Part shown: positions 1 to 43,045 of the stretch, piece after piece
How the letters are laid out: each line of letters begins with the position of its first letter
How positions within the stretch are numbered: the stretch's first letter is position 1
Assembly: GCA_023663085.1 (NCBI GenBank)
Contig: JAMPIB010000029.1
Coordinates: 1 to 43,045, forward strand
Length of the DNA stretch: 43,045 nucleotides
From: Ruminococcus sp.
GTDB taxonomy: Bacteria > Bacillota > Clostridia > Lachnospirales > Lachnospiraceae
Direction of reading: 5' to 3'
Notes under the pieces: generated by a model
Told to the model about the DNA's origin: nothing
The model's input: only the letters and a program-made list of their open reading frames with translations
Databases searched by the model: none
Translations under genes and position numbers: made by a program

Positions 1-20
1 AAGTGGAGGTAGTAACGATT

Positions 21-215
21 ATGATGAGTTTATTTGATGATGAGCAGATAATGAGAACTTATGCAAGAGATATTAAAAGAGAAACACTCATGGAAAATGC
101 TAAACATATGTTAAAGATGGGGAAATTGACTGTTGAAGAAATTCCAGTCTGCTATCCTGATTTGACGATTGATGATGCAAAGGAAATTGAAGAAGAAATT
201 ATGCAGTTTGCATAA
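21..215 (+). CDS. small hypothetical protein, Rpn-tail-like
   Basis: A 64-residue acidic protein without membrane segment or signal peptide. A good ribosome binding site (GGAGGT at 5-10) precedes the ATG at 21, so I chose that start; another ATG follows at 24, and a GTG in frame at 3 means it could also be the tail of a longer gene cut by the window edge. The pattern (short charged start, then a MLKMGKLTVEEI-like helix and a DLTIDDAKEIEEE helix) resembles the C-terminal tails of Rpn/PD-(D/E)XK transposase-like proteins common in Lachnospiraceae. That likeness is from memory and weak. It is followed by a clear terminator at 256-292, so it ends its transcription unit. No function can be assigned. 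Confidence 0.45.
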   Translation: MMSLFDDEQIMRTYARDIKRETLMENAKHMLKMGKLTVEEIPVCYPDLTIDDAKEIEEEIMQFA

Positions 216-255
216 TCAATCATATCAATCAAAATCAAATACAGTAACAGCGTCA

Positions 256-292
256 GGGTGTATAGAAAATGAAAAGTCTATGCGCCCTTTTT
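256..292 (+). terminator. rho-independent terminator
   Basis: An 11-bp stem (GGGTGTATAGA at 256-266 with TCTATGCGCCC at 277-287, two G-T pairs) with a 10-base loop is followed by five T residues. It ends the small gene upstream and insulates the two-component operon. The rest of 216-367 shows nothing else. Confidence 0.85.
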
Positions 293-367
293 GTATGTAA
301 AGGAACGGAGAATAAAGATTTGCCTTATTCCTACAATTAACTCATGCAATCTGATTTTTGATATAAG

Positions 368-396
368 TTGACGAATATACTAAAGAAAAATAAAAT
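368..396 (+). promoter_or_regulatory. sigma-A promoter of the LytTR/GHKL two-component operon
   Basis: TTGACG at 368-373 and TAAAAT at 391-396 are separated by exactly 17 bases. This gives a start near 403, about 57 bases before the response regulator ATG. No obvious operator repeats overlap it, so the regulator genes may be expressed constitutively. Confidence 0.7.
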
Positions 397-459
397 AAAA
401 GGGGAAAGTATAGATTTTGTATGCAGCCTTTCCATACTGTGAATGAGGAGAAAAAACAG

Positions 460-1185
460 ATGTTCAAAATTGCAATATGTGATGATGAGAATCTTTTTTC
501 AGAAGAACTAAAAGAACTGCTCTCCGCCTATATGATGGAAAAAGGGATTGTTTTTGAAATAGATACATACAGTTCCGGAGAGGCACTGATAGAATTAGGA
601 ATTAAGGTAGTGCAGTATACTGCCATATTTTTAGATATAAATATGGAGAAGATTGATGGTATCAAGACGGCTGAGATGATCAGAAAAGCAAGCCGGGAAA
701 TATTTATAGTATTTGTGACTGCGTATGTGGATTATTCGCTGGAAGGATACCGACTGGATGTTGTAAGGTATTTATTAAAGAACCATGCTAACTTTCAGAG
801 TAAAGTTAATGAATGTATGGACGCCATTCTTGATAAGATGAATTATTCCGTGACAAAAAGAGTATTTGATTTTAAAGAAGGCAGAAAAGAAATATCACTG
901 GAAAGATTATTGTATATTGAAAGCAACAAGCACAAACTGGAGTTTCATGTTATGGAGGACGATATGACAGTCTATACCATGTATGAAACATTAAACATAT
1001 TAGAGGCCAGACTGGCGGAGAATGATTTTATAAGGATACATCAAAGTTATCTTGTAAATGCAAAACATATCAGGAATGTAGTCCGCTGCAAAGTGATATT
1101 GACAAACGGAGCAGAGTTATCCATACCGAAAGCAAGGTATATAGAAGTCAAGAAAAAGTTTATAGCGTATCGGGGAGAAGTGTAG
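460..1185 (+). CDS. LytTR-family response regulator (AgrA/VirR type)
   Basis: Cytoplasmic transcription regulator of a two-component pair. The N-terminal receiver domain (about 1-120) has the acidic pair in IAICDDE, the phosphorylated Asp in FLDINM (residue 59) and the conserved Lys in RYLLKN. The C-terminal LytTR domain (about 135-235) contains the family features LLYIESNKHK and FIRIHQSYLVNAKHI. Known LytTR regulators bind two short direct repeats next to weak promoters. I chose the ATG at 460 because GAGGAG lies 9 bases upstream; an in-frame ATG at 421 would add 13 residues that do not belong to the receiver fold. The stop codon is directly followed by the kinase ATG, so the two are co-translated. 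Its likely target is the ABC transporter downstream, whose promoter carries a direct repeat (2524-2554). Confidence 0.93.
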   Translation: MFKIAICDDENLFSEELKELLSAYMMEKGIVFEIDTYSSGEALIELGIKVVQYTAIFLDINMEKIDGIKTAEMIRKASREIFIVFVTAYVDYSLEGYRLDVVRYLLKNHANFQSKVNECMDAILDKMNYSVTKRVFDFKEGRKEISLERLLYIESNKHKLEFHVMEDDMTVYTMYETLNILEARLAENDFIRIHQSYLVNAKHIRNVVRCKVILTNGAELSIPKARYIEVKKKFIAYRGEV

Positions 1186-2484
1186 ATGTTTGAAGTAATG
1201 CAGAGTGTATTGTTAATATTAATAGAAATAATGTGCTGTATGATTTTTTATGAAACATTTGGGAAATTGCGGTATAAAGGCTGGATTAATATAATACAGT
1301 TTGTATTGCTGTTGGGCGGTATATCCTTTCTCTCATTTAGCTTTTCCGAATATTTTGTAATTAGGCAGATTTTTGGCATTTTGCTGTTTTCTGTATTTAT
1401 GCTTTGGCATGTTAAAATCAGCTTGAAAAAATCTTTTGTATTGGCTATATTATTTGATGCATTGCTGCTTGCAATGGATTTGCTGGCATTCTTGATTATG
1501 GGATGGTTGTCTTTGGACATGAAAATATCAGAACAACAACATGCAATTGCTTCTGTATTGGCATATCTGCTGGTAAAAGTAATTCTTTTTTTTCTTATAC
1601 TTGTTATAAAGAAGCAGTTTGCGAGAAAGTCAATGGAAATGATGTTGGATACAGAGTGGATAAGGTTTCTGTTTTTTCCTATTTTTACCATAGCAGCAAT
1701 TTCTGCAATGCTGTCTGTTTTGGAATATGCACAGACAGTGGAACAGGTAAATCTGCTTGCTGTTATCGCATTTGGAATGGTGGGGATGAATATCGTTGTG
1801 TTTTACTTAATTAACGATATTTTGGAAAGAGAAATGAAGATACATGAGAGCAAGGTTTTTCAAATTCAAGCGAAAAACCAGCTGGAAATGTATCAGTCTA
1901 TCTCCGATAACTTTGATAAACAAAAAAGAAAGACACACGAATATAAAAATCAGATTTCATGTATAGAATCCCTGTTAGATAAAAAGCAATATTCCAAGTT
2001 GGAGGAGTATGTCAAAAAGATTTATGGTTCTTTGAATAACGAACCGGACGCCATTAACACCAACAATGTAATCGTAAATGCCATACTTAACACAAAGTAT
2101 CAGGAGGCAGAGGCGAAGGGGATTGTTTTTGTATTCAGGGTAAATGACCTGTCAGAACTGAAAATAAAAGATGAAGATGTGGTTACTATCCTTGCTAATC
2201 TTCTGAATAATGCCATTGAAGCGTGTGAGACATGTGAGGATAAAAAGGTAATCAAGTTCAAGTTTGTTAAAGAAGATGATATGATAATCATTGCGGTTAA
2301 AAATACCTTTCATTATGATGTTGTATATGAGAATGGTGAGATAAAATCTACAAAAACATCAGGTGGGGATGAACATGGTGTGGGAATTAAGAATGTGTTA
2401 AAAATCATTGAGAAATATGGTGGTGAATATGTCATTGAAGATAAGAACAAAGAATTTTTCTTTTCTATTGTTATTCCGGCATGA
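1186..2484 (+). CDS. GHKL-type sensor histidine kinase (AgrC-like)
   Basis: Membrane sensor that should phosphorylate the regulator encoded immediately upstream. The first roughly 215 residues form about six hydrophobic segments with very short loops and no extracytoplasmic sensor domain, as in AgrC/ComD-like kinases that detect peptides within the membrane. A helical linker leads to the dimerisation motif KTHEYKNQ with the phosphorylated His at 251. The GHKL ATPase domain has the N box LANLLNNAIEA (about 336-346) and the G box GVGIKNVLKII (about 400). Length (432 residues) is normal for the class. No agrB, agrD or other pheromone gene is visible nearby, so the signal is unknown; a substrate of the neighbouring transporter is possible. 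Confidence 0.93.
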   Translation: MFEVMQSVLLILIEIMCCMIFYETFGKLRYKGWINIIQFVLLLGGISFLSFSFSEYFVIRQIFGILLFSVFMLWHVKISLKKSFVLAILFDALLLAMDLLAFLIMGWLSLDMKISEQQHAIASVLAYLLVKVILFFLILVIKKQFARKSMEMMLDTEWIRFLFFPIFTIAAISAMLSVLEYAQTVEQVNLLAVIAFGMVGMNIVVFYLINDILEREMKIHESKVFQIQAKNQLEMYQSISDNFDKQKRKTHEYKNQISCIESLLDKKQYSKLEEYVKKIYGSLNNEPDAINTNNVIVNAILNTKYQEAEAKGIVFVFRVNDLSELKIKDEDVVTILANLLNNAIEACETCEDKKVIKFKFVKEDDMIIIAVKNTFHYDVVYENGEIKSTKTSGGDEHGVGIKNVLKIIEKYGGEYVIEDKNKEFFFSIVIPA

Positions 2485-2523
2485 ATGCAATGTCAAAATG
2501 AGCGGCCATAAAATTATGTTGTG

Positions 2524-2554
2524 CCGTTTTCTGCAAAAATAGTCCGTTTTCTGC
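2524..2554 (+). promoter_or_regulatory. direct repeat, candidate LytTR operator
   Basis: The 11-mer CCGTTTTCTGC occurs twice, at 2524-2534 and 2544-2554, with starts 20 bases apart (about two helix turns). The second copy ends one base before the expected -35 position of the transporter promoter. Paired direct repeats at such spacing upstream of a weak -35 are the known binding arrangement of LytTR regulators. Assignment to the regulator at 460-1185 is inference. Confidence 0.6.
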
Positions 2555-2583
2555 GAACAATCTTGATTTTTTCCGTATATAAT
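2555..2583 (+). promoter_or_regulatory. activator-dependent promoter of the ABC transporter
   Basis: A perfect TATAAT at 2578-2583 has a poor -35 (GAACAA at 2555-2560, 17-base spacing). This is the expected look of a promoter that needs an activator, and the direct repeat at 2524-2554 sits just upstream. The leader to the permease start would be about 75 bases. Confidence 0.55.
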
Positions 2584-2664
2584 TCATAATAAAAGGAATA
2601 AGCACTTCTGGAACGTTCTTTTGGTTTAAGACAGTATATAGATAAATAAGAAAGCAGGTTATAT

Positions 2665-5600
2665 ATGGAAACAAGATTATTTTGGAAATCTGTCATGCGG
2701 AGAAAAGCAAACCTGTTGTTTTTGATGATTCTGATAATCACGGCATCCTTTGGGTTTATGCTGCGTACTGTAGAATATCTGGCTGTGAACAGAGAGATTG
2801 AAAGGATTTCTCAGGAATACCAACAGATCGGGACGCTCACTTCTGCGGATGGCATTGTCACGGAAGGAATCCCGTTTGTAGAGGAGAGCCCTTACGTGGA
2901 GTTTGTGGATATCAACCGTTCCTGTATCGCAATCCTTTCCGATATCTATAACGCGGATTTGGACGGAACGATTTGTTGGGATGGTACTTTAAACTACGGT
3001 GTGAATATCAATGAATTTATGGTCTGGGGAGAAGTGGAATCGGAAATGGAAACTAACCAGCCGAAGATCAAAAGGTATGTTTTTCGGGTGAAGGAAGGCG
3101 TATACGGTTACCCGGAGTATACGGAACCGGGAATAAGGCTTATATTGGAGACGGGAGCGCAAGTCCCTCAGATGGAGGAAGGAAAAACATATCTTGTCAG
3201 AGTGCATATGGATTATCAGCTTGGCTATTATGGGGACGGGATGACAGTCGGGATGTGGCCTCTGGAAGAAGGGGTATGGTTTCTGGAAGGGGAACCGGAT
3301 GAGGAGATATCCGATCAGTACGTAAATGAGGATGCAACGCTTCAGGAGCGGAATCGCCATTCTATGCTGGCATATGCTACGGCAGATATGAGTTCCATGC
3401 CCTGGGCGCAGGAGAGCACCAAGTATTTTTATCTGGAAGAGGGACGATGGCTGAACCGGCAGGATCAGGAAGAGGGAAAAAAGGTATGCGTGGTCATGAA
3501 ACGGTTTGCCGAAATAAGGGGGCTTGGTGTAGGAGATACGTTGACGATGACTTTGCAGGATAAACAACCTTCTTATGCTGCATATTTATCAGCCGATGAT
3601 GACACATGGGAGACAGATGACAAGACGGAAATGACGCTGGAAATTGTGGGGATATATGGGAACCTTTATGGCGGGATAGCAAACGATCCGTCCTGGATTT
3701 CAACGACTACTTTTGATACTGCCGATATATATATTCCGGACAGCTGTATGCCGGAGCGTTACGTGGAAGACAGTGATATCTGGCTGTATCGTTTCAGCTT
3801 CGTATTGAAAGACCCGGAGGATAAGGATGTATTTCTGGCGGAGATGGCGGAAAAGCTGGAGCCGCTTGGTATCTCTGTCAGCTTTCTGGAAAACAACTGG
3901 GATGCGTTCTGGTCATCGGCAAAAGGCATCAGGCAGGAAACCTTCTATAGTTTCATACTTTTTACGGTTGTACTGGTGCTGGTTCTTGGGACGGTAGTGT
4001 TTTTGTATACATGGCAGCGGAAAAAGGAAACTGCCATAGCTCGTGCTGTCGGCGTTCCGGCAAAAAAGACTGCCTTTTGCGCCTGTCTGCCCATGATGGC
4101 ATTCGGAATGGCGGGAATTCTGGCAGGAGGGATTCCGGGGTGGAAATACGGTCTGGCGCAGGCAGAGAAAACTCTTGCAGTAGTGGATGCGGACAGCAGA
4201 GTGGAACTTCCACTGTTCTGGTTTGTGGGAATCTGTCTGTTGGTATGGCTGTTGCTTACAGTTATTCTGTTAATATGGAATCTGGTTTATGCTCGGAAAC
4301 CCGTGCTGGAGATTTTGCAGGGCGGTTCAGCCGGACGGCGGAAAAAGCGCATAAGCGCGGATGTTGGCAGTAAGTCGGAAGAAAGCGAAGAACCGGATGC
4401 TTCTAAAAAGAAAGAGAATGAAAAACCGGATGTTTTCGCAGGGCGGTCAGCCCTGCGGATGGGGAAAACAGACGCATGGTCTGGAGGCATGGGAACTGTA
4501 GCTGGAGAAAAGATGTCGATAATGGCGGCGCTCAGGTTCATGGGACGGCATCTTGGGCGGTTTTCCCTGCGCTCTATGTGCGCCCTGCTCGTAGCGGCGG
4601 TTTTTACTACGGCATCCTGTTGCCTGAAGGAGACGATCCGAACCGGTGAGCAGGAAGTGGACAGTCTGTATCGTTCCACCATTGTGGAGATGGATATTGG
4701 AAAGAAAGACACAATGGCATATGTAGCGGGCTATGGCGGAGCATACATCAGGGATAGGACGGTGCGGCAACTGCTTGATACGGGGAATATTGTGGAATCT
4801 TTTCTGGTAGCGGGAGCGGAAGGAGAAATTGGAAAACTGGATGAGGAAGAACGGGAAACAACAATTTTTTTCGGAATTGATGATGTGGAACAGTATTCCT
4901 CTTCCGGAATTTGGGATAGTGTGGAAATCTATTACAGGGACGGATATGGGGAAGACCTGTTTGGAAAAGAATATGAGGTAAATAGCAGACGCGACGCATC
5001 TTTGCAAGAGCCGGTGATAATATTGCCGGAAGTGATGTGGCTACAGTGGAATACTGATCTTGAAGATGAGTTTTGTGTTAAAATCGCGGGTACTGTAGTG
5101 CCAGTTGAAATCGGAGGCTACTATAAGGCCACGTCACTGACCGTAGAAAGCGATAGCGATGATGTACCGTTGCTCCCCCTGTCGGTTTTAAAGCAGTTGC
5201 AAGGAGAATATCTCTATTATGGGACAGCACAGTTTACGCTTGACTCGGAGAAAAACCGTGAACTGGAAGATTTCCGGGAGAAGAGTACGGAAATTATACA
5301 AACTCCCGGAGCAGGTCTGCAGGAGCTCTCACTCCTGATTCTGGACGGGGAGTTAAAGCAGGCAGTAGAGCCAATGGAAAAGAACATAGCCTTAATGAAA
5401 ATCCTGTATCCTCTTGCCAACGCGGCAGCATTTCTGACCGCCATCGGACTTTCCATCCTGTTCCTGTTCCAGAGACGGAGAGAAGCAGCGATCCTGAGAG
5501 TTCTTGGCGTGGGAACCCGTTCGACCAGATGGATTCTTACGCTTGAGCTTCTGATAGTAAATGCAGCAGGTCTTCTGATCGGCGCTGCCGGGACAGCCAT

Positions 5601-5736
5601 CCTGACGGAGAGCGGGCTGTCCGCCATGCCTTTCGCGGCAGGATGTTATTTTCTGGGATGCCTGATCGGAACTGTATCAGGGGCGGTCATGATCACCAGA
5701 GGAAGACCGCTGGAACTTTTGCAGGATAAAGAGTAG
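2665..5736 (+). CDS. large FtsX/MacB-type ABC transporter permease
   Basis: Membrane subunit of an ABC transporter, 1023 residues. One N-terminal helix (about 16-34) is followed by a large extracytoplasmic domain (35-425) and three helices (430-450, 472-492, 515-540). After a charged cytoplasmic linker (about 542-612, rich in Lys, Glu, Ser) the plan repeats: helix at 632-653, a second extracytoplasmic domain, and three C-terminal helices (912-1008). This duplicated plan with two FtsX domains is known from BceB/MacB-like systems that handle peptides, lipoproteins or cell-envelope antibiotics by mechanotransmission. It is transcribed from its own promoter and paired with the ATPase at 5784. Substrate is unknown; linkage to a LytTR/GHKL pair suggests a peptide response. 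The start at 2665 has a weak AGCAGG site 8 bases upstream. Confidence 0.9.
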   Translation: METRLFWKSVMRRKANLLFLMILIITASFGFMLRTVEYLAVNREIERISQEYQQIGTLTSADGIVTEGIPFVEESPYVEFVDINRSCIAILSDIYNADLDGTICWDGTLNYGVNINEFMVWGEVESEMETNQPKIKRYVFRVKEGVYGYPEYTEPGIRLILETGAQVPQMEEGKTYLVRVHMDYQLGYYGDGMTVGMWPLEEGVWFLEGEPDEEISDQYVNEDATLQERNRHSMLAYATADMSSMPWAQESTKYFYLEEGRWLNRQDQEEGKKVCVVMKRFAEIRGLGVGDTLTMTLQDKQPSYAAYLSADDDTWETDDKTEMTLEIVGIYGNLYGGIANDPSWISTTTFDTADIYIPDSCMPERYVEDSDIWLYRFSFVLKDPEDKDVFLAEMAEKLEPLGISVSFLENNWDAFWSSAKGIRQETFYSFILFTVVLVLVLGTVVFLYTWQRKKETAIARAVGVPAKKTAFCACLPMMAFGMAGILAGGIPGWKYGLAQAEKTLAVVDADSRVELPLFWFVGICLLVWLLLTVILLIWNLVYARKPVLEILQGGSAGRRKKRISADVGSKSEESEEPDASKKKENEKPDVFAGRSALRMGKTDAWSGGMGTVAGEKMSIMAALRFMGRHLGRFSLRSMCALLVAAVFTTASCCLKETIRTGEQEVDSLYRSTIVEMDIGKKDTMAYVAGYGGAYIRDRTVRQLLDTGNIVESFLVAGAEGEIGKLDEEERETTIFFGIDDVEQYSSSGIWDSVEIYYRDGYGEDLFGKEYEVNSRRDASLQEPVIILPEVMWLQWNTDLEDEFCVKIAGTVVPVEIGGYYKATSLTVESDSDDVPLLPLSVLKQLQGEYLYYGTAQFTLDSEKNRELEDFREKSTEIIQTPGAGLQELSLLILDGELKQAVEPMEKNIALMKILYPLANAAAFLTAIGLSILFLFQRRREAAILRVLGVGTRSTRWILTLELLIVNAAGLLIGAAGTAILTESGLSAMPFAAGCYFLGCLIGTVSGAVMITRGRPLELLQDKE

Positions 5737-5783
5737 TGTGAAAAAGGCATGATTATTAGAATGAGAAGAAAGAGAGGGATCAT

Positions 5784-6461
5784 ATGGATACACTGACTTT
5801 GGAGCATGTTTCCTATAGATATAAGAAAGCCGATAAAAATGTTTTGAAGGATGTGAACTGCCATTTTTCCAGCGGAGAGATGGCGGCTGTCATCGGGCCT
5901 TCAGGTTCCGGGAAGACCACTTTCCTGTCAATATTGGCGGGACTGGATGTGCCGACATCGGGAACCATTTTGAAGGATGGACAGAACGTGCTCGGAATGG
6001 ACAGGGATTTGTGGAGACGCAGGGAAGTGGCTGTGATTTTCCAGTCATTCCAGTTATTTCCACGCCTGACGGTGCTGGAGAATGCCATGTTTCCTTTGGA
6101 ACTGAACGGGATACCCAAAAAAGAAGCGGCCCAACAGGCGAAAGCCAATTTGAAATCAGTAGGACTTGATGAAGAGAAGTTTAAACGTTATCCGGCCAAT
6201 CTGTCCGGCGGAGAACAGCAGAGGGTAGCGATCGCCCGCAGTTTATCGAGTGGAGCCAGGATTCTTTTGGCGGATGAACCTACCGGAAATCTGGACGAGG
6301 AAAATACCAAAAACATCATCTCCATTTTTATGAATCTTGCCCATGAACTGGGCTACTGCATTATCGTGGTGACCCATGACCCTGATATTGCGGCAGTTTC
6401 GGATGTGGTGTGGAAAATGACGGATGGGGAACTTGTGCATTATGAAGCAGTTCAGGCATAG
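5784..6461 (+). CDS. ABC transporter ATP-binding protein (MacB/LolD type)
   Basis: Cytoplasmic ATPase partner of the FtsX-type permease just upstream. It shows Walker A GPSGSGKT (about 38-45), Q-loop in VIFQSFQLFPRLT, signature LSGGEQQR, Walker B ILLADEPTGNLD and the switch His in VVTHD. The 225-residue length is typical for stand-alone LolD/MacB/BceA-type ATPases. GAGAGGG precedes the start. The permease ends 47 bases upstream, so the two genes form one operon. It ends four bases before the subtilase-like gene, which continues in the same reading frame after the stop. Confidence 0.95.
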   Translation: MDTLTLEHVSYRYKKADKNVLKDVNCHFSSGEMAAVIGPSGSGKTTFLSILAGLDVPTSGTILKDGQNVLGMDRDLWRRREVAVIFQSFQLFPRLTVLENAMFPLELNGIPKKEAAQQAKANLKSVGLDEEKFKRYPANLSGGEQQRVAIARSLSSGARILLADEPTGNLDEENTKNIISIFMNLAHELGYCIIVVTHDPDIAAVSDVVWKMTDGELVHYEAVQA

Positions 6462-6464
6462 ATT

Positions 6465-7148
6465 ATGGCAGGGCATGTGTACATGCTGGAAGACGGCAGA
6501 GTGATAAGAAGAACGGAACGGGAAAAGATTTTGACAGATCATGGAACGATTTCAGCTGGGATCATCTGTATGTATGCTCCAAAGGCAGAATTGTGTTCAT
6601 TAAAAGTGTTTAACTTTAACATAGATAAATTACAGACTTCTATTAACCAACTTTTGGCGGCGCTTGAATGGTGCTATCAGCAGAAAATTCCGATTATTCA
6701 CATGAGTCTCGGCAGCACTTTATGGATGGACTATGTTCCCTTACGCCGGATTGCAGCAAAACTTGTACAGAATGGGCAGATGTTGATTGCAGCTCATAGC
6801 AACAGCAGCGCATATACCATGCCAGCATGCTTTATGGGGGTGTTGGGAGTTGAAACAAATAAGACATATCAGAATGATGAGTATCATATCGTAGAGGCGG
6901 GATGGAGGCAGGTTCAGATACAGGCATCTTCCAGACATAAATTAGTGGCAAAAGACGGATTGTCATTTGAAACTCCGGTATCCAACAGTTATGCGGCACC
7001 GGTGATTACTGCAAAAATACATGAGATTCTTTGCAGTCTGGAGAAGGAACGAATGTCTGTGCCTATAGTATATCAGAAGTTAGCAGGACAAAACGGATAT
7101 TCAAAAGCACAGCAAAATGCTTTACATATGCTGTGCCGTAGAGTATAA
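6465..7148 (+). CDS. degenerate subtilase (S8)-like protein
   Basis: A 227-residue cytoplasmic protein with no signal peptide. It keeps the subtilisin His box (DHGTISAGII, His26), a strand like IIHMSLGS, a possible oxyanion Asn (Asn113 in AAHSNSS) and the Ser box (SNSYAAP, Ser175). The N-terminal strand with the catalytic Asp is missing or degenerate: the nearest match, VYMLEDG (5-11), would put Glu9 at the Asp position, and the spacing to His26 is shorter than usual. It starts three bases after the ATPase stop, in the same frame, with only a poor ribosome site, so expression probably depends on coupling. In peptide systems such proteases mature or degrade a signal or bacteriocin. It may be an inactive binding homologue or a decaying gene; I cannot tell which. 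Confidence 0.65.
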   Translation: MAGHVYMLEDGRVIRRTEREKILTDHGTISAGIICMYAPKAELCSLKVFNFNIDKLQTSINQLLAALEWCYQQKIPIIHMSLGSTLWMDYVPLRRIAAKLVQNGQMLIAAHSNSSAYTMPACFMGVLGVETNKTYQNDEYHIVEAGWRQVQIQASSRHKLVAKDGLSFETPVSNSYAAPVITAKIHEILCSLEKERMSVPIVYQKLAGQNGYSKAQQNALHMLCRRV

Positions 7149-7160
7149 TGATAGCATCAT
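7121..7160 (+). promoter_or_regulatory. promoter and palindromic operator of the RelB/YoeB operon
   Basis: TTTACA at 7121-7126 and TATAAT at 7144-7149 are 17 bases apart, inside the end of the preceding gene. The palindrome ATGAT-AGC-ATCAT (7148-7160) overlaps the -10 and start region. RelB-type antitoxins repress their own promoters through such sites. The promoter is clear; the operator role is inferred. Confidence 0.65.
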
Positions 7161-7179
7161 AAAGAAAGAGGTGATATAA

Positions 7180-7431
7180 ATGGCTCAAATTAGTTTGCGT
7201 ATAGAGGATGATGTGAAGAAAAGTGCAGAGCAGGCTTGTGCTGATATTGGAATGTCTTTATCTACAGCCATTAATATTTATCTGAGAAAACTGGGACGAG
7301 AAAAGCGCATACCATTTGAGGTGTCTGTAGATCCATTTTATTCTCAGGAAAATATGGATAGACTTAGAAAATCTGTGGCACAGATGGAGGCTACAGGCGG
7401 TACGGTGCATGAGGTGAAGCTGGATGATTAA
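7180..7431 (+). CDS. RelB/DinJ-family antitoxin
   Basis: An 83-residue antitoxin of a type II toxin-antitoxin module. The N-terminal ribbon-helix-helix DNA-binding segment (ISLRIEDDVKKSAEQACADIGMS, with the strand followed by two helices) matches RelB/DinJ proteins, including the typical LSTAINIYLRKL second helix. The C-terminal half (about 50-83) should wrap around and block the toxin. An AAGAGGTG ribosome site lies 7-8 bases before the ATG. The gene overlaps the toxin gene by 8 bases, which couples their translation. It is expected to repress the promoter at 7121-7149 together with the toxin. Confidence 0.88.
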   Translation: MAQISLRIEDDVKKSAEQACADIGMSLSTAINIYLRKLGREKRIPFEVSVDPFYSQENMDRLRKSVAQMEATGGTVHEVKLDD

Positions 7432-7687
7432 GTCATGGTCGGATGCAGCATGGGAGGATTTCGAATACTGGATGAAACAGGATAAGAAGACATTGAAGCG
7501 TATTCTTCAACTGCTGAAAGACATTGACCGGAACGGATATGAAGGAATAGGAAAACCAGAAAGGTTAAGCGGTGATTTGGCATCTTATTGGAGCCGGCGA
7601 ATAGATGATGCAAATCGTATTGTCTATCGCATAGAAGATAATACGATAAAGATTGTTCAGTGTGGTTCTCACTATAGAGACAAATAA
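7424..7687 (+). CDS. yoeB: YoeB/Txe-family mRNA interferase toxin
   Basis: Ribosome-dependent endoribonuclease toxin, 87 residues. The sequence follows YoeB from end to end: WSDAAWEDFEYW near the start, GKPERL in the middle and SHY at the end. The catalytic residues fall at the same positions as in the E. coli protein: Glu46, Arg65 and His83, followed by Tyr84. All key residues are present, so the toxin is probably active and held by the antitoxin encoded just upstream with an 8-base overlap. In the known family, cleavage of mRNA at the ribosomal A site stops translation under stress when the antitoxin is degraded. Confidence 0.93.
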   Translation: MIKSWSDAAWEDFEYWMKQDKKTLKRILQLLKDIDRNGYEGIGKPERLSGDLASYWSRRIDDANRIVYRIEDNTIKIVQCGSHYRDK

Positions 7688-7920
7688 AACGGCAACCAAA
7701 ACAGGAGGAGTAGATGAAATTCCTGAATCTGAACCGCTTCTGAACCGTTTACAACCAAAAAAGTTCTTTTTACTACCGTTTCGTGATATCTGCGCTTTAC
7801 AGGATAAAGAATCGCCTGAAAAATGCCGATATTTTTATCAAAGTAGGTGCAGATGCGTGAAACGGTTGATTCCCGCGGGCAGCGAGTCAGGTGGCCGCTT
7901 GCAGCGGGAGTGTTGATTTA

Positions 7921-7944
7921 TATGGCAAAACGGATTTTGCCATA
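7921..7944 (+). promoter_or_regulatory. perfect 10-bp inverted repeat before the coiled-coil genes
   Basis: TATGGCAAAA (7921-7930) and TTTTGCCATA (7935-7944) form a perfect stem around the tetraloop CGGA. No T-run follows, so it is not a terminator. It lies 24 bases before the start of the first coiled-coil gene and 12 before its ribosome site, and may be an operator or a leader hairpin. The rest of 7688-7920 holds no convincing gene. Confidence 0.6.
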
Positions 7945-7968
7945 GACAGCGTACAGGGAGGTTACGGG

Positions 7969-9078
7969 ATGACAGTACAGATATTTGCAGAGGGAAAGCA
8001 GGGCACCTTAGTCCATCAGAATGAAAACGCGCTGGCGCGTAAGGCGGTCAGACAGAATCAGAAAAATGAGCAGTTAAAGAACGGATCCATCAATATGAAT
8101 GAACTAAACGGTAAGATGGATTCTATTTTGATGCGCAGACAGCGTGCCCAGAAAAAGGCTATGAAAGTAGTCGGAGACGCCTGGAACGCGGATAAGAAAA
8201 TAGACGCCGATATCGGAAACAGAAGAAATCATATCGAAGAATTACAGAGCAGTATTGATGAGAATATGGCCATTATTGCAGACGGAGAAGCACATAAAGA
8301 AGAACTTAGGAAAACCTATGGCGTGGCGGCTGACAGTCAGGAACAGAAAGATCTGGAATTGATGGAAAAATGGCAGCGTTCCCTGACACTTGATTCCCAG
8401 GTGACACTTACGGACGAAGAACAGGCAAGGATTGAGGAACTTAGTGCGGGCACGCGGACGGAATATCAGGAGCGTGCCATGAAGATTGATAGCGGTATGG
8501 GTATTTATGAGTCCCGTATTAAAGAGAGTCAGAAGGAAATGCGTGCCGAATACAGCGCAATCCGTGCGATTAAGCAGGAACGTCTCAAAGATCATACGAT
8601 GGTGGATGCCCAAAAAGAAGCAGAAGATATTGTGGAAGACGCCAATAAAGAAATCATCGGTATGCTGATCGGTGAAGCCAAAGACCATGTGGATGAAGAG
8701 CAGGCGGAGAAGATAGAAGAGGCCAAGGAGAAAGCGGAAGAGAAAGAAGAGCAGGAAGAAAAACTCGAAGAGCAGAGGGCGGAAAAAGAAGAGCAACGCG
8801 CGCAGCTTGAAATAGAACAGGCGGAAAGCAGGGAAACAGAAGAAGTAAAGGCCGAGCAGAGGAAAAGAGCAAGGCAGCAGGCGGATCTGTTAGGAGAGAT
8901 GCAGGAGAACATTGTATCGCCGTCATCCAATGCGGCGGAGGCCCAGCAGGCGATCAAAGAGATGCTGCAGAAGATGAAACTTCTGGAGGAAGATCTAAAA
9001 GGCGCGAATGTGGATGTAAAGCTTGACGATGAGAGGTGTAACTTTGATGTGGCAAAAGGGAATTTGCCCCTGTATTAG
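7969..9078 (+). CDS. coiled-coil protein of unknown function, paralogue 1
   Basis: A 369-residue, highly charged, soluble protein with no signal peptide or membrane helix. A conserved N-terminal block (about 1-65: VHQNENALARKA, then NGSIN..ELNGK.DSILMRRQRAQKKAMKVV.DAWN) is shared with the next gene. A long helical middle follows, then a Glu/Lys/Gln-rich coiled coil (EEAKEKAEEKEEQEEK repeats, about 235-300) and a conserved tail (AIKEMLQKMKLLEEDLKGA). I chose the ATG at 7969 because GGAGG (7957-7961) lies 7 bases upstream and because the paralogue starts at the same point of the alignment. I do not recognise the family. The shape suggests a structural or scaffold protein working with its neighbour. 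The last residues after LKGANVD differ from the paralogue. Confidence 0.85.
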   Translation: MTVQIFAEGKQGTLVHQNENALARKAVRQNQKNEQLKNGSINMNELNGKMDSILMRRQRAQKKAMKVVGDAWNADKKIDADIGNRRNHIEELQSSIDENMAIIADGEAHKEELRKTYGVAADSQEQKDLELMEKWQRSLTLDSQVTLTDEEQARIEELSAGTRTEYQERAMKIDSGMGIYESRIKESQKEMRAEYSAIRAIKQERLKDHTMVDAQKEAEDIVEDANKEIIGMLIGEAKDHVDEEQAEKIEEAKEKAEEKEEQEEKLEEQRAEKEEQRAQLEIEQAESRETEEVKAEQRKRARQQADLLGEMQENIVSPSSNAAEAQQAIKEMLQKMKLLEEDLKGANVDVKLDDERCNFDVAKGNLPLY

Positions 9079-9098
9079 TTGACAAGGAGGTTATCTGA

Positions 9099-10223
9099 AT
9101 GGCAGTACAGAGAATGGAAACAAACGGCAATCATCATACTGTGGTGAATCAGAACGCGAATGCCATGAAGCGTAAAGAAGCCCGGCTGGATCAAAAAAAT
9201 GGCGGACAGGTGCAGAATGGCTCCATCAATATCAGTGAGTTGAATGGAAAGCTGGACTCCATCCTGATGCGCAGGCAGCGTGCGCAGAGAAAAGCGATGA
9301 AAGTAGTCAGCGACGCCTGGAATCTGGATAAGAAATTTGATTCGGGTTTACAGGAGCGCAGGGCTCATGTGAAGGAATTGCAGGAGAGCTTTATCCAGAA
9401 CCGGGATGAACTGGATAAGTGCAACGCTGACTTGGCGGAAATCAAGGAACTTTACGGGGTAGAGGAAGGTTCTTGGGAAGAAAAAGATGTGGAACTGGCG
9501 AGATTATGGAATAAATATTCAGCCGCTGCCGCTATCAGCAAAAAGTTTGACTCTGTGGAAGTGTGGGAAGAGATGACGAATGTCAGTCTGTCGCAGGAAG
9601 ACTGGCAGCGTATGACGGAACTGGAAGGGAAGATCAGTTCACCGACCCTTTATCAGCAGCGTGCATTGGAGATCGGCGAGAAGGCGGACTTTTTTGAAAA
9701 GAATATGAAGAACGCCCAGATCGACTTACAAAGCGAAGATAGCGCGATTCGTATGGTCAAAATAGAGCGTCTGAAAAAGCAGGGTATGGTAAAGGCGCAG
9801 AAAGAGGCTGATGAAATTAACGAGGCGGCTGCAAAAGAGACTATTTCCATGCTGATCGGAGAGGCGCAGGATCATATCGACGAGAAGATGGAAGAAAAGA
9901 AGGAAGAGGCCAAAGAAAAGGCGGAAGAGAAAGAAGAACAGGAAGAAAAGATCGAAGAGCAGAGAGAACAGAAGGAATTGCAGCAGGCACAGCTTGCACT
10001 GGAGCAGGAAGAGTCGCATATCGCAGAAGAGACGCGGAGCGAACAGCGAAGAAAGTCCAGAGAACAGGCGGAACTTATCGAGGACGCGGTAGATGACGAG
10101 TCATTATCCGGTCTGAGCACATCGGAGGCGAAACTGGCGATCAAGGAAATGCTGCAGAAGATGAAGCTGCTGGAAGAAGATTTAAAAGGCGCCGCGCTGG
10201 ATGCCAGGATCGAAGATGTATAG
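9099..10223 (+). CDS. coiled-coil protein of unknown function, paralogue 2
   Basis: A 374-residue paralogue of the upstream gene, 20 bases after it and with its own AAGGAGG site, so the two form an operon that arose by tandem duplication. N-terminal block (NGSINISELNGKLDSILMRRQRAQRKAMKVVSDAWN) and C-terminal blocks (EEAKEKAEEKEEQEEKIEEQR and AIKEMLQKMKLLEEDLKGA) are nearly identical to the first copy, while the middle (about 80-220) has diverged strongly. Conserved ends with a variable middle suggest that the ends hold a shared interaction and the middle a distinct partner. No catalytic motif, signal peptide or membrane segment is visible. Function unknown. A bidirectional terminator follows. 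Confidence 0.85.
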   Translation: MAVQRMETNGNHHTVVNQNANAMKRKEARLDQKNGGQVQNGSINISELNGKLDSILMRRQRAQRKAMKVVSDAWNLDKKFDSGLQERRAHVKELQESFIQNRDELDKCNADLAEIKELYGVEEGSWEEKDVELARLWNKYSAAAAISKKFDSVEVWEEMTNVSLSQEDWQRMTELEGKISSPTLYQQRALEIGEKADFFEKNMKNAQIDLQSEDSAIRMVKIERLKKQGMVKAQKEADEINEAAAKETISMLIGEAQDHIDEKMEEKKEEAKEKAEEKEEQEEKIEEQREQKELQQAQLALEQEESHIAEETRSEQRRKSREQAELIEDAVDDESLSGLSTSEAKLAIKEMLQKMKLLEEDLKGAALDARIEDV

Positions 10224-10263
10224 AGGATAAGTGACAGATATATAAGAGCGAAACTATAAAAAG

Positions 10264-10302
10264 GCCGGAACTCACAGGATATGCGGGTTCCGGCTGTTTT
10301 TA
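10264..10302. terminator. bidirectional terminator between coiled-coil operon and pyrG
   Basis: GCCGGAAC (10264-10271) pairs with GTTCCGGC (10287-10294); two further pairs extend the stem inward. A-rich bases on the left and TGTTTTT on the right allow termination in both directions between the convergent genes. Confidence 0.85.
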
Positions 10303-11916
10303 ATCTGCTTGATCTGTTTTGTTTTCCAGAGCGGCAGTAATGAAGCCTTTAAATAACGGATGCGGTCTGTTGGGCCGGGATTTTAGTTCCGGGTGCGCCT
10401 GCGTGGCAACGAAGAAGGGATGCTCCGGCAGTTCGCACATCTCAACGATCCGGCCATCCGGTGAAAGTCCGGATAGTTTCATGCCTTTTTCAGTCAGGAC
10501 GCTGCGGTAATCGTTGTTGACTTCATAGCGGTGGCGGTGTCTTTCATGAATGGTCTCTTCGCCGTATAACTGATACGCTCTGGAAGTCTTGTCCAAAACG
10601 CAGGGATAGGAACCGAGTCTTAAGGTACCGCCGATATCTTCCACATCATTCTGATCGGGCATCAGGGCAATGACAGGATGCGTGGTCGAAGGGTCGAGTT
10701 CGATACTGTGCGCATCATTGTAGCCGATTACATTTCTGGCAAATTCCACGATGGATAACTGCATACCGAGGCATAATCCCAGATAGGGGACATGATTTTC
10801 TCTGGCATAGCGTATCGCATGTAACATACCATCTATCCCTCTGTCGCCGAAACCGCCGGGAACAAGGATGCCGTTGACATCGCTTAAAATATCTTTTACA
10901 TTCTCGGCCGTCACGGTTTCGGAATCTACCCATTTGATATTGACGACGCAATGGTTGGAAATGCCGCCGTGCTTCAACGCTTCTACAACGCTGATATAGG
11001 CGTCATGGAGCTGTGTATATTTTCCGACCAGAGCGATCGTTGTCTCGGCGGTAGGCGTCCGTAAGGATTCTACCATGGCTTTCCAGTCGGTCAGGTCAGG
11101 TTCGGGACAGTCCAGTTTCAGACATTCACAGGCAACCTGCGCCAGATGTTCTTTTTCCATAGTCAGGGGCGCTTCGTATAAATATTCTACATCCAGATTT
11201 TGTAATACGTGGCTGCTTGACACGTTACAGAAAAGCGCGATCTTGTCTTTTATGCCCGGTTCTAACGGATACTCGCTGCGGCACACGATGATGTCGGGGC
11301 GAAGTCCCAGTCCCTGCAATTCTTTAACGCTTGCCTGCGTAGGCTTAGTCTTCATCTCCTGTGATGCCCGCAGATACGGGATCAGCGTTACATGAATGAG
11401 AATGGCATTTTCGCTGCCTACTTCATGCTGGAACTGACGGATGGATTCTAAGAATGGCTGGCTTTCGATATCGCCGACGGTGCCGCCGACTTCGATAATG
11501 GCGATCCGTGTCTCCTCGTCCGTAAAATTGCGGTAGAAACGACTCTTGATCTCATTGGTGATGTGCGGGATGACCTGCACGGTGCCGCCGCCGTAATCGC
11601 CGCGCCGTTCTTTCTGTAAGACAGACCAGTAGACCTTGCCGGTCGTCACATTGGAATTTTTATCCAGATTTTCGTCGATAAATCTTTCATAATGTCCCAG
11701 ATCCAGATCGGTTTCCGTGCCATCTTCCGTAACGAAAACTTCCCCGTGCTGAATGGGGTTCATCGTACCCGGATCTATATTGATATAAGGGTCAAATTTC
11801 TGCATGGTCACTTTATAGCCACGCGCCTTTAATAATCTTCCTAAAGATGCCGCCGTAATTCCCTTGCCAAGCCCGGAAACTACGCCGCCTGTCACAAATA
11901 CATACTTAACAGCCAT
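10300..11916 (-). CDS. pyrG: CTP synthase
   Basis: Makes CTP from UTP, ATP and glutamine, the last step of pyrimidine nucleotide synthesis. The N-terminal amidoligase domain begins [20 protein letters not shown] with the P-loop-like ATP site, followed by [15 protein letters not shown] and the HGEVFVT segment. The C-terminal class I glutaminase domain has the nucleophile Cys in GLCLGMQ (near residue 380) and the His-Glu pair in AHPELKS. The length of 538 residues is normal. I chose the start at 11916 (MAVKYVF) because a GAGGA site precedes it and the family starts there; an in-frame ATG further upstream would add 27 unrelated residues. Monocistronic, divergent from ftsH, ended by the terminator at 10264. 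Confidence 0.98.
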
Positions 11917-11946
11917 ATCGTCCTCTTTCTTTTGCATAATATTAAT

Positions 11947-12006
11947 GAACTTCTTCACGAAGCAGTCTTTGCTGCAAGTGTTAGAAGTTCTTCTCACGCT
12001 ATTATA
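11947..12006 (-). promoter_or_regulatory. pyrG promoter -10 and leader hairpin
   Basis: On the minus strand a perfect TATAAT occupies 12006-12001, without a good -35. The transcript would start near 11994. Its leader contains GAACTTC (complement of 11984-11990) that can pair with GAAGTTC (complement of 11947-11953), with an inner GCAG/CTGC pair. There is no T-run, so this is not the Bacillus-type pyrG attenuator. Confidence 0.5.
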
Positions 12007-12103
12007 CTATGTTGGCACAGGAAAAATCTACTGGAAAAGCGAATTTTATGAAAAAAATTTAGAAATCTTTAATACTTGTGTCCATAAATTCATAATTCTC
12101 TTA

Positions 12104-12132
12104 TTGATTTATAGAAAACTGTTCCATATAAT
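12104..12132 (+). promoter_or_regulatory. ftsH promoter
   Basis: TTGATT at 12104-12109 and TATAAT at 12127-12132, 17 bases apart, point to ftsH with a leader of about 65 bases. No CIRCE or other heat-shock operator is visible. Confidence 0.75.
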
Positions 12133-12203
12133 AAGAAATAGATGAAAAACAGAGATGGCTGCATAAAGTATCGTATCTGTTAGAAAGTGAGGATTCCTCA
12201 TAG

Positions 12204-14543
12204 ATGGATAACAATCTCAACCAATATGATGGTAATTATAATAACGGCGGCAACAACCCCAACAGAGGCCCGGATAATCAGGGCGGCCCCGGCGGCCCTG
12301 GGAATGGCGGCGATCCCAAGAAACAGAGTTTTATCATCCTGATCATCGCGGCGCTCATCACACTGTTCAGCATCAGTATCTTCATGAAATTTATGACTGG
12401 CTCCAGCAATCAGGAGATCAGTTATAATGAGTTCATTGATATGATAGAGCAGGAGAAGATCGAAAGCGTCGTAGTGGACTCTGACCGGATCATGATCTAT
12501 CCGAAAAAGCAGGAAAACAGCAATCCTTTTTTCTATGCGTATGGCAGCGGAACGACTTATTATACGGGCAGGATGGAAGACGACGATACGCTGACGGCCA
12601 GACTTTTAGAACATGATATTGAATTGAACAGACAGGTGGCGGACAGTTCGAGTTTGATCATCACTGTGCTTCTTTATTATATTCTGCCGGTACTGCTTAT
12701 GTGGGGACTCTTAAGCCTTCTTTTCCGTAAAATGGGCAAGGGCGGCCCGATGGGAGTCGGTAAGAGCAATGCCAAAGTGTATGTGCAGAAAGAGACCGGC
12801 ATCACCTTCCAGGATGTGGCGGGTGAGGACGAGGCGAAAGAATCGCTTGTGGAAGTTGTAGATTTCCTGCATAACCCCGGAAAATATTCCAAGATCGGCG
12901 CCAGACTGCCTAAGGGAGCGCTTCTCGTGGGCCCGCCCGGAACCGGTAAAACATTACTTGCCAAAGCTGTGGCAGGCGAGGCGCATGTGCCGTTTTTCTC
13001 CCTGTCGGGTTCTGATTTCATAGAATTGTATGTGGGCGTCGGTGCGTCCCGTGTCCGCGATCTGTTCAAAGAAGCGGAGAAAAACGCGCCCTGTATCGTC
13101 TTTATTGATGAGATTGACGCGATAGGCAGAAGCCGTGACTCTAAATACGGCGGCGGAAACGAAGAGCGTGAACAGACATTGAACCAGCTGCTTTCCGAAA
13201 TGGATGGTTTCGATGGCAAAAAAGGAATTATTATTCTGGCGGCGACGAACCGCCCCGAAATTCTGGATAAAGCCTTGCTGCGTCCGGGACGTTTCGATAG
13301 AAGAATCATTGTGGACAAGCCGGATTTAAAAGGCCGTGTGGAGATTTTGAAAGTCCATGCCAAAGATGTTCTTATGGATGAGTCGGTCGATCTGGACGAG
13401 ATCGCGCTTGCCACTTCCGGGGCTGTCGGCTCCGATCTGGCGAATATGATCAACGAAGCCGCTATCAATGCGGTAAAAATGGGCAGAGAATTTGTCAGCC
13501 AGAAGGATCTGTTCGACGCCGTAGAGCAGGTGCTTGTCGGAAAAGAAAAGAAAGACCGCATCATGAGCAAAGAGGAACGCAAGATCGTATCCTATCATGA
13601 AGTCGGCCATGCACTTGTCAGCGCTTTGCAGAAAAATTCCGAGCCGGTGCAGAAAATTACAATTGTACCGCGGACAATGGGCGCGCTCGGTTATGTCATG
13701 CAGGTGCCGGAAGAAGAAAAGTATCTGGATACCGAAGCGGAACTGCGCGACAGGCTGGTAGGACTCTTAGGCGGCCGTGCGGCGGAGGAAATCGTATTCG
13801 ACACGGTAACGACCGGTGCGGCGAACGATATTGAACAGGCCACGAGCCTGGCCCGCAACATGGTCACCCGGTTTGGTATGAGCAAGAAATTCGGCCTCAT
13901 GGGTCTTGCCACGGTAGAAAGCCAGTATCTGGAAGGCAGGGCGTCCCTCACCTGTTCGGATGTAACAGCGGCGGATATTGACACGGAAGTTATGAAGATG
14001 CTGCATGAAAGTTACAAACAGGCCAAGAAACTATTAAAAGCCAACCGGGAGATCATGGACAAACTGGCCGATTATCTGATCGAGAAAGAGACCATCACCG
14101 GCAAGGAATTTATGAAAATATACCGGAAAGAAAAAGGAATCCCCGAACCGGAAGAAGACGAGAAGGGGAAGAAAGCAGATGAAGCGGATAAGGCGAAGGA
14201 GTCTTCTGAAAAGAAAGAGGTGCCGCCGGTGCAGAATAATGCTGACAGCGGAAACTATGGAGCAGGAGCTCAGATGCCGCCTGTTCAGCATACTGCGGAA
14301 GGCCAGGGCGTCGGTCTGTTTTCCCATTCCAGCCTGTCGCCGGATATGATGCAGAGTGCTGCGCGGAATACCTATCGGAATGCGCCGGTGGAAGATGAGC
14401 AGAAAGCGGATTTCACACAGACACTTGTACAGGAGACTAATTCGCTGGCGGAGCAGCAGGAGCAGGCGGAAACGTCGGCGGAAGAGGAAACTGCAGGAAA
14501 TGCTGATATGGGTGATAAGGAAGAGCAGGGGATTGGACAATGA
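12204..14543 (+). CDS. ftsH: ATP-dependent zinc metalloprotease FtsH
   Basis: Membrane-anchored AAA+ protease for quality control of membrane and short-lived proteins, expected as a hexamer. A Gly/Asn/Pro-rich cytoplasmic start (about 1-45) is followed by a membrane helix (about 46-65), a short outer domain and a second helix (about 150-175). The AAA domain has Walker A GPPGTGKT (about 243-250), Walker B CIVFIDEID, and the arginine-finger region AATNRPEILDKALLRPGRFDRR. The zinc site is HEVGH (465-469) instead of the more common HEAGH; both metal His and the catalytic Glu are present. At 779 residues it is about 130 longer than E. coli FtsH, owing mainly to a Glu/Gln/Ala-rich low-complexity C-terminal tail (from about residue 650). 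GAGGA lies 11 bases before the start. Confidence 0.97.
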   Translation: MDNNLNQYDGNYNNGGNNPNRGPDNQGGPGGPGNGGDPKKQSFIILIIAALITLFSISIFMKFMTGSSNQEISYNEFIDMIEQEKIESVVVDSDRIMIYPKKQENSNPFFYAYGSGTTYYTGRMEDDDTLTARLLEHDIELNRQVADSSSLIITVLLYYILPVLLMWGLLSLLFRKMGKGGPMGVGKSNAKVYVQKETGITFQDVAGEDEAKESLVEVVDFLHNPGKYSKIGARLPKGALLVGPPGTGKTLLAKAVAGEAHVPFFSLSGSDFIELYVGVGASRVRDLFKEAEKNAPCIVFIDEIDAIGRSRDSKYGGGNEEREQTLNQLLSEMDGFDGKKGIIILAATNRPEILDKALLRPGRFDRRIIVDKPDLKGRVEILKVHAKDVLMDESVDLDEIALATSGAVGSDLANMINEAAINAVKMGREFVSQKDLFDAVEQVLVGKEKKDRIMSKEERKIVSYHEVGHALVSALQKNSEPVQKITIVPRTMGALGYVMQVPEEEKYLDTEAELRDRLVGLLGGRAAEEIVFDTVTTGAANDIEQATSLARNMVTRFGMSKKFGLMGLATVESQYLEGRASLTCSDVTAADIDTEVMKMLHESYKQAKKLLKANREIMDKLADYLIEKETITGKEFMKIYRKEKGIPEPEEDEKGKKADEADKAKESSEKKEVPPVQNNADSGNYGAGAQMPPVQHTAEGQGVGLFSHSSLSPDMMQSAARNTYRNAPVEDEQKADFTQTLVQETNSLAEQQEQAETSAEEETAGNADMGDKEEQGIGQ

Positions 14544-14550
14544 TATCGGA

Positions 14551-14590
14551 GACAGTTATCAGATTGACTGGTAACTGTCTTTGTCAGTTT
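14551..14590 (+). terminator. ftsH terminator
   Basis: GACAGTTATCAG (14551-14562) pairs with CTGGTAACTGTC (14568-14579) over 12 bp with one G-T pair and a 5-base loop, followed by a T-rich tail (TTTGTCAGTTT). It separates ftsH from the convergent toxin-antitoxin genes. Confidence 0.75.
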
Positions 14591-14602
14591 ATTGACATTA
14601 GC

Positions 14603-14935
14603 TTATAACAACCCTTTTATTCTTGCCAATTCCGTTCCATTAAGGGGTTTTCCTGAATTAAGAACTCGAAAATTTCCCCAGTCGGAACTTTCAACTTTAG
14701 TTAATGAATCCAGTTTGACGAATGATGGCATCACAAAAGGCGGGTTATATGATCTAAGCCGTTCGTTTGTTGGAAAAGCCAGTTTGCGTTCTTTTCCTCT
14801 TATTGATGATACATTTAGTACTTCAATATAATCTGCTTTAGCAGTTACAACTAAATATGTCCTATCGTATGTTGGAAACTCACCGTCTACAAATCTGATT
14901 TTTCCGAGAATGCCTTGACCTTCTATGAAACTCAT
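14603..14935 (-). CDS. MazF/PemK-like toxin paired with a Panacea antitoxin
   Basis: A 110-residue protein encoded directly after a Panacea-domain gene. Its layout fits the MazF/PemK-like SH3 barrel: an N-terminal GKIRFVDGEF strand, a DRTYLVV segment where PemK proteins have rPylVv, IEVLNVSS, and near the end SFVKLDSLTKV, where PemK has the conserved S.vk.Dql...d strand. The typical Arg and Thr/Ser catalytic residues cannot be assigned safely, so activity (mRNA cleavage) is inference. The ATG at 14935 overlaps the last base of the antitoxin TGA stop, so the genes are translationally coupled with the antitoxin first. The region is AT-richer than ftsH, a sign of transfer. Antitoxin partner and order support a toxin role more than the sequence alone. 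Confidence 0.7.
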   Translation of the reverse strand: MSFIEGQGILGKIRFVDGEFPTYDRTYLVVTAKADYIEVLNVSSIRGKERKLAFPTNERLRSYNPPFVMPSFVKLDSLTKVESSDWGNFRVLNSGKPLNGTELARIKGLL

Positions 14936-15588
14936 CAATAAATCACCAGCCTTCCATTATCTAAATAAACACTATAAGTGTCGTCATCAGCGGATAATGA
15001 AAAGCTTTCCAACTGGTCTATCATATCGTCAGTTAATGCAAAGCCATCAAAATAGAATGTCACTCCATTGATAGTTTCGCTTGCAGTTATATCATTCTCA
15101 GTCTCTCTATAGGCAGAAATAATTTCTCGCATTTTTTCAATATCTGCATGTTGAGACATCATATCAACAACTGACAATTCTTTGTTATGATAACCCGTAG
15201 AACTAGTACCATTATTAAATGCTAATTTCCAAAAATCGAATGTATGATTAATGTCTGAAAGTTCTTTCGCAGAAGCACAGCCAAAGATTTCCATTACAAG
15301 TTTTAATACTTCATATTCTTTTTCAGAAAAATCCGGCTGATATGAGTCGCTGTCATGTTTAAATGCAGCATAATCGTTTTTATATCTCAAACGAACTTTT
15401 TCAACTACACATCCATTTTTAAAAGCTAATACCTGATCATTAAACAGTGGTTCTCCATATTCAGCAATATTTATTAAATTAGCCATAACAAGAAGCTTTT
15501 GCAATTTCATATTGCCATCATAAGTGTCCGGTCTGGAATCAGCGCCATTTTTGATGAAAAATTTTGCAAAATCATACACATCTCTCAT
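14935..15588 (-). CDS. Panacea-domain (DUF4065/SocA-like) antitoxin
   Basis: A 217-residue protein. The first roughly 150 residues show the Panacea pattern: DVYDFAKFFIKNG, then MKLQKLLVMANLINIAEYGEPLFNDQVLAFKNGCVVEKV, the family's L.KL.y.a......g.pLf...i.A...GpV signature, and later FDFWKLAFNNG. Panacea is the antitoxin domain known to neutralise many unrelated toxins. The C-terminal part (about 165-217, DDTYSVYLDNGRLVIY) is extra and may bind the toxin. I chose the ATG at 15588 because GGAGAGAG precedes it; an ATG at 15639 would add 17 residues. The stop overlaps the toxin start by one base. Its own strong promoter lies at 15681-15709, with a leader inverted repeat at 15616-15633. Confidence 0.82.
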   Translation of the reverse strand: MRDVYDFAKFFIKNGADSRPDTYDGNMKLQKLLVMANLINIAEYGEPLFNDQVLAFKNGCVVEKVRLRYKNDYAAFKHDSDSYQPDFSEKEYEVLKLVMEIFGCASAKELSDINHTFDFWKLAFNNGTSSTGYHNKELSVVDMMSQHADIEKMREIISAYRETENDITASETINGVTFYFDGFALTDDMIDQLESFSLSADDDTYSVYLDNGRLVIY

Positions 15589-15615
15589 TTTGACTCTCTC
15601 CTTATATAAAATATT

Positions 15616-15633
15616 CACTCCATCATGGGAGTG
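15616..15633 (-). promoter_or_regulatory. inverted repeat in the antitoxin leader, candidate operator
   Basis: CACTCC (15616-15621) and GGAGTG (15628-15633) form a 6-bp inverted repeat with a 6-base centre. It lies about 28 bases before the antitoxin start and downstream of the promoter, where a repressing complex or a leader hairpin could act. Function is inferred. Confidence 0.4.
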
Positions 15634-15680
15634 ACCCAAAAACCGAACATGAATATAAGCACCCTACGTGTATTATGTTT

Positions 15681-15709
15681 ATTATATCCATTCATGACAT
15701 TCTCGTCAA
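15681..15709 (-). promoter_or_regulatory. strong promoter of the Panacea toxin-antitoxin operon
   Basis: On the minus strand TTGACG (15709-15704) and a perfect TATAAT (15686-15681) are exactly 17 bases apart. The transcript would start near 15674 and have a leader of about 85 bases. Confidence 0.85.
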
Positions 15710-15751
15710 TCATAAGATAAAAGACAAACCTATATTTTGTCAGTAACTTTT

Positions 15752-15780
15752 TTGCAGTTAAGAGGGTTTTTTATTATGAT
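15752..15780 (+). promoter_or_regulatory. promoter of the YesM/YesN operon
   Basis: TTGCAG at 15752-15757 and TATGAT at 15775-15780 have 17-base spacing. The leader (15787-15848) is almost only A and G with scattered T, including two GTAAAATA copies, and should be unstructured. AGAAGGAA lies before the start. Confidence 0.6.
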
Positions 15781-15848
15781 AGAAAAAGGTAAAATAAAAA
15801 GAAAAAGTAAAATAGAAAAAATAAAATAGTAATAGAAGGAAAGTCCGT

Positions 15849-17612
15849 ATGTATCTTGTCAGAGAAAAAATACAAAGGCTCCTGGATGATTTTAAATTAA
15901 AGAAAAAATTACAGAGCCTGTATATCGTATGTGTGATCCTGCCGCTTTTTTTAACGGACGGATTTATTTTGTATAATATGCTGTCTGCGGAGAAGGTGGA
16001 GAGACAGCATGAGATGGAAAATCTGGCCAGCGCGCTGCAATATAATATCTACAGTACATTTATGTATGCCTCCTCGACAGCGGACAGCATCAACCTGAAT
16101 AAATATATAGAAGAGTTTTTAAATACACAGTATGAAACGCCGCTGGCATATGTGGAAGGGTATCAGGATTTTATGCGCAATTCTCTGTTGGCCAGCAGTA
16201 TGGCGATCACTAATACCAAGGTCACTATTTATGCGGACAATGAAACCATTATCAACGGCGGCGAATTCGGGCGGATTTCGACGATCAGCGGGACAGAGTG
16301 GTATCAGACGTTAAAAAACAGCGAAGAAGACGCCATGCTGCTGTTTTATTATGACGACCTGAGTCCTTCTGTCAGTGCGAAAAGGAAGATACTTCTTCTG
16401 CGGAAGATGAATCTGGTCAGTAGCCATGGTTGTGAAAAAGTGATAAAAATAGAAATTGATTACAACAAGATGATCCGTGATATCAACGGGATGAATTATG
16501 AATCACCTGTTTATATCTGCAAAGATGGAAAGATTCTTTTATCCAATACGAAGGACAATTATCAGGGGCAGCCGTTTAAGGAATTTACCTTGATGGATAA
16601 GGTAGGATATCAGACCAATATCATATTGTTTGGTGAAACATATCAGATCTATGTACTGGAAAAAGATAATGACGTATGGCTGCAGATCCTTTCCAATATA
16701 CCGCTGATATTGTTTCTTCTGTTCATTAATATTCTGCTGCCTTCCGCACTGATGTCGCAGATTGAACGTTCTATCACAGTCCGTATCGGCAGACTCGGCG
16801 AGGCTTTTGATAGTGTGAATGCGGACGAACTGACGAAGATACCGGAGGTTTCGGGAAGTGATGAGATTGCCGCCTTGATGAGAAATTATAATCGTATGGC
16901 GGATCGTACCAACGGACTGATCCAGACGGTATATAAGGACAAACTGCGGGAACAGGAGATGAGCATTGCCCAAAAGAATGCCGAACTTCTGGCCCTGTAC
17001 GGGCAGATCAATCCGCATTTTCTGTTCAATGCGCTGGAAAGTATCCGGATGCACAGTGTTTTAAAGAAAGAGTACGAGACGGCGGATATGGTGGAAAAAC
17101 TGGCCCTTATGGAGAGGCAGAATGTTGACTGGGGCAATGATAACATAGAGATCAGTAAAGAGATGGATTTCGTAGAGGCATACTTAAGTCTGCAAAAATA
17201 TCGTTTCGGGGACAGGCTTTCTTATTCTCTGGAAGTGGAACCGGAATGCGAAGCGTTAAAGATTCCCAAGCTGACAATAGTTACTTTTGCGGAGAACGCC
17301 TGTGTACATGGGATAGAAAGTAAGACTGCGCCCGGCTGGATCTTTATCAGAATTTATAAAGAAGAGGGTTTTCTATGTATTGAAGTGGAAGATACGGGAA
17401 AGGGAATGAGTGAAGAGTTGGTATGCGATATACAGGATAAAATGGATAACGCCAACATCGAGAGACTGAAACAGAAAGAAAGGGTCGGTATCCTGAATGC
17501 CTGTCTGCGGTTAAAGATGATGACCGACAATCAGGTATATTTTTCAGTTGAGAGTGAAAGTGATGTCGGTACAATCATTCAGATACGGATTCCACAGGAT
17601 AGAATATCATAA
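15849..17612 (+). CDS. YesM-type sensor histidine kinase
   Basis: Membrane sensor of the sugar-utilisation two-component pair. One N-terminal membrane helix (about 22-45) is followed by an extracytoplasmic dCache-like sensor region (about 46-275) and a second helix (about 278-303), then a HAMP linker (about 304-358). The His_kinase block has the phosphorylated His390 in QINPHFLFNALESIRM, followed by the HATPase domain with N-box TFAENACVHGIE and G-box DTGKGMS. Such kinases phosphorylate the AraC-type regulator in the next gene; here only 26 bases separate them. The signal is probably a xylo-oligosaccharide or the loaded binding protein, judged by the downstream genes. The 587-residue length is normal for the family. 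Confidence 0.95.
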   Translation: MYLVREKIQRLLDDFKLKKKLQSLYIVCVILPLFLTDGFILYNMLSAEKVERQHEMENLASALQYNIYSTFMYASSTADSINLNKYIEEFLNTQYETPLAYVEGYQDFMRNSLLASSMAITNTKVTIYADNETIINGGEFGRISTISGTEWYQTLKNSEEDAMLLFYYDDLSPSVSAKRKILLLRKMNLVSSHGCEKVIKIEIDYNKMIRDINGMNYESPVYICKDGKILLSNTKDNYQGQPFKEFTLMDKVGYQTNIILFGETYQIYVLEKDNDVWLQILSNIPLILFLLFINILLPSALMSQIERSITVRIGRLGEAFDSVNADELTKIPEVSGSDEIAALMRNYNRMADRTNGLIQTVYKDKLREQEMSIAQKNAELLALYGQINPHFLFNALESIRMHSVLKKEYETADMVEKLALMERQNVDWGNDNIEISKEMDFVEAYLSLQKYRFGDRLSYSLEVEPECEALKIPKLTIVTFAENACVHGIESKTAPGWIFIRIYKEEGFLCIEVEDTGKGMSEELVCDIQDKMDNANIERLKQKERVGILNACLRLKMMTDNQVYFSVESESDVGTIIQIRIPQDRIS

Positions 17613-17638
17613 AAGAAGATTCCGGGGGGAGGGAACAA

Positions 17639-19228
17639 ATGCTTCAGGTATTATTAGTAGATGACGAGCCTTTTATCTTACAGGGACTGCGTGTTCTGAT
17701 CGACTGGGAGGAAGAGGGTTATGAAATAGCCGCCGCTTTGGAAAACGGCGAGGAGGCGCTTTCATTTCTGAAGAAAAATCAGGTGGATCTGATCATAGCG
17801 GATATTAAGATGCCGGGGATGAGCGGGCTGGAGTTGTTGGAAACGATACGCAGAGAGGAACTTTCGGATGCCTATTTTGTCATCTTAAGTGGATACAATG
17901 ATTTTTCCTATGCGCAGCAGGCAATCCGCAATAACTGTACGGATTATATTCTGAAACCTGTGGAAAAAGACGGCCTGCTTTCTATTCTCAGAAAGATTAC
18001 ACATTTATCGGAAAGCAGCCGTATTGATAAACAGAATCACCAGAAAATGGAATCCGCCTATCTGGCGCGCAATCTGATCGCGCTCTTAAACGGAAAATAT
18101 GACGAGATGAATCTGGAATATGTCAAAAACCATATGCAGTTATCGGAGGGGATACGTTATATTGACATAGAGATCTCGGAGCCATACGAAGACATGGAAG
18201 ATGGCGCCGCCAGAGTGTTACAGAGGGATTTATACAGTGCCTGCCAGAAGTTATTGCAGGAGGACAGCAGTCATGCCGTATTTGATGTTTCGCATAAGGA
18301 TAAGAGTTTCGATATCGGACTTATTTTCTGCGATTATATGGCGGCGAAAGCAGATATGGATGAAGAGGCTTATCTGCACAGGTTTCATAAAGAACTGGAG
18401 AAATTGTTACAGCATCCGGTATGTATGCTGGTAGGGAAACGCGTGCAGAATATCGCCGGGATATCGAAGTCCTACGGGACAAGCTGTATCTTAAAATCAC
18501 AGATTGCCTTTCATGCCAAAAAGAATATTTATTTCTATGAGCAGGAAGTAAAAGTAAAACAGGGCGGGATCATGTTATGCAAGAACAGTCTGGATGAATT
18601 GATCTGGGCCATTGAGCAGGATGAAAAAATCCAGATCCGTAAAAGTGTGGATAACTTATATAAAGAGATCGGTGACATGGGCGTGGCGGGCGATATGCTC
18701 AGTCTGAATATCAACTATCTGCTTTTCCAGCTTATCCATCTGGCAATGGAGCAGGATAATGAAGTCAATCAGGAAGAAATTCTGCAATTTATCAGCGAGA
18801 GCAGTTTCGAGGATGGTATCATGCGCGGGAGCAGCGTCCACTTGTCCCGTTTTGCCTGCGAATATGCCGATTATCTGGCGCAGCTTCGCAAGAACGTATC
18901 CCGCGGGGTTTTACAGGAAATAGAAAAAGAAGTAAAGGAGCATTATGCCGAAAACTTAAGCCTGCGGGACTTAAGCAGAAAATATTATATTAACAGTTCT
19001 TATCTGGGCCAGATATTCCGCAAAAAATACGGACAGTCTTTCAAGGACTATCTGAGCCATTATCGTATCGACGAGGCGGCGAAACAGTTGATGCGGACGG
19101 ATAAGAAGATCGGGGAGATCGCCGAAGACGTAGGTTATAGGGACAGTGACTATTTTATCCGAAAGTTTATCGAAATAAAAGGATGTACACCCTCGAAATA
19201 CCGGAAAAATAAATTAAATATAGAATAA
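17639..19228 (+). CDS. YesN-type AraC-family response regulator
   Basis: Transcription activator with an N-terminal receiver domain (about 1-120, acidic pair VDDEP, phosphorylated Asp55 in IIADIKMPGMSG, Lys in YILKPVE), a long middle region (about 130-420) as in YesN proteins, and a C-terminal AraC double helix-turn-helix (about 430-529: LSLRDLSRKYYINSSYLGQIFRKK, then IGEIAEDVGYRDSDYFIRKFIE and GCTPSKYRK). GGGGGGAGG lies 5-6 bases upstream. Phosphorylated by the kinase encoded just before it, it should activate the GH43 and transporter genes that follow. Direct repeats for its binding were not recognised. Confidence 0.95.
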   Translation: MLQVLLVDDEPFILQGLRVLIDWEEEGYEIAAALENGEEALSFLKKNQVDLIIADIKMPGMSGLELLETIRREELSDAYFVILSGYNDFSYAQQAIRNNCTDYILKPVEKDGLLSILRKITHLSESSRIDKQNHQKMESAYLARNLIALLNGKYDEMNLEYVKNHMQLSEGIRYIDIEISEPYEDMEDGAARVLQRDLYSACQKLLQEDSSHAVFDVSHKDKSFDIGLIFCDYMAAKADMDEEAYLHRFHKELEKLLQHPVCMLVGKRVQNIAGISKSYGTSCILKSQIAFHAKKNIYFYEQEVKVKQGGIMLCKNSLDELIWAIEQDEKIQIRKSVDNLYKEIGDMGVAGDMLSLNINYLLFQLIHLAMEQDNEVNQEEILQFISESSFEDGIMRGSSVHLSRFACEYADYLAQLRKNVSRGVLQEIEKEVKEHYAENLSLRDLSRKYYINSSYLGQIFRKKYGQSFKDYLSHYRIDEAAKQLMRTDKKIGEIAEDVGYRDSDYFIRKFIEIKGCTPSKYRKNKLNIE

Positions 19229-19293
19229 GTTTATTAGTTGAGCGTGAAGCCTGATCGGCTGACTAAAAGTAGATAACAGAGAGGAAGATGAAG

Positions 19294-20703
19294 ATGAATA
19301 ATATAAAACAGGCTTATAATCCGTATCTGCCCTCATGGGAATATATACCGGATGGAGAACCGTATGTATTTGGAGACAGAGTTTATGTATATGGTTCCCA
19401 TGATTATTTTAACGGACATGTTTTCTGTCTGGGAGATTATGTGTGCTGGTCTGCAGCGACAGACAATCTGGGGGACTGGCGGTATGAGGGCGTGATCTAT
19501 CGGAAGAATCAGGATCCGTTAAACCGGGATGAAAAGATGTGCCTGTATGCACCGGATGTAACGGTCGGCCCTGATGGCAGATATTATCTGTATTATGTGT
19601 TAGATAAGGTGTCGGTAGTTTCTGTGGCGGTCTGTGATACACCAGCCGGGGAATATGAATTTTACGGGTATGTACAGTATCCTGATGGGACGAAACTGGG
19701 AGATAAGGAAGGCGATGAACCACAGTTTGATCCGGGCGTACTCACAGAAGGGGATCAGACATATCTGTATACAGGGTTTTGTCCCGAGGGAGATAAAACG
19801 CGTTCGGGCGCTATGGTTACCGTGCTGGATAAAGATATGCTGACTGTCCTCAGGAGTCCTGTGATTATTGTGCCGGGGAGGGAATACAGCGCAGGAACGG
19901 AATATGAAGGACATGCTTTTTTTGAAGCGCCGTCTATCCGTAAGACGGGCGATACCTATTATTTTATATATTCTTCTGAAGTGATGCATGAGTTATGTTA
20001 CGCCATAAGCAAAGATCCCTTAAAAGATTTTTCATACGGAGGTGTGCTCATCAGTAATTGCGACATGCACATTGATACCTATAAACCAGCCGGAATGCCC
20101 ACGGCATATGGTGCCAACAATCATGGAAGTATCGTTAAGATCAAAGATATATGGTATATTTTTTATCACCGTCATACAAACGGAACATGGTATTCCAGAC
20201 AAGGGTGTGCGGAAGAAATCTGTATACAGGCAGATGGCAGTATTCGACAGGCAGAGATGACATCCTGTGGATTAAATCGCGGGCCGTTGCGTGGCGAAGG
20301 TGAATATCCGGCGTATCTGGCCTGCAATCTGTTCACGGCTCAGGAATCCGTATATGTGGGCGGCGATGCGTTTCCTAAGATCGTACAGGATGGGAGAGAC
20401 GGGGATGAAGAAGAGGGCTATATTGTCAACATCAAAGATTCGGCAACTATAGGATTTAAATATTTTGCTATGGAAAATGTATGCCGTATCGGCATTGCTA
20501 CACGGGGATATGCCAAGGGGATATTTCAGATAAAGACCCGTTGGGACGGGCCGGTCCTGGGAGAAATTGCAGTACGGAATACGAATGTATGGGAGTGGTG
20601 CTGGACAGATATAAAGATGCCGGATGGAATAAACAGTCTGTATTTTACTTATTGCGGGGACGGAAACGCGGCTATGAAAGCATTTGCTATAAACCGTAGA
20701 TAA
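19294..20703 (+). CDS. glycoside hydrolase family 43 enzyme
   Basis: Retained-fold five-bladed beta-propeller glycosidase acting on xylan or arabinan side-chains and oligomers (beta-xylosidase or alpha-arabinofuranosidase). The N-terminal propeller (about 1-320) shows the three expected acidic residues: base Asp in EYIPDGEPYVF, pKa-tuning Asp in YAPDVTVGPDGRYYLYY, and acid Glu in HAFFEAPSIRKTGDTYYFIYS. The C-terminal 130 residues look like a beta-sandwich (CBM6-like) domain. There is no signal peptide, so it works in the cytoplasm on imported oligomers. I prefer the ATG at 19294, because GAGG (19281-19284) is 9 bases upstream; the ATG at 19288 is only 3 bases away. Exact substrate cannot be read from sequence. 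Confidence 0.9.
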   Translation: MNNIKQAYNPYLPSWEYIPDGEPYVFGDRVYVYGSHDYFNGHVFCLGDYVCWSAATDNLGDWRYEGVIYRKNQDPLNRDEKMCLYAPDVTVGPDGRYYLYYVLDKVSVVSVAVCDTPAGEYEFYGYVQYPDGTKLGDKEGDEPQFDPGVLTEGDQTYLYTGFCPEGDKTRSGAMVTVLDKDMLTVLRSPVIIVPGREYSAGTEYEGHAFFEAPSIRKTGDTYYFIYSSEVMHELCYAISKDPLKDFSYGGVLISNCDMHIDTYKPAGMPTAYGANNHGSIVKIKDIWYIFYHRHTNGTWYSRQGCAEEICIQADGSIRQAEMTSCGLNRGPLRGEGEYPAYLACNLFTAQESVYVGGDAFPKIVQDGRDGDEEEGYIVNIKDSATIGFKYFAMENVCRIGIATRGYAKGIFQIKTRWDGPVLGEIAVRNTNVWEWCWTDIKMPDGINSLYFTYCGDGNAAMKAFAINRR

Positions 20704-20848
20704 AGGAATAAATTATCCTCTCAAATCTTTTTCTATAATTTATCGGGGTTTTATATATATTTTTTCTGTTTTTTTATCAAGCTGGATACTCTATGATAAA
20801 AATACAGAGTGATGCTCTAAAAAACAAAAACCGAGAGGGAGGTAAATT
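20704..20848 (+). other. upstream region of the binding-lipoprotein gene, promoter not certain
   Basis: This 145-base AT-rich gap holds TATAAT at 20734-20739 and TATGAT at 20792-20797, neither with a good -35. T-runs and a weak ACTCT/AGAGT pair (around 20787-20809) are present. A weak -35 would fit activation by the YesN-type regulator. No catabolite-response element is recognisable. Confidence 0.4.
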
Positions 20849-22615
20849 ATGAAGTTCAAAAGAATAGCAGCATTATTGATGACAACGCTTTTAACAGCAT
20901 CTCTTTTGGCAGGCTGCGGCGGTGATGCGGCATCCAGCACAAGCGGTGATGAAAGCGCAAGTACAGGAGAAGAAACTGCGGCATCTGGTGAAGAAACCGA
21001 AACCGCGGCGGGGGGGGATACAACGTCCTCTGATAAGGAATACTCCGAAGACGAGATCATTGATTTCACATTTTTCGGGGCAATGCCGCAGCCGGAGATC
21101 AACGATGGTAACGATATTCAGGAGATCATAGCCAAGAAGACCGGTGTAAGAGTAAAAGAGACATGGCTGACAGGGCAGACGGCTTCTGAAGCGGTAGGTA
21201 CGATTATCGCCAGCGGAGAATATCCGGACTTTATCGATGGCGGTGATGGATGTACACAGCTTTATGATGCGGATGCGTTGATCGCCTGGGATGATTATAT
21301 CGATCAGTATCCTAATATCAAGGAATTATATACTGATGCAGAATGGGATAAATTCCGTCAGGAAGATGGACATATCTACTGGTGTAACGTATTCCAGAAC
21401 TCTTATGGCGAGAACAGATCCACAACACATAATGATGAGGCTTTCTGGGTTCAGGCGAAGGTTCTGGAATGGGGCGGCTATCCGGAGATTCATACATTGG
21501 ATCAGTATTTTGATCTGCTGGAAAGATATGTTGCGGAAAATCCTACGTTAGAGGATGGCACACCAATTATCCCTTACACGATACTTTGCGAAGACTGGAG
21601 ATATTTCTGTATTGAGAATGCGCCGCAGTTTTTGGATGGTTATCCGAATGACGGTTCCGTTATCGTAGATACGGATACTATGACGATTGTTGATTATAAT
21701 ACGACGGACACAGCGGTAAAATATTTCCAGAAATTAAATGAAGAATATAATAAAGGTATGATCGACGTAGAATTTGCTACACAGACATATGATGAGTATA
21801 TTGCTAAACTTTCCACAGGTTCTGTACTTGGTATGTGTGATCAGTGGTGGGATTTCGCTTATACGGTAAACGATGTATTCAAACAGACCGGACTGGATCT
21901 GGAAGGCTGCAACTATGTTCCGCTTGGCCTTACCATTGAAGAAGGTATGGACAATATGTGGCATACATACGGCGATACACAGAATACAGCCAGCGGTCTG
22001 GCTATTACGACAAGCTGTGAAGATGTTGATGCAGCATTCAAATTCGTAAACGACCTTCTGGATCAGGAAATCCATGACCTGCGTTTCTGGGGTGTGGAAG
22101 GCGTTGACTATCTGGTAGATGAGAACGGCTTATATTATAGAACAGACGAGATGAGAATGCAGGCGTCCGATACGGAATACAAAGCATCCCATCTGTGCCA
22201 GTACAGTTATTTCCCACAGTGGCTCGGCACAAGTAGAGACGGCATCAACGCAATGCAGCCGACAGAGCAGACATCAGAGTTCTTCACGGGCCTTGCAGAG
22301 CCTCTTGTAAACTGCTTTAACGCATACGGTGCAGAGAATTATCCGGATATGATCGGTTCTGTGAATAAAGAAACAGGTTACTGGTTCCCGATGTATTCTT
22401 ATTCTAACAATATGACGACAGAGACGCCCGGAGGTGTAGCATGGACTAAGATGGGCGAAGTAAAGCATGAATGGCTGCCGAAGGTTGTCATGTCCGCAGA
22501 TTTTGATTCAGCGTGGAGCGATTACATGAACGCATACGAGGGATGTAATCCGCAGGATTTCCTGGATGAAATGCAGGAAGAGTTAGACCGTAGAGTAGCA
22601 GCGGCAGGAGAGTAA
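20849..22615 (+). CDS. ABC transporter oligosaccharide-binding lipoprotein
   Basis: Extracytoplasmic substrate-binding lipoprotein of the sugar importer. A classic lipoprotein signal (MKFKRIAALL, hydrophobic core, lipobox LLAGC with Cys23) is followed by a Ser/Thr/Glu/Ala/Gly-rich spacer (about 24-68) and a type 1 solute-binding fold. Features such as IIAKKTGVRVKETWLTGQ, ASGEYPDFI and aromatic residues (several Trp and Tyr) fit the LplA/YtcQ group that binds larger oligosaccharides. AGGGAGG lies 6-7 bases upstream. It is followed by a hairpin with T-run at 22648-22686, which should lower transcription into the permeases, so binding protein is made in excess. Next to GH43 and GH8 enzymes, the ligand is probably a xylo-oligosaccharide. 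Confidence 0.95.
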   Translation: MKFKRIAALLMTTLLTASLLAGCGGDAASSTSGDESASTGEETAASGEETETAAGGDTTSSDKEYSEDEIIDFTFFGAMPQPEINDGNDIQEIIAKKTGVRVKETWLTGQTASEAVGTIIASGEYPDFIDGGDGCTQLYDADALIAWDDYIDQYPNIKELYTDAEWDKFRQEDGHIYWCNVFQNSYGENRSTTHNDEAFWVQAKVLEWGGYPEIHTLDQYFDLLERYVAENPTLEDGTPIIPYTILCEDWRYFCIENAPQFLDGYPNDGSVIVDTDTMTIVDYNTTDTAVKYFQKLNEEYNKGMIDVEFATQTYDEYIAKLSTGSVLGMCDQWWDFAYTVNDVFKQTGLDLEGCNYVPLGLTIEEGMDNMWHTYGDTQNTASGLAITTSCEDVDAAFKFVNDLLDQEIHDLRFWGVEGVDYLVDENGLYYRTDEMRMQASDTEYKASHLCQYSYFPQWLGTSRDGINAMQPTEQTSEFFTGLAEPLVNCFNAYGAENYPDMIGSVNKETGYWFPMYSYSNNMTTETPGGVAWTKMGEVKHEWLPKVVMSADFDSAWSDYMNAYEGCNPQDFLDEMQEELDRRVAAAGE

Positions 22616-22647
22616 ACTTTCTGGATCATGAATAAATAAAGAAATAA

Positions 22648-22686
22648 AGCGGCCCAGTTGCCGAAGCGTAACTGCGGTCGCTTTTT
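22648..22686 (+). terminator. intra-operon partial terminator
   Basis: AGCGGCCCAGTT (22648-22659) pairs with AACTGCGGTCGCT (22670-22682) with one bulged base and one G-T pair, followed by TTTTC. Placed between binding protein and permease, it probably allows partial read-through. A processing site is the alternative. Confidence 0.75.
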
Positions 22687-22725
22687 CAATCAGAATGATT
22701 TGCTTATGGGTGAAGGAGGCAATGT

Positions 22726-23667
22726 ATGAGCGGTAAAACAAAGAAAGCGCGGCCTGGGGCCGCGATCAATAAAAAAGACCTTAAGCGGCAGAGAGTGCTT
22801 CTGATATGGGCGGCGGTCTTTGTTATTTATGGCATCATCTTTTATTATATCCCGCTTGGCGGCTGGGTTATGGCTTTCCAGAATTACAAGCCTAAGACGG
22901 GACTTTTACATTCTAAGTTCGTAGGATTGGATAAATTCAAGTTTTTATTTTCAGACCAGACATTTATCAAAGTTATCAGGAACACGCTGGCAATGGGCGT
23001 GCTGAATCTTGTGACTACCTTTGTTATGGCTATCGTATTTGCCATATTACTGAATGAAGTACGATCAACATTTGGGAAAAAATCTGTGCAGACAATTTCC
23101 TATCTCCCGCACTTCCTTTCCTGGATCATTGTAACGGGGATTCTGCATGACGCTTTATCAACAACGGGTATCATCAATGAATTGTTAGTGAATCTGCACA
23201 TTATAGATACACCGATCAGTTTCTTTTCCAAGCCGGAGTTATTCTGGCCGATCGTGGCTTTCGCCAATGTCTGGAAAGAGACAGGGTGGAATGCCATCAT
23301 ATATCTGGCCGCGATCACTTCTATCGACCCCTGTCTATATGAATCGGCGGCAATCGACGGGGCAGGCAGATGGGCGAAGATCAAATATATCACGCTGCCG
23401 GGCATCCGGCCGACAATTATGATCCTGTTATTAATGAATATCGGTAATGTATTGAATGCAGGATTTGAAGTACAGTACCTGTTAGGAAACGGGCTCATTA
23501 AGAGTGTTTCGGATACTATTGATATTTATGTATTGACATGGGGTATCAGTCAGAGCGATTATTCTCTCGGTACCGCTGCCGGTATATTCAAGAGCGTTGT
23601 AGCGATCATTCTGATCGTCATTGCGAACTATGCAGCCAGAAAATCCGGCGAAGAACGGCTGTTCTAG
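22726..23667 (+). CDS. sugar ABC transporter permease (LplB-like)
   Basis: First of two membrane subunits of the oligosaccharide importer, 313 residues with six predicted helices after a Lys/Arg-rich cytoplasmic start. The EAA loop reads YESAAIDGAGRWAKIKYITLPGI, the contact site for the ATPase. The preceding GAAGGAGG gives a sound start. Neither this operon nor its surroundings encodes the ATPase; as in other importers of this group, a shared MsmK/UgpC-type ATPase encoded elsewhere should energise it. Ends 13 bases before the second permease. Confidence 0.96.
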   Translation: MSGKTKKARPGAAINKKDLKRQRVLLIWAAVFVIYGIIFYYIPLGGWVMAFQNYKPKTGLLHSKFVGLDKFKFLFSDQTFIKVIRNTLAMGVLNLVTTFVMAIVFAILLNEVRSTFGKKSVQTISYLPHFLSWIIVTGILHDALSTTGIINELLVNLHIIDTPISFFSKPELFWPIVAFANVWKETGWNAIIYLAAITSIDPCLYESAAIDGAGRWAKIKYITLPGIRPTIMILLLMNIGNVLNAGFEVQYLLGNGLIKSVSDTIDIYVLTWGISQSDYSLGTAAGIFKSVVAIILIVIANYAARKSGEERLF

Positions 23668-23680
23668 GGAGGTATGGGAA

Positions 23681-24598
23681 ATGAAAAAAGAGATGGAAAA
23701 TTATAAACCGAAAAAAAAGAAAGGTTCGTTCGCCGATAAAGCGTTCGTTTTCTGCAATACGCTTTTTATGATCTTGTTCGTTGTCGTAACATTGTATCCG
23801 GTAATCAATACAGTAGCGTATTCCTTTAATGACGGTATTGATGCTGTCCGCGGCGGCGTACATATATTCCCCAGAATATTTACGATGAAGAACTACTCTG
23901 TTGTTTTACATATGCAGAATTTCGTGACAGGTGCGGTCGTCACGGTTTCCAGGACAGTTTTAGGGACAATACTTGCACTTGTAGCCAACGCCATATTAGC
24001 GTATATCATCAGCAGGAGAGAATTTCTTTTCAAATCGCAGCTTTCTTTGTTCTGGGTCATTACCATGTATGTAAACGGCGGATTAATTCCTGTGCTGTTG
24101 GTATATAAAAGCCTGCACTTGACAAACTCTTTCTGGGTATATATCATTCCGGGTATGGTAAGCGCATTCAACGTGCTCGTTATGAGGACTTATATGCAGG
24201 GATTGCCGGATTCGCTGGAAGAGGCGGCCAAGATCGACGGTGCGGGATATACGAAAATATTTGTCAGGATTATCACACCGTTATGTAAACCGGTATATGC
24301 AACAGTGGCCCTGTTCGTGGCGGTAGGGCACTGGAACTCCTGGTTTGATACGATGATCTACAATCGTATGAAGACCGAGTATACAACATTACAGTATGAA
24401 TTGATGAAACTCTTATCTTCTGTTATGCAGCAGAGTGGAAGCGCAACCAGTGTCAATACGGCTAATGCCTCTGCGGTAACGCCGGTTACGGTACGTTCCG
24501 CGGCGACTGTTATCACGATGCTGCCGATCATCTGCCTGTATCCGTTTTTGCAGAGATATTTCGTGGCCGGACTTACTATCGGCGGCGTTAAAGAATAA
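23681..24598 (+). CDS. carbohydrate ABC transporter permease (LplC/YtcP-like)
   Basis: Second membrane subunit, 305 residues, six helices. The EAA loop reads LEEAAKIDGAGYTKIFVRIITPL. The C-terminus ends with VAGLTIGGVKE, a very common ending in this family, so the gene is complete. I chose the ATG at 23681 because AGGGAGG lies 8 bases upstream; an in-frame ATG at 23621 would overlap the first permease and add 20 unrelated residues. Works as a heterodimer with the upstream permease and the lipoprotein at 20849. Confidence 0.96.
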   Translation: MKKEMENYKPKKKKGSFADKAFVFCNTLFMILFVVVTLYPVINTVAYSFNDGIDAVRGGVHIFPRIFTMKNYSVVLHMQNFVTGAVVTVSRTVLGTILALVANAILAYIISRREFLFKSQLSLFWVITMYVNGGLIPVLLVYKSLHLTNSFWVYIIPGMVSAFNVLVMRTYMQGLPDSLEEAAKIDGAGYTKIFVRIITPLCKPVYATVALFVAVGHWNSWFDTMIYNRMKTEYTTLQYELMKLLSSVMQQSGSATSVNTANASAVTPVTVRSAATVITMLPIICLYPFLQRYFVAGLTIGGVKE

Positions 24599-24617
24599 GA
24601 AAGGCATGGTAATTAAA

Positions 24618-25790
24618 ATGACAACAGAACATGCAGAAAATAAAAAAGGCGCATATGCAACAGGCATTTACCGGAATGTGTTTCGGGAGATGGGGTATGA
24701 TGCGCGGGAGATAGAACAGAGGAAAGAGGATATTTTTCAGACATTATTTTATGGCGCTGAGGAAGAAAGAATCTATCATCCGGTCGGAGACGATATGGCA
24801 TACATAGAAGATACCGGCAATCACGACGCGCGCACGGAGGGCATGTCCTATGGTATGATGATGTGTGTGCAGATGGACAGAAAAGAAGAGTTTGACCGTT
24901 TGTGGAAATGGGCAAAGACTTATATGTTTCTTTCGCAGGGCGATAATGCGGGGTACTTTGCATGGTCATGTCAGGTAGACGGAACGAAGAACGCTTACGG
25001 CGCGGCACCGGACGGAGAGGAATATTTTGCTATGGCGCTGTTCTTTGCTTCACACCGCTGGGGAGACGGGGAAGGTATTTTCCATTACAGCCGCGAGGCG
25101 CAGTCGTTACTGCATACCTGTCTCCATAAAGGAGAAGACGGCGGCGCCGGGCGTGCCATGTGGGATGCGGATAATAAACTGATCCGTTTTATTGCCGAAG
25201 TGGATTTTACAGACCCATCTTATCATCTGCCGCATTTTTATGAATTGTTCGGCTTGTGGGCTTTGGAAGAGGACAGGGCGTTTTTTAAAGAAGCGGCTAA
25301 AGCAAGCCGGGAATATCTGAAAAAAGCCTGTCATCCGGTGACGGGATTGTGCGCTGAATATGCGGAGTATGATGGCACGCCGTATGATAAAGAGTATGAT
25401 AAATGGGGCGGACGGCATGACTGGTACTATAGTGACGCCTACCGCACGATAGCCAATATCGCGCTGGATCATGCGTGGTTCGCCAAAGACGAATGGGAAG
25501 TGGAGCAGGCGGAGCGTTTTCTGCGGTTTTTCTGTGAGACGCTGGCTATGGACGAGCGGGCGAAGGTATATCTGATAGACGGAACGGTCTTAGAGCAGGA
25601 CGCGCTGCATCCGGTAGCCATTATCGCGACCAACGCGCAGGCGGGACTGATCGCCTCTACGGAGAATGCGCGCACATGTATCCGGCAGTTCTGGGAAACC
25701 GGCCTGCGGCAGGGAAACAGAAGATATTATGATAACTGCCTGTATTTTCTGGCTTTTCTGGCACTCAGCGGAAACTATAAGGTATATTGA
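24618..25790 (+). CDS. GH8 reducing-end xylose-releasing exo-oligoxylanase
   Basis: Cytoplasmic enzyme that removes xylose from the reducing end of xylo-oligosaccharides (EC 3.2.1.156). The sequence runs parallel to Bacillus halodurans Rex as I remember it: the acid Glu in DARTEGMSYGMMM, substrate-site blocks GYFAWSCQVDGTKNAYGAAPDGEEYF and DPSYHLPHFYELF, the base Asp in YYSDAYRTIANI, the specificity His in LHPVAIIATNA, and GNRRYYDNCLYFLAFLALSGN at the end. An insertion GGRHDWY precedes the base Asp. There is no signal peptide. The start is uncertain: GAAAGG ends 13 bases before the ATG at 24618 but only 1 base before the in-frame ATG at 24606. Fits import by the genes just upstream. Confidence 0.93.
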   Translation: MTTEHAENKKGAYATGIYRNVFREMGYDAREIEQRKEDIFQTLFYGAEEERIYHPVGDDMAYIEDTGNHDARTEGMSYGMMMCVQMDRKEEFDRLWKWAKTYMFLSQGDNAGYFAWSCQVDGTKNAYGAAPDGEEYFAMALFFASHRWGDGEGIFHYSREAQSLLHTCLHKGEDGGAGRAMWDADNKLIRFIAEVDFTDPSYHLPHFYELFGLWALEEDRAFFKEAAKASREYLKKACHPVTGLCAEYAEYDGTPYDKEYDKWGGRHDWYYSDAYRTIANIALDHAWFAKDEWEVEQAERFLRFFCETLAMDERAKVYLIDGTVLEQDALHPVAIIATNAQAGLIASTENARTCIRQFWETGLRQGNRRYYDNCLYFLAFLALSGNYKVY

Positions 25791-25825
25791 TGTATGGATG
25801 TTCAGGAAGGAGTGGAGCGGCGGTA

Positions 25826-26455
25826 ATGGATTTTCTAAGATTTGACAGCGATTTCATGACAGCGATCAGCCGGGCGGCGGATTATGTACTGCTCAATCTG
25901 TTATGCGTGCTTTTCTGCATCCCCATCGTTACGGCGGGGGCGGCTGTGACGGCCAAATATTATGTGGCCATGAAGATCGAGCGCAAAGAAGAGCCGGTCG
26001 TGTTAAAAGCATATCTGAAGGCTTTCCGGGATAATTTCAGACAGGCCACGATATTATGGCTGATCGGCATCTTTTTAGTCCTGTTTCTGGCAATGGACTG
26101 GTATCTGTTTAAGGATATGCAGATGAGCGGCGTCAGTTCGGTGTTCCGTACTGCATTGTTTATCTTTTCCATTGTGGTGGTGATGTCGCTTTTTTGCGTT
26201 TTTCCAATTATTGCCAGATTCCGCGTGACGCTAAAAGGGGCGGTGCGCAGCGCGGTGCTCTTTTCCCTTCTGCATATACCGCAGGTGGCGCTTGTCATAC
26301 TCCTGGAGATTTTACCATATTATATCGGTTTCCATTATCTGAAATGGTTTATTCTCATATGGGCTTTTTGCAGCGGACTATCGCTTTTTTATGCCGCACG
26401 GATGTATGTAAAGGCTTTTGCCAGAATAGAGGGGCAGATGGTAAATGAGGAATGA
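25826..26455 (+). CDS. YesL-family membrane protein (DUF624)
   Basis: A 209-residue integral membrane protein with about five helices. The N-terminal part (FDSDFMTAISRAADYVLLNLLCVLFCIPIVTAGAA) is the hallmark of DUF624/YesL. YesL genes are regular companions of YesM/YesN and oligosaccharide importers, but their role is not established; a link to transport or signal sensing is supposed. I chose the ATG at 25826 with GGAGCGG upstream; an ATG at 25787 overlaps the end of the GH8 gene and adds 13 unrelated residues. It overlaps the next gene by 11 bases, so both are co-translated. Confidence 0.9.
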   Translation: MDFLRFDSDFMTAISRAADYVLLNLLCVLFCIPIVTAGAAVTAKYYVAMKIERKEEPVVLKAYLKAFRDNFRQATILWLIGIFLVLFLAMDWYLFKDMQMSGVSSVFRTALFIFSIVVVMSLFCVFPIIARFRVTLKGAVRSAVLFSLLHIPQVALVILLEILPYYIGFHYLKWFILIWAFCSGLSLFYAARMYVKAFARIEGQMVNEE

Positions 26456-27140
26456 AATAGAAAAAATCAGACGGATGTCCCCGAAAGAAAGATGGGAGTA
26501 CTTTAGAACTTATTATCTGGTGCAGACAGTTATTGGTGTTATCGTACTCATACTGGCGGCGTTTTTTATCCACGATATGAAAGTGTCTTCCAGAGAAATC
26601 CTGGCTTCGGGCTGTCTGGTCAATGTAACGATAGATCAGGAGGGGTTTTTTTACCTGACGGATGAATATATCAGTTTCTGTGAAAAAAGCCAGAAAGAGG
26701 CTTCGGCGTTTTTATCTGTAGATAATACGCTGGATTTCATGCCGGAGAATCCGCTGGATAAAGATTCGTATGTCATGGCGCTCACCGCGCAGATCTATGC
26801 AGGCGATTATCAATATATGATACTGGATAAAGAGGCTTGGGAGTACTTTCAGAAGTCGGATGTTTATGCTGACCTTACGCAGATGCTGACGCCGGAGCAG
26901 CAGGAAAAATATGCGGACAGAATGGTATACCAGACATATCAGACAGAGGATGGCACGCAAGGCCGGATAGCGACGGCTCTTGATCTGACGGGAACGGCGT
27001 TCGCCGGGCACTGTCATCTGGAACCGCAGACGGCCTATCTTGTTTTTATCGAGACGGCGCAGGAAGAGAATACGGAAATTACAGTTGAAAAAAAGAGGCG
27101 GCTGGCAGATTATATACTGTCAGACGCTTCTTTTTTGTGA
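26445..27140 (+). CDS. single-pass membrane protein of unknown function, YesL partner
   Basis: A 231-residue protein with a charged cytoplasmic start containing [17 protein letters not shown], one membrane helix (about 27-43) and an extracytoplasmic domain of about 185 residues. The start motif ([18 protein letters not shown]) resembles a short pattern often seen next to YesL in Lachnospiraceae, which is memory and not proof. It overlaps yesL by 11 bases, and AGAGGGG lies about 11 bases upstream. No catalytic motif is seen. Position suggests a complex with YesL or the sugar importer. The promoter for uvrC appears to lie across its last codons. Confidence 0.75.
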
Positions 27141-27146
27141 TATACT
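27117..27146 (+). promoter_or_regulatory. candidate uvrC promoter
   Basis: An extended -10 (TGATATACT, TATACT at 27141-27146) with a partial -35 (CTGTCA at 27117-27122, 18-base spacing) overlaps the end of the preceding gene. The start would be about 28 bases before uvrC. No LexA/DinR box is visible. Confidence 0.5.
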
Positions 27147-27180
27147 TGACAGGAAAAGAAGTTATCAATGGAGCAGGGAA

Positions 27181-29055
27181 ATGTTTGATGTAGCGGAAGA
27201 ATTGAAAAAACTCCCCAACAGTCCGGGCGTTTATATCATGCACGATGCGGATGATACCATTATCTATGTGGGAAAGGCGGTCAATCTGCATAACCGGGTG
27301 CGTTCTTATTTTCGTAAGATTGTAGGGCGCGGGCCGCAGATTGACAAGATGGTACAACAGATCGCGCGTTTTGAATATATTGTGACGGACTCCGAACTGG
27401 AGGCGCTCGTTCTGGAGAATAATCTCATAAAAGAGCACAGTCCGAAGTATAATACGATGTTAAAAGATGACAAGACGTATCCTTATATTAAAGTCACTCT
27501 GGGGGAAGAATATCCGCGGATTCTTTTTTCCAGGGAGATAAAAAAGGACCGTTCCAAATATTTCGGCCCCTATACGAGCGCCGCGGCGGTAAAAGATACG
27601 ATTGAATTGATGAATAAGTTATATCAACTACGGACATGCAGCCGGAAACTGCCGAGGGATATCGGACTCGACAGGCCGTGCCTGAACTATCATATCAAAC
27701 AGTGCCTTGCGCCCTGTCAGGAATATATCAGCAGGGAAGAATACAGGGAACGCGTGGAACGGGCACTGGATTTCCTGAACGGGAATTATAAACCGATCTT
27801 AAGGGAGCTGGAACAGAAGATGCAGGAGGCGTCTGAGCAGCTGGCCTTTGAAGACGCGATACGCTACAGAGACTTATATAACAGTGTGAAAAGCGTGGCG
27901 CAGAAACAGAAGATAACGGACAGCGACGGAGAGGATAAAGATATTATTGCGCTGGCCAAAGATGAGAGCGACGCGGTCGTGCAGGTCTTCTTCGTGCGGG
28001 ACGGCAAGCTGATCGGCAGGGAGCATTTTTATATGATGCATGTCGCAGGATATGAAAGTGCACAGATACTGTTGGATTTTGTCAAGCAGTTTTATGCGGG
28101 GACACCGTATATACCCAAAGAACTGATGTTACAGGAAGAGATCGGAGACATTGAGATATTGGAGAAATGGCTTAGTATGCGCAAGGGCAGCCGTGTTTAT
28201 CTGCGCGTGCCCAAAAAGGGCAGCAAGGAGAAATTGGTCGAACTGGCCGCGCAGAACGCACAGCTTGTGCTGAGTCAGGATAAGGAACGCATCAAGCGGG
28301 AAGAGGGACGCACGATCGGCGCGGTACGGGAGATTGCCAGACTGCTCGACTTAGAATCCGTACAGCGCATGGAGGCTTTTGATATCTCCAATATCAGCGG
28401 TTTCGCCAATGTAGGTTCGATGGTCGTTTATGAAAAAGGCAAACCGAAACGCAGCGATTACCGGAAATTTAAGATACAGTCCGTAGCGGGACCGGATGAT
28501 TATGCCTGCATGAAAGAAGTGTTGACCAGACGTTTCGTGCATGGTATGGAAGAACGGGCGGAGTTAGACAGAAAAGAACTTGATAAAGAGTTCGGCAGTT
28601 TTACGAAGTTTCCCGATCTGCTGTTAATGGATGGCGGCAAGGGACAGGTCAATATCGCCCTGCAGGTATTGGAAGAACTGCATATCGACATTCCCGTATG
28701 CGGCATGGTAAAAGACGATAACCACAGGACGAGAGGACTTTATTATCATAATGTGGAGATTCCCATAGATACCCATTCCGAAGGTTTTAAGCTGATTACC
28801 AGGATTCAGGATGAAGCGCACCGTTTTGCGATTGAGTATCACCGCTCCCTGCGCTCCAAGTCGCAGGTAAAGTCCGTACTCGACGAGATTCCCGGCGTCG
28901 GCCCCGCGAGACGAAAAGCGCTGATGAAGCATTTCAGATCCATCGAAGAGGTCAAAAATGCCGAAATAGCGCAGCTATGCGAAGTTCCCGAAATCCCCGA
29001 ACACATAGCCAGGCAAATTTACGATTTTTTTCATAATAATGTAATTGAGCAATAG
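27181..29055 (+). CDS. uvrC: UvrABC excinuclease subunit C
   Basis: Makes both incisions around DNA lesions in nucleotide excision repair, with UvrB. The N-terminal GIY-YIG nuclease (about 14-92, [18 protein letters not shown], Arg in NRVRSYF) cuts on the 3' side. A central UVR motif (about 200-235, [15 protein letters not shown]) binds UvrB. The RNase H-like nuclease begins at AFDISNISG and includes [12 protein letters not shown]. The C-terminal helix-hairpin-helix pair ([16 protein letters not shown]) binds DNA. The length of 624 residues is normal. The start at 27181 (MFDVAEEL) has an AGGG site; longer frames run back into the preceding gene and are not used. Confidence 0.97.
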
Positions 29056-29156
29056 CCATTCCACGGTTATTGTGTTAAAATATTCACGGTGGCAATGAGC
29101 GGAGCGGAATCGAGCGACGCACTGCAGTGTAGTGAAAAGCGAAGGAGAGGGGTTAT

Positions 29157-30101
29157 ATGGCAAGTATCAGTTTGACAAAAGTAATCGAAAAATGGAAGTG
29201 GGAAAATCTGACGCCGGAGATTGATATTTCCAAAATCAAGATCACGCAGCCTGATATTAACAGACCTGCGTTGCAGTTGGCGGGTTATTTTGAGCATTTC
29301 GAGGCGACCCGATTACAGGTGGTCGGATTTGTGGAATATACTTATATGAACAGTCTCGATGAGGAGACGCAGACGGAGATTTTTGAGAAACTGCTGGATA
29401 ATCCGATTCCCGGCATTGTCTTTTGCAGGGAACTGCATCCGAACGATCGTTTCAGGGAGATCGCAGTCAAACATGGCGTACCGCTTTTGATGAGTGAAAA
29501 GGCTACTTCGGCGTGTATGGCGGAGATCATCCGCTGGCTGAACGTACAGTTGGCGCCATGTATTTCCATTCACGGCGTATTGATAGACGTTTACGGTGAG
29601 GGTGTACTGATCACTGGAGAAAGCGGTATCGGTAAATCGGAGGCCGCGCTGGAACTGATCCAGAGAGGGCACCGTCTGGTGACGGATGACGTAGTGGAAC
29701 TACGGCGTGTCAGCGCGGATACGTTAATCGGTTCTGCGCCGAGTATCACCAAACATTTTATCGAACTGCGCGGTATCGGTATCGTGGATGTAAAGGCGTT
29801 GTTCGGCGCATCCAGTGTCAAGGATACCCAGAACATAGATTTAGTCATCCATTTGGAAGACTGGGATAAGGATAAAGAATATGACCGTCTGGGCATGGAG
29901 GAAGAATATATAGAGTATCTCGGCAATAAAGTAGTCTGTCATAATATCCCCATCAGACCGGGACGTAATCTGGCGATCATCTGTGAATCGGCGGCAGTTA
30001 ATCATCGACAGAAAAAGATGGGTTACAACGCCGCACAGGAATTATATCAGCGTGTTCAAAATTCACTGGCCCGCAGACGGGATGAGGACGAAGACGAATA
30101 A
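29157..30101 (+). CDS. hprK: HPr kinase/phosphorylase
   Basis: Phosphorylates HPr and Crh on Ser46 and removes the phosphate again, which controls carbon catabolite repression in Gram-positive bacteria. The N-terminal domain (about 1-130) is followed by the catalytic domain with Walker A GESGIGKSE (about 158-166), the TDD acidic pair in HRLVTDDVVELR and the signature IELRGIGIVDVKALFG. Length of 314 residues is normal. AAGGAGAGGGG precedes the ATG. It heads the run hprK-ROK kinase-murB-rapZ-whiA-HPr-like, so the kinase and its likely target are in one gene cluster. The 100-base gap before it has no clear promoter. Confidence 0.97.
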   Translation: MASISLTKVIEKWKWENLTPEIDISKIKITQPDINRPALQLAGYFEHFEATRLQVVGFVEYTYMNSLDEETQTEIFEKLLDNPIPGIVFCRELHPNDRFREIAVKHGVPLLMSEKATSACMAEIIRWLNVQLAPCISIHGVLIDVYGEGVLITGESGIGKSEAALELIQRGHRLVTDDVVELRRVSADTLIGSAPSITKHFIELRGIGIVDVKALFGASSVKDTQNIDLVIHLEDWDKDKEYDRLGMEEEYIEYLGNKVVCHNIPIRPGRNLAIICESAAVNHRQKKMGYNAAQELYQRVQNSLARRRDEDEDE

Positions 30102-30146
30102 AAGCGGGAGAAGTGTAAAACAGCAGGAAAAGAGAGGGAGAAAGCA

Positions 30147-31085
30147 ATGGCAAGTCATGTATTTGGTGTAGATGTAGGCGGTACGACCGTAAAAATGGGG
30201 CTGTTTGATATAAATGGCAATGTTTTGGACAAATGGGAGATTCCGACCAGGACGGAAGATAATGGTAAGAATATCCTGCCGGATATCGCGGCAAGCATAG
30301 AGGCGAAGATGGCTGAAAAGAATCTTGAAAAAGAAGATGTGGCCGGCGTGGGCGTGGGCGTACCCGGCCCTGTCGATGGAGACGGTGTGGTACACAAGGC
30401 CGTGAATCTCGGCTGGGGTCAGTTCAATATGAAAGAAGAACTGACAAAACTGCTCGGAGGAATGCGCGTGGAAGGCGGCAATGACGCTAACGTAGCGGCG
30501 CTGGGAGAAATGTGGAAAGGCGGCGGACAGGGCCATAAAAATCTGGTAGCCGTTACGCTCGGAACAGGTGTTGGCGGCGGCATCATCATCAACGGAGAGA
30601 TCATGACCGGAGCGACCGGAGCAGGCGGTGAGATCGGTCATATCCATGTAGAGGATAACGAAACGGAAAGCTGTGGCTGCGGAAATTACGGATGTCTGGA
30701 AGAATATGCGTCCGCGACCGGGATCACCAGACTGGCCAACAGAGCGTTAAAGGCCAGCGATAAAGACAGCGTACTGCGAAACAGTGAGGTTTCCGCCAAG
30801 ACTGTCTTTGATGCGGTCAAAGCAGGCGATGAACTGGCCATCGAGGTGGCGGAGAAATTCGGTGAATATCTGGGAAAAGGGCTTGGTGTGATCGCCGGTG
30901 TCATCAATCCGGAAATTTTTGTTATCGGCGGCGGCGTTTCCAAGGCGGGTGAAGTACTGTTCGATTATATCAGACCGCCTTTTGAGAAGACGGTCTTTCA
31001 TGGCAGCAGGGATACGATCTTTGCGCTTGCCACGCTTGGAAACGATGCGGGAATATACGGCGCGGCTAAGATGCTTTTAGATTAA
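30147..31085 (+). CDS. ROK-family sugar kinase (probable glucokinase)
   Basis: Phosphorylates glucose or a related hexose with ATP. The N-terminal phosphate loop is VFGVDVGGTTVKMGLFD, the substrate-binding segment EGGNDANVAALGEMWKG carries the catalytic Asp, and LGTGVGGGIIING is the second phosphate loop. The ROK zinc motif is intact: GHIHVEDNETESCGCGNYGCLEEYAS (His and three Cys). There is no N-terminal helix-turn-helix, so it is an enzyme and not a repressor of the XylR/NagC type. The length of 312 residues fits Firmicutes glucokinases. It lies between hprK and murB, probably in one operon. Confidence 0.92.
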   Translation: MASHVFGVDVGGTTVKMGLFDINGNVLDKWEIPTRTEDNGKNILPDIAASIEAKMAEKNLEKEDVAGVGVGVPGPVDGDGVVHKAVNLGWGQFNMKEELTKLLGGMRVEGGNDANVAALGEMWKGGGQGHKNLVAVTLGTGVGGGIIINGEIMTGATGAGGEIGHIHVEDNETESCGCGNYGCLEEYASATGITRLANRALKASDKDSVLRNSEVSAKTVFDAVKAGDELAIEVAEKFGEYLGKGLGVIAGVINPEIFVIGGGVSKAGEVLFDYIRPPFEKTVFHGSRDTIFALATLGNDAGIYGAAKMLLD

Positions 31086-31149
31086 AGCATGGGTATGAGA
31101 TTATAAATCCGGCATATTATATAGTATATATTTTAAGAAATGAGACGGT

Positions 31150-32073
31150 GTGAAATTGAGTTTAAATACATCTATATGTAAATATATTGAGAAGATCATT
31201 CCGAAGGAGAGGATACTTTTTCATGAACCCATGAGCAGGCATACGACTTTTAAAGTAGGCGGCGAGGCGGAATGTATGATCCTGATTGAACAGGAGGAAG
31301 AACTGCTGCGGCTCGTACCTTATCTGAATCAGATCGAACAGGATTATTTTATTCTTGGAAACGGCAGTAATCTGCTGGTCGGCGACAGAGGATACCGTGG
31401 TATCATCATCAAACTCGGCGAGGGTATGGAGCGGATAACGGTAGAAGGCGAGTGTATCCGTGTGCAGGCGGGAGCATTGTTATCCCGGACGGCGGCGCGG
31501 GCGAGAGACGCAGGTCTTTCTGGTCTGGAATTTGCGGCAGGAATCCCCGGAAGTGTCGGCGGCGGCGTTGTCATGAACGCGGGAGCCTATGACGGTGAGA
31601 TGAAGCAGATCACAGAATCCGTGAGGGTCATGGATAAAGAAGGAAAAATCCTTGAGTTGGATAACAGTACTATGGAATTCGGTTATCGCACCAGTATCAT
31701 TAAGAACAGACCTTTTATTGTATTGGAAGTCCTTCTGCGGATGCATCCGGCGCCGAGAGAAGAGATCCAGACGAAAATGGATGAACTGATGCAGAAGCGG
31801 TTGAGCAAACAGCCGTTAAATTATCCGAGCGCAGGCAGTACCTTTAAGCGGCCGGAAGGATATTTCGCCGGCAAACTGATCATGGACGCCGGTATGCGCG
31901 GTTATCGTATCGGCGGGGCGCAGATATCCAATAAGCATTGCGGTTTTGTGGTCAATGTCGGTCAGGCGACGGCGGCGGATGTGAAAGAAGTGATCGAGGA
32001 AGTGCAGGAAAGAGTGAGTGAACGCTTTCATGTGAGACTGGAACCGGAGATTATTTTTCTGGGAGATTTTTAA
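31150..32073 (+). CDS. murB: UDP-N-acetylenolpyruvoylglucosamine reductase
   Basis: Flavoenzyme that reduces UDP-GlcNAc-enolpyruvate to UDP-MurNAc in cell wall synthesis, with FAD and NADPH. The FAD domain shows HTTFKVGGEAE, LGNGSNLLVGDRGYRG and FAAGIPGSVGGGVVMNAGAYDGEM; the catalytic Ser is in PSAGSTFKRPEG and the C-terminal Glu in LEPEIIFLG. It is a type II MurB of 307 residues. The start codon is GTG at 31150 with a poor ribosome site (GAGACGG), which may limit translation; a TTG at 31156 is an alternative. Same strand and close spacing with the hprK and rapZ genes. Confidence 0.96.
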   Translation: MKLSLNTSICKYIEKIIPKERILFHEPMSRHTTFKVGGEAECMILIEQEEELLRLVPYLNQIEQDYFILGNGSNLLVGDRGYRGIIIKLGEGMERITVEGECIRVQAGALLSRTAARARDAGLSGLEFAAGIPGSVGGGVVMNAGAYDGEMKQITESVRVMDKEGKILELDNSTMEFGYRTSIIKNRPFIVLEVLLRMHPAPREEIQTKMDELMQKRLSKQPLNYPSAGSTFKRPEGYFAGKLIMDAGMRGYRIGGAQISNKHCGFVVNVGQATAADVKEVIEEVQERVSERFHVRLEPEIIFLGDF

Positions 32074-32109
32074 GAGAGGATATTCTAAAGAAAGAGGCGT
32101 GGTAAAAAC

Positions 32110-32964
32110 ATGCGATTTGTAGTAGTGACCGGAATGAGCGGCGGTGGCAAGAGTATAACGCTTAAAATGCTGGAAGATCTGGGATTTTACTGCGTGGATA
32201 ACCTGCCGGTGCCGCTTATCGAAAAATTTCTGGAACTGATCGTGACGCCGGGCAGCGAGATCACCAAAGTGGCGCTGGGACTGGATGTGCGTGCCGATCA
32301 GTCTTTTAATGACGTACAGAAGGTTCTGGAGAAGTTAAAGGCGGAAGGATATGTTTTTGAAGTCCTTTTCATGGATGCGAGCGACGCCGTTCTGATCAAA
32401 CGTTATAAGGAAACGAGAAGAGTGCATCCGCTTTCACCCGATGGCAGGATCGAAGATGGCGTTGTCAGAGAGAGAAAGATACTGGAAGACATGAAAAAGA
32501 AGGCGGATTATGTGATAGATACTTCCAATCTGCTGACCAGAGAATTAAAAGAAGAGATGGATCGTATCTTTGTGCTCAACGAAGAATATAATTCTCTTAT
32601 GGTGACGATACTGTCTTTCGGCTTTAAAAACGGCATTCCGGCGGATGCCGATCTGGTCTTTGATGTCAGATTCCTGCCGAATCCGTTTTATATTGATGAA
32701 CTGAAGCATAAGACCGGTAACGATAAAGAGGTGCAGGACTATGTCATGAGTTTTCCGGAAGCCTCGGATTTTATGGAAAAACTGGGGGACATGCTGAAAT
32801 TTCTGATCCCGAATTACGTAAAAGAGGGAAAATACCAACTGGTCGTAGGGATAGGCTGTACGGGCGGAAAGCACAGGAGCGTGACACTGGCCAATGCGCT
32901 GTATGAGCGGATGAAAGATCAGGGAAATTATGGATTGAAACTGTATCACAGGGATATCAAGTAA
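32110..32964 (+). CDS. rapZ: RapZ/YvcJ nucleotide-binding protein
   Basis: P-loop protein of the RapZ family; in E. coli an RNase adaptor that controls glucosamine-6-phosphate synthase mRNA, in Bacillus (YvcJ) linked to competence. Walker A is GMSGGGKS (residues about 8-15), followed by LGFYCVDNLPVPLI; the second motif is DVRADQSF, and the C-terminal domain contains GCTGGKHRSV and ends YHRDIK. Length of 284 residues is normal. It is 36 bases after murB and 17 bases before whiA. In most Firmicutes yvcK lies between rapZ and whiA; here it is absent. Confidence 0.96.
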   Translation: MRFVVVTGMSGGGKSITLKMLEDLGFYCVDNLPVPLIEKFLELIVTPGSEITKVALGLDVRADQSFNDVQKVLEKLKAEGYVFEVLFMDASDAVLIKRYKETRRVHPLSPDGRIEDGVVRERKILEDMKKKADYVIDTSNLLTRELKEEMDRIFVLNEEYNSLMVTILSFGFKNGIPADADLVFDVRFLPNPFYIDELKHKTGNDKEVQDYVMSFPEASDFMEKLGDMLKFLIPNYVKEGKYQLVVGIGCTGGKHRSVTLANALYERMKDQGNYGLKLYHRDIK

Positions 32965-32981
32965 ATTTTGAGGTTGTGCTT

Positions 32982-33860
32982 ATGTCATTTTCCCAAACGG
33001 TAAAGGACGAGCTGGCGGCATATATCAGTCCCGCGAGACATTGTCAGTTAGCGGAATTGGCGGCATTGATCCATTTCGGAGGTCATCGGAGCAGCGATGG
33101 ATTACATCTGGATTTAGACATAGAAAATGAAATGGTTGCCAGAAAGTGCTTTACATTATTGCAAAAAACCTTTAATATAGATAATGTTATGCGGGAAGTG
33201 GAGGAAGAAAAAATCCTTCAGGCGCTTCATCTGTATGACGCTGGCCACCATATCCTGTCTCTGGATATGCCGGTAAATGCTCTGCTCATTAAGAACAGTT
33301 GCTGTGCGCGCGCCTATTTAAGAGGTGTTTTTCTTTGTGCCGGGTCGATGAGCGATCCGGAGAAAAGCTATCATCTGGAATTCGTATGCGGCAGGAGTGA
33401 GCAGGCGGAACAGTTGCGGCGCATTATCCGGGAGTTTCAGATAGAAGCCAGAGTGATCAGACGTAAGAAGTATTATATTGTGTATTTAAAAGAGGGTTCC
33501 GGAATCGTAGATCTGCTTAATGTAATGGGCGCACATGTGTCGTTGATGAATCTGGAAAATCTGCGTATTGTCAAGGAAATGCGCAATTCCATAAACAGGC
33601 GGGTTAATTGTGAAGCCGCCAATATCACCAAGACCGTAAATGCCGCATCCAAACAGATAGAAGACATTCTGCTGATTCAGAAACAGTATGGATTTGAAAA
33701 CTTACCGGATAATCTGCGGCAGATGGCAGAAGTCCGTTTAGAGTATCCGGAAGCTCCTTTAAAAGAACTTGGGGAGTATCTGGATCCGCCGGTCGGTAAA
33801 TCCGGTGTCAATCACCGACTGCGGAAATTAAGCGAGATTGCTGAACATATGAGGTTATAG
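32982..33860 (+). CDS. whiA: WhiA-family DNA-binding protein
   Basis: Conserved Gram-positive regulator linked to sporulation in Streptomyces and to cell division and chromosome segregation in Bacillus. The N-terminal part has a degenerate LAGLIDADG fold (about 20-190: CARAYLRGVFLCAGSMSDPEKSYHLEF), the C-terminal part a WhiA helix-turn-helix (about 220-292: RVNCEAANITKTV, LKELGEYLDPPVGKSGVNHRLRKLSEIA). I chose the ATG at 32982 because TGAGG lies 8 bases upstream; a GTG two codons earlier is possible. It follows rapZ by 17 bases and precedes the HPr-like gene by 14. Confidence 0.96.
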   Translation: MSFSQTVKDELAAYISPARHCQLAELAALIHFGGHRSSDGLHLDLDIENEMVARKCFTLLQKTFNIDNVMREVEEEKILQALHLYDAGHHILSLDMPVNALLIKNSCCARAYLRGVFLCAGSMSDPEKSYHLEFVCGRSEQAEQLRRIIREFQIEARVIRRKKYYIVYLKEGSGIVDLLNVMGAHVSLMNLENLRIVKEMRNSINRRVNCEAANITKTVNAASKQIEDILLIQKQYGFENLPDNLRQMAEVRLEYPEAPLKELGEYLDPPVGKSGVNHRLRKLSEIAEHMRL

Positions 33861-33874
33861 AAGGAGGAGAACTT

Positions 33875-34132
33875 ATGATTGAAAAATCTGTCCAAATTAA
33901 GTTGGAAGGCGGCCTGGAGGCCAGACCGGTGGCAGTACTCGTACAGGTGGCAAGCCAGTATGACAGCAGCGTGTACATTCAGTCGGCTAACAAAAAAGTA
34001 AATGCCAAAAGTATCATGGGCATGATGGGTCTTGGTCTGGCTATGGGCGAAACAGTAACCGTTATTGCTGACGGAAACGATGAAGAAGCGGCAGCAGCGG
34101 GCATTGAAGGATTTTTAAGCGGCAATCAGTAA
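33875..34132 (+). CDS. HPr-like protein with Glu15, Crh-type
   Basis: An 85-residue protein of the HPr fold, the phosphocarrier of the sugar phosphotransferase system. Where HPr has the phosphorylated His in GLHARPA, this protein has Glu15 (GLEARPV, codon GAG at 33917-33919). The regulatory Ser46 is kept in NAKSIMGMMGLGL, the site of HprK. Bacillus Crh has Gln at 15 and Ser46, and works only in catabolite repression with CcpA. This protein should therefore be unable to carry PTS phosphate but able to be phosphorylated by HprK, encoded in the same gene run. Glu might also mimic phospho-His; that is inference. A strong AAGGAGGAG site and a terminator at 34146 show that it ends the operon. Confidence 0.93.
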   Translation: MIEKSVQIKLEGGLEARPVAVLVQVASQYDSSVYIQSANKKVNAKSIMGMMGLGLAMGETVTVIADGNDEEAAAAGIEGFLSGNQ

Positions 34133-34145
34133 GGCATAGGATAAA

Positions 34146-34176
34146 GGGGATTCCCGGAAAGGGAGTCTCTTTTTTT
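34146..34176 (+). terminator. terminator of the hprK-whiA-HPr-like operon
   Basis: GGGATTCCC (34147-34155) pairs with GGGAGTCTC (34161-34169), two G-T pairs, loop GGAAA, followed by seven T residues. Confidence 0.9.
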
Positions 34177-34213
34177 CCAGAAATAACAGATAAAAAGCAG
34201 AGGAGGACACCGC

Positions 34214-35104
34214 ATGGATAAAAATATGCTTTTTGTTTATAATCCGAGAGCTGGCAAGGCGAAGATCAGAAGCAATCTGCTGGATATCATTGATACGTTT
34301 GTCAAGGCGGGATACGAGGTGACCGCGTATCCGACGCAGGCATCGGGAGATGCGGTCGATGTGGTGAAAAATCGGCGGGAAGGATATGATATTGTCGCAT
34401 GCTGCGGCGGAGACGGGACACTGGATGAAGTGGTCACCGGAATGATGTCAAGCAGTAAGAAACTGCCGATCGGTTATGTTCCTGCGGGCAGTACCAACGA
34501 TTTTGCCAGTAGTCTCGGCATTCCGCGCGGCATGGTCAAGGCGGCGGATGTCGTGGTCGATGGCAGGGATTTTGGCTGTGACATAGGCGCTTTTAATGAT
34601 GATTATTTTATTTATGTGGCGGCTTTTGGGATTTTTACGGATGTATCTTATGAGACGAAGCAGGATGTGAAAAATGTGCTGGGACATGCCGCCTATCTGT
34701 TAGAAGGAGTGAAAAGGCTCTCTTCTATCAGATCTTACCGGATGAAGATACAATATGACGATGTCTGTCTGGAAAATGAATATATTTACGGGATGATAAC
34801 TAATTCCAATTCCGTCGGCGGCTTTAAAGGCATTACCGGAAAAGATGTGGAGTTAAACGATGGCCTTTTCGAAGTAACACTGATCAAAAAGCCGTCTAAT
34901 CCGCTGGATATCAATAATATCGTTATGGCATTGGCGGATAAGAGGATCCAGTCTGATGCAATCCTTTGTTTTAAGACTTCCAGACTGGTCATAGAGTCCG
35001 ATGAGGGTGTTGCCTGGACGTTAGACGGTGAATTTGGCGGAGAACATACGATGGCGGTCATAGAGAACAAAAAAGAAGCACTAAAGATCAGGATACCGCG
35101 GTAA
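34214..35104 (+). CDS. diacylglycerol kinase-family lipid kinase
   Basis: Member of the DagK/YegS lipid kinase family, 296 residues, expected at the inner face of the membrane, making phosphatidic acid or a related lipid from ATP. The N-terminal domain shows FVYNPRAGKAK, the nucleotide motif CCGGDGTLDEVVTGM and VPAGSTNDFASSLGIP; the C-terminal beta-domain contains DIGAFNDDYFIYVAAFGIFTDVSY and LDGEFGGEH. AGAGGAGG precedes the start. It follows a strong terminator and seems to be transcribed alone. The exact substrate cannot be read from the sequence. Confidence 0.92.
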   Translation: MDKNMLFVYNPRAGKAKIRSNLLDIIDTFVKAGYEVTAYPTQASGDAVDVVKNRREGYDIVACCGGDGTLDEVVTGMMSSSKKLPIGYVPAGSTNDFASSLGIPRGMVKAADVVVDGRDFGCDIGAFNDDYFIYVAAFGIFTDVSYETKQDVKNVLGHAAYLLEGVKRLSSIRSYRMKIQYDDVCLENEYIYGMITNSNSVGGFKGITGKDVELNDGLFEVTLIKKPSNPLDINNIVMALADKRIQSDAILCFKTSRLVIESDEGVAWTLDGEFGGEHTMAVIENKKEALKIRIPR

Positions 35105-35142
35105 AAATCAGGTAATAAATTCCAATATTTTTTCTGAAAAGG

Positions 35143-35171
35143 TTTTCTTTTTAAGCAGAATGCGGTATAAT
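35143..35171 (+). promoter_or_regulatory. candidate promoter of fba
   Basis: A perfect TATAAT lies at 35166-35171; the -35 at 17 bases distance (TTTCTT at 35143-35148) is poor. The leader to the ATG at 35232 would be about 55 bases. Confidence 0.5.
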
Positions 35172-35231
35172 GTCATCAATGAGTTAGGTGGACAGCCTGC
35201 GTATGAAAAAATTATAATGGAGGTAATAAAG

Positions 35232-36095
35232 ATGTTAGTTTCAGCAACAGAAATGCTTCAAAAAGCAGTAGCTGGTCATTATGCAGTAGGCCAGTTCAAT
35301 ATCAACAACCTTGAGTGGACGAAAGCAATCCTTCTTACAGCACAGGAATGCAATTCTCCGGTCATTCTGGGTGTATCTGAAGGCGCCGGCAAGTATATGG
35401 GCGGATATGATGTCGTTATGGGTATGGTAAACGGACTGATCAAAGATCAGAACATCACGGTTCCCGTAGCTGTGCATCTGGATCATGGTTCTTACGATCA
35501 CTGCTACAAATGTATGGAGGCAGGATTCCCTTCCGTTATGTTTGATGGTTCCAAGTATTCTATCGAAGAGAATATTGCAAAGACCAAAGAACTGGTAGAG
35601 GCTGCTCATGCCAAGGGAATTTCCATTGAGGCGGAAGTTGGTTCTATCGGCGGTGAAGAAGACGGCGTCGTAGGTATGGGTGAATGTGCAGATCCCGCTG
35701 AATGTAAGCAGATCGCAGATCTGGGCGTAGATTTTCTGGCAGCAGGTATCGGTAATATCCATGGTAAATATCCTGAAAACTGGAAAGGTTTACAGTTCGA
35801 TGTACTTGCATCCGTTCAGGAGAAGACAGGAACACTTCCGTTAGTTCTTCACGGCGGCACAGGTATTCCGGATGATATGATTAAGAAAGCAATCTCTCTG
35901 GGCGTTGCCAAGATCAATGTTAATACAGAATGCCAGCTGGTATTTGCAGAAGCAACACGTAAATACATCGAGGCAGGCAAGGATCTGGAAGGTAAAGGAT
36001 TCGATCCTCGTAAAGTTCTTGCACCCGGTTACGAAGCTATCAAGGCGAAAGTAAAAGAGAAGATGGAATTATTCGGTTCTGTCGGCAAGGCTTAA
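35232..36095 (+). CDS. fba: class II fructose-bisphosphate aldolase
   Basis: Zinc enzyme of glycolysis that splits fructose-1,6-bisphosphate into two triose phosphates. Zinc and catalytic residues are visible: VAVHLDHGSYDHC (Asp and His), a Glu-rich loop EAEVGSIGGEED, IGNIHGKYPEN (His), and LHGGTGIPDD (His), followed by KINVNTE. Length of 287 residues fits the Bacillus FbaA type; closely related tagatose-bisphosphate aldolases are an alternative. I chose the ATG at 35232 because GGAGGT lies 8 bases upstream; an in-frame ATG at 35160 covers the promoter. Two hairpins follow the gene. Confidence 0.94.
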   Translation: MLVSATEMLQKAVAGHYAVGQFNINNLEWTKAILLTAQECNSPVILGVSEGAGKYMGGYDVVMGMVNGLIKDQNITVPVAVHLDHGSYDHCYKCMEAGFPSVMFDGSKYSIEENIAKTKELVEAAHAKGISIEAEVGSIGGEEDGVVGMGECADPAECKQIADLGVDFLAAGIGNIHGKYPENWKGLQFDVLASVQEKTGTLPLVLHGGTGIPDDMIKKAISLGVAKINVNTECQLVFAEATRKYIEAGKDLEGKGFDPRKVLAPGYEAIKAKVKEKMELFGSVGKA

Positions 36096-36124
36096 TAACA
36101 GTCATAAATAATACACGAATCATA

Positions 36125-36150
36125 GGGTTGCCCATAGCGGCAACCCTTTT
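36125..36150 (+). terminator. fba terminator
   Basis: GGGTTGCC (36125-36132) and GGCAACCC (36139-36146) form a perfect 8-bp stem with a 6-base loop and four T residues. Confidence 0.85.
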
Positions 36151-36178
36151 GATAATAAAATACCCATAAAAAGGGAGG

Positions 36179-36209
36179 ATGCCAGGTAAACTAATTTACC
36201 TGGCATTTA
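36179..36209 (+). terminator. second hairpin, perfect 12-bp stem
   Basis: ATGCCAGGTAAA (36179-36190) pairs perfectly with TTTACCTGGCAT (36195-36206) around CTAA, followed by TTATTAT. It may be a back-up terminator or a separate regulatory palindrome. From 36210 to 36370 I see nothing further. Confidence 0.6.
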
Positions 36210-36390
36210 TTATGAAAAAGTATTAATTAATCTGTCTACTCTGATATGGTCTCTTTTGTGTTATCTTATGATTTAAGTATATGCAAAAGAAATGTCTAAA
36301 GAATGTTTCCAAAGTGAAGTTTCTTTAAATTAAATATGAACAAATTGTGAATGCGGGGAGGGTTGTAAAAGTATAATATTATATAAAAAT

Positions 36391-36466
36391 GGGGATTTTG
36401 CAGAGAAATGTAAATATAAACTTGGGGATTTTGAAAAATTATATAAAAAACAACTTGGGGATTTTG
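36391..36466 (+). repeat. three GGGGATTTTG repeats with exact 33-bp spacing
   Basis: The 10-mer GGGGATTTTG begins at 36391, 36424 and 36457, each step exactly 33 bases, about three helix turns, so all copies face the same side of DNA. The last two share a longer core (ACTTGGGGATTTTG). The spacers are AT-rich and not conserved. A TATAAT at 36372-36377 lies just upstream, so the array may be in the leader of the ATPase gene at 36522. Operator, iteron-like site or RNA element are all possible. Confidence 0.85.
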
Positions 36467-36521
36467 CATAAACGTGATAAAATATGGTTATTATAAGAGG
36501 GATATCATCAGGAGAAGTGCA

Positions 36522-37865
36522 ATGGCCGAGAGAATATTTGATAGAAAGATATATAACCAAATGCTGAACTGGAAAAAAGATAGTGCAGGTAAGACGGCCT
36601 TGCTTATAAAAGGGGCCAGGCGGGTAGGAAAGTCAACGATTGTGGAGCAGTTTGCCAGAAATGAATATAAGACATATATCTTAATTGATTTTTCTAATGT
36701 ATCACAGGAAATCAATGATTTATTTAAGGATATGTCAGATTTAAATTTTTTCTTTTTAAAATTGCAGCTTCTGACGAACAGCGAATTACAGGAACGAAAT
36801 TCCGTAATCGTATTTGACGAAGTTCAGGAACAGCCGTTGGCGAGGCAGGCCATTAAACATCTGGTAAAGGATGGGCGCTATGATTATATTGAAACAGGCT
36901 CATTAATAAGCATTAGAAAAAATGTACAGGGAATCGTGATTCCGAGTGAAGAAACAAGATTAGTCATGCAGCCTATGGATTATGAAGAATTCAGATGGGC
37001 ATTGGGGGATAAAACAACGGCAGGTCTTATAAAAACAGCGTTGGAGAAAAGACAGTCTGTCGGCGACGATACGAATCGGAAATTGATGAGGGATTTCAGG
37101 TTGTATATGCTGATCGGCGGAATGCCGCAGGCAGTAAATGAGTATCTTGATACCAATAATTTCAGAAAAGTGGACCAGGTGAAAAGAAATATCATAGAAT
37201 TGTATGAGGAAGATTTTAGAAAAATCGATCCTGCTGGTAAAGCATCATTATTGTTTGATGCAATCCCGGCAGAGTTAAGTAAAAATTCCTCCAGATATCA
37301 CGTCTCCAGCGTAAGTCCGACAAGCAGGAGTGTAACAGTAGCAGAACTCATCGGGAATATGTTGGACTCCATGACAGTCAATATCGCGTATCATACCGAT
37401 AATCTTTCTGTAGGTATGCCATTGAGTAAAAACCCTAACCGCTATAAACTTTTTCTTGCTGATACGGGATTGTTTGTAACATTGGCTTTTAAAGATAAAG
37501 ACTTTACGGAAAATGTAATATATGAAAAATTGCTTAGTGATAAACTGGATGCCAATCTGGGATATGTATATGAGAATGTAGTGGCACAGATGTTAAAAGC
37601 GTCAGGAAATGAACTTTTTTATTATACGATGCCCAGCGAAACGTCAAATCATTATTATGAAATTGATTTTATTATTTCAAAGAGGGATAAGATAAGTCCT
37701 ATTGAGGTAAAATCCGCTGGTTATAAAACGCATAAGTCATTGGATGTATTTTCGGATAAATTTTCAAACCATATACGGGACAAATATCTGGTTTATACAA
37801 AAGATTTGAAAAAAGATAAGGAGTTATTCATGATACCGATGTATATGGTTCCGTTTTTGGATTAG
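36522..37865 (+). CDS. AAA_14/DUF4143 ATPase
   Basis: A 447-residue P-loop ATPase with a C-terminal DUF4143 domain. Walker A is GARRVGKST (about 33-41), Walker B VIVFDEVQE, and a sensor-like segment ETGSLISI follows. The DUF4143 part (about 190-400) contains a helix-rich region and a restriction-like pattern near its end: YEIDFII, then ISPIEVKSA (D...ExK, about 400-425). The family is widespread in gut anaerobes, often in several copies per genome, and its function is unknown. I chose the ATG at 36522 with AGGAGA 8 bases upstream. The gene is AT-richer than the housekeeping block on its left. Regulation may use the 33-bp repeat array just upstream. A bidirectional terminator follows. Confidence 0.9.
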   Translation: MAERIFDRKIYNQMLNWKKDSAGKTALLIKGARRVGKSTIVEQFARNEYKTYILIDFSNVSQEINDLFKDMSDLNFFFLKLQLLTNSELQERNSVIVFDEVQEQPLARQAIKHLVKDGRYDYIETGSLISIRKNVQGIVIPSEETRLVMQPMDYEEFRWALGDKTTAGLIKTALEKRQSVGDDTNRKLMRDFRLYMLIGGMPQAVNEYLDTNNFRKVDQVKRNIIELYEEDFRKIDPAGKASLLFDAIPAELSKNSSRYHVSSVSPTSRSVTVAELIGNMLDSMTVNIAYHTDNLSVGMPLSKNPNRYKLFLADTGLFVTLAFKDKDFTENVIYEKLLSDKLDANLGYVYENVVAQMLKASGNELFYYTMPSETSNHYYEIDFIISKRDKISPIEVKSAGYKTHKSLDVFSDKFSNHIRDKYLVYTKDLKKDKELFMIPMYMVPFLD

Positions 37866-37874
37866 CGGAGATTA

Positions 37875-37923
37875 AAAAGGTGTATGCCGTATCATATCTT
37901 AGTTGACCGGTCATACACCTTTT
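37875..37923. terminator. bidirectional terminator
   Basis: AAAAGGTGTATG (37875-37886) pairs with CATACACCTTTT (37912-37923) over 12 bp, with a further inner CCG/CGG pair. It serves both the ATPase gene and the convergent cyclophilin gene. Confidence 0.85.
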
Positions 37924-37941
37924 CCTGTACCTTTTTCTGCT

Positions 37942-38472
37942 CTAAAATGCCTTGCAAGTCTCCGGTTCGGGATATTCAACTCCGAAAGTCTCTACGGTGA
38001 CGGTATCAATCACCTGCGGTTCCAGCGGCCGGTCGGAATAATCGGTAGCTGTCTCGGCAATCGCATTGACTACATCCATTCCCTCCGTAACTTTACCAAA
38101 CGCCGCATAAGCGCCGTCTAAGTGCGGTGAATCCTTGTGCATGATGAAGAACTGACTGCCTGCTGAATTGGGGTGCATACTTCTGGCCATAGAGAGAACG
38201 CCTGCGGTATGTTTCAGATCGTTGCCATAGCCGTTCTGCGCAAATTCTCCGCGAATGGCATAACCCGGCCCGCCCATGCCGGTTCCTTCCGGATCGCCGC
38301 CCTGGATCATAAAGTTCTTGATGACTCTGTGGAAAATAAGTCCGTCATAGAAATTCTTCTGGATCAGACTGATAAAATTATTGACAGATATCGGTGCGAT
38401 CTCCGGATACAGTTCAGCCTTGATAACACCGCCGTTTTTCATGGTAAAAGTTACGATTGGATTTTGTGCCAT
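37942..38472 (-). CDS. cyclophilin-type peptidyl-prolyl isomerase
   Basis: Catalyses cis-trans isomerisation of prolyl bonds in protein folding; 176 residues, no signal peptide, so cytoplasmic. The cyclophilin core is complete: NFYDGLIFHRVIKNFMIQGGDPEGTGMGGPGYAIRGEF (catalytic Arg in FHRV), AGVLSMARSMHPNSAGSQFFI (Gln and Phe of the active site) and LDGAYAAFGKV. It ends with a Pro/Glu-rich tail with one Cys. Short single-domain cyclophilins of this kind are common in Clostridia. Divergent from the GNAT gene, convergent with the ATPase gene. A TACAAT at 38512-38507 on the minus strand is a possible -10. Confidence 0.95.
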   Translation of the reverse strand: MAQNPIVTFTMKNGGVIKAELYPEIAPISVNNFISLIQKNFYDGLIFHRVIKNFMIQGGDPEGTGMGGPGYAIRGEFAQNGYGNDLKHTAGVLSMARSMHPNSAGSQFFIMHKDSPHLDGAYAAFGKVTEGMDVVNAIAETATDYSDRPLEPQVIDTVTVETFGVEYPEPETCKAF

Positions 38473-38540
38473 TGTTTTACTTCCTTTCCTGATGATTTAT
38501 GTTAATATTGTATATGAATTATTGAAGAAGGTAAAGAGTG

Positions 38541-39425
38541 ATGTTAAAAAAGATCGTGTTTATTTTAAGAAAAGAAAATGTCCTGACGAAAATAGACGGA
38601 TTGTTGCAAGAACTTGCGGCGCAGGGGATAGAGGTCTGTTTTGTGGAAGGTGAGGATAGTACTGAATGCGGCAGGGATCTTTTGACCGTGGAGGACTGGC
38701 GGGAAGACATACAGGGGAAAGATGGAGAAATTCTTTATATTACAGATTATGCGGAGTGTCAGAAGGAATTGCAGAGCAGGGGTGCTCCGGTGCTGATCTA
38801 TCTGCATGAAAATAATAGAGAAGAGACGTTTTCCTTTGTAGAATACGCGATAGAGAATCTGGAGGAAATTGAATATCGGTCGTTGGAACTGGCCTGGCGG
38901 CGGCTGACAGGAAAGCCGTGGATGATCGTGGAGACTGCGCGGTGTGTGATACGGGAGACGACGATAGAGGATGTGGATAGCTTCTATGAAATTTATAAAG
39001 AGCCATCGATCACGGAATATATGGAGGATCTGTATGCAGACAGGGACGAGGAGATTGCTTATGTAGAGGATTATATAAAAAATGTTTATGGATTCTACGG
39101 ATACGGGATGTGGACGGTTCTGGAAAAGGAAAGCGGAAGAGTGATCGGGAGAGCAGGACTTACCCTGCGGGAAGGATATGATATGCCGGAACTTGGCTTT
39201 GTGATAGGCGTGCCGTGGCAGGGACAGGGTTATGCGCTGGAAGTCTGTCGGGCAATCCTTAAATATGGAAAAGAAGAACTGGCTTTTACCACTTTTCAGG
39301 CAATGGTCATGAGCGGGAATCATAAGTCGGAGGCACTCTGTCAGAAGCTGGGTTTTGCATATCGGGAAACGGTGGAGATAGAAGGGGATGAGTATGTGAG
39401 GATGGTGCTGGAAACAGGAAAATAG
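38541..39425 (+). CDS. GNAT acetyltransferase with an N-terminal extra domain
   Basis: A 294-residue protein. The C-terminal 165 residues (from about 130) are a RimJ/RimL-like GNAT domain: ARCVIRETTIEDVDSFYEIY, GMWTVLEKESGRVIGRAGLTLREG, and the acetyl-CoA loop VIGVPWQGQGYALEVCRAIL, then MSGNHKSEALCQKLGF. The first roughly 125 residues resemble a shortened HAD-like alpha/beta fold (ILYITDYAECQKELQSRGAPVLIYLHENN), without the HAD catalytic DxD motif. This fusion seems common in Lachnospiraceae (from memory). Substrate unknown. The ATG at 38541 follows a GTG; GAAGG lies about 10 bases upstream. Confidence 0.85.
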   Translation: MLKKIVFILRKENVLTKIDGLLQELAAQGIEVCFVEGEDSTECGRDLLTVEDWREDIQGKDGEILYITDYAECQKELQSRGAPVLIYLHENNREETFSFVEYAIENLEEIEYRSLELAWRRLTGKPWMIVETARCVIRETTIEDVDSFYEIYKEPSITEYMEDLYADRDEEIAYVEDYIKNVYGFYGYGMWTVLEKESGRVIGRAGLTLREGYDMPELGFVIGVPWQGQGYALEVCRAILKYGKEELAFTTFQAMVMSGNHKSEALCQKLGFAYRETVEIEGDEYVRMVLETGK

Positions 39426-39486
39426 GCGGAGTGCAGTCAAGGGCAGCAGATAGGATTATAAAGCGAAATAAGATATTTTCGCCATC

Positions 39487-39503
39487 CTCAACCTGCGGTT
39501 GAG
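39487..39503. repeat. short inverted repeat
   Basis: CTCAACC (39487-39493) and GGTTGAG (39497-39503) form a 7-bp stem with a 3-base loop, without a T-run. It lies about 90 bases before the ABC exporter gene. No function assigned. Confidence 0.4.
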
Positions 39504-39520
39504 CTACCATAAACCAATAG

Positions 39521-39549
39521 TTGCTTGTTCTGCCGACTATATTTATTTA
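39521..39549 (+). promoter_or_regulatory. candidate promoter of the orphan ABC exporter
   Basis: TTGCTT at 39521-39526 and TATTTA at 39544-39549 with 17-base spacing. Moderate match only. Confidence 0.35.
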
Positions 39550-39593
39550 TGATATGGATAACAAATATAGTATAACAGAACGGGGGACTTCCA

Positions 39594-41165
39594 ATGAGAA
39601 CAAAAGAATTAAAAAAATATCCGTTTCAGATTATTTTAATGGCAGTAACATTTGTTATCAACATGTTACTGCCGTTGTTATTCAGCTATCTGATAGATGA
39701 TATTCTCATAAGCAGGGACTTTGGTATGTTGTTGCAATGGCTTGTGATGGCTTTTGCGGTTGCGGTGATCAGTATGGTAATGAAGTTTTTCTTTACCAAT
39801 TATAATCCGGTCAAGATTGGCATAAAGAACAGCTTTACGTTACAGAAAAGTGCTTTGAGAAACATTATGAATATGAATCAGACCATCTATTCTAAAAAGG
39901 ATAAAGGTTATTATTATAATCTATGTGAAAACAGTACAGGGGCCTATGGCGATCTGCATGAGGAACTGCATCTGAATATGTACGCGAATCTTATTTATAT
40001 TGCGGGAATGCTGGCATTTATTACTTATATTAATTGGGCGTTCGGGGTATTTTTTGTGATCTACGGGATTGTTCTGGTCATCATTTCCTTAAACAGTTCC
40101 AGGCCGCTTTATCATATGAACAGGGACATCATGGCGGTGCAGGATGTTTATTTGATGGACATGCGTAACATCATTGAAAATAAGAGCAATATCAACGCGC
40201 TGCATACAGAAGAGTTTTTTCATAACAAATTTGCCTGCTCTACGACAAGCTACGAAAAATATATTCTGCGATACCAGTTTTTTAATTACTTATGCAATTC
40301 ACTTCCCGAAATAGTGAGCCAGATCTGCAATGTAGCCTTTCTGTTTGTGGCGGCGGGTCTTGTTATGAAAGGAGAGATCACGGCGGGTATTCTGGTCATG
40401 GGATATCAGTACATGGGATATTTTGCGACGCCGATCGCGACGGTCTGCTCCATTGCCATGCGCTATCGTTCTAATAAAGTGCATATCGAGCGTGTGGACG
40501 AACTGGAGGAAGACGCGGCTGTGGCCAGAGAGAATACGGATTTTAAGAAAGAAAACGACCTGCTTTTGAAAGCGGAGGATTTTGATTTTTATAAAGGCGA
40601 AGAGAAAGAAGACTTTTTATATCATATAGATAAACTGGAACTAAAAAAGAACGGACTTTACGTCATCAAGGGAGAGAACGGCAGCGGAAAGAGTATGCTG
40701 CTCAATCTGATGCTCGGTAATGTCAGCGCGAAAAATTCTAAAGGGTATCTGTCCGTTTCCAAAGATATGGATGCGGCGGCGATGTTGACATATCCCTTTT
40801 TTGCAATAAACGGCAGCTTTGCGGATAATCTGTATGGTATTGAGGAGAAGAAGGAACTTGGCGAACTATTGCGGGTTGATTTTGTGGAAAAAGAGATCAC
40901 AGCCAATCCGGTCAATCTAAGTTACGGGCAGCAGCAGAAGCTGGCCTTGATGCGGGTATTCGGGACGGATGCGCCGATTCTTTTTCTGGACGAACCGTTA
41001 TCGAATCTGGATGTGGAGACACAGCAGGAAGTTGTGCATTATATCGCGGAATTAAAAGGGAAAAAGAGCATTCTGGCCGTTATGCACAGCGACGAACTGG
41101 ATGAGATCGCGGATGGAGTTGTGGAGATACGGGATGGCAGGATTTTGGAAAGGGATTTACCGTGA
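39594..41165 (+). CDS. single-chain ABC exporter (membrane plus ATPase)
   Basis: A 523-residue half-transporter with an N-terminal six-helix exporter domain (about 10-300) and a C-terminal ATPase: Walker A GENGSGKS (about 360-367), signature LSYGQQQKLAL (about 442, with Tyr instead of Gly), Walker B ILFLDEPLSNLD and switch His in VMHSDELD. The ATPase domain is shorter than usual and no C39 peptidase domain is attached. It should work as a homodimer, since no second half is nearby. No substrate gene is recognisable next to it; similar stand-alone genes are often peptide exporters. GGGGGA lies about 8 bases before the ATG. Confidence 0.88.
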   Translation: MRTKELKKYPFQIILMAVTFVINMLLPLLFSYLIDDILISRDFGMLLQWLVMAFAVAVISMVMKFFFTNYNPVKIGIKNSFTLQKSALRNIMNMNQTIYSKKDKGYYYNLCENSTGAYGDLHEELHLNMYANLIYIAGMLAFITYINWAFGVFFVIYGIVLVIISLNSSRPLYHMNRDIMAVQDVYLMDMRNIIENKSNINALHTEEFFHNKFACSTTSYEKYILRYQFFNYLCNSLPEIVSQICNVAFLFVAAGLVMKGEITAGILVMGYQYMGYFATPIATVCSIAMRYRSNKVHIERVDELEEDAAVARENTDFKKENDLLLKAEDFDFYKGEEKEDFLYHIDKLELKKNGLYVIKGENGSGKSMLLNLMLGNVSAKNSKGYLSVSKDMDAAAMLTYPFFAINGSFADNLYGIEEKKELGELLRVDFVEKEITANPVNLSYGQQQKLALMRVFGTDAPILFLDEPLSNLDVETQQEVVHYIAELKGKKSILAVMHSDELDEIADGVVEIRDGRILERDLP

Positions 41166-41202
41166 CAAATAAGTAGAAAATAATAATGCACGAGAATTTT
41201 AT

Positions 41203-41388
41203 ATGCAGGAAACCATAAAAGCACAATGGAGCATCAGACAGCTTGAAAGACAGATAAATTCTTTCTTTTATGAAAGATTATTATCCAGTAAGGAAAAAGA
41301 ACAGGTTGCAGCAGAAATTCAGACGTTGACATTTCTCTATCGCCATATCTTGAAGTGCTGTAATGAGAAAAACGCATTAATTCTATAA
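41203..41388 (+). pseudogene. fragment of a YhcG/DUF1016 nuclease gene
   Basis: About 40 residues (ETIKAQWSIRQLERQINSFF, then YERLLSSKEKEQVAAEIQ) match the central signature of YhcG/DUF1016 proteins (NWSvReLeRqI.s..yeRll.s), as I know the family. Intact proteins have roughly 90 residues before and over 150 after this point; here both are missing and the frame ends after 61 codons in unrelated sequence. I read it as a remnant, not a functional small gene. Confidence 0.7.
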
Positions 41389-41532
41389 GTAGAAAAATGC
41401 GATTTCTTTTTATTTTGCGTTGGTTTGCTATACTCAAATACAATGATTTATGATATATTATTTAGAGTAGCGTAGTGATTAAACTTTGCAGAAAATAAAA
41501 TTTTTTTTGGAAACGCACTAAAAGGTAATATT

Positions 41533-41592
41533 ATGGAAAAAACCAAAAAGCAACATCATGTTCCAAGAATGTATGTAAAACGGTTTGGGTAA
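41533..41592 (+). pseudogene. truncated DUF4238 gene start
   Basis: Nineteen codons starting MEKTKKQHHVPRMYVKRFG, then TAA. KKQHhVPr.Y.k.F is the N-terminal hallmark of DUF4238 proteins, normally about 250-350 residues. The rest has been lost; the next remnant starts 5 bases later. AAAGG precedes the ATG. Confidence 0.6.
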
Positions 41593-41597
41593 GCAGT

Positions 41598-41809
41598 ATG
41601 ACTGATAATGAATTTCAAGTATTAATGGGGTTAAAGAAAGTTTTTGTATTAGAAGGTTGTCAATTGCCAAATAACGGTGAAAATGCAACTTATGATTTGA
41701 TATCACTGGAATCAAATACGATAGAAATAATATTCGATTCATGGATATATTTTTTTCATTTTGTGAATACTGCAATATTGATGCAGAAAACATACAGGGT
41801 GTGGTGTGA
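41598..41809 (+). pseudogene. frameshifted, internally deleted partner of the DUF1828 gene
   Basis: The first frame (from ATG 41598) encodes about 46 residues ending ISLESNTIEIIFD near 41738. The sense then continues in another frame, where FMDIFFSFCEYCNIDAENIQGVV runs to a TGA at 41807-41809. Both parts resemble the two ends of a small protein family that I remember as DUF6978, normally about 150-170 residues and directly upstream of DUF1828 genes. The middle is missing and the frames differ, so the gene is broken. Its TGA overlaps the ATG of the next gene (TGATG), the relic of a coupled operon. Confidence 0.65.
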
Positions 41810-42588
41810 TGAAATCTAATACTACGATAGATTTTGGGAAAATATATGTAAATTGGTTAAAACAGAATATAGATCAGTACCCGGTTAATGAATATACATT
41901 TAGAATTACACTGCCCTTTTTGGACAGGAATAATGATTTAGTTGAGATGTATATTATAGATGATAGAGACGGTAGTTATACAATTACTGATGATGGGACA
42001 ACGCTTAGTGATTTGCAATTGTCAGGGTTCGATTATTCATCAAGTGATAGAAGAAAAGGGATATTGCAATCAATAATAACTGCTCATGGTGTGACAAAGA
42101 CAGAAAATGATGAATTGGCTATTAAATGTTCAATGAATGACCTGCCGTTAAAAAAGCATATGCTTGCACAGTGTATTGTAAAGGTAAGTGATATGTTTTC
42201 ACTATCAAGAAATAATGTCCAGTCACTTTTTTTAGAAGATGTACAAAAATTTTTAGATATAAATGAGGTTCGGTATATCGAAAATATTTGTTTGACTGGA
42301 AAAAGTAAGTTGACGACTCATTTTGATTTTGCAATTGCAAGATCAAAAAATTCTTCAGAAAGATTAATTAAAGTTATTAATAATATGAATCTTGATGCGG
42401 CGCGAAATATAATATTTGCGTGGAATGATACTAAAGACATGAGACAAAAAGAAACAAAGTTGTATGCTTTTATTCAGAATGTGGATAAAAAAGTATCTGA
42501 TGATGCTTTGGGAGCATTAAGAGAGTATGGAATTCATCCAGCGTTATGGACAGAGAAGGATAAATATATCGCTGAATTGATAGCATGA
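41809..42588 (+). CDS. DUF1828/DUF1829 protein
   Basis: A 259-residue soluble protein. The N-terminal part (about 30-125: FRITLPFLDRNNDLVEMYIIDDRDGSYTITDDGTTLSDLQLSG) is DUF1828, the C-terminal part (about 165-255: NSSERLIKVINNMNLDAARNIIFAWNDTKD... and ALREYGIHPALWTEKDKYI) is DUF1829. Such proteins occur in prophages and islands and are of unknown function. The gene looks intact although the gene before it is broken; its ATG overlaps that gene's stop by one base, so its translation may now be weak. Strongly AT-rich, a sign of transfer. Confidence 0.85.
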   Translation: MKSNTTIDFGKIYVNWLKQNIDQYPVNEYTFRITLPFLDRNNDLVEMYIIDDRDGSYTITDDGTTLSDLQLSGFDYSSSDRRKGILQSIITAHGVTKTENDELAIKCSMNDLPLKKHMLAQCIVKVSDMFSLSRNNVQSLFLEDVQKFLDINEVRYIENICLTGKSKLTTHFDFAIARSKNSSERLIKVINNMNLDAARNIIFAWNDTKDMRQKETKLYAFIQNVDKKVSDDALGALREYGIHPALWTEKDKYIAELIA

Positions 42589-42686
42589 AATTGGTAAATC
42601 TTGACGCCTTGTTGTATGCATATTTTGTGTATAATAGGGCGTTAATAATGTGGATGAAAACTCTTAGTAGTAATTATTTTTATTTT

Positions 42687-42786
42687 TTCGCATAATTTAA
42701 GAACGAATTAGGTGAATTTGGGACAAAATATTGATTATTGCCTAAAGTGATAGTATAATTAGGCGAAAAGAAAGGGATTAGGCGAA
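42687..42786 (+). repeat. five copies of an ATTAGGCGAA-like motif around the Fic promoter
   Basis: Direct copies: ATTAGGTGAA (42707-42716), ATTAGGCGAA (42758-42767) and ATTAGGCGAA (42777-42786). Inverted, less exact copies: TTCGCATAAT (42687-42696) and ATTGCCTAAA (42737-42746). One copy overlaps the -10 and one runs into the start codon, as expected for an autorepressor site. The rest of 42589-42686 shows nothing clear. Confidence 0.7.
42731..42759 (+). promoter_or_regulatory. promoter of the Fic gene
   Basis: TTGATT at 42731-42736 and TATAAT at 42754-42759, 17 bases apart, give a start near 42766, only about 20 bases before the ATG. Confidence 0.75.
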
Positions 42787-43045
42787 TGCGGATTTTTAAT
42801 TATGCCAATTTAAAAGATCATAGATGGGATTCGGAAATTCTTGGATTGGTAGCACAGATTCATGAGTTTAAAGGAAAACAGGAATTATACCTTAAACAGA
42901 AACCTGCCGTACTGGAAAAACTGGTCGAGATAGCCAAAATACAAAGTACCGAGGCTTCCAATAAGATTGAGGGCATTGTTACGACAAGCACCAGATTACA
43001 ACAGCTTGTTATGGAAAAGACCACGCCAAAGAATAGGGATGAGGA
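42786..43045 (+). CDS. Fic-family protein, N-terminal part
   Basis: The gene is cut by the window end after 86 codons. The visible part starts MRIFNYANLKDHRWDSEIL and contains the Fic N-terminal signature STEASNKIEGI (about 55-65), in which the S.EAS..IEGi helix carries the inhibitory motif region of this class. The catalytic HPFxxGNGR loop would lie outside the window. Known Fic proteins transfer AMP or similar groups to target proteins; many with this N-terminus carry a C-terminal winged helix that may bind the gene's own promoter. AAAGGG lies about 9 bases before the ATG. Confidence 0.85.
   Translation, partial: MRIFNYANLKDHRWDSEILGLVAQIHEFKGKQELYLKQKPAVLEKLVEIAKIQSTEASNKIEGIVTTSTRLQQLVMEKTTPKNRDE

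Follow-up and report, generated by a model that had tools for sequence, protein, structure and literature searches.

In the Bacillus model, from which one usually starts, HPr is both a PTS carrier and a target of HprK, a kinase activated by fructose bisphosphate, and the resulting signal is read out by CcpA, the textbook partner. How the Lachnospiraceae, which are common gut bacteria, choose among sugars has received little description in the literature that we searched, and among the matches listed by these searches, in which subscription journals were thinly covered, there was no report on an HPr carrying Glu15 or on HPr together with HprK in this family.

The closest described counterpart is Crh, known from B. 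subtilis (PDB 1mo1 and 1zvv), Geobacillus and Parageobacillus, a protein of the HPr family in which His15 is replaced by Gln15 and Ser46 is kept in the motif KSIMG. The excerpts of PMC10714963 place the B. subtilis crh gene directly downstream of whiA, and those of PMC13130090 describe the inhibition of MgsA by unphosphorylated Crh. Ccel_0806 of Clostridium cellulolyticum is likewise a Crh-like protein; in the available part of PMC3656788 this organism is described as seeming to be without an HPr orthologue or cognate EII, and the authors' model uses CcpA-type partners, with Ccel_0806 drawn as signalling to CcpA homologues. Additionally, the HprK of Xanthomonas campestris, from a Gram-negative lineage, is discussed in the retrieved text of PMC6916182 against the background of an incomplete PTS and, as is done here, is treated separately from the complete PTS scheme of Gram-positive bacteria.

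The gene described here occupies the same place as B. subtilis crh, directly downstream of whiA, in a 43,045-nucleotide stretch of Ruminococcus sp. DNA (the window, meaning the whole stretch that was analyzed), and its product is referred to as the whiA-linked HPr. The genes follow the order hprK, ROK glucokinase, murB, rapZ, whiA and hpr, with whiA ending at 33860, 14 bases before hpr. The features of the run and of the sequence that follows it are:

29157..30101, + strand: hprK, HPr(Ser) kinase/phosphorylase (TIGR00679, 367.9 bits, cut-off 240)
30147..31085, + strand: ROK-family glucokinase (TIGR00744, 309.9 bits, cut-off 260.35)
31150..32073, + strand: murB (NF010480, 367 bits, cut-off 259)
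32110..32964, + strand: rapZ (NF003828, 358 bits, cut-off 244)
32976..33860, + strand: whiA (TIGR00647, 280.9 bits, cut-off 44.1)
33861..33869, + strand: strong ribosome-binding site aaggaggag, 5' of the ATG at 33875 (read from the sequence)
33875..34132, + strand: whiA-linked HPr with Glu15 and Ser46 (translation, PF00381, phmmer against structures)
34143..34173, + strand: likely intrinsic terminator directly 3' of the whiA-linked HPr (folding of 34138-34178)
34214..35104, + strand: YegS/BmrU-type lipid kinase (TIGR00147, 193 bits, cut-off 118.65)
35160..36095, + strand: class II fructose-bisphosphate aldolase (TIGR01859, 391 bits, cut-off 343.05)

An earlier sequence-only reading had placed hprK, whiA and rapZ in one run, and curated models match all three genes; the hprK product is presumed to be the kinase for Ser46 of the whiA-linked HPr. 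Translation of positions 33875-34132 on the forward strand gives an 85-residue HPr-family protein, MIEKSVQIKLEGGLEARPVAVLVQ...KKVNAKSIMGMMGLG..., which matches PF00381 with 98.6 bits against a cut-off of 23 (E 5.7e-28), and a chance open reading frame was therefore ruled out. The same reading had stated that Glu replaces His15, that Ser46 is intact in the context AKSIMG and that known Crh has Gln15. The codons gag (33917-33919) for Glu15 and agt (34010-34012) for Ser46 confirm the statements on these two residues, and B. subtilis Crh indeed reads GLQARP.

The hairpin directly 3' of the gene has 13 pairs and a 5-base loop and runs into T-rich sequence. Folding of 34138-34178 gave -21 kcal/mol (z -3.37, with 1 of 200 shuffles equally good), and the hairpin was not called by a stricter terminator scan. 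Since the hairpin and its T run come straight after the gene, the transcript probably ends with the whiA-linked HPr, and the YegS/BmrU-type lipid kinase probably lies on a separate one.

The gene order was compared with the loci of named relatives, of which the 80 best out of 525 were used; 17 of the 80 were below full length, and their titles included Lachnospiraceae, Butyrivibrio, Lacrimispora (with L. algidixylanolytica), Acetatifactor and one MAG titled Bacillus sp. In this set whiA was recognised in 79 loci and, under a strict gap rule, immediately preceded the HPr gene in the same orientation in 75, and murB, rapZ and the glucokinase were recognisable in 76, 73 and 65 loci, respectively. 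The class II fructose-bisphosphate aldolase, which in the window is the second gene after the whiA-linked HPr, was recognised in 33 of the 80, some of which are incomplete.

The explanation that we consider probable is that the whiA-linked HPr is a signalling protein addressed by HprK only, working like Crh and in Crh's gene position. It builds on what was observed: residues 15 and 46 and how well they are conserved, the order of the genes, the finding of hprK, a complementary HPr in the same genome and the fact that the gene persists where Enzyme I was not detected. HprK from the same gene run would phosphorylate Ser46 at high levels of glycolytic intermediates, and Glu15 in place of His15 would prevent normal phosphate uptake from Enzyme I. 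Because Glu15 would bar this transfer, the signal would be cut off from PTS traffic and report HprK input only. The downstream target may well not be CcpA, and a candidate is binding of the unphosphorylated protein to methylglyoxal synthase, as for Crh. A search for mgsA was positive in 29 of 35 genomes, the source genome included. G058 keeps the whiA-linked HPr but gave no match for mgsA, and the distribution is thus not decisive for MgsA as an obligatory partner.

The classification of the protein as a Crh-type regulator, made in the sequence-only reading, stood in part. The match to PF00381, the loss of His15, Ser46 within KSIMG and the position after whiA are all shared with Crh, whereas the residue at position 15 is Glu rather than Gln, and the match to NF010354 (PRK13782, output name 'HPr family phosphocarrier protein'), which we take to be the Crh model, reached 92.8 bits and fell below the cut-off of 123, although it scored best among the nine models listed. 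With classical HPr (PtsH) the protein shares PF00381, Arg17 and the Ser46 site, but it is without His15 and does not lie beside Enzyme I. A phmmer search against solved structures placed 3le1 and 3le5 closest, both 'HPr-related proteins' with His15, followed by B. subtilis Crh, before the other HPrs listed. In a tree of 52 HPr-family proteins, built on only 86-87 columns and with many forks left open, a branch supported at 96/99 separated the acidic sequences, together with one carrying Ile15, from B. subtilis Crh; without the residue-15 column the same branch received 93/95. The whiA-linked HPr and B. subtilis Crh may have lost His15 convergently.

WhiA, and not HPr, served as the bait in our survey of the Lachnospirales, so that residue 15 was unselected. 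The whiA gene was found in 59 of 61 genomes (the source genome counted), and all 59 places were read. An HPr adjoins whiA at 52 of them, with Glu15 in 49, Asp15 in two, Ile15 in one and Ser46 in every case, and at the other seven no HPr was found beside whiA. All 36 source-genus genomes having whiA carry Glu15 in the whiA-linked HPr, which rules out a sequencing error or single-strain oddity, and the 16 whiA-linked HPrs of other families comprise 13 with Glu, two with Asp and one with Ile. Three more genera of Lachnospiraceae, reached by the class survey, all have Glu15 and Ser46 and bring the WhiA-bait total to 55 (52 Glu15, two Asp15, one Ile15; Ser46 in 55/55). Residue 15 of whiA-adjacent homologues, for which a check had been proposed in the sequence-only reading, is thus acidic in 54 of 55 and nearly fixed across the order, and this unusual acidic residue recurs in gut-dwelling Lachnospiraceae and in related families. 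Arg17 is kept in most whiA-linked HPrs of the order.

A survey of the class Clostridia covered 147 genomes, 145 of them with whiA; 130 whiA places were newly read (30 loci and 100 stretches), three had been read earlier, and 12 were left out (nine unretrieved, two at contig ends, one split over contigs). Four of the stretches are cut by a contig end, two of these to under 1 kb (L254 and L267). Outside the order, 17 whiA-linked HPrs were obtained, three of which are near copies of others and were excluded from the trees. Their residue 15 is Gln in six, His in five, Lys in two and Thr, Arg, Tyr or Asn in one each; none is acidic, and Ser46 is present in 17/17. As residue 15 is of many types there, the loss of His15 beside whiA apparently happened on more than one occasion, and in this sample only the Lachnospirales settled on a carboxylate, which is thus lineage-specific at the old phosphorylation site.

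The wide variation of residue 15 outside the order might suggest a decaying PTS HPr without function, a reading that we find barely credible for the Lachnospirales gene, given that Asn43 and Lys45-Ser46-Ile47-Met48-Gly49 are invariant in 22/22 diverse sequences of the acidic clade, on which ground decay was rejected, that HPr is present at 52 of the 59 whiA places and that the ribosome-binding site is strong. A more tenable idea, which we nevertheless consider less likely than not, is that Glu15 acts as a built-in mimic of phospho-His15 that would lock HprK or an output partner in one mode, the carboxylate itself being functional; it is compatible with signalling by HprK only. The contrast between the order (Glu or Asp in 54/55) and the rest of the class (0/17), both with WhiA as bait, speaks for it, as do the named loci (the 80 best out of 525, obtained with two search patterns, one of which demanded Glu15), where residue 15 is Glu in 74, Asp in five and Gln in one. 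In one of these (L295) a one-residue insertion shifts column 15, and it was counted as Glu because GLEARP was recognised by eye. Two HPrs (L059 and L068) retain Glu15 and Ser46 with Arg17 replaced by Glu or Asp, so that the acidic residue is also found there without the arginine. On the other side, because one origin of the residue is possible on the trees, its conservation could partly be inheritance; moreover, one Enzyme I-negative genome has Ile15. Phosphorylation at His15 and at Ser46 is described as mutually antagonistic in the excerpts of PMC3526391, and HPr phosphorylated at both sites is said there not to bind CcpA; thus, a permanent mimic could weaken both HprK phosphorylation and CcpA binding.

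Coupling to the PTS was followed through the distribution of Enzyme I and hprK. Enzyme I (PF05524) was not found in nine of 27 genomes of the order, six of which keep a whiA-linked HPr with Ser46 (G042, G043, G046, G054, G056 and G058). Three more PF05524-negative genomes have the gene as well (G135, 100% complete, and G041 and G044, both below 90% complete), giving nine genomes of the order in which the whiA-linked HPr is kept without a PF05524 match, with hprK confirmed in seven. The kinase gene was found in 26 of the 27 genomes and also in G135; the genome G048 gave no match for hprK, Enzyme I or HPr. Four genomes have hprK and no HPr adjoining whiA (G040, G050, G051 and G055), one of which, G055 (99% complete), gave no HPr match anywhere, and hprK therefore does not always need the whiA-linked HPr. 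Such absences from profile searches are no proof, because the B. subtilis control genome gave no match to the hprK or whiA models, although B. subtilis has both; part of the sequence may be absent from that control.

The presence of Enzyme I requires at least seven changes on the gene tree (a tree of genes and not of species), with 12 of the 21 coded members having it and nine being without it, whereas residue 15 needs two within the acidic clade. In genomes of the class from other orders, Enzyme I matched in 3 of 13 that have a whiA-linked HPr versus 9 of 13 that have none (Fisher p 0.047), the first set being 13 of the 17 and the second a non-random choice from the best whiA matches. Since the gene persists without detected Enzyme I and the source genome has a separate PTS HPr, PTS transfer is unlikely to be its conserved job. 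Glu15 could still take an acyl phosphate from Enzyme I, such that the protein continues to serve the PTS. This is chemically possible, the His15Asp form of E. coli HPr reportedly accepts phosphate, and the 12 coded clade members with Enzyme I would allow it. We regard it as very improbable, however, because genomes with no detected Enzyme I still carry the residue, a separate HPr next to Enzyme I is dedicated to the PTS in the source genome, and a Listeria His15Asp protein is cited in the retrieved part of PMC3526391 as losing over 96% of PTS activity. As the same acidic residue recurs, also without detected Enzyme I, the whiA-linked HPr seems to serve as a dedicated signal of the metabolic state. 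This agrees with the proposal of a dedicated signalling protein in the sequence-only reading, the gene lying in the whiA position of crh and persisting where Enzyme I was not found.

Whether this signal reaches a CcpA-type repressor bears on an alternative in which the protein is an ordinary Crh, that is, a Ser46-phosphorylated co-repressor binding such a repressor, with Glu15 merely standing for Gln15. The gene position, the place of Crh among the nearest solved relatives and the retention of KSIMG and Arg17 in most sequences are in its favor, but the repressors themselves make it unlikely. The CcpA model TIGR01481 was above cut-off in none of 30 genomes, with 2 of 14 controls passing, and two genomes that are both 100% complete and carry hprK and a whiA-linked HPr, G157 (Glu15) and G046 (Ile15), gave no match to it at E 0.001. 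Thirteen LacI-type matches were found in the source genome, none above the CcpA-model cut-off. Eleven of them were aligned to B. megaterium CcpA (two were dropped for length), and none combines Tyr295, Asp296, Arg303 and Lys307, residues that, the arginine apart, we take to be the CcpA signature for binding HPr-Ser-P; one, L411, keeps the equivalents of Arg303 and Lys307, a point for the ordinary Crh. The arginine is named as the most important CcpA residue in the excerpts of PMC4591507, where it is numbered Arg304; by our own matching this is Arg303 here. The full signature was also found in 0 of 15 best LacI matches from genomes of the order and in 3 of 13 best matches from outside it, in genomes whose HPr has Gln15 or His15, in a comparison that used the best match only for most genomes and dropped seven long frames, two of them from the source genome.

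A His15Asp form of HPr in T. saccharolyticum relieved catabolite repression according to the retrieved text of PMC3526391, whose authors speculate that lower sugar import and disturbed CcpA binding were responsible, and a His15Asp-type HPr is cited there as still phosphorylatable on serine. An acidic residue 15 would by analogy be expected to weaken CcpA binding and not serve it, which would stand against the ordinary Crh and would fit an HprK target that does not signal through CcpA. CcpA is thus a doubtful partner of the whiA-linked HPr. Going further than HprK-only signalling in the manner of Crh, one may tentatively view HprK and the carboxylate-15 HPr as a module uncoupled from both PTS input and CcpA output. 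The acidic residue would repel CcpA-type partners, and the phospho-switch at Ser46 would act elsewhere, for example on an enzyme such as methylglyoxal synthase or on the cell-wall and division functions of rapZ and whiA. The HprK branch survives without detected Enzyme I and, in two complete genomes, without a CcpA-model match, and the role of HprK and a PTS-dead HPr besides CcpA is directly testable in this natural PTS-free setting.

The sequence-only reading had also called for a genuine HPr elsewhere in the genome. A PF00381 search of the source genome identified six places, the whiA-linked gene included, so that a strain with no other HPr gene was ruled out, and three separate HPrs with His15 were found. 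The first lies in C12 (L070), an operon nagA-nagB-EIIBC-HPr-EI-EIIA that by its translations encodes an N-acetylglucosamine-type PTS and contains the single PF05524 match of the genome; this HPr has His15 and Lys46. The second, C37 (L069:5843-7429, - strand), has His15 and Ser46 and lies beside a 427-residue Enzyme I-like protein (PF02896) that gave no PF05524 match, and the third, C34, whose neighbor is a glmM-like gene, likewise has both residues (Ser46 in AKSVLS). The PTS-operon HPr, having Lys46, cannot be a Ser46 substrate, and the whiA-linked HPr, having Glu15, cannot be a His15 carrier. Judged by these residues, the two classical HPr jobs appear largely split in the source genome between different proteins, one with His15 and Lys46 and one with Glu15 and Ser46, although C37 and C34 combine both sites and the split is therefore not clean.

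Adjacency of HPr and Enzyme I in other genomes was judged from coordinates. Among eight source-genus genomes inventoried, four have an HPr beside Enzyme I (G000, G013, G033 and G036), each with Lys46, and no such HPr was found in the other four; G036 has a second Enzyme I-adjacent HPr, in which Ser46 is kept. Outside the source genus, the nine Enzyme I-adjacent HPrs have Ser46 in seven, Lys46 in one and Gly46 in one, and an order-wide split of this kind was therefore dropped.

The remaining places hold short HPr-like proteins. C39 (L071:4727-4960) is without the His15 loop and keeps the Ser46 motif (VIDAKSIMGIFSLDLS); it has close relatives in many of 20 inventoried genomes, including the Enzyme I-negative G042, G046 and G056, and is a possible further HprK target. 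C16 (L140:3905-4195, - strand), which falls below the PF00381 cut-off, is likewise without His15, has the Ser46 motif VDAKSIIGVLGLNF and has relatives in G018, G033 and G036. Both proteins could share or take the HprK role.
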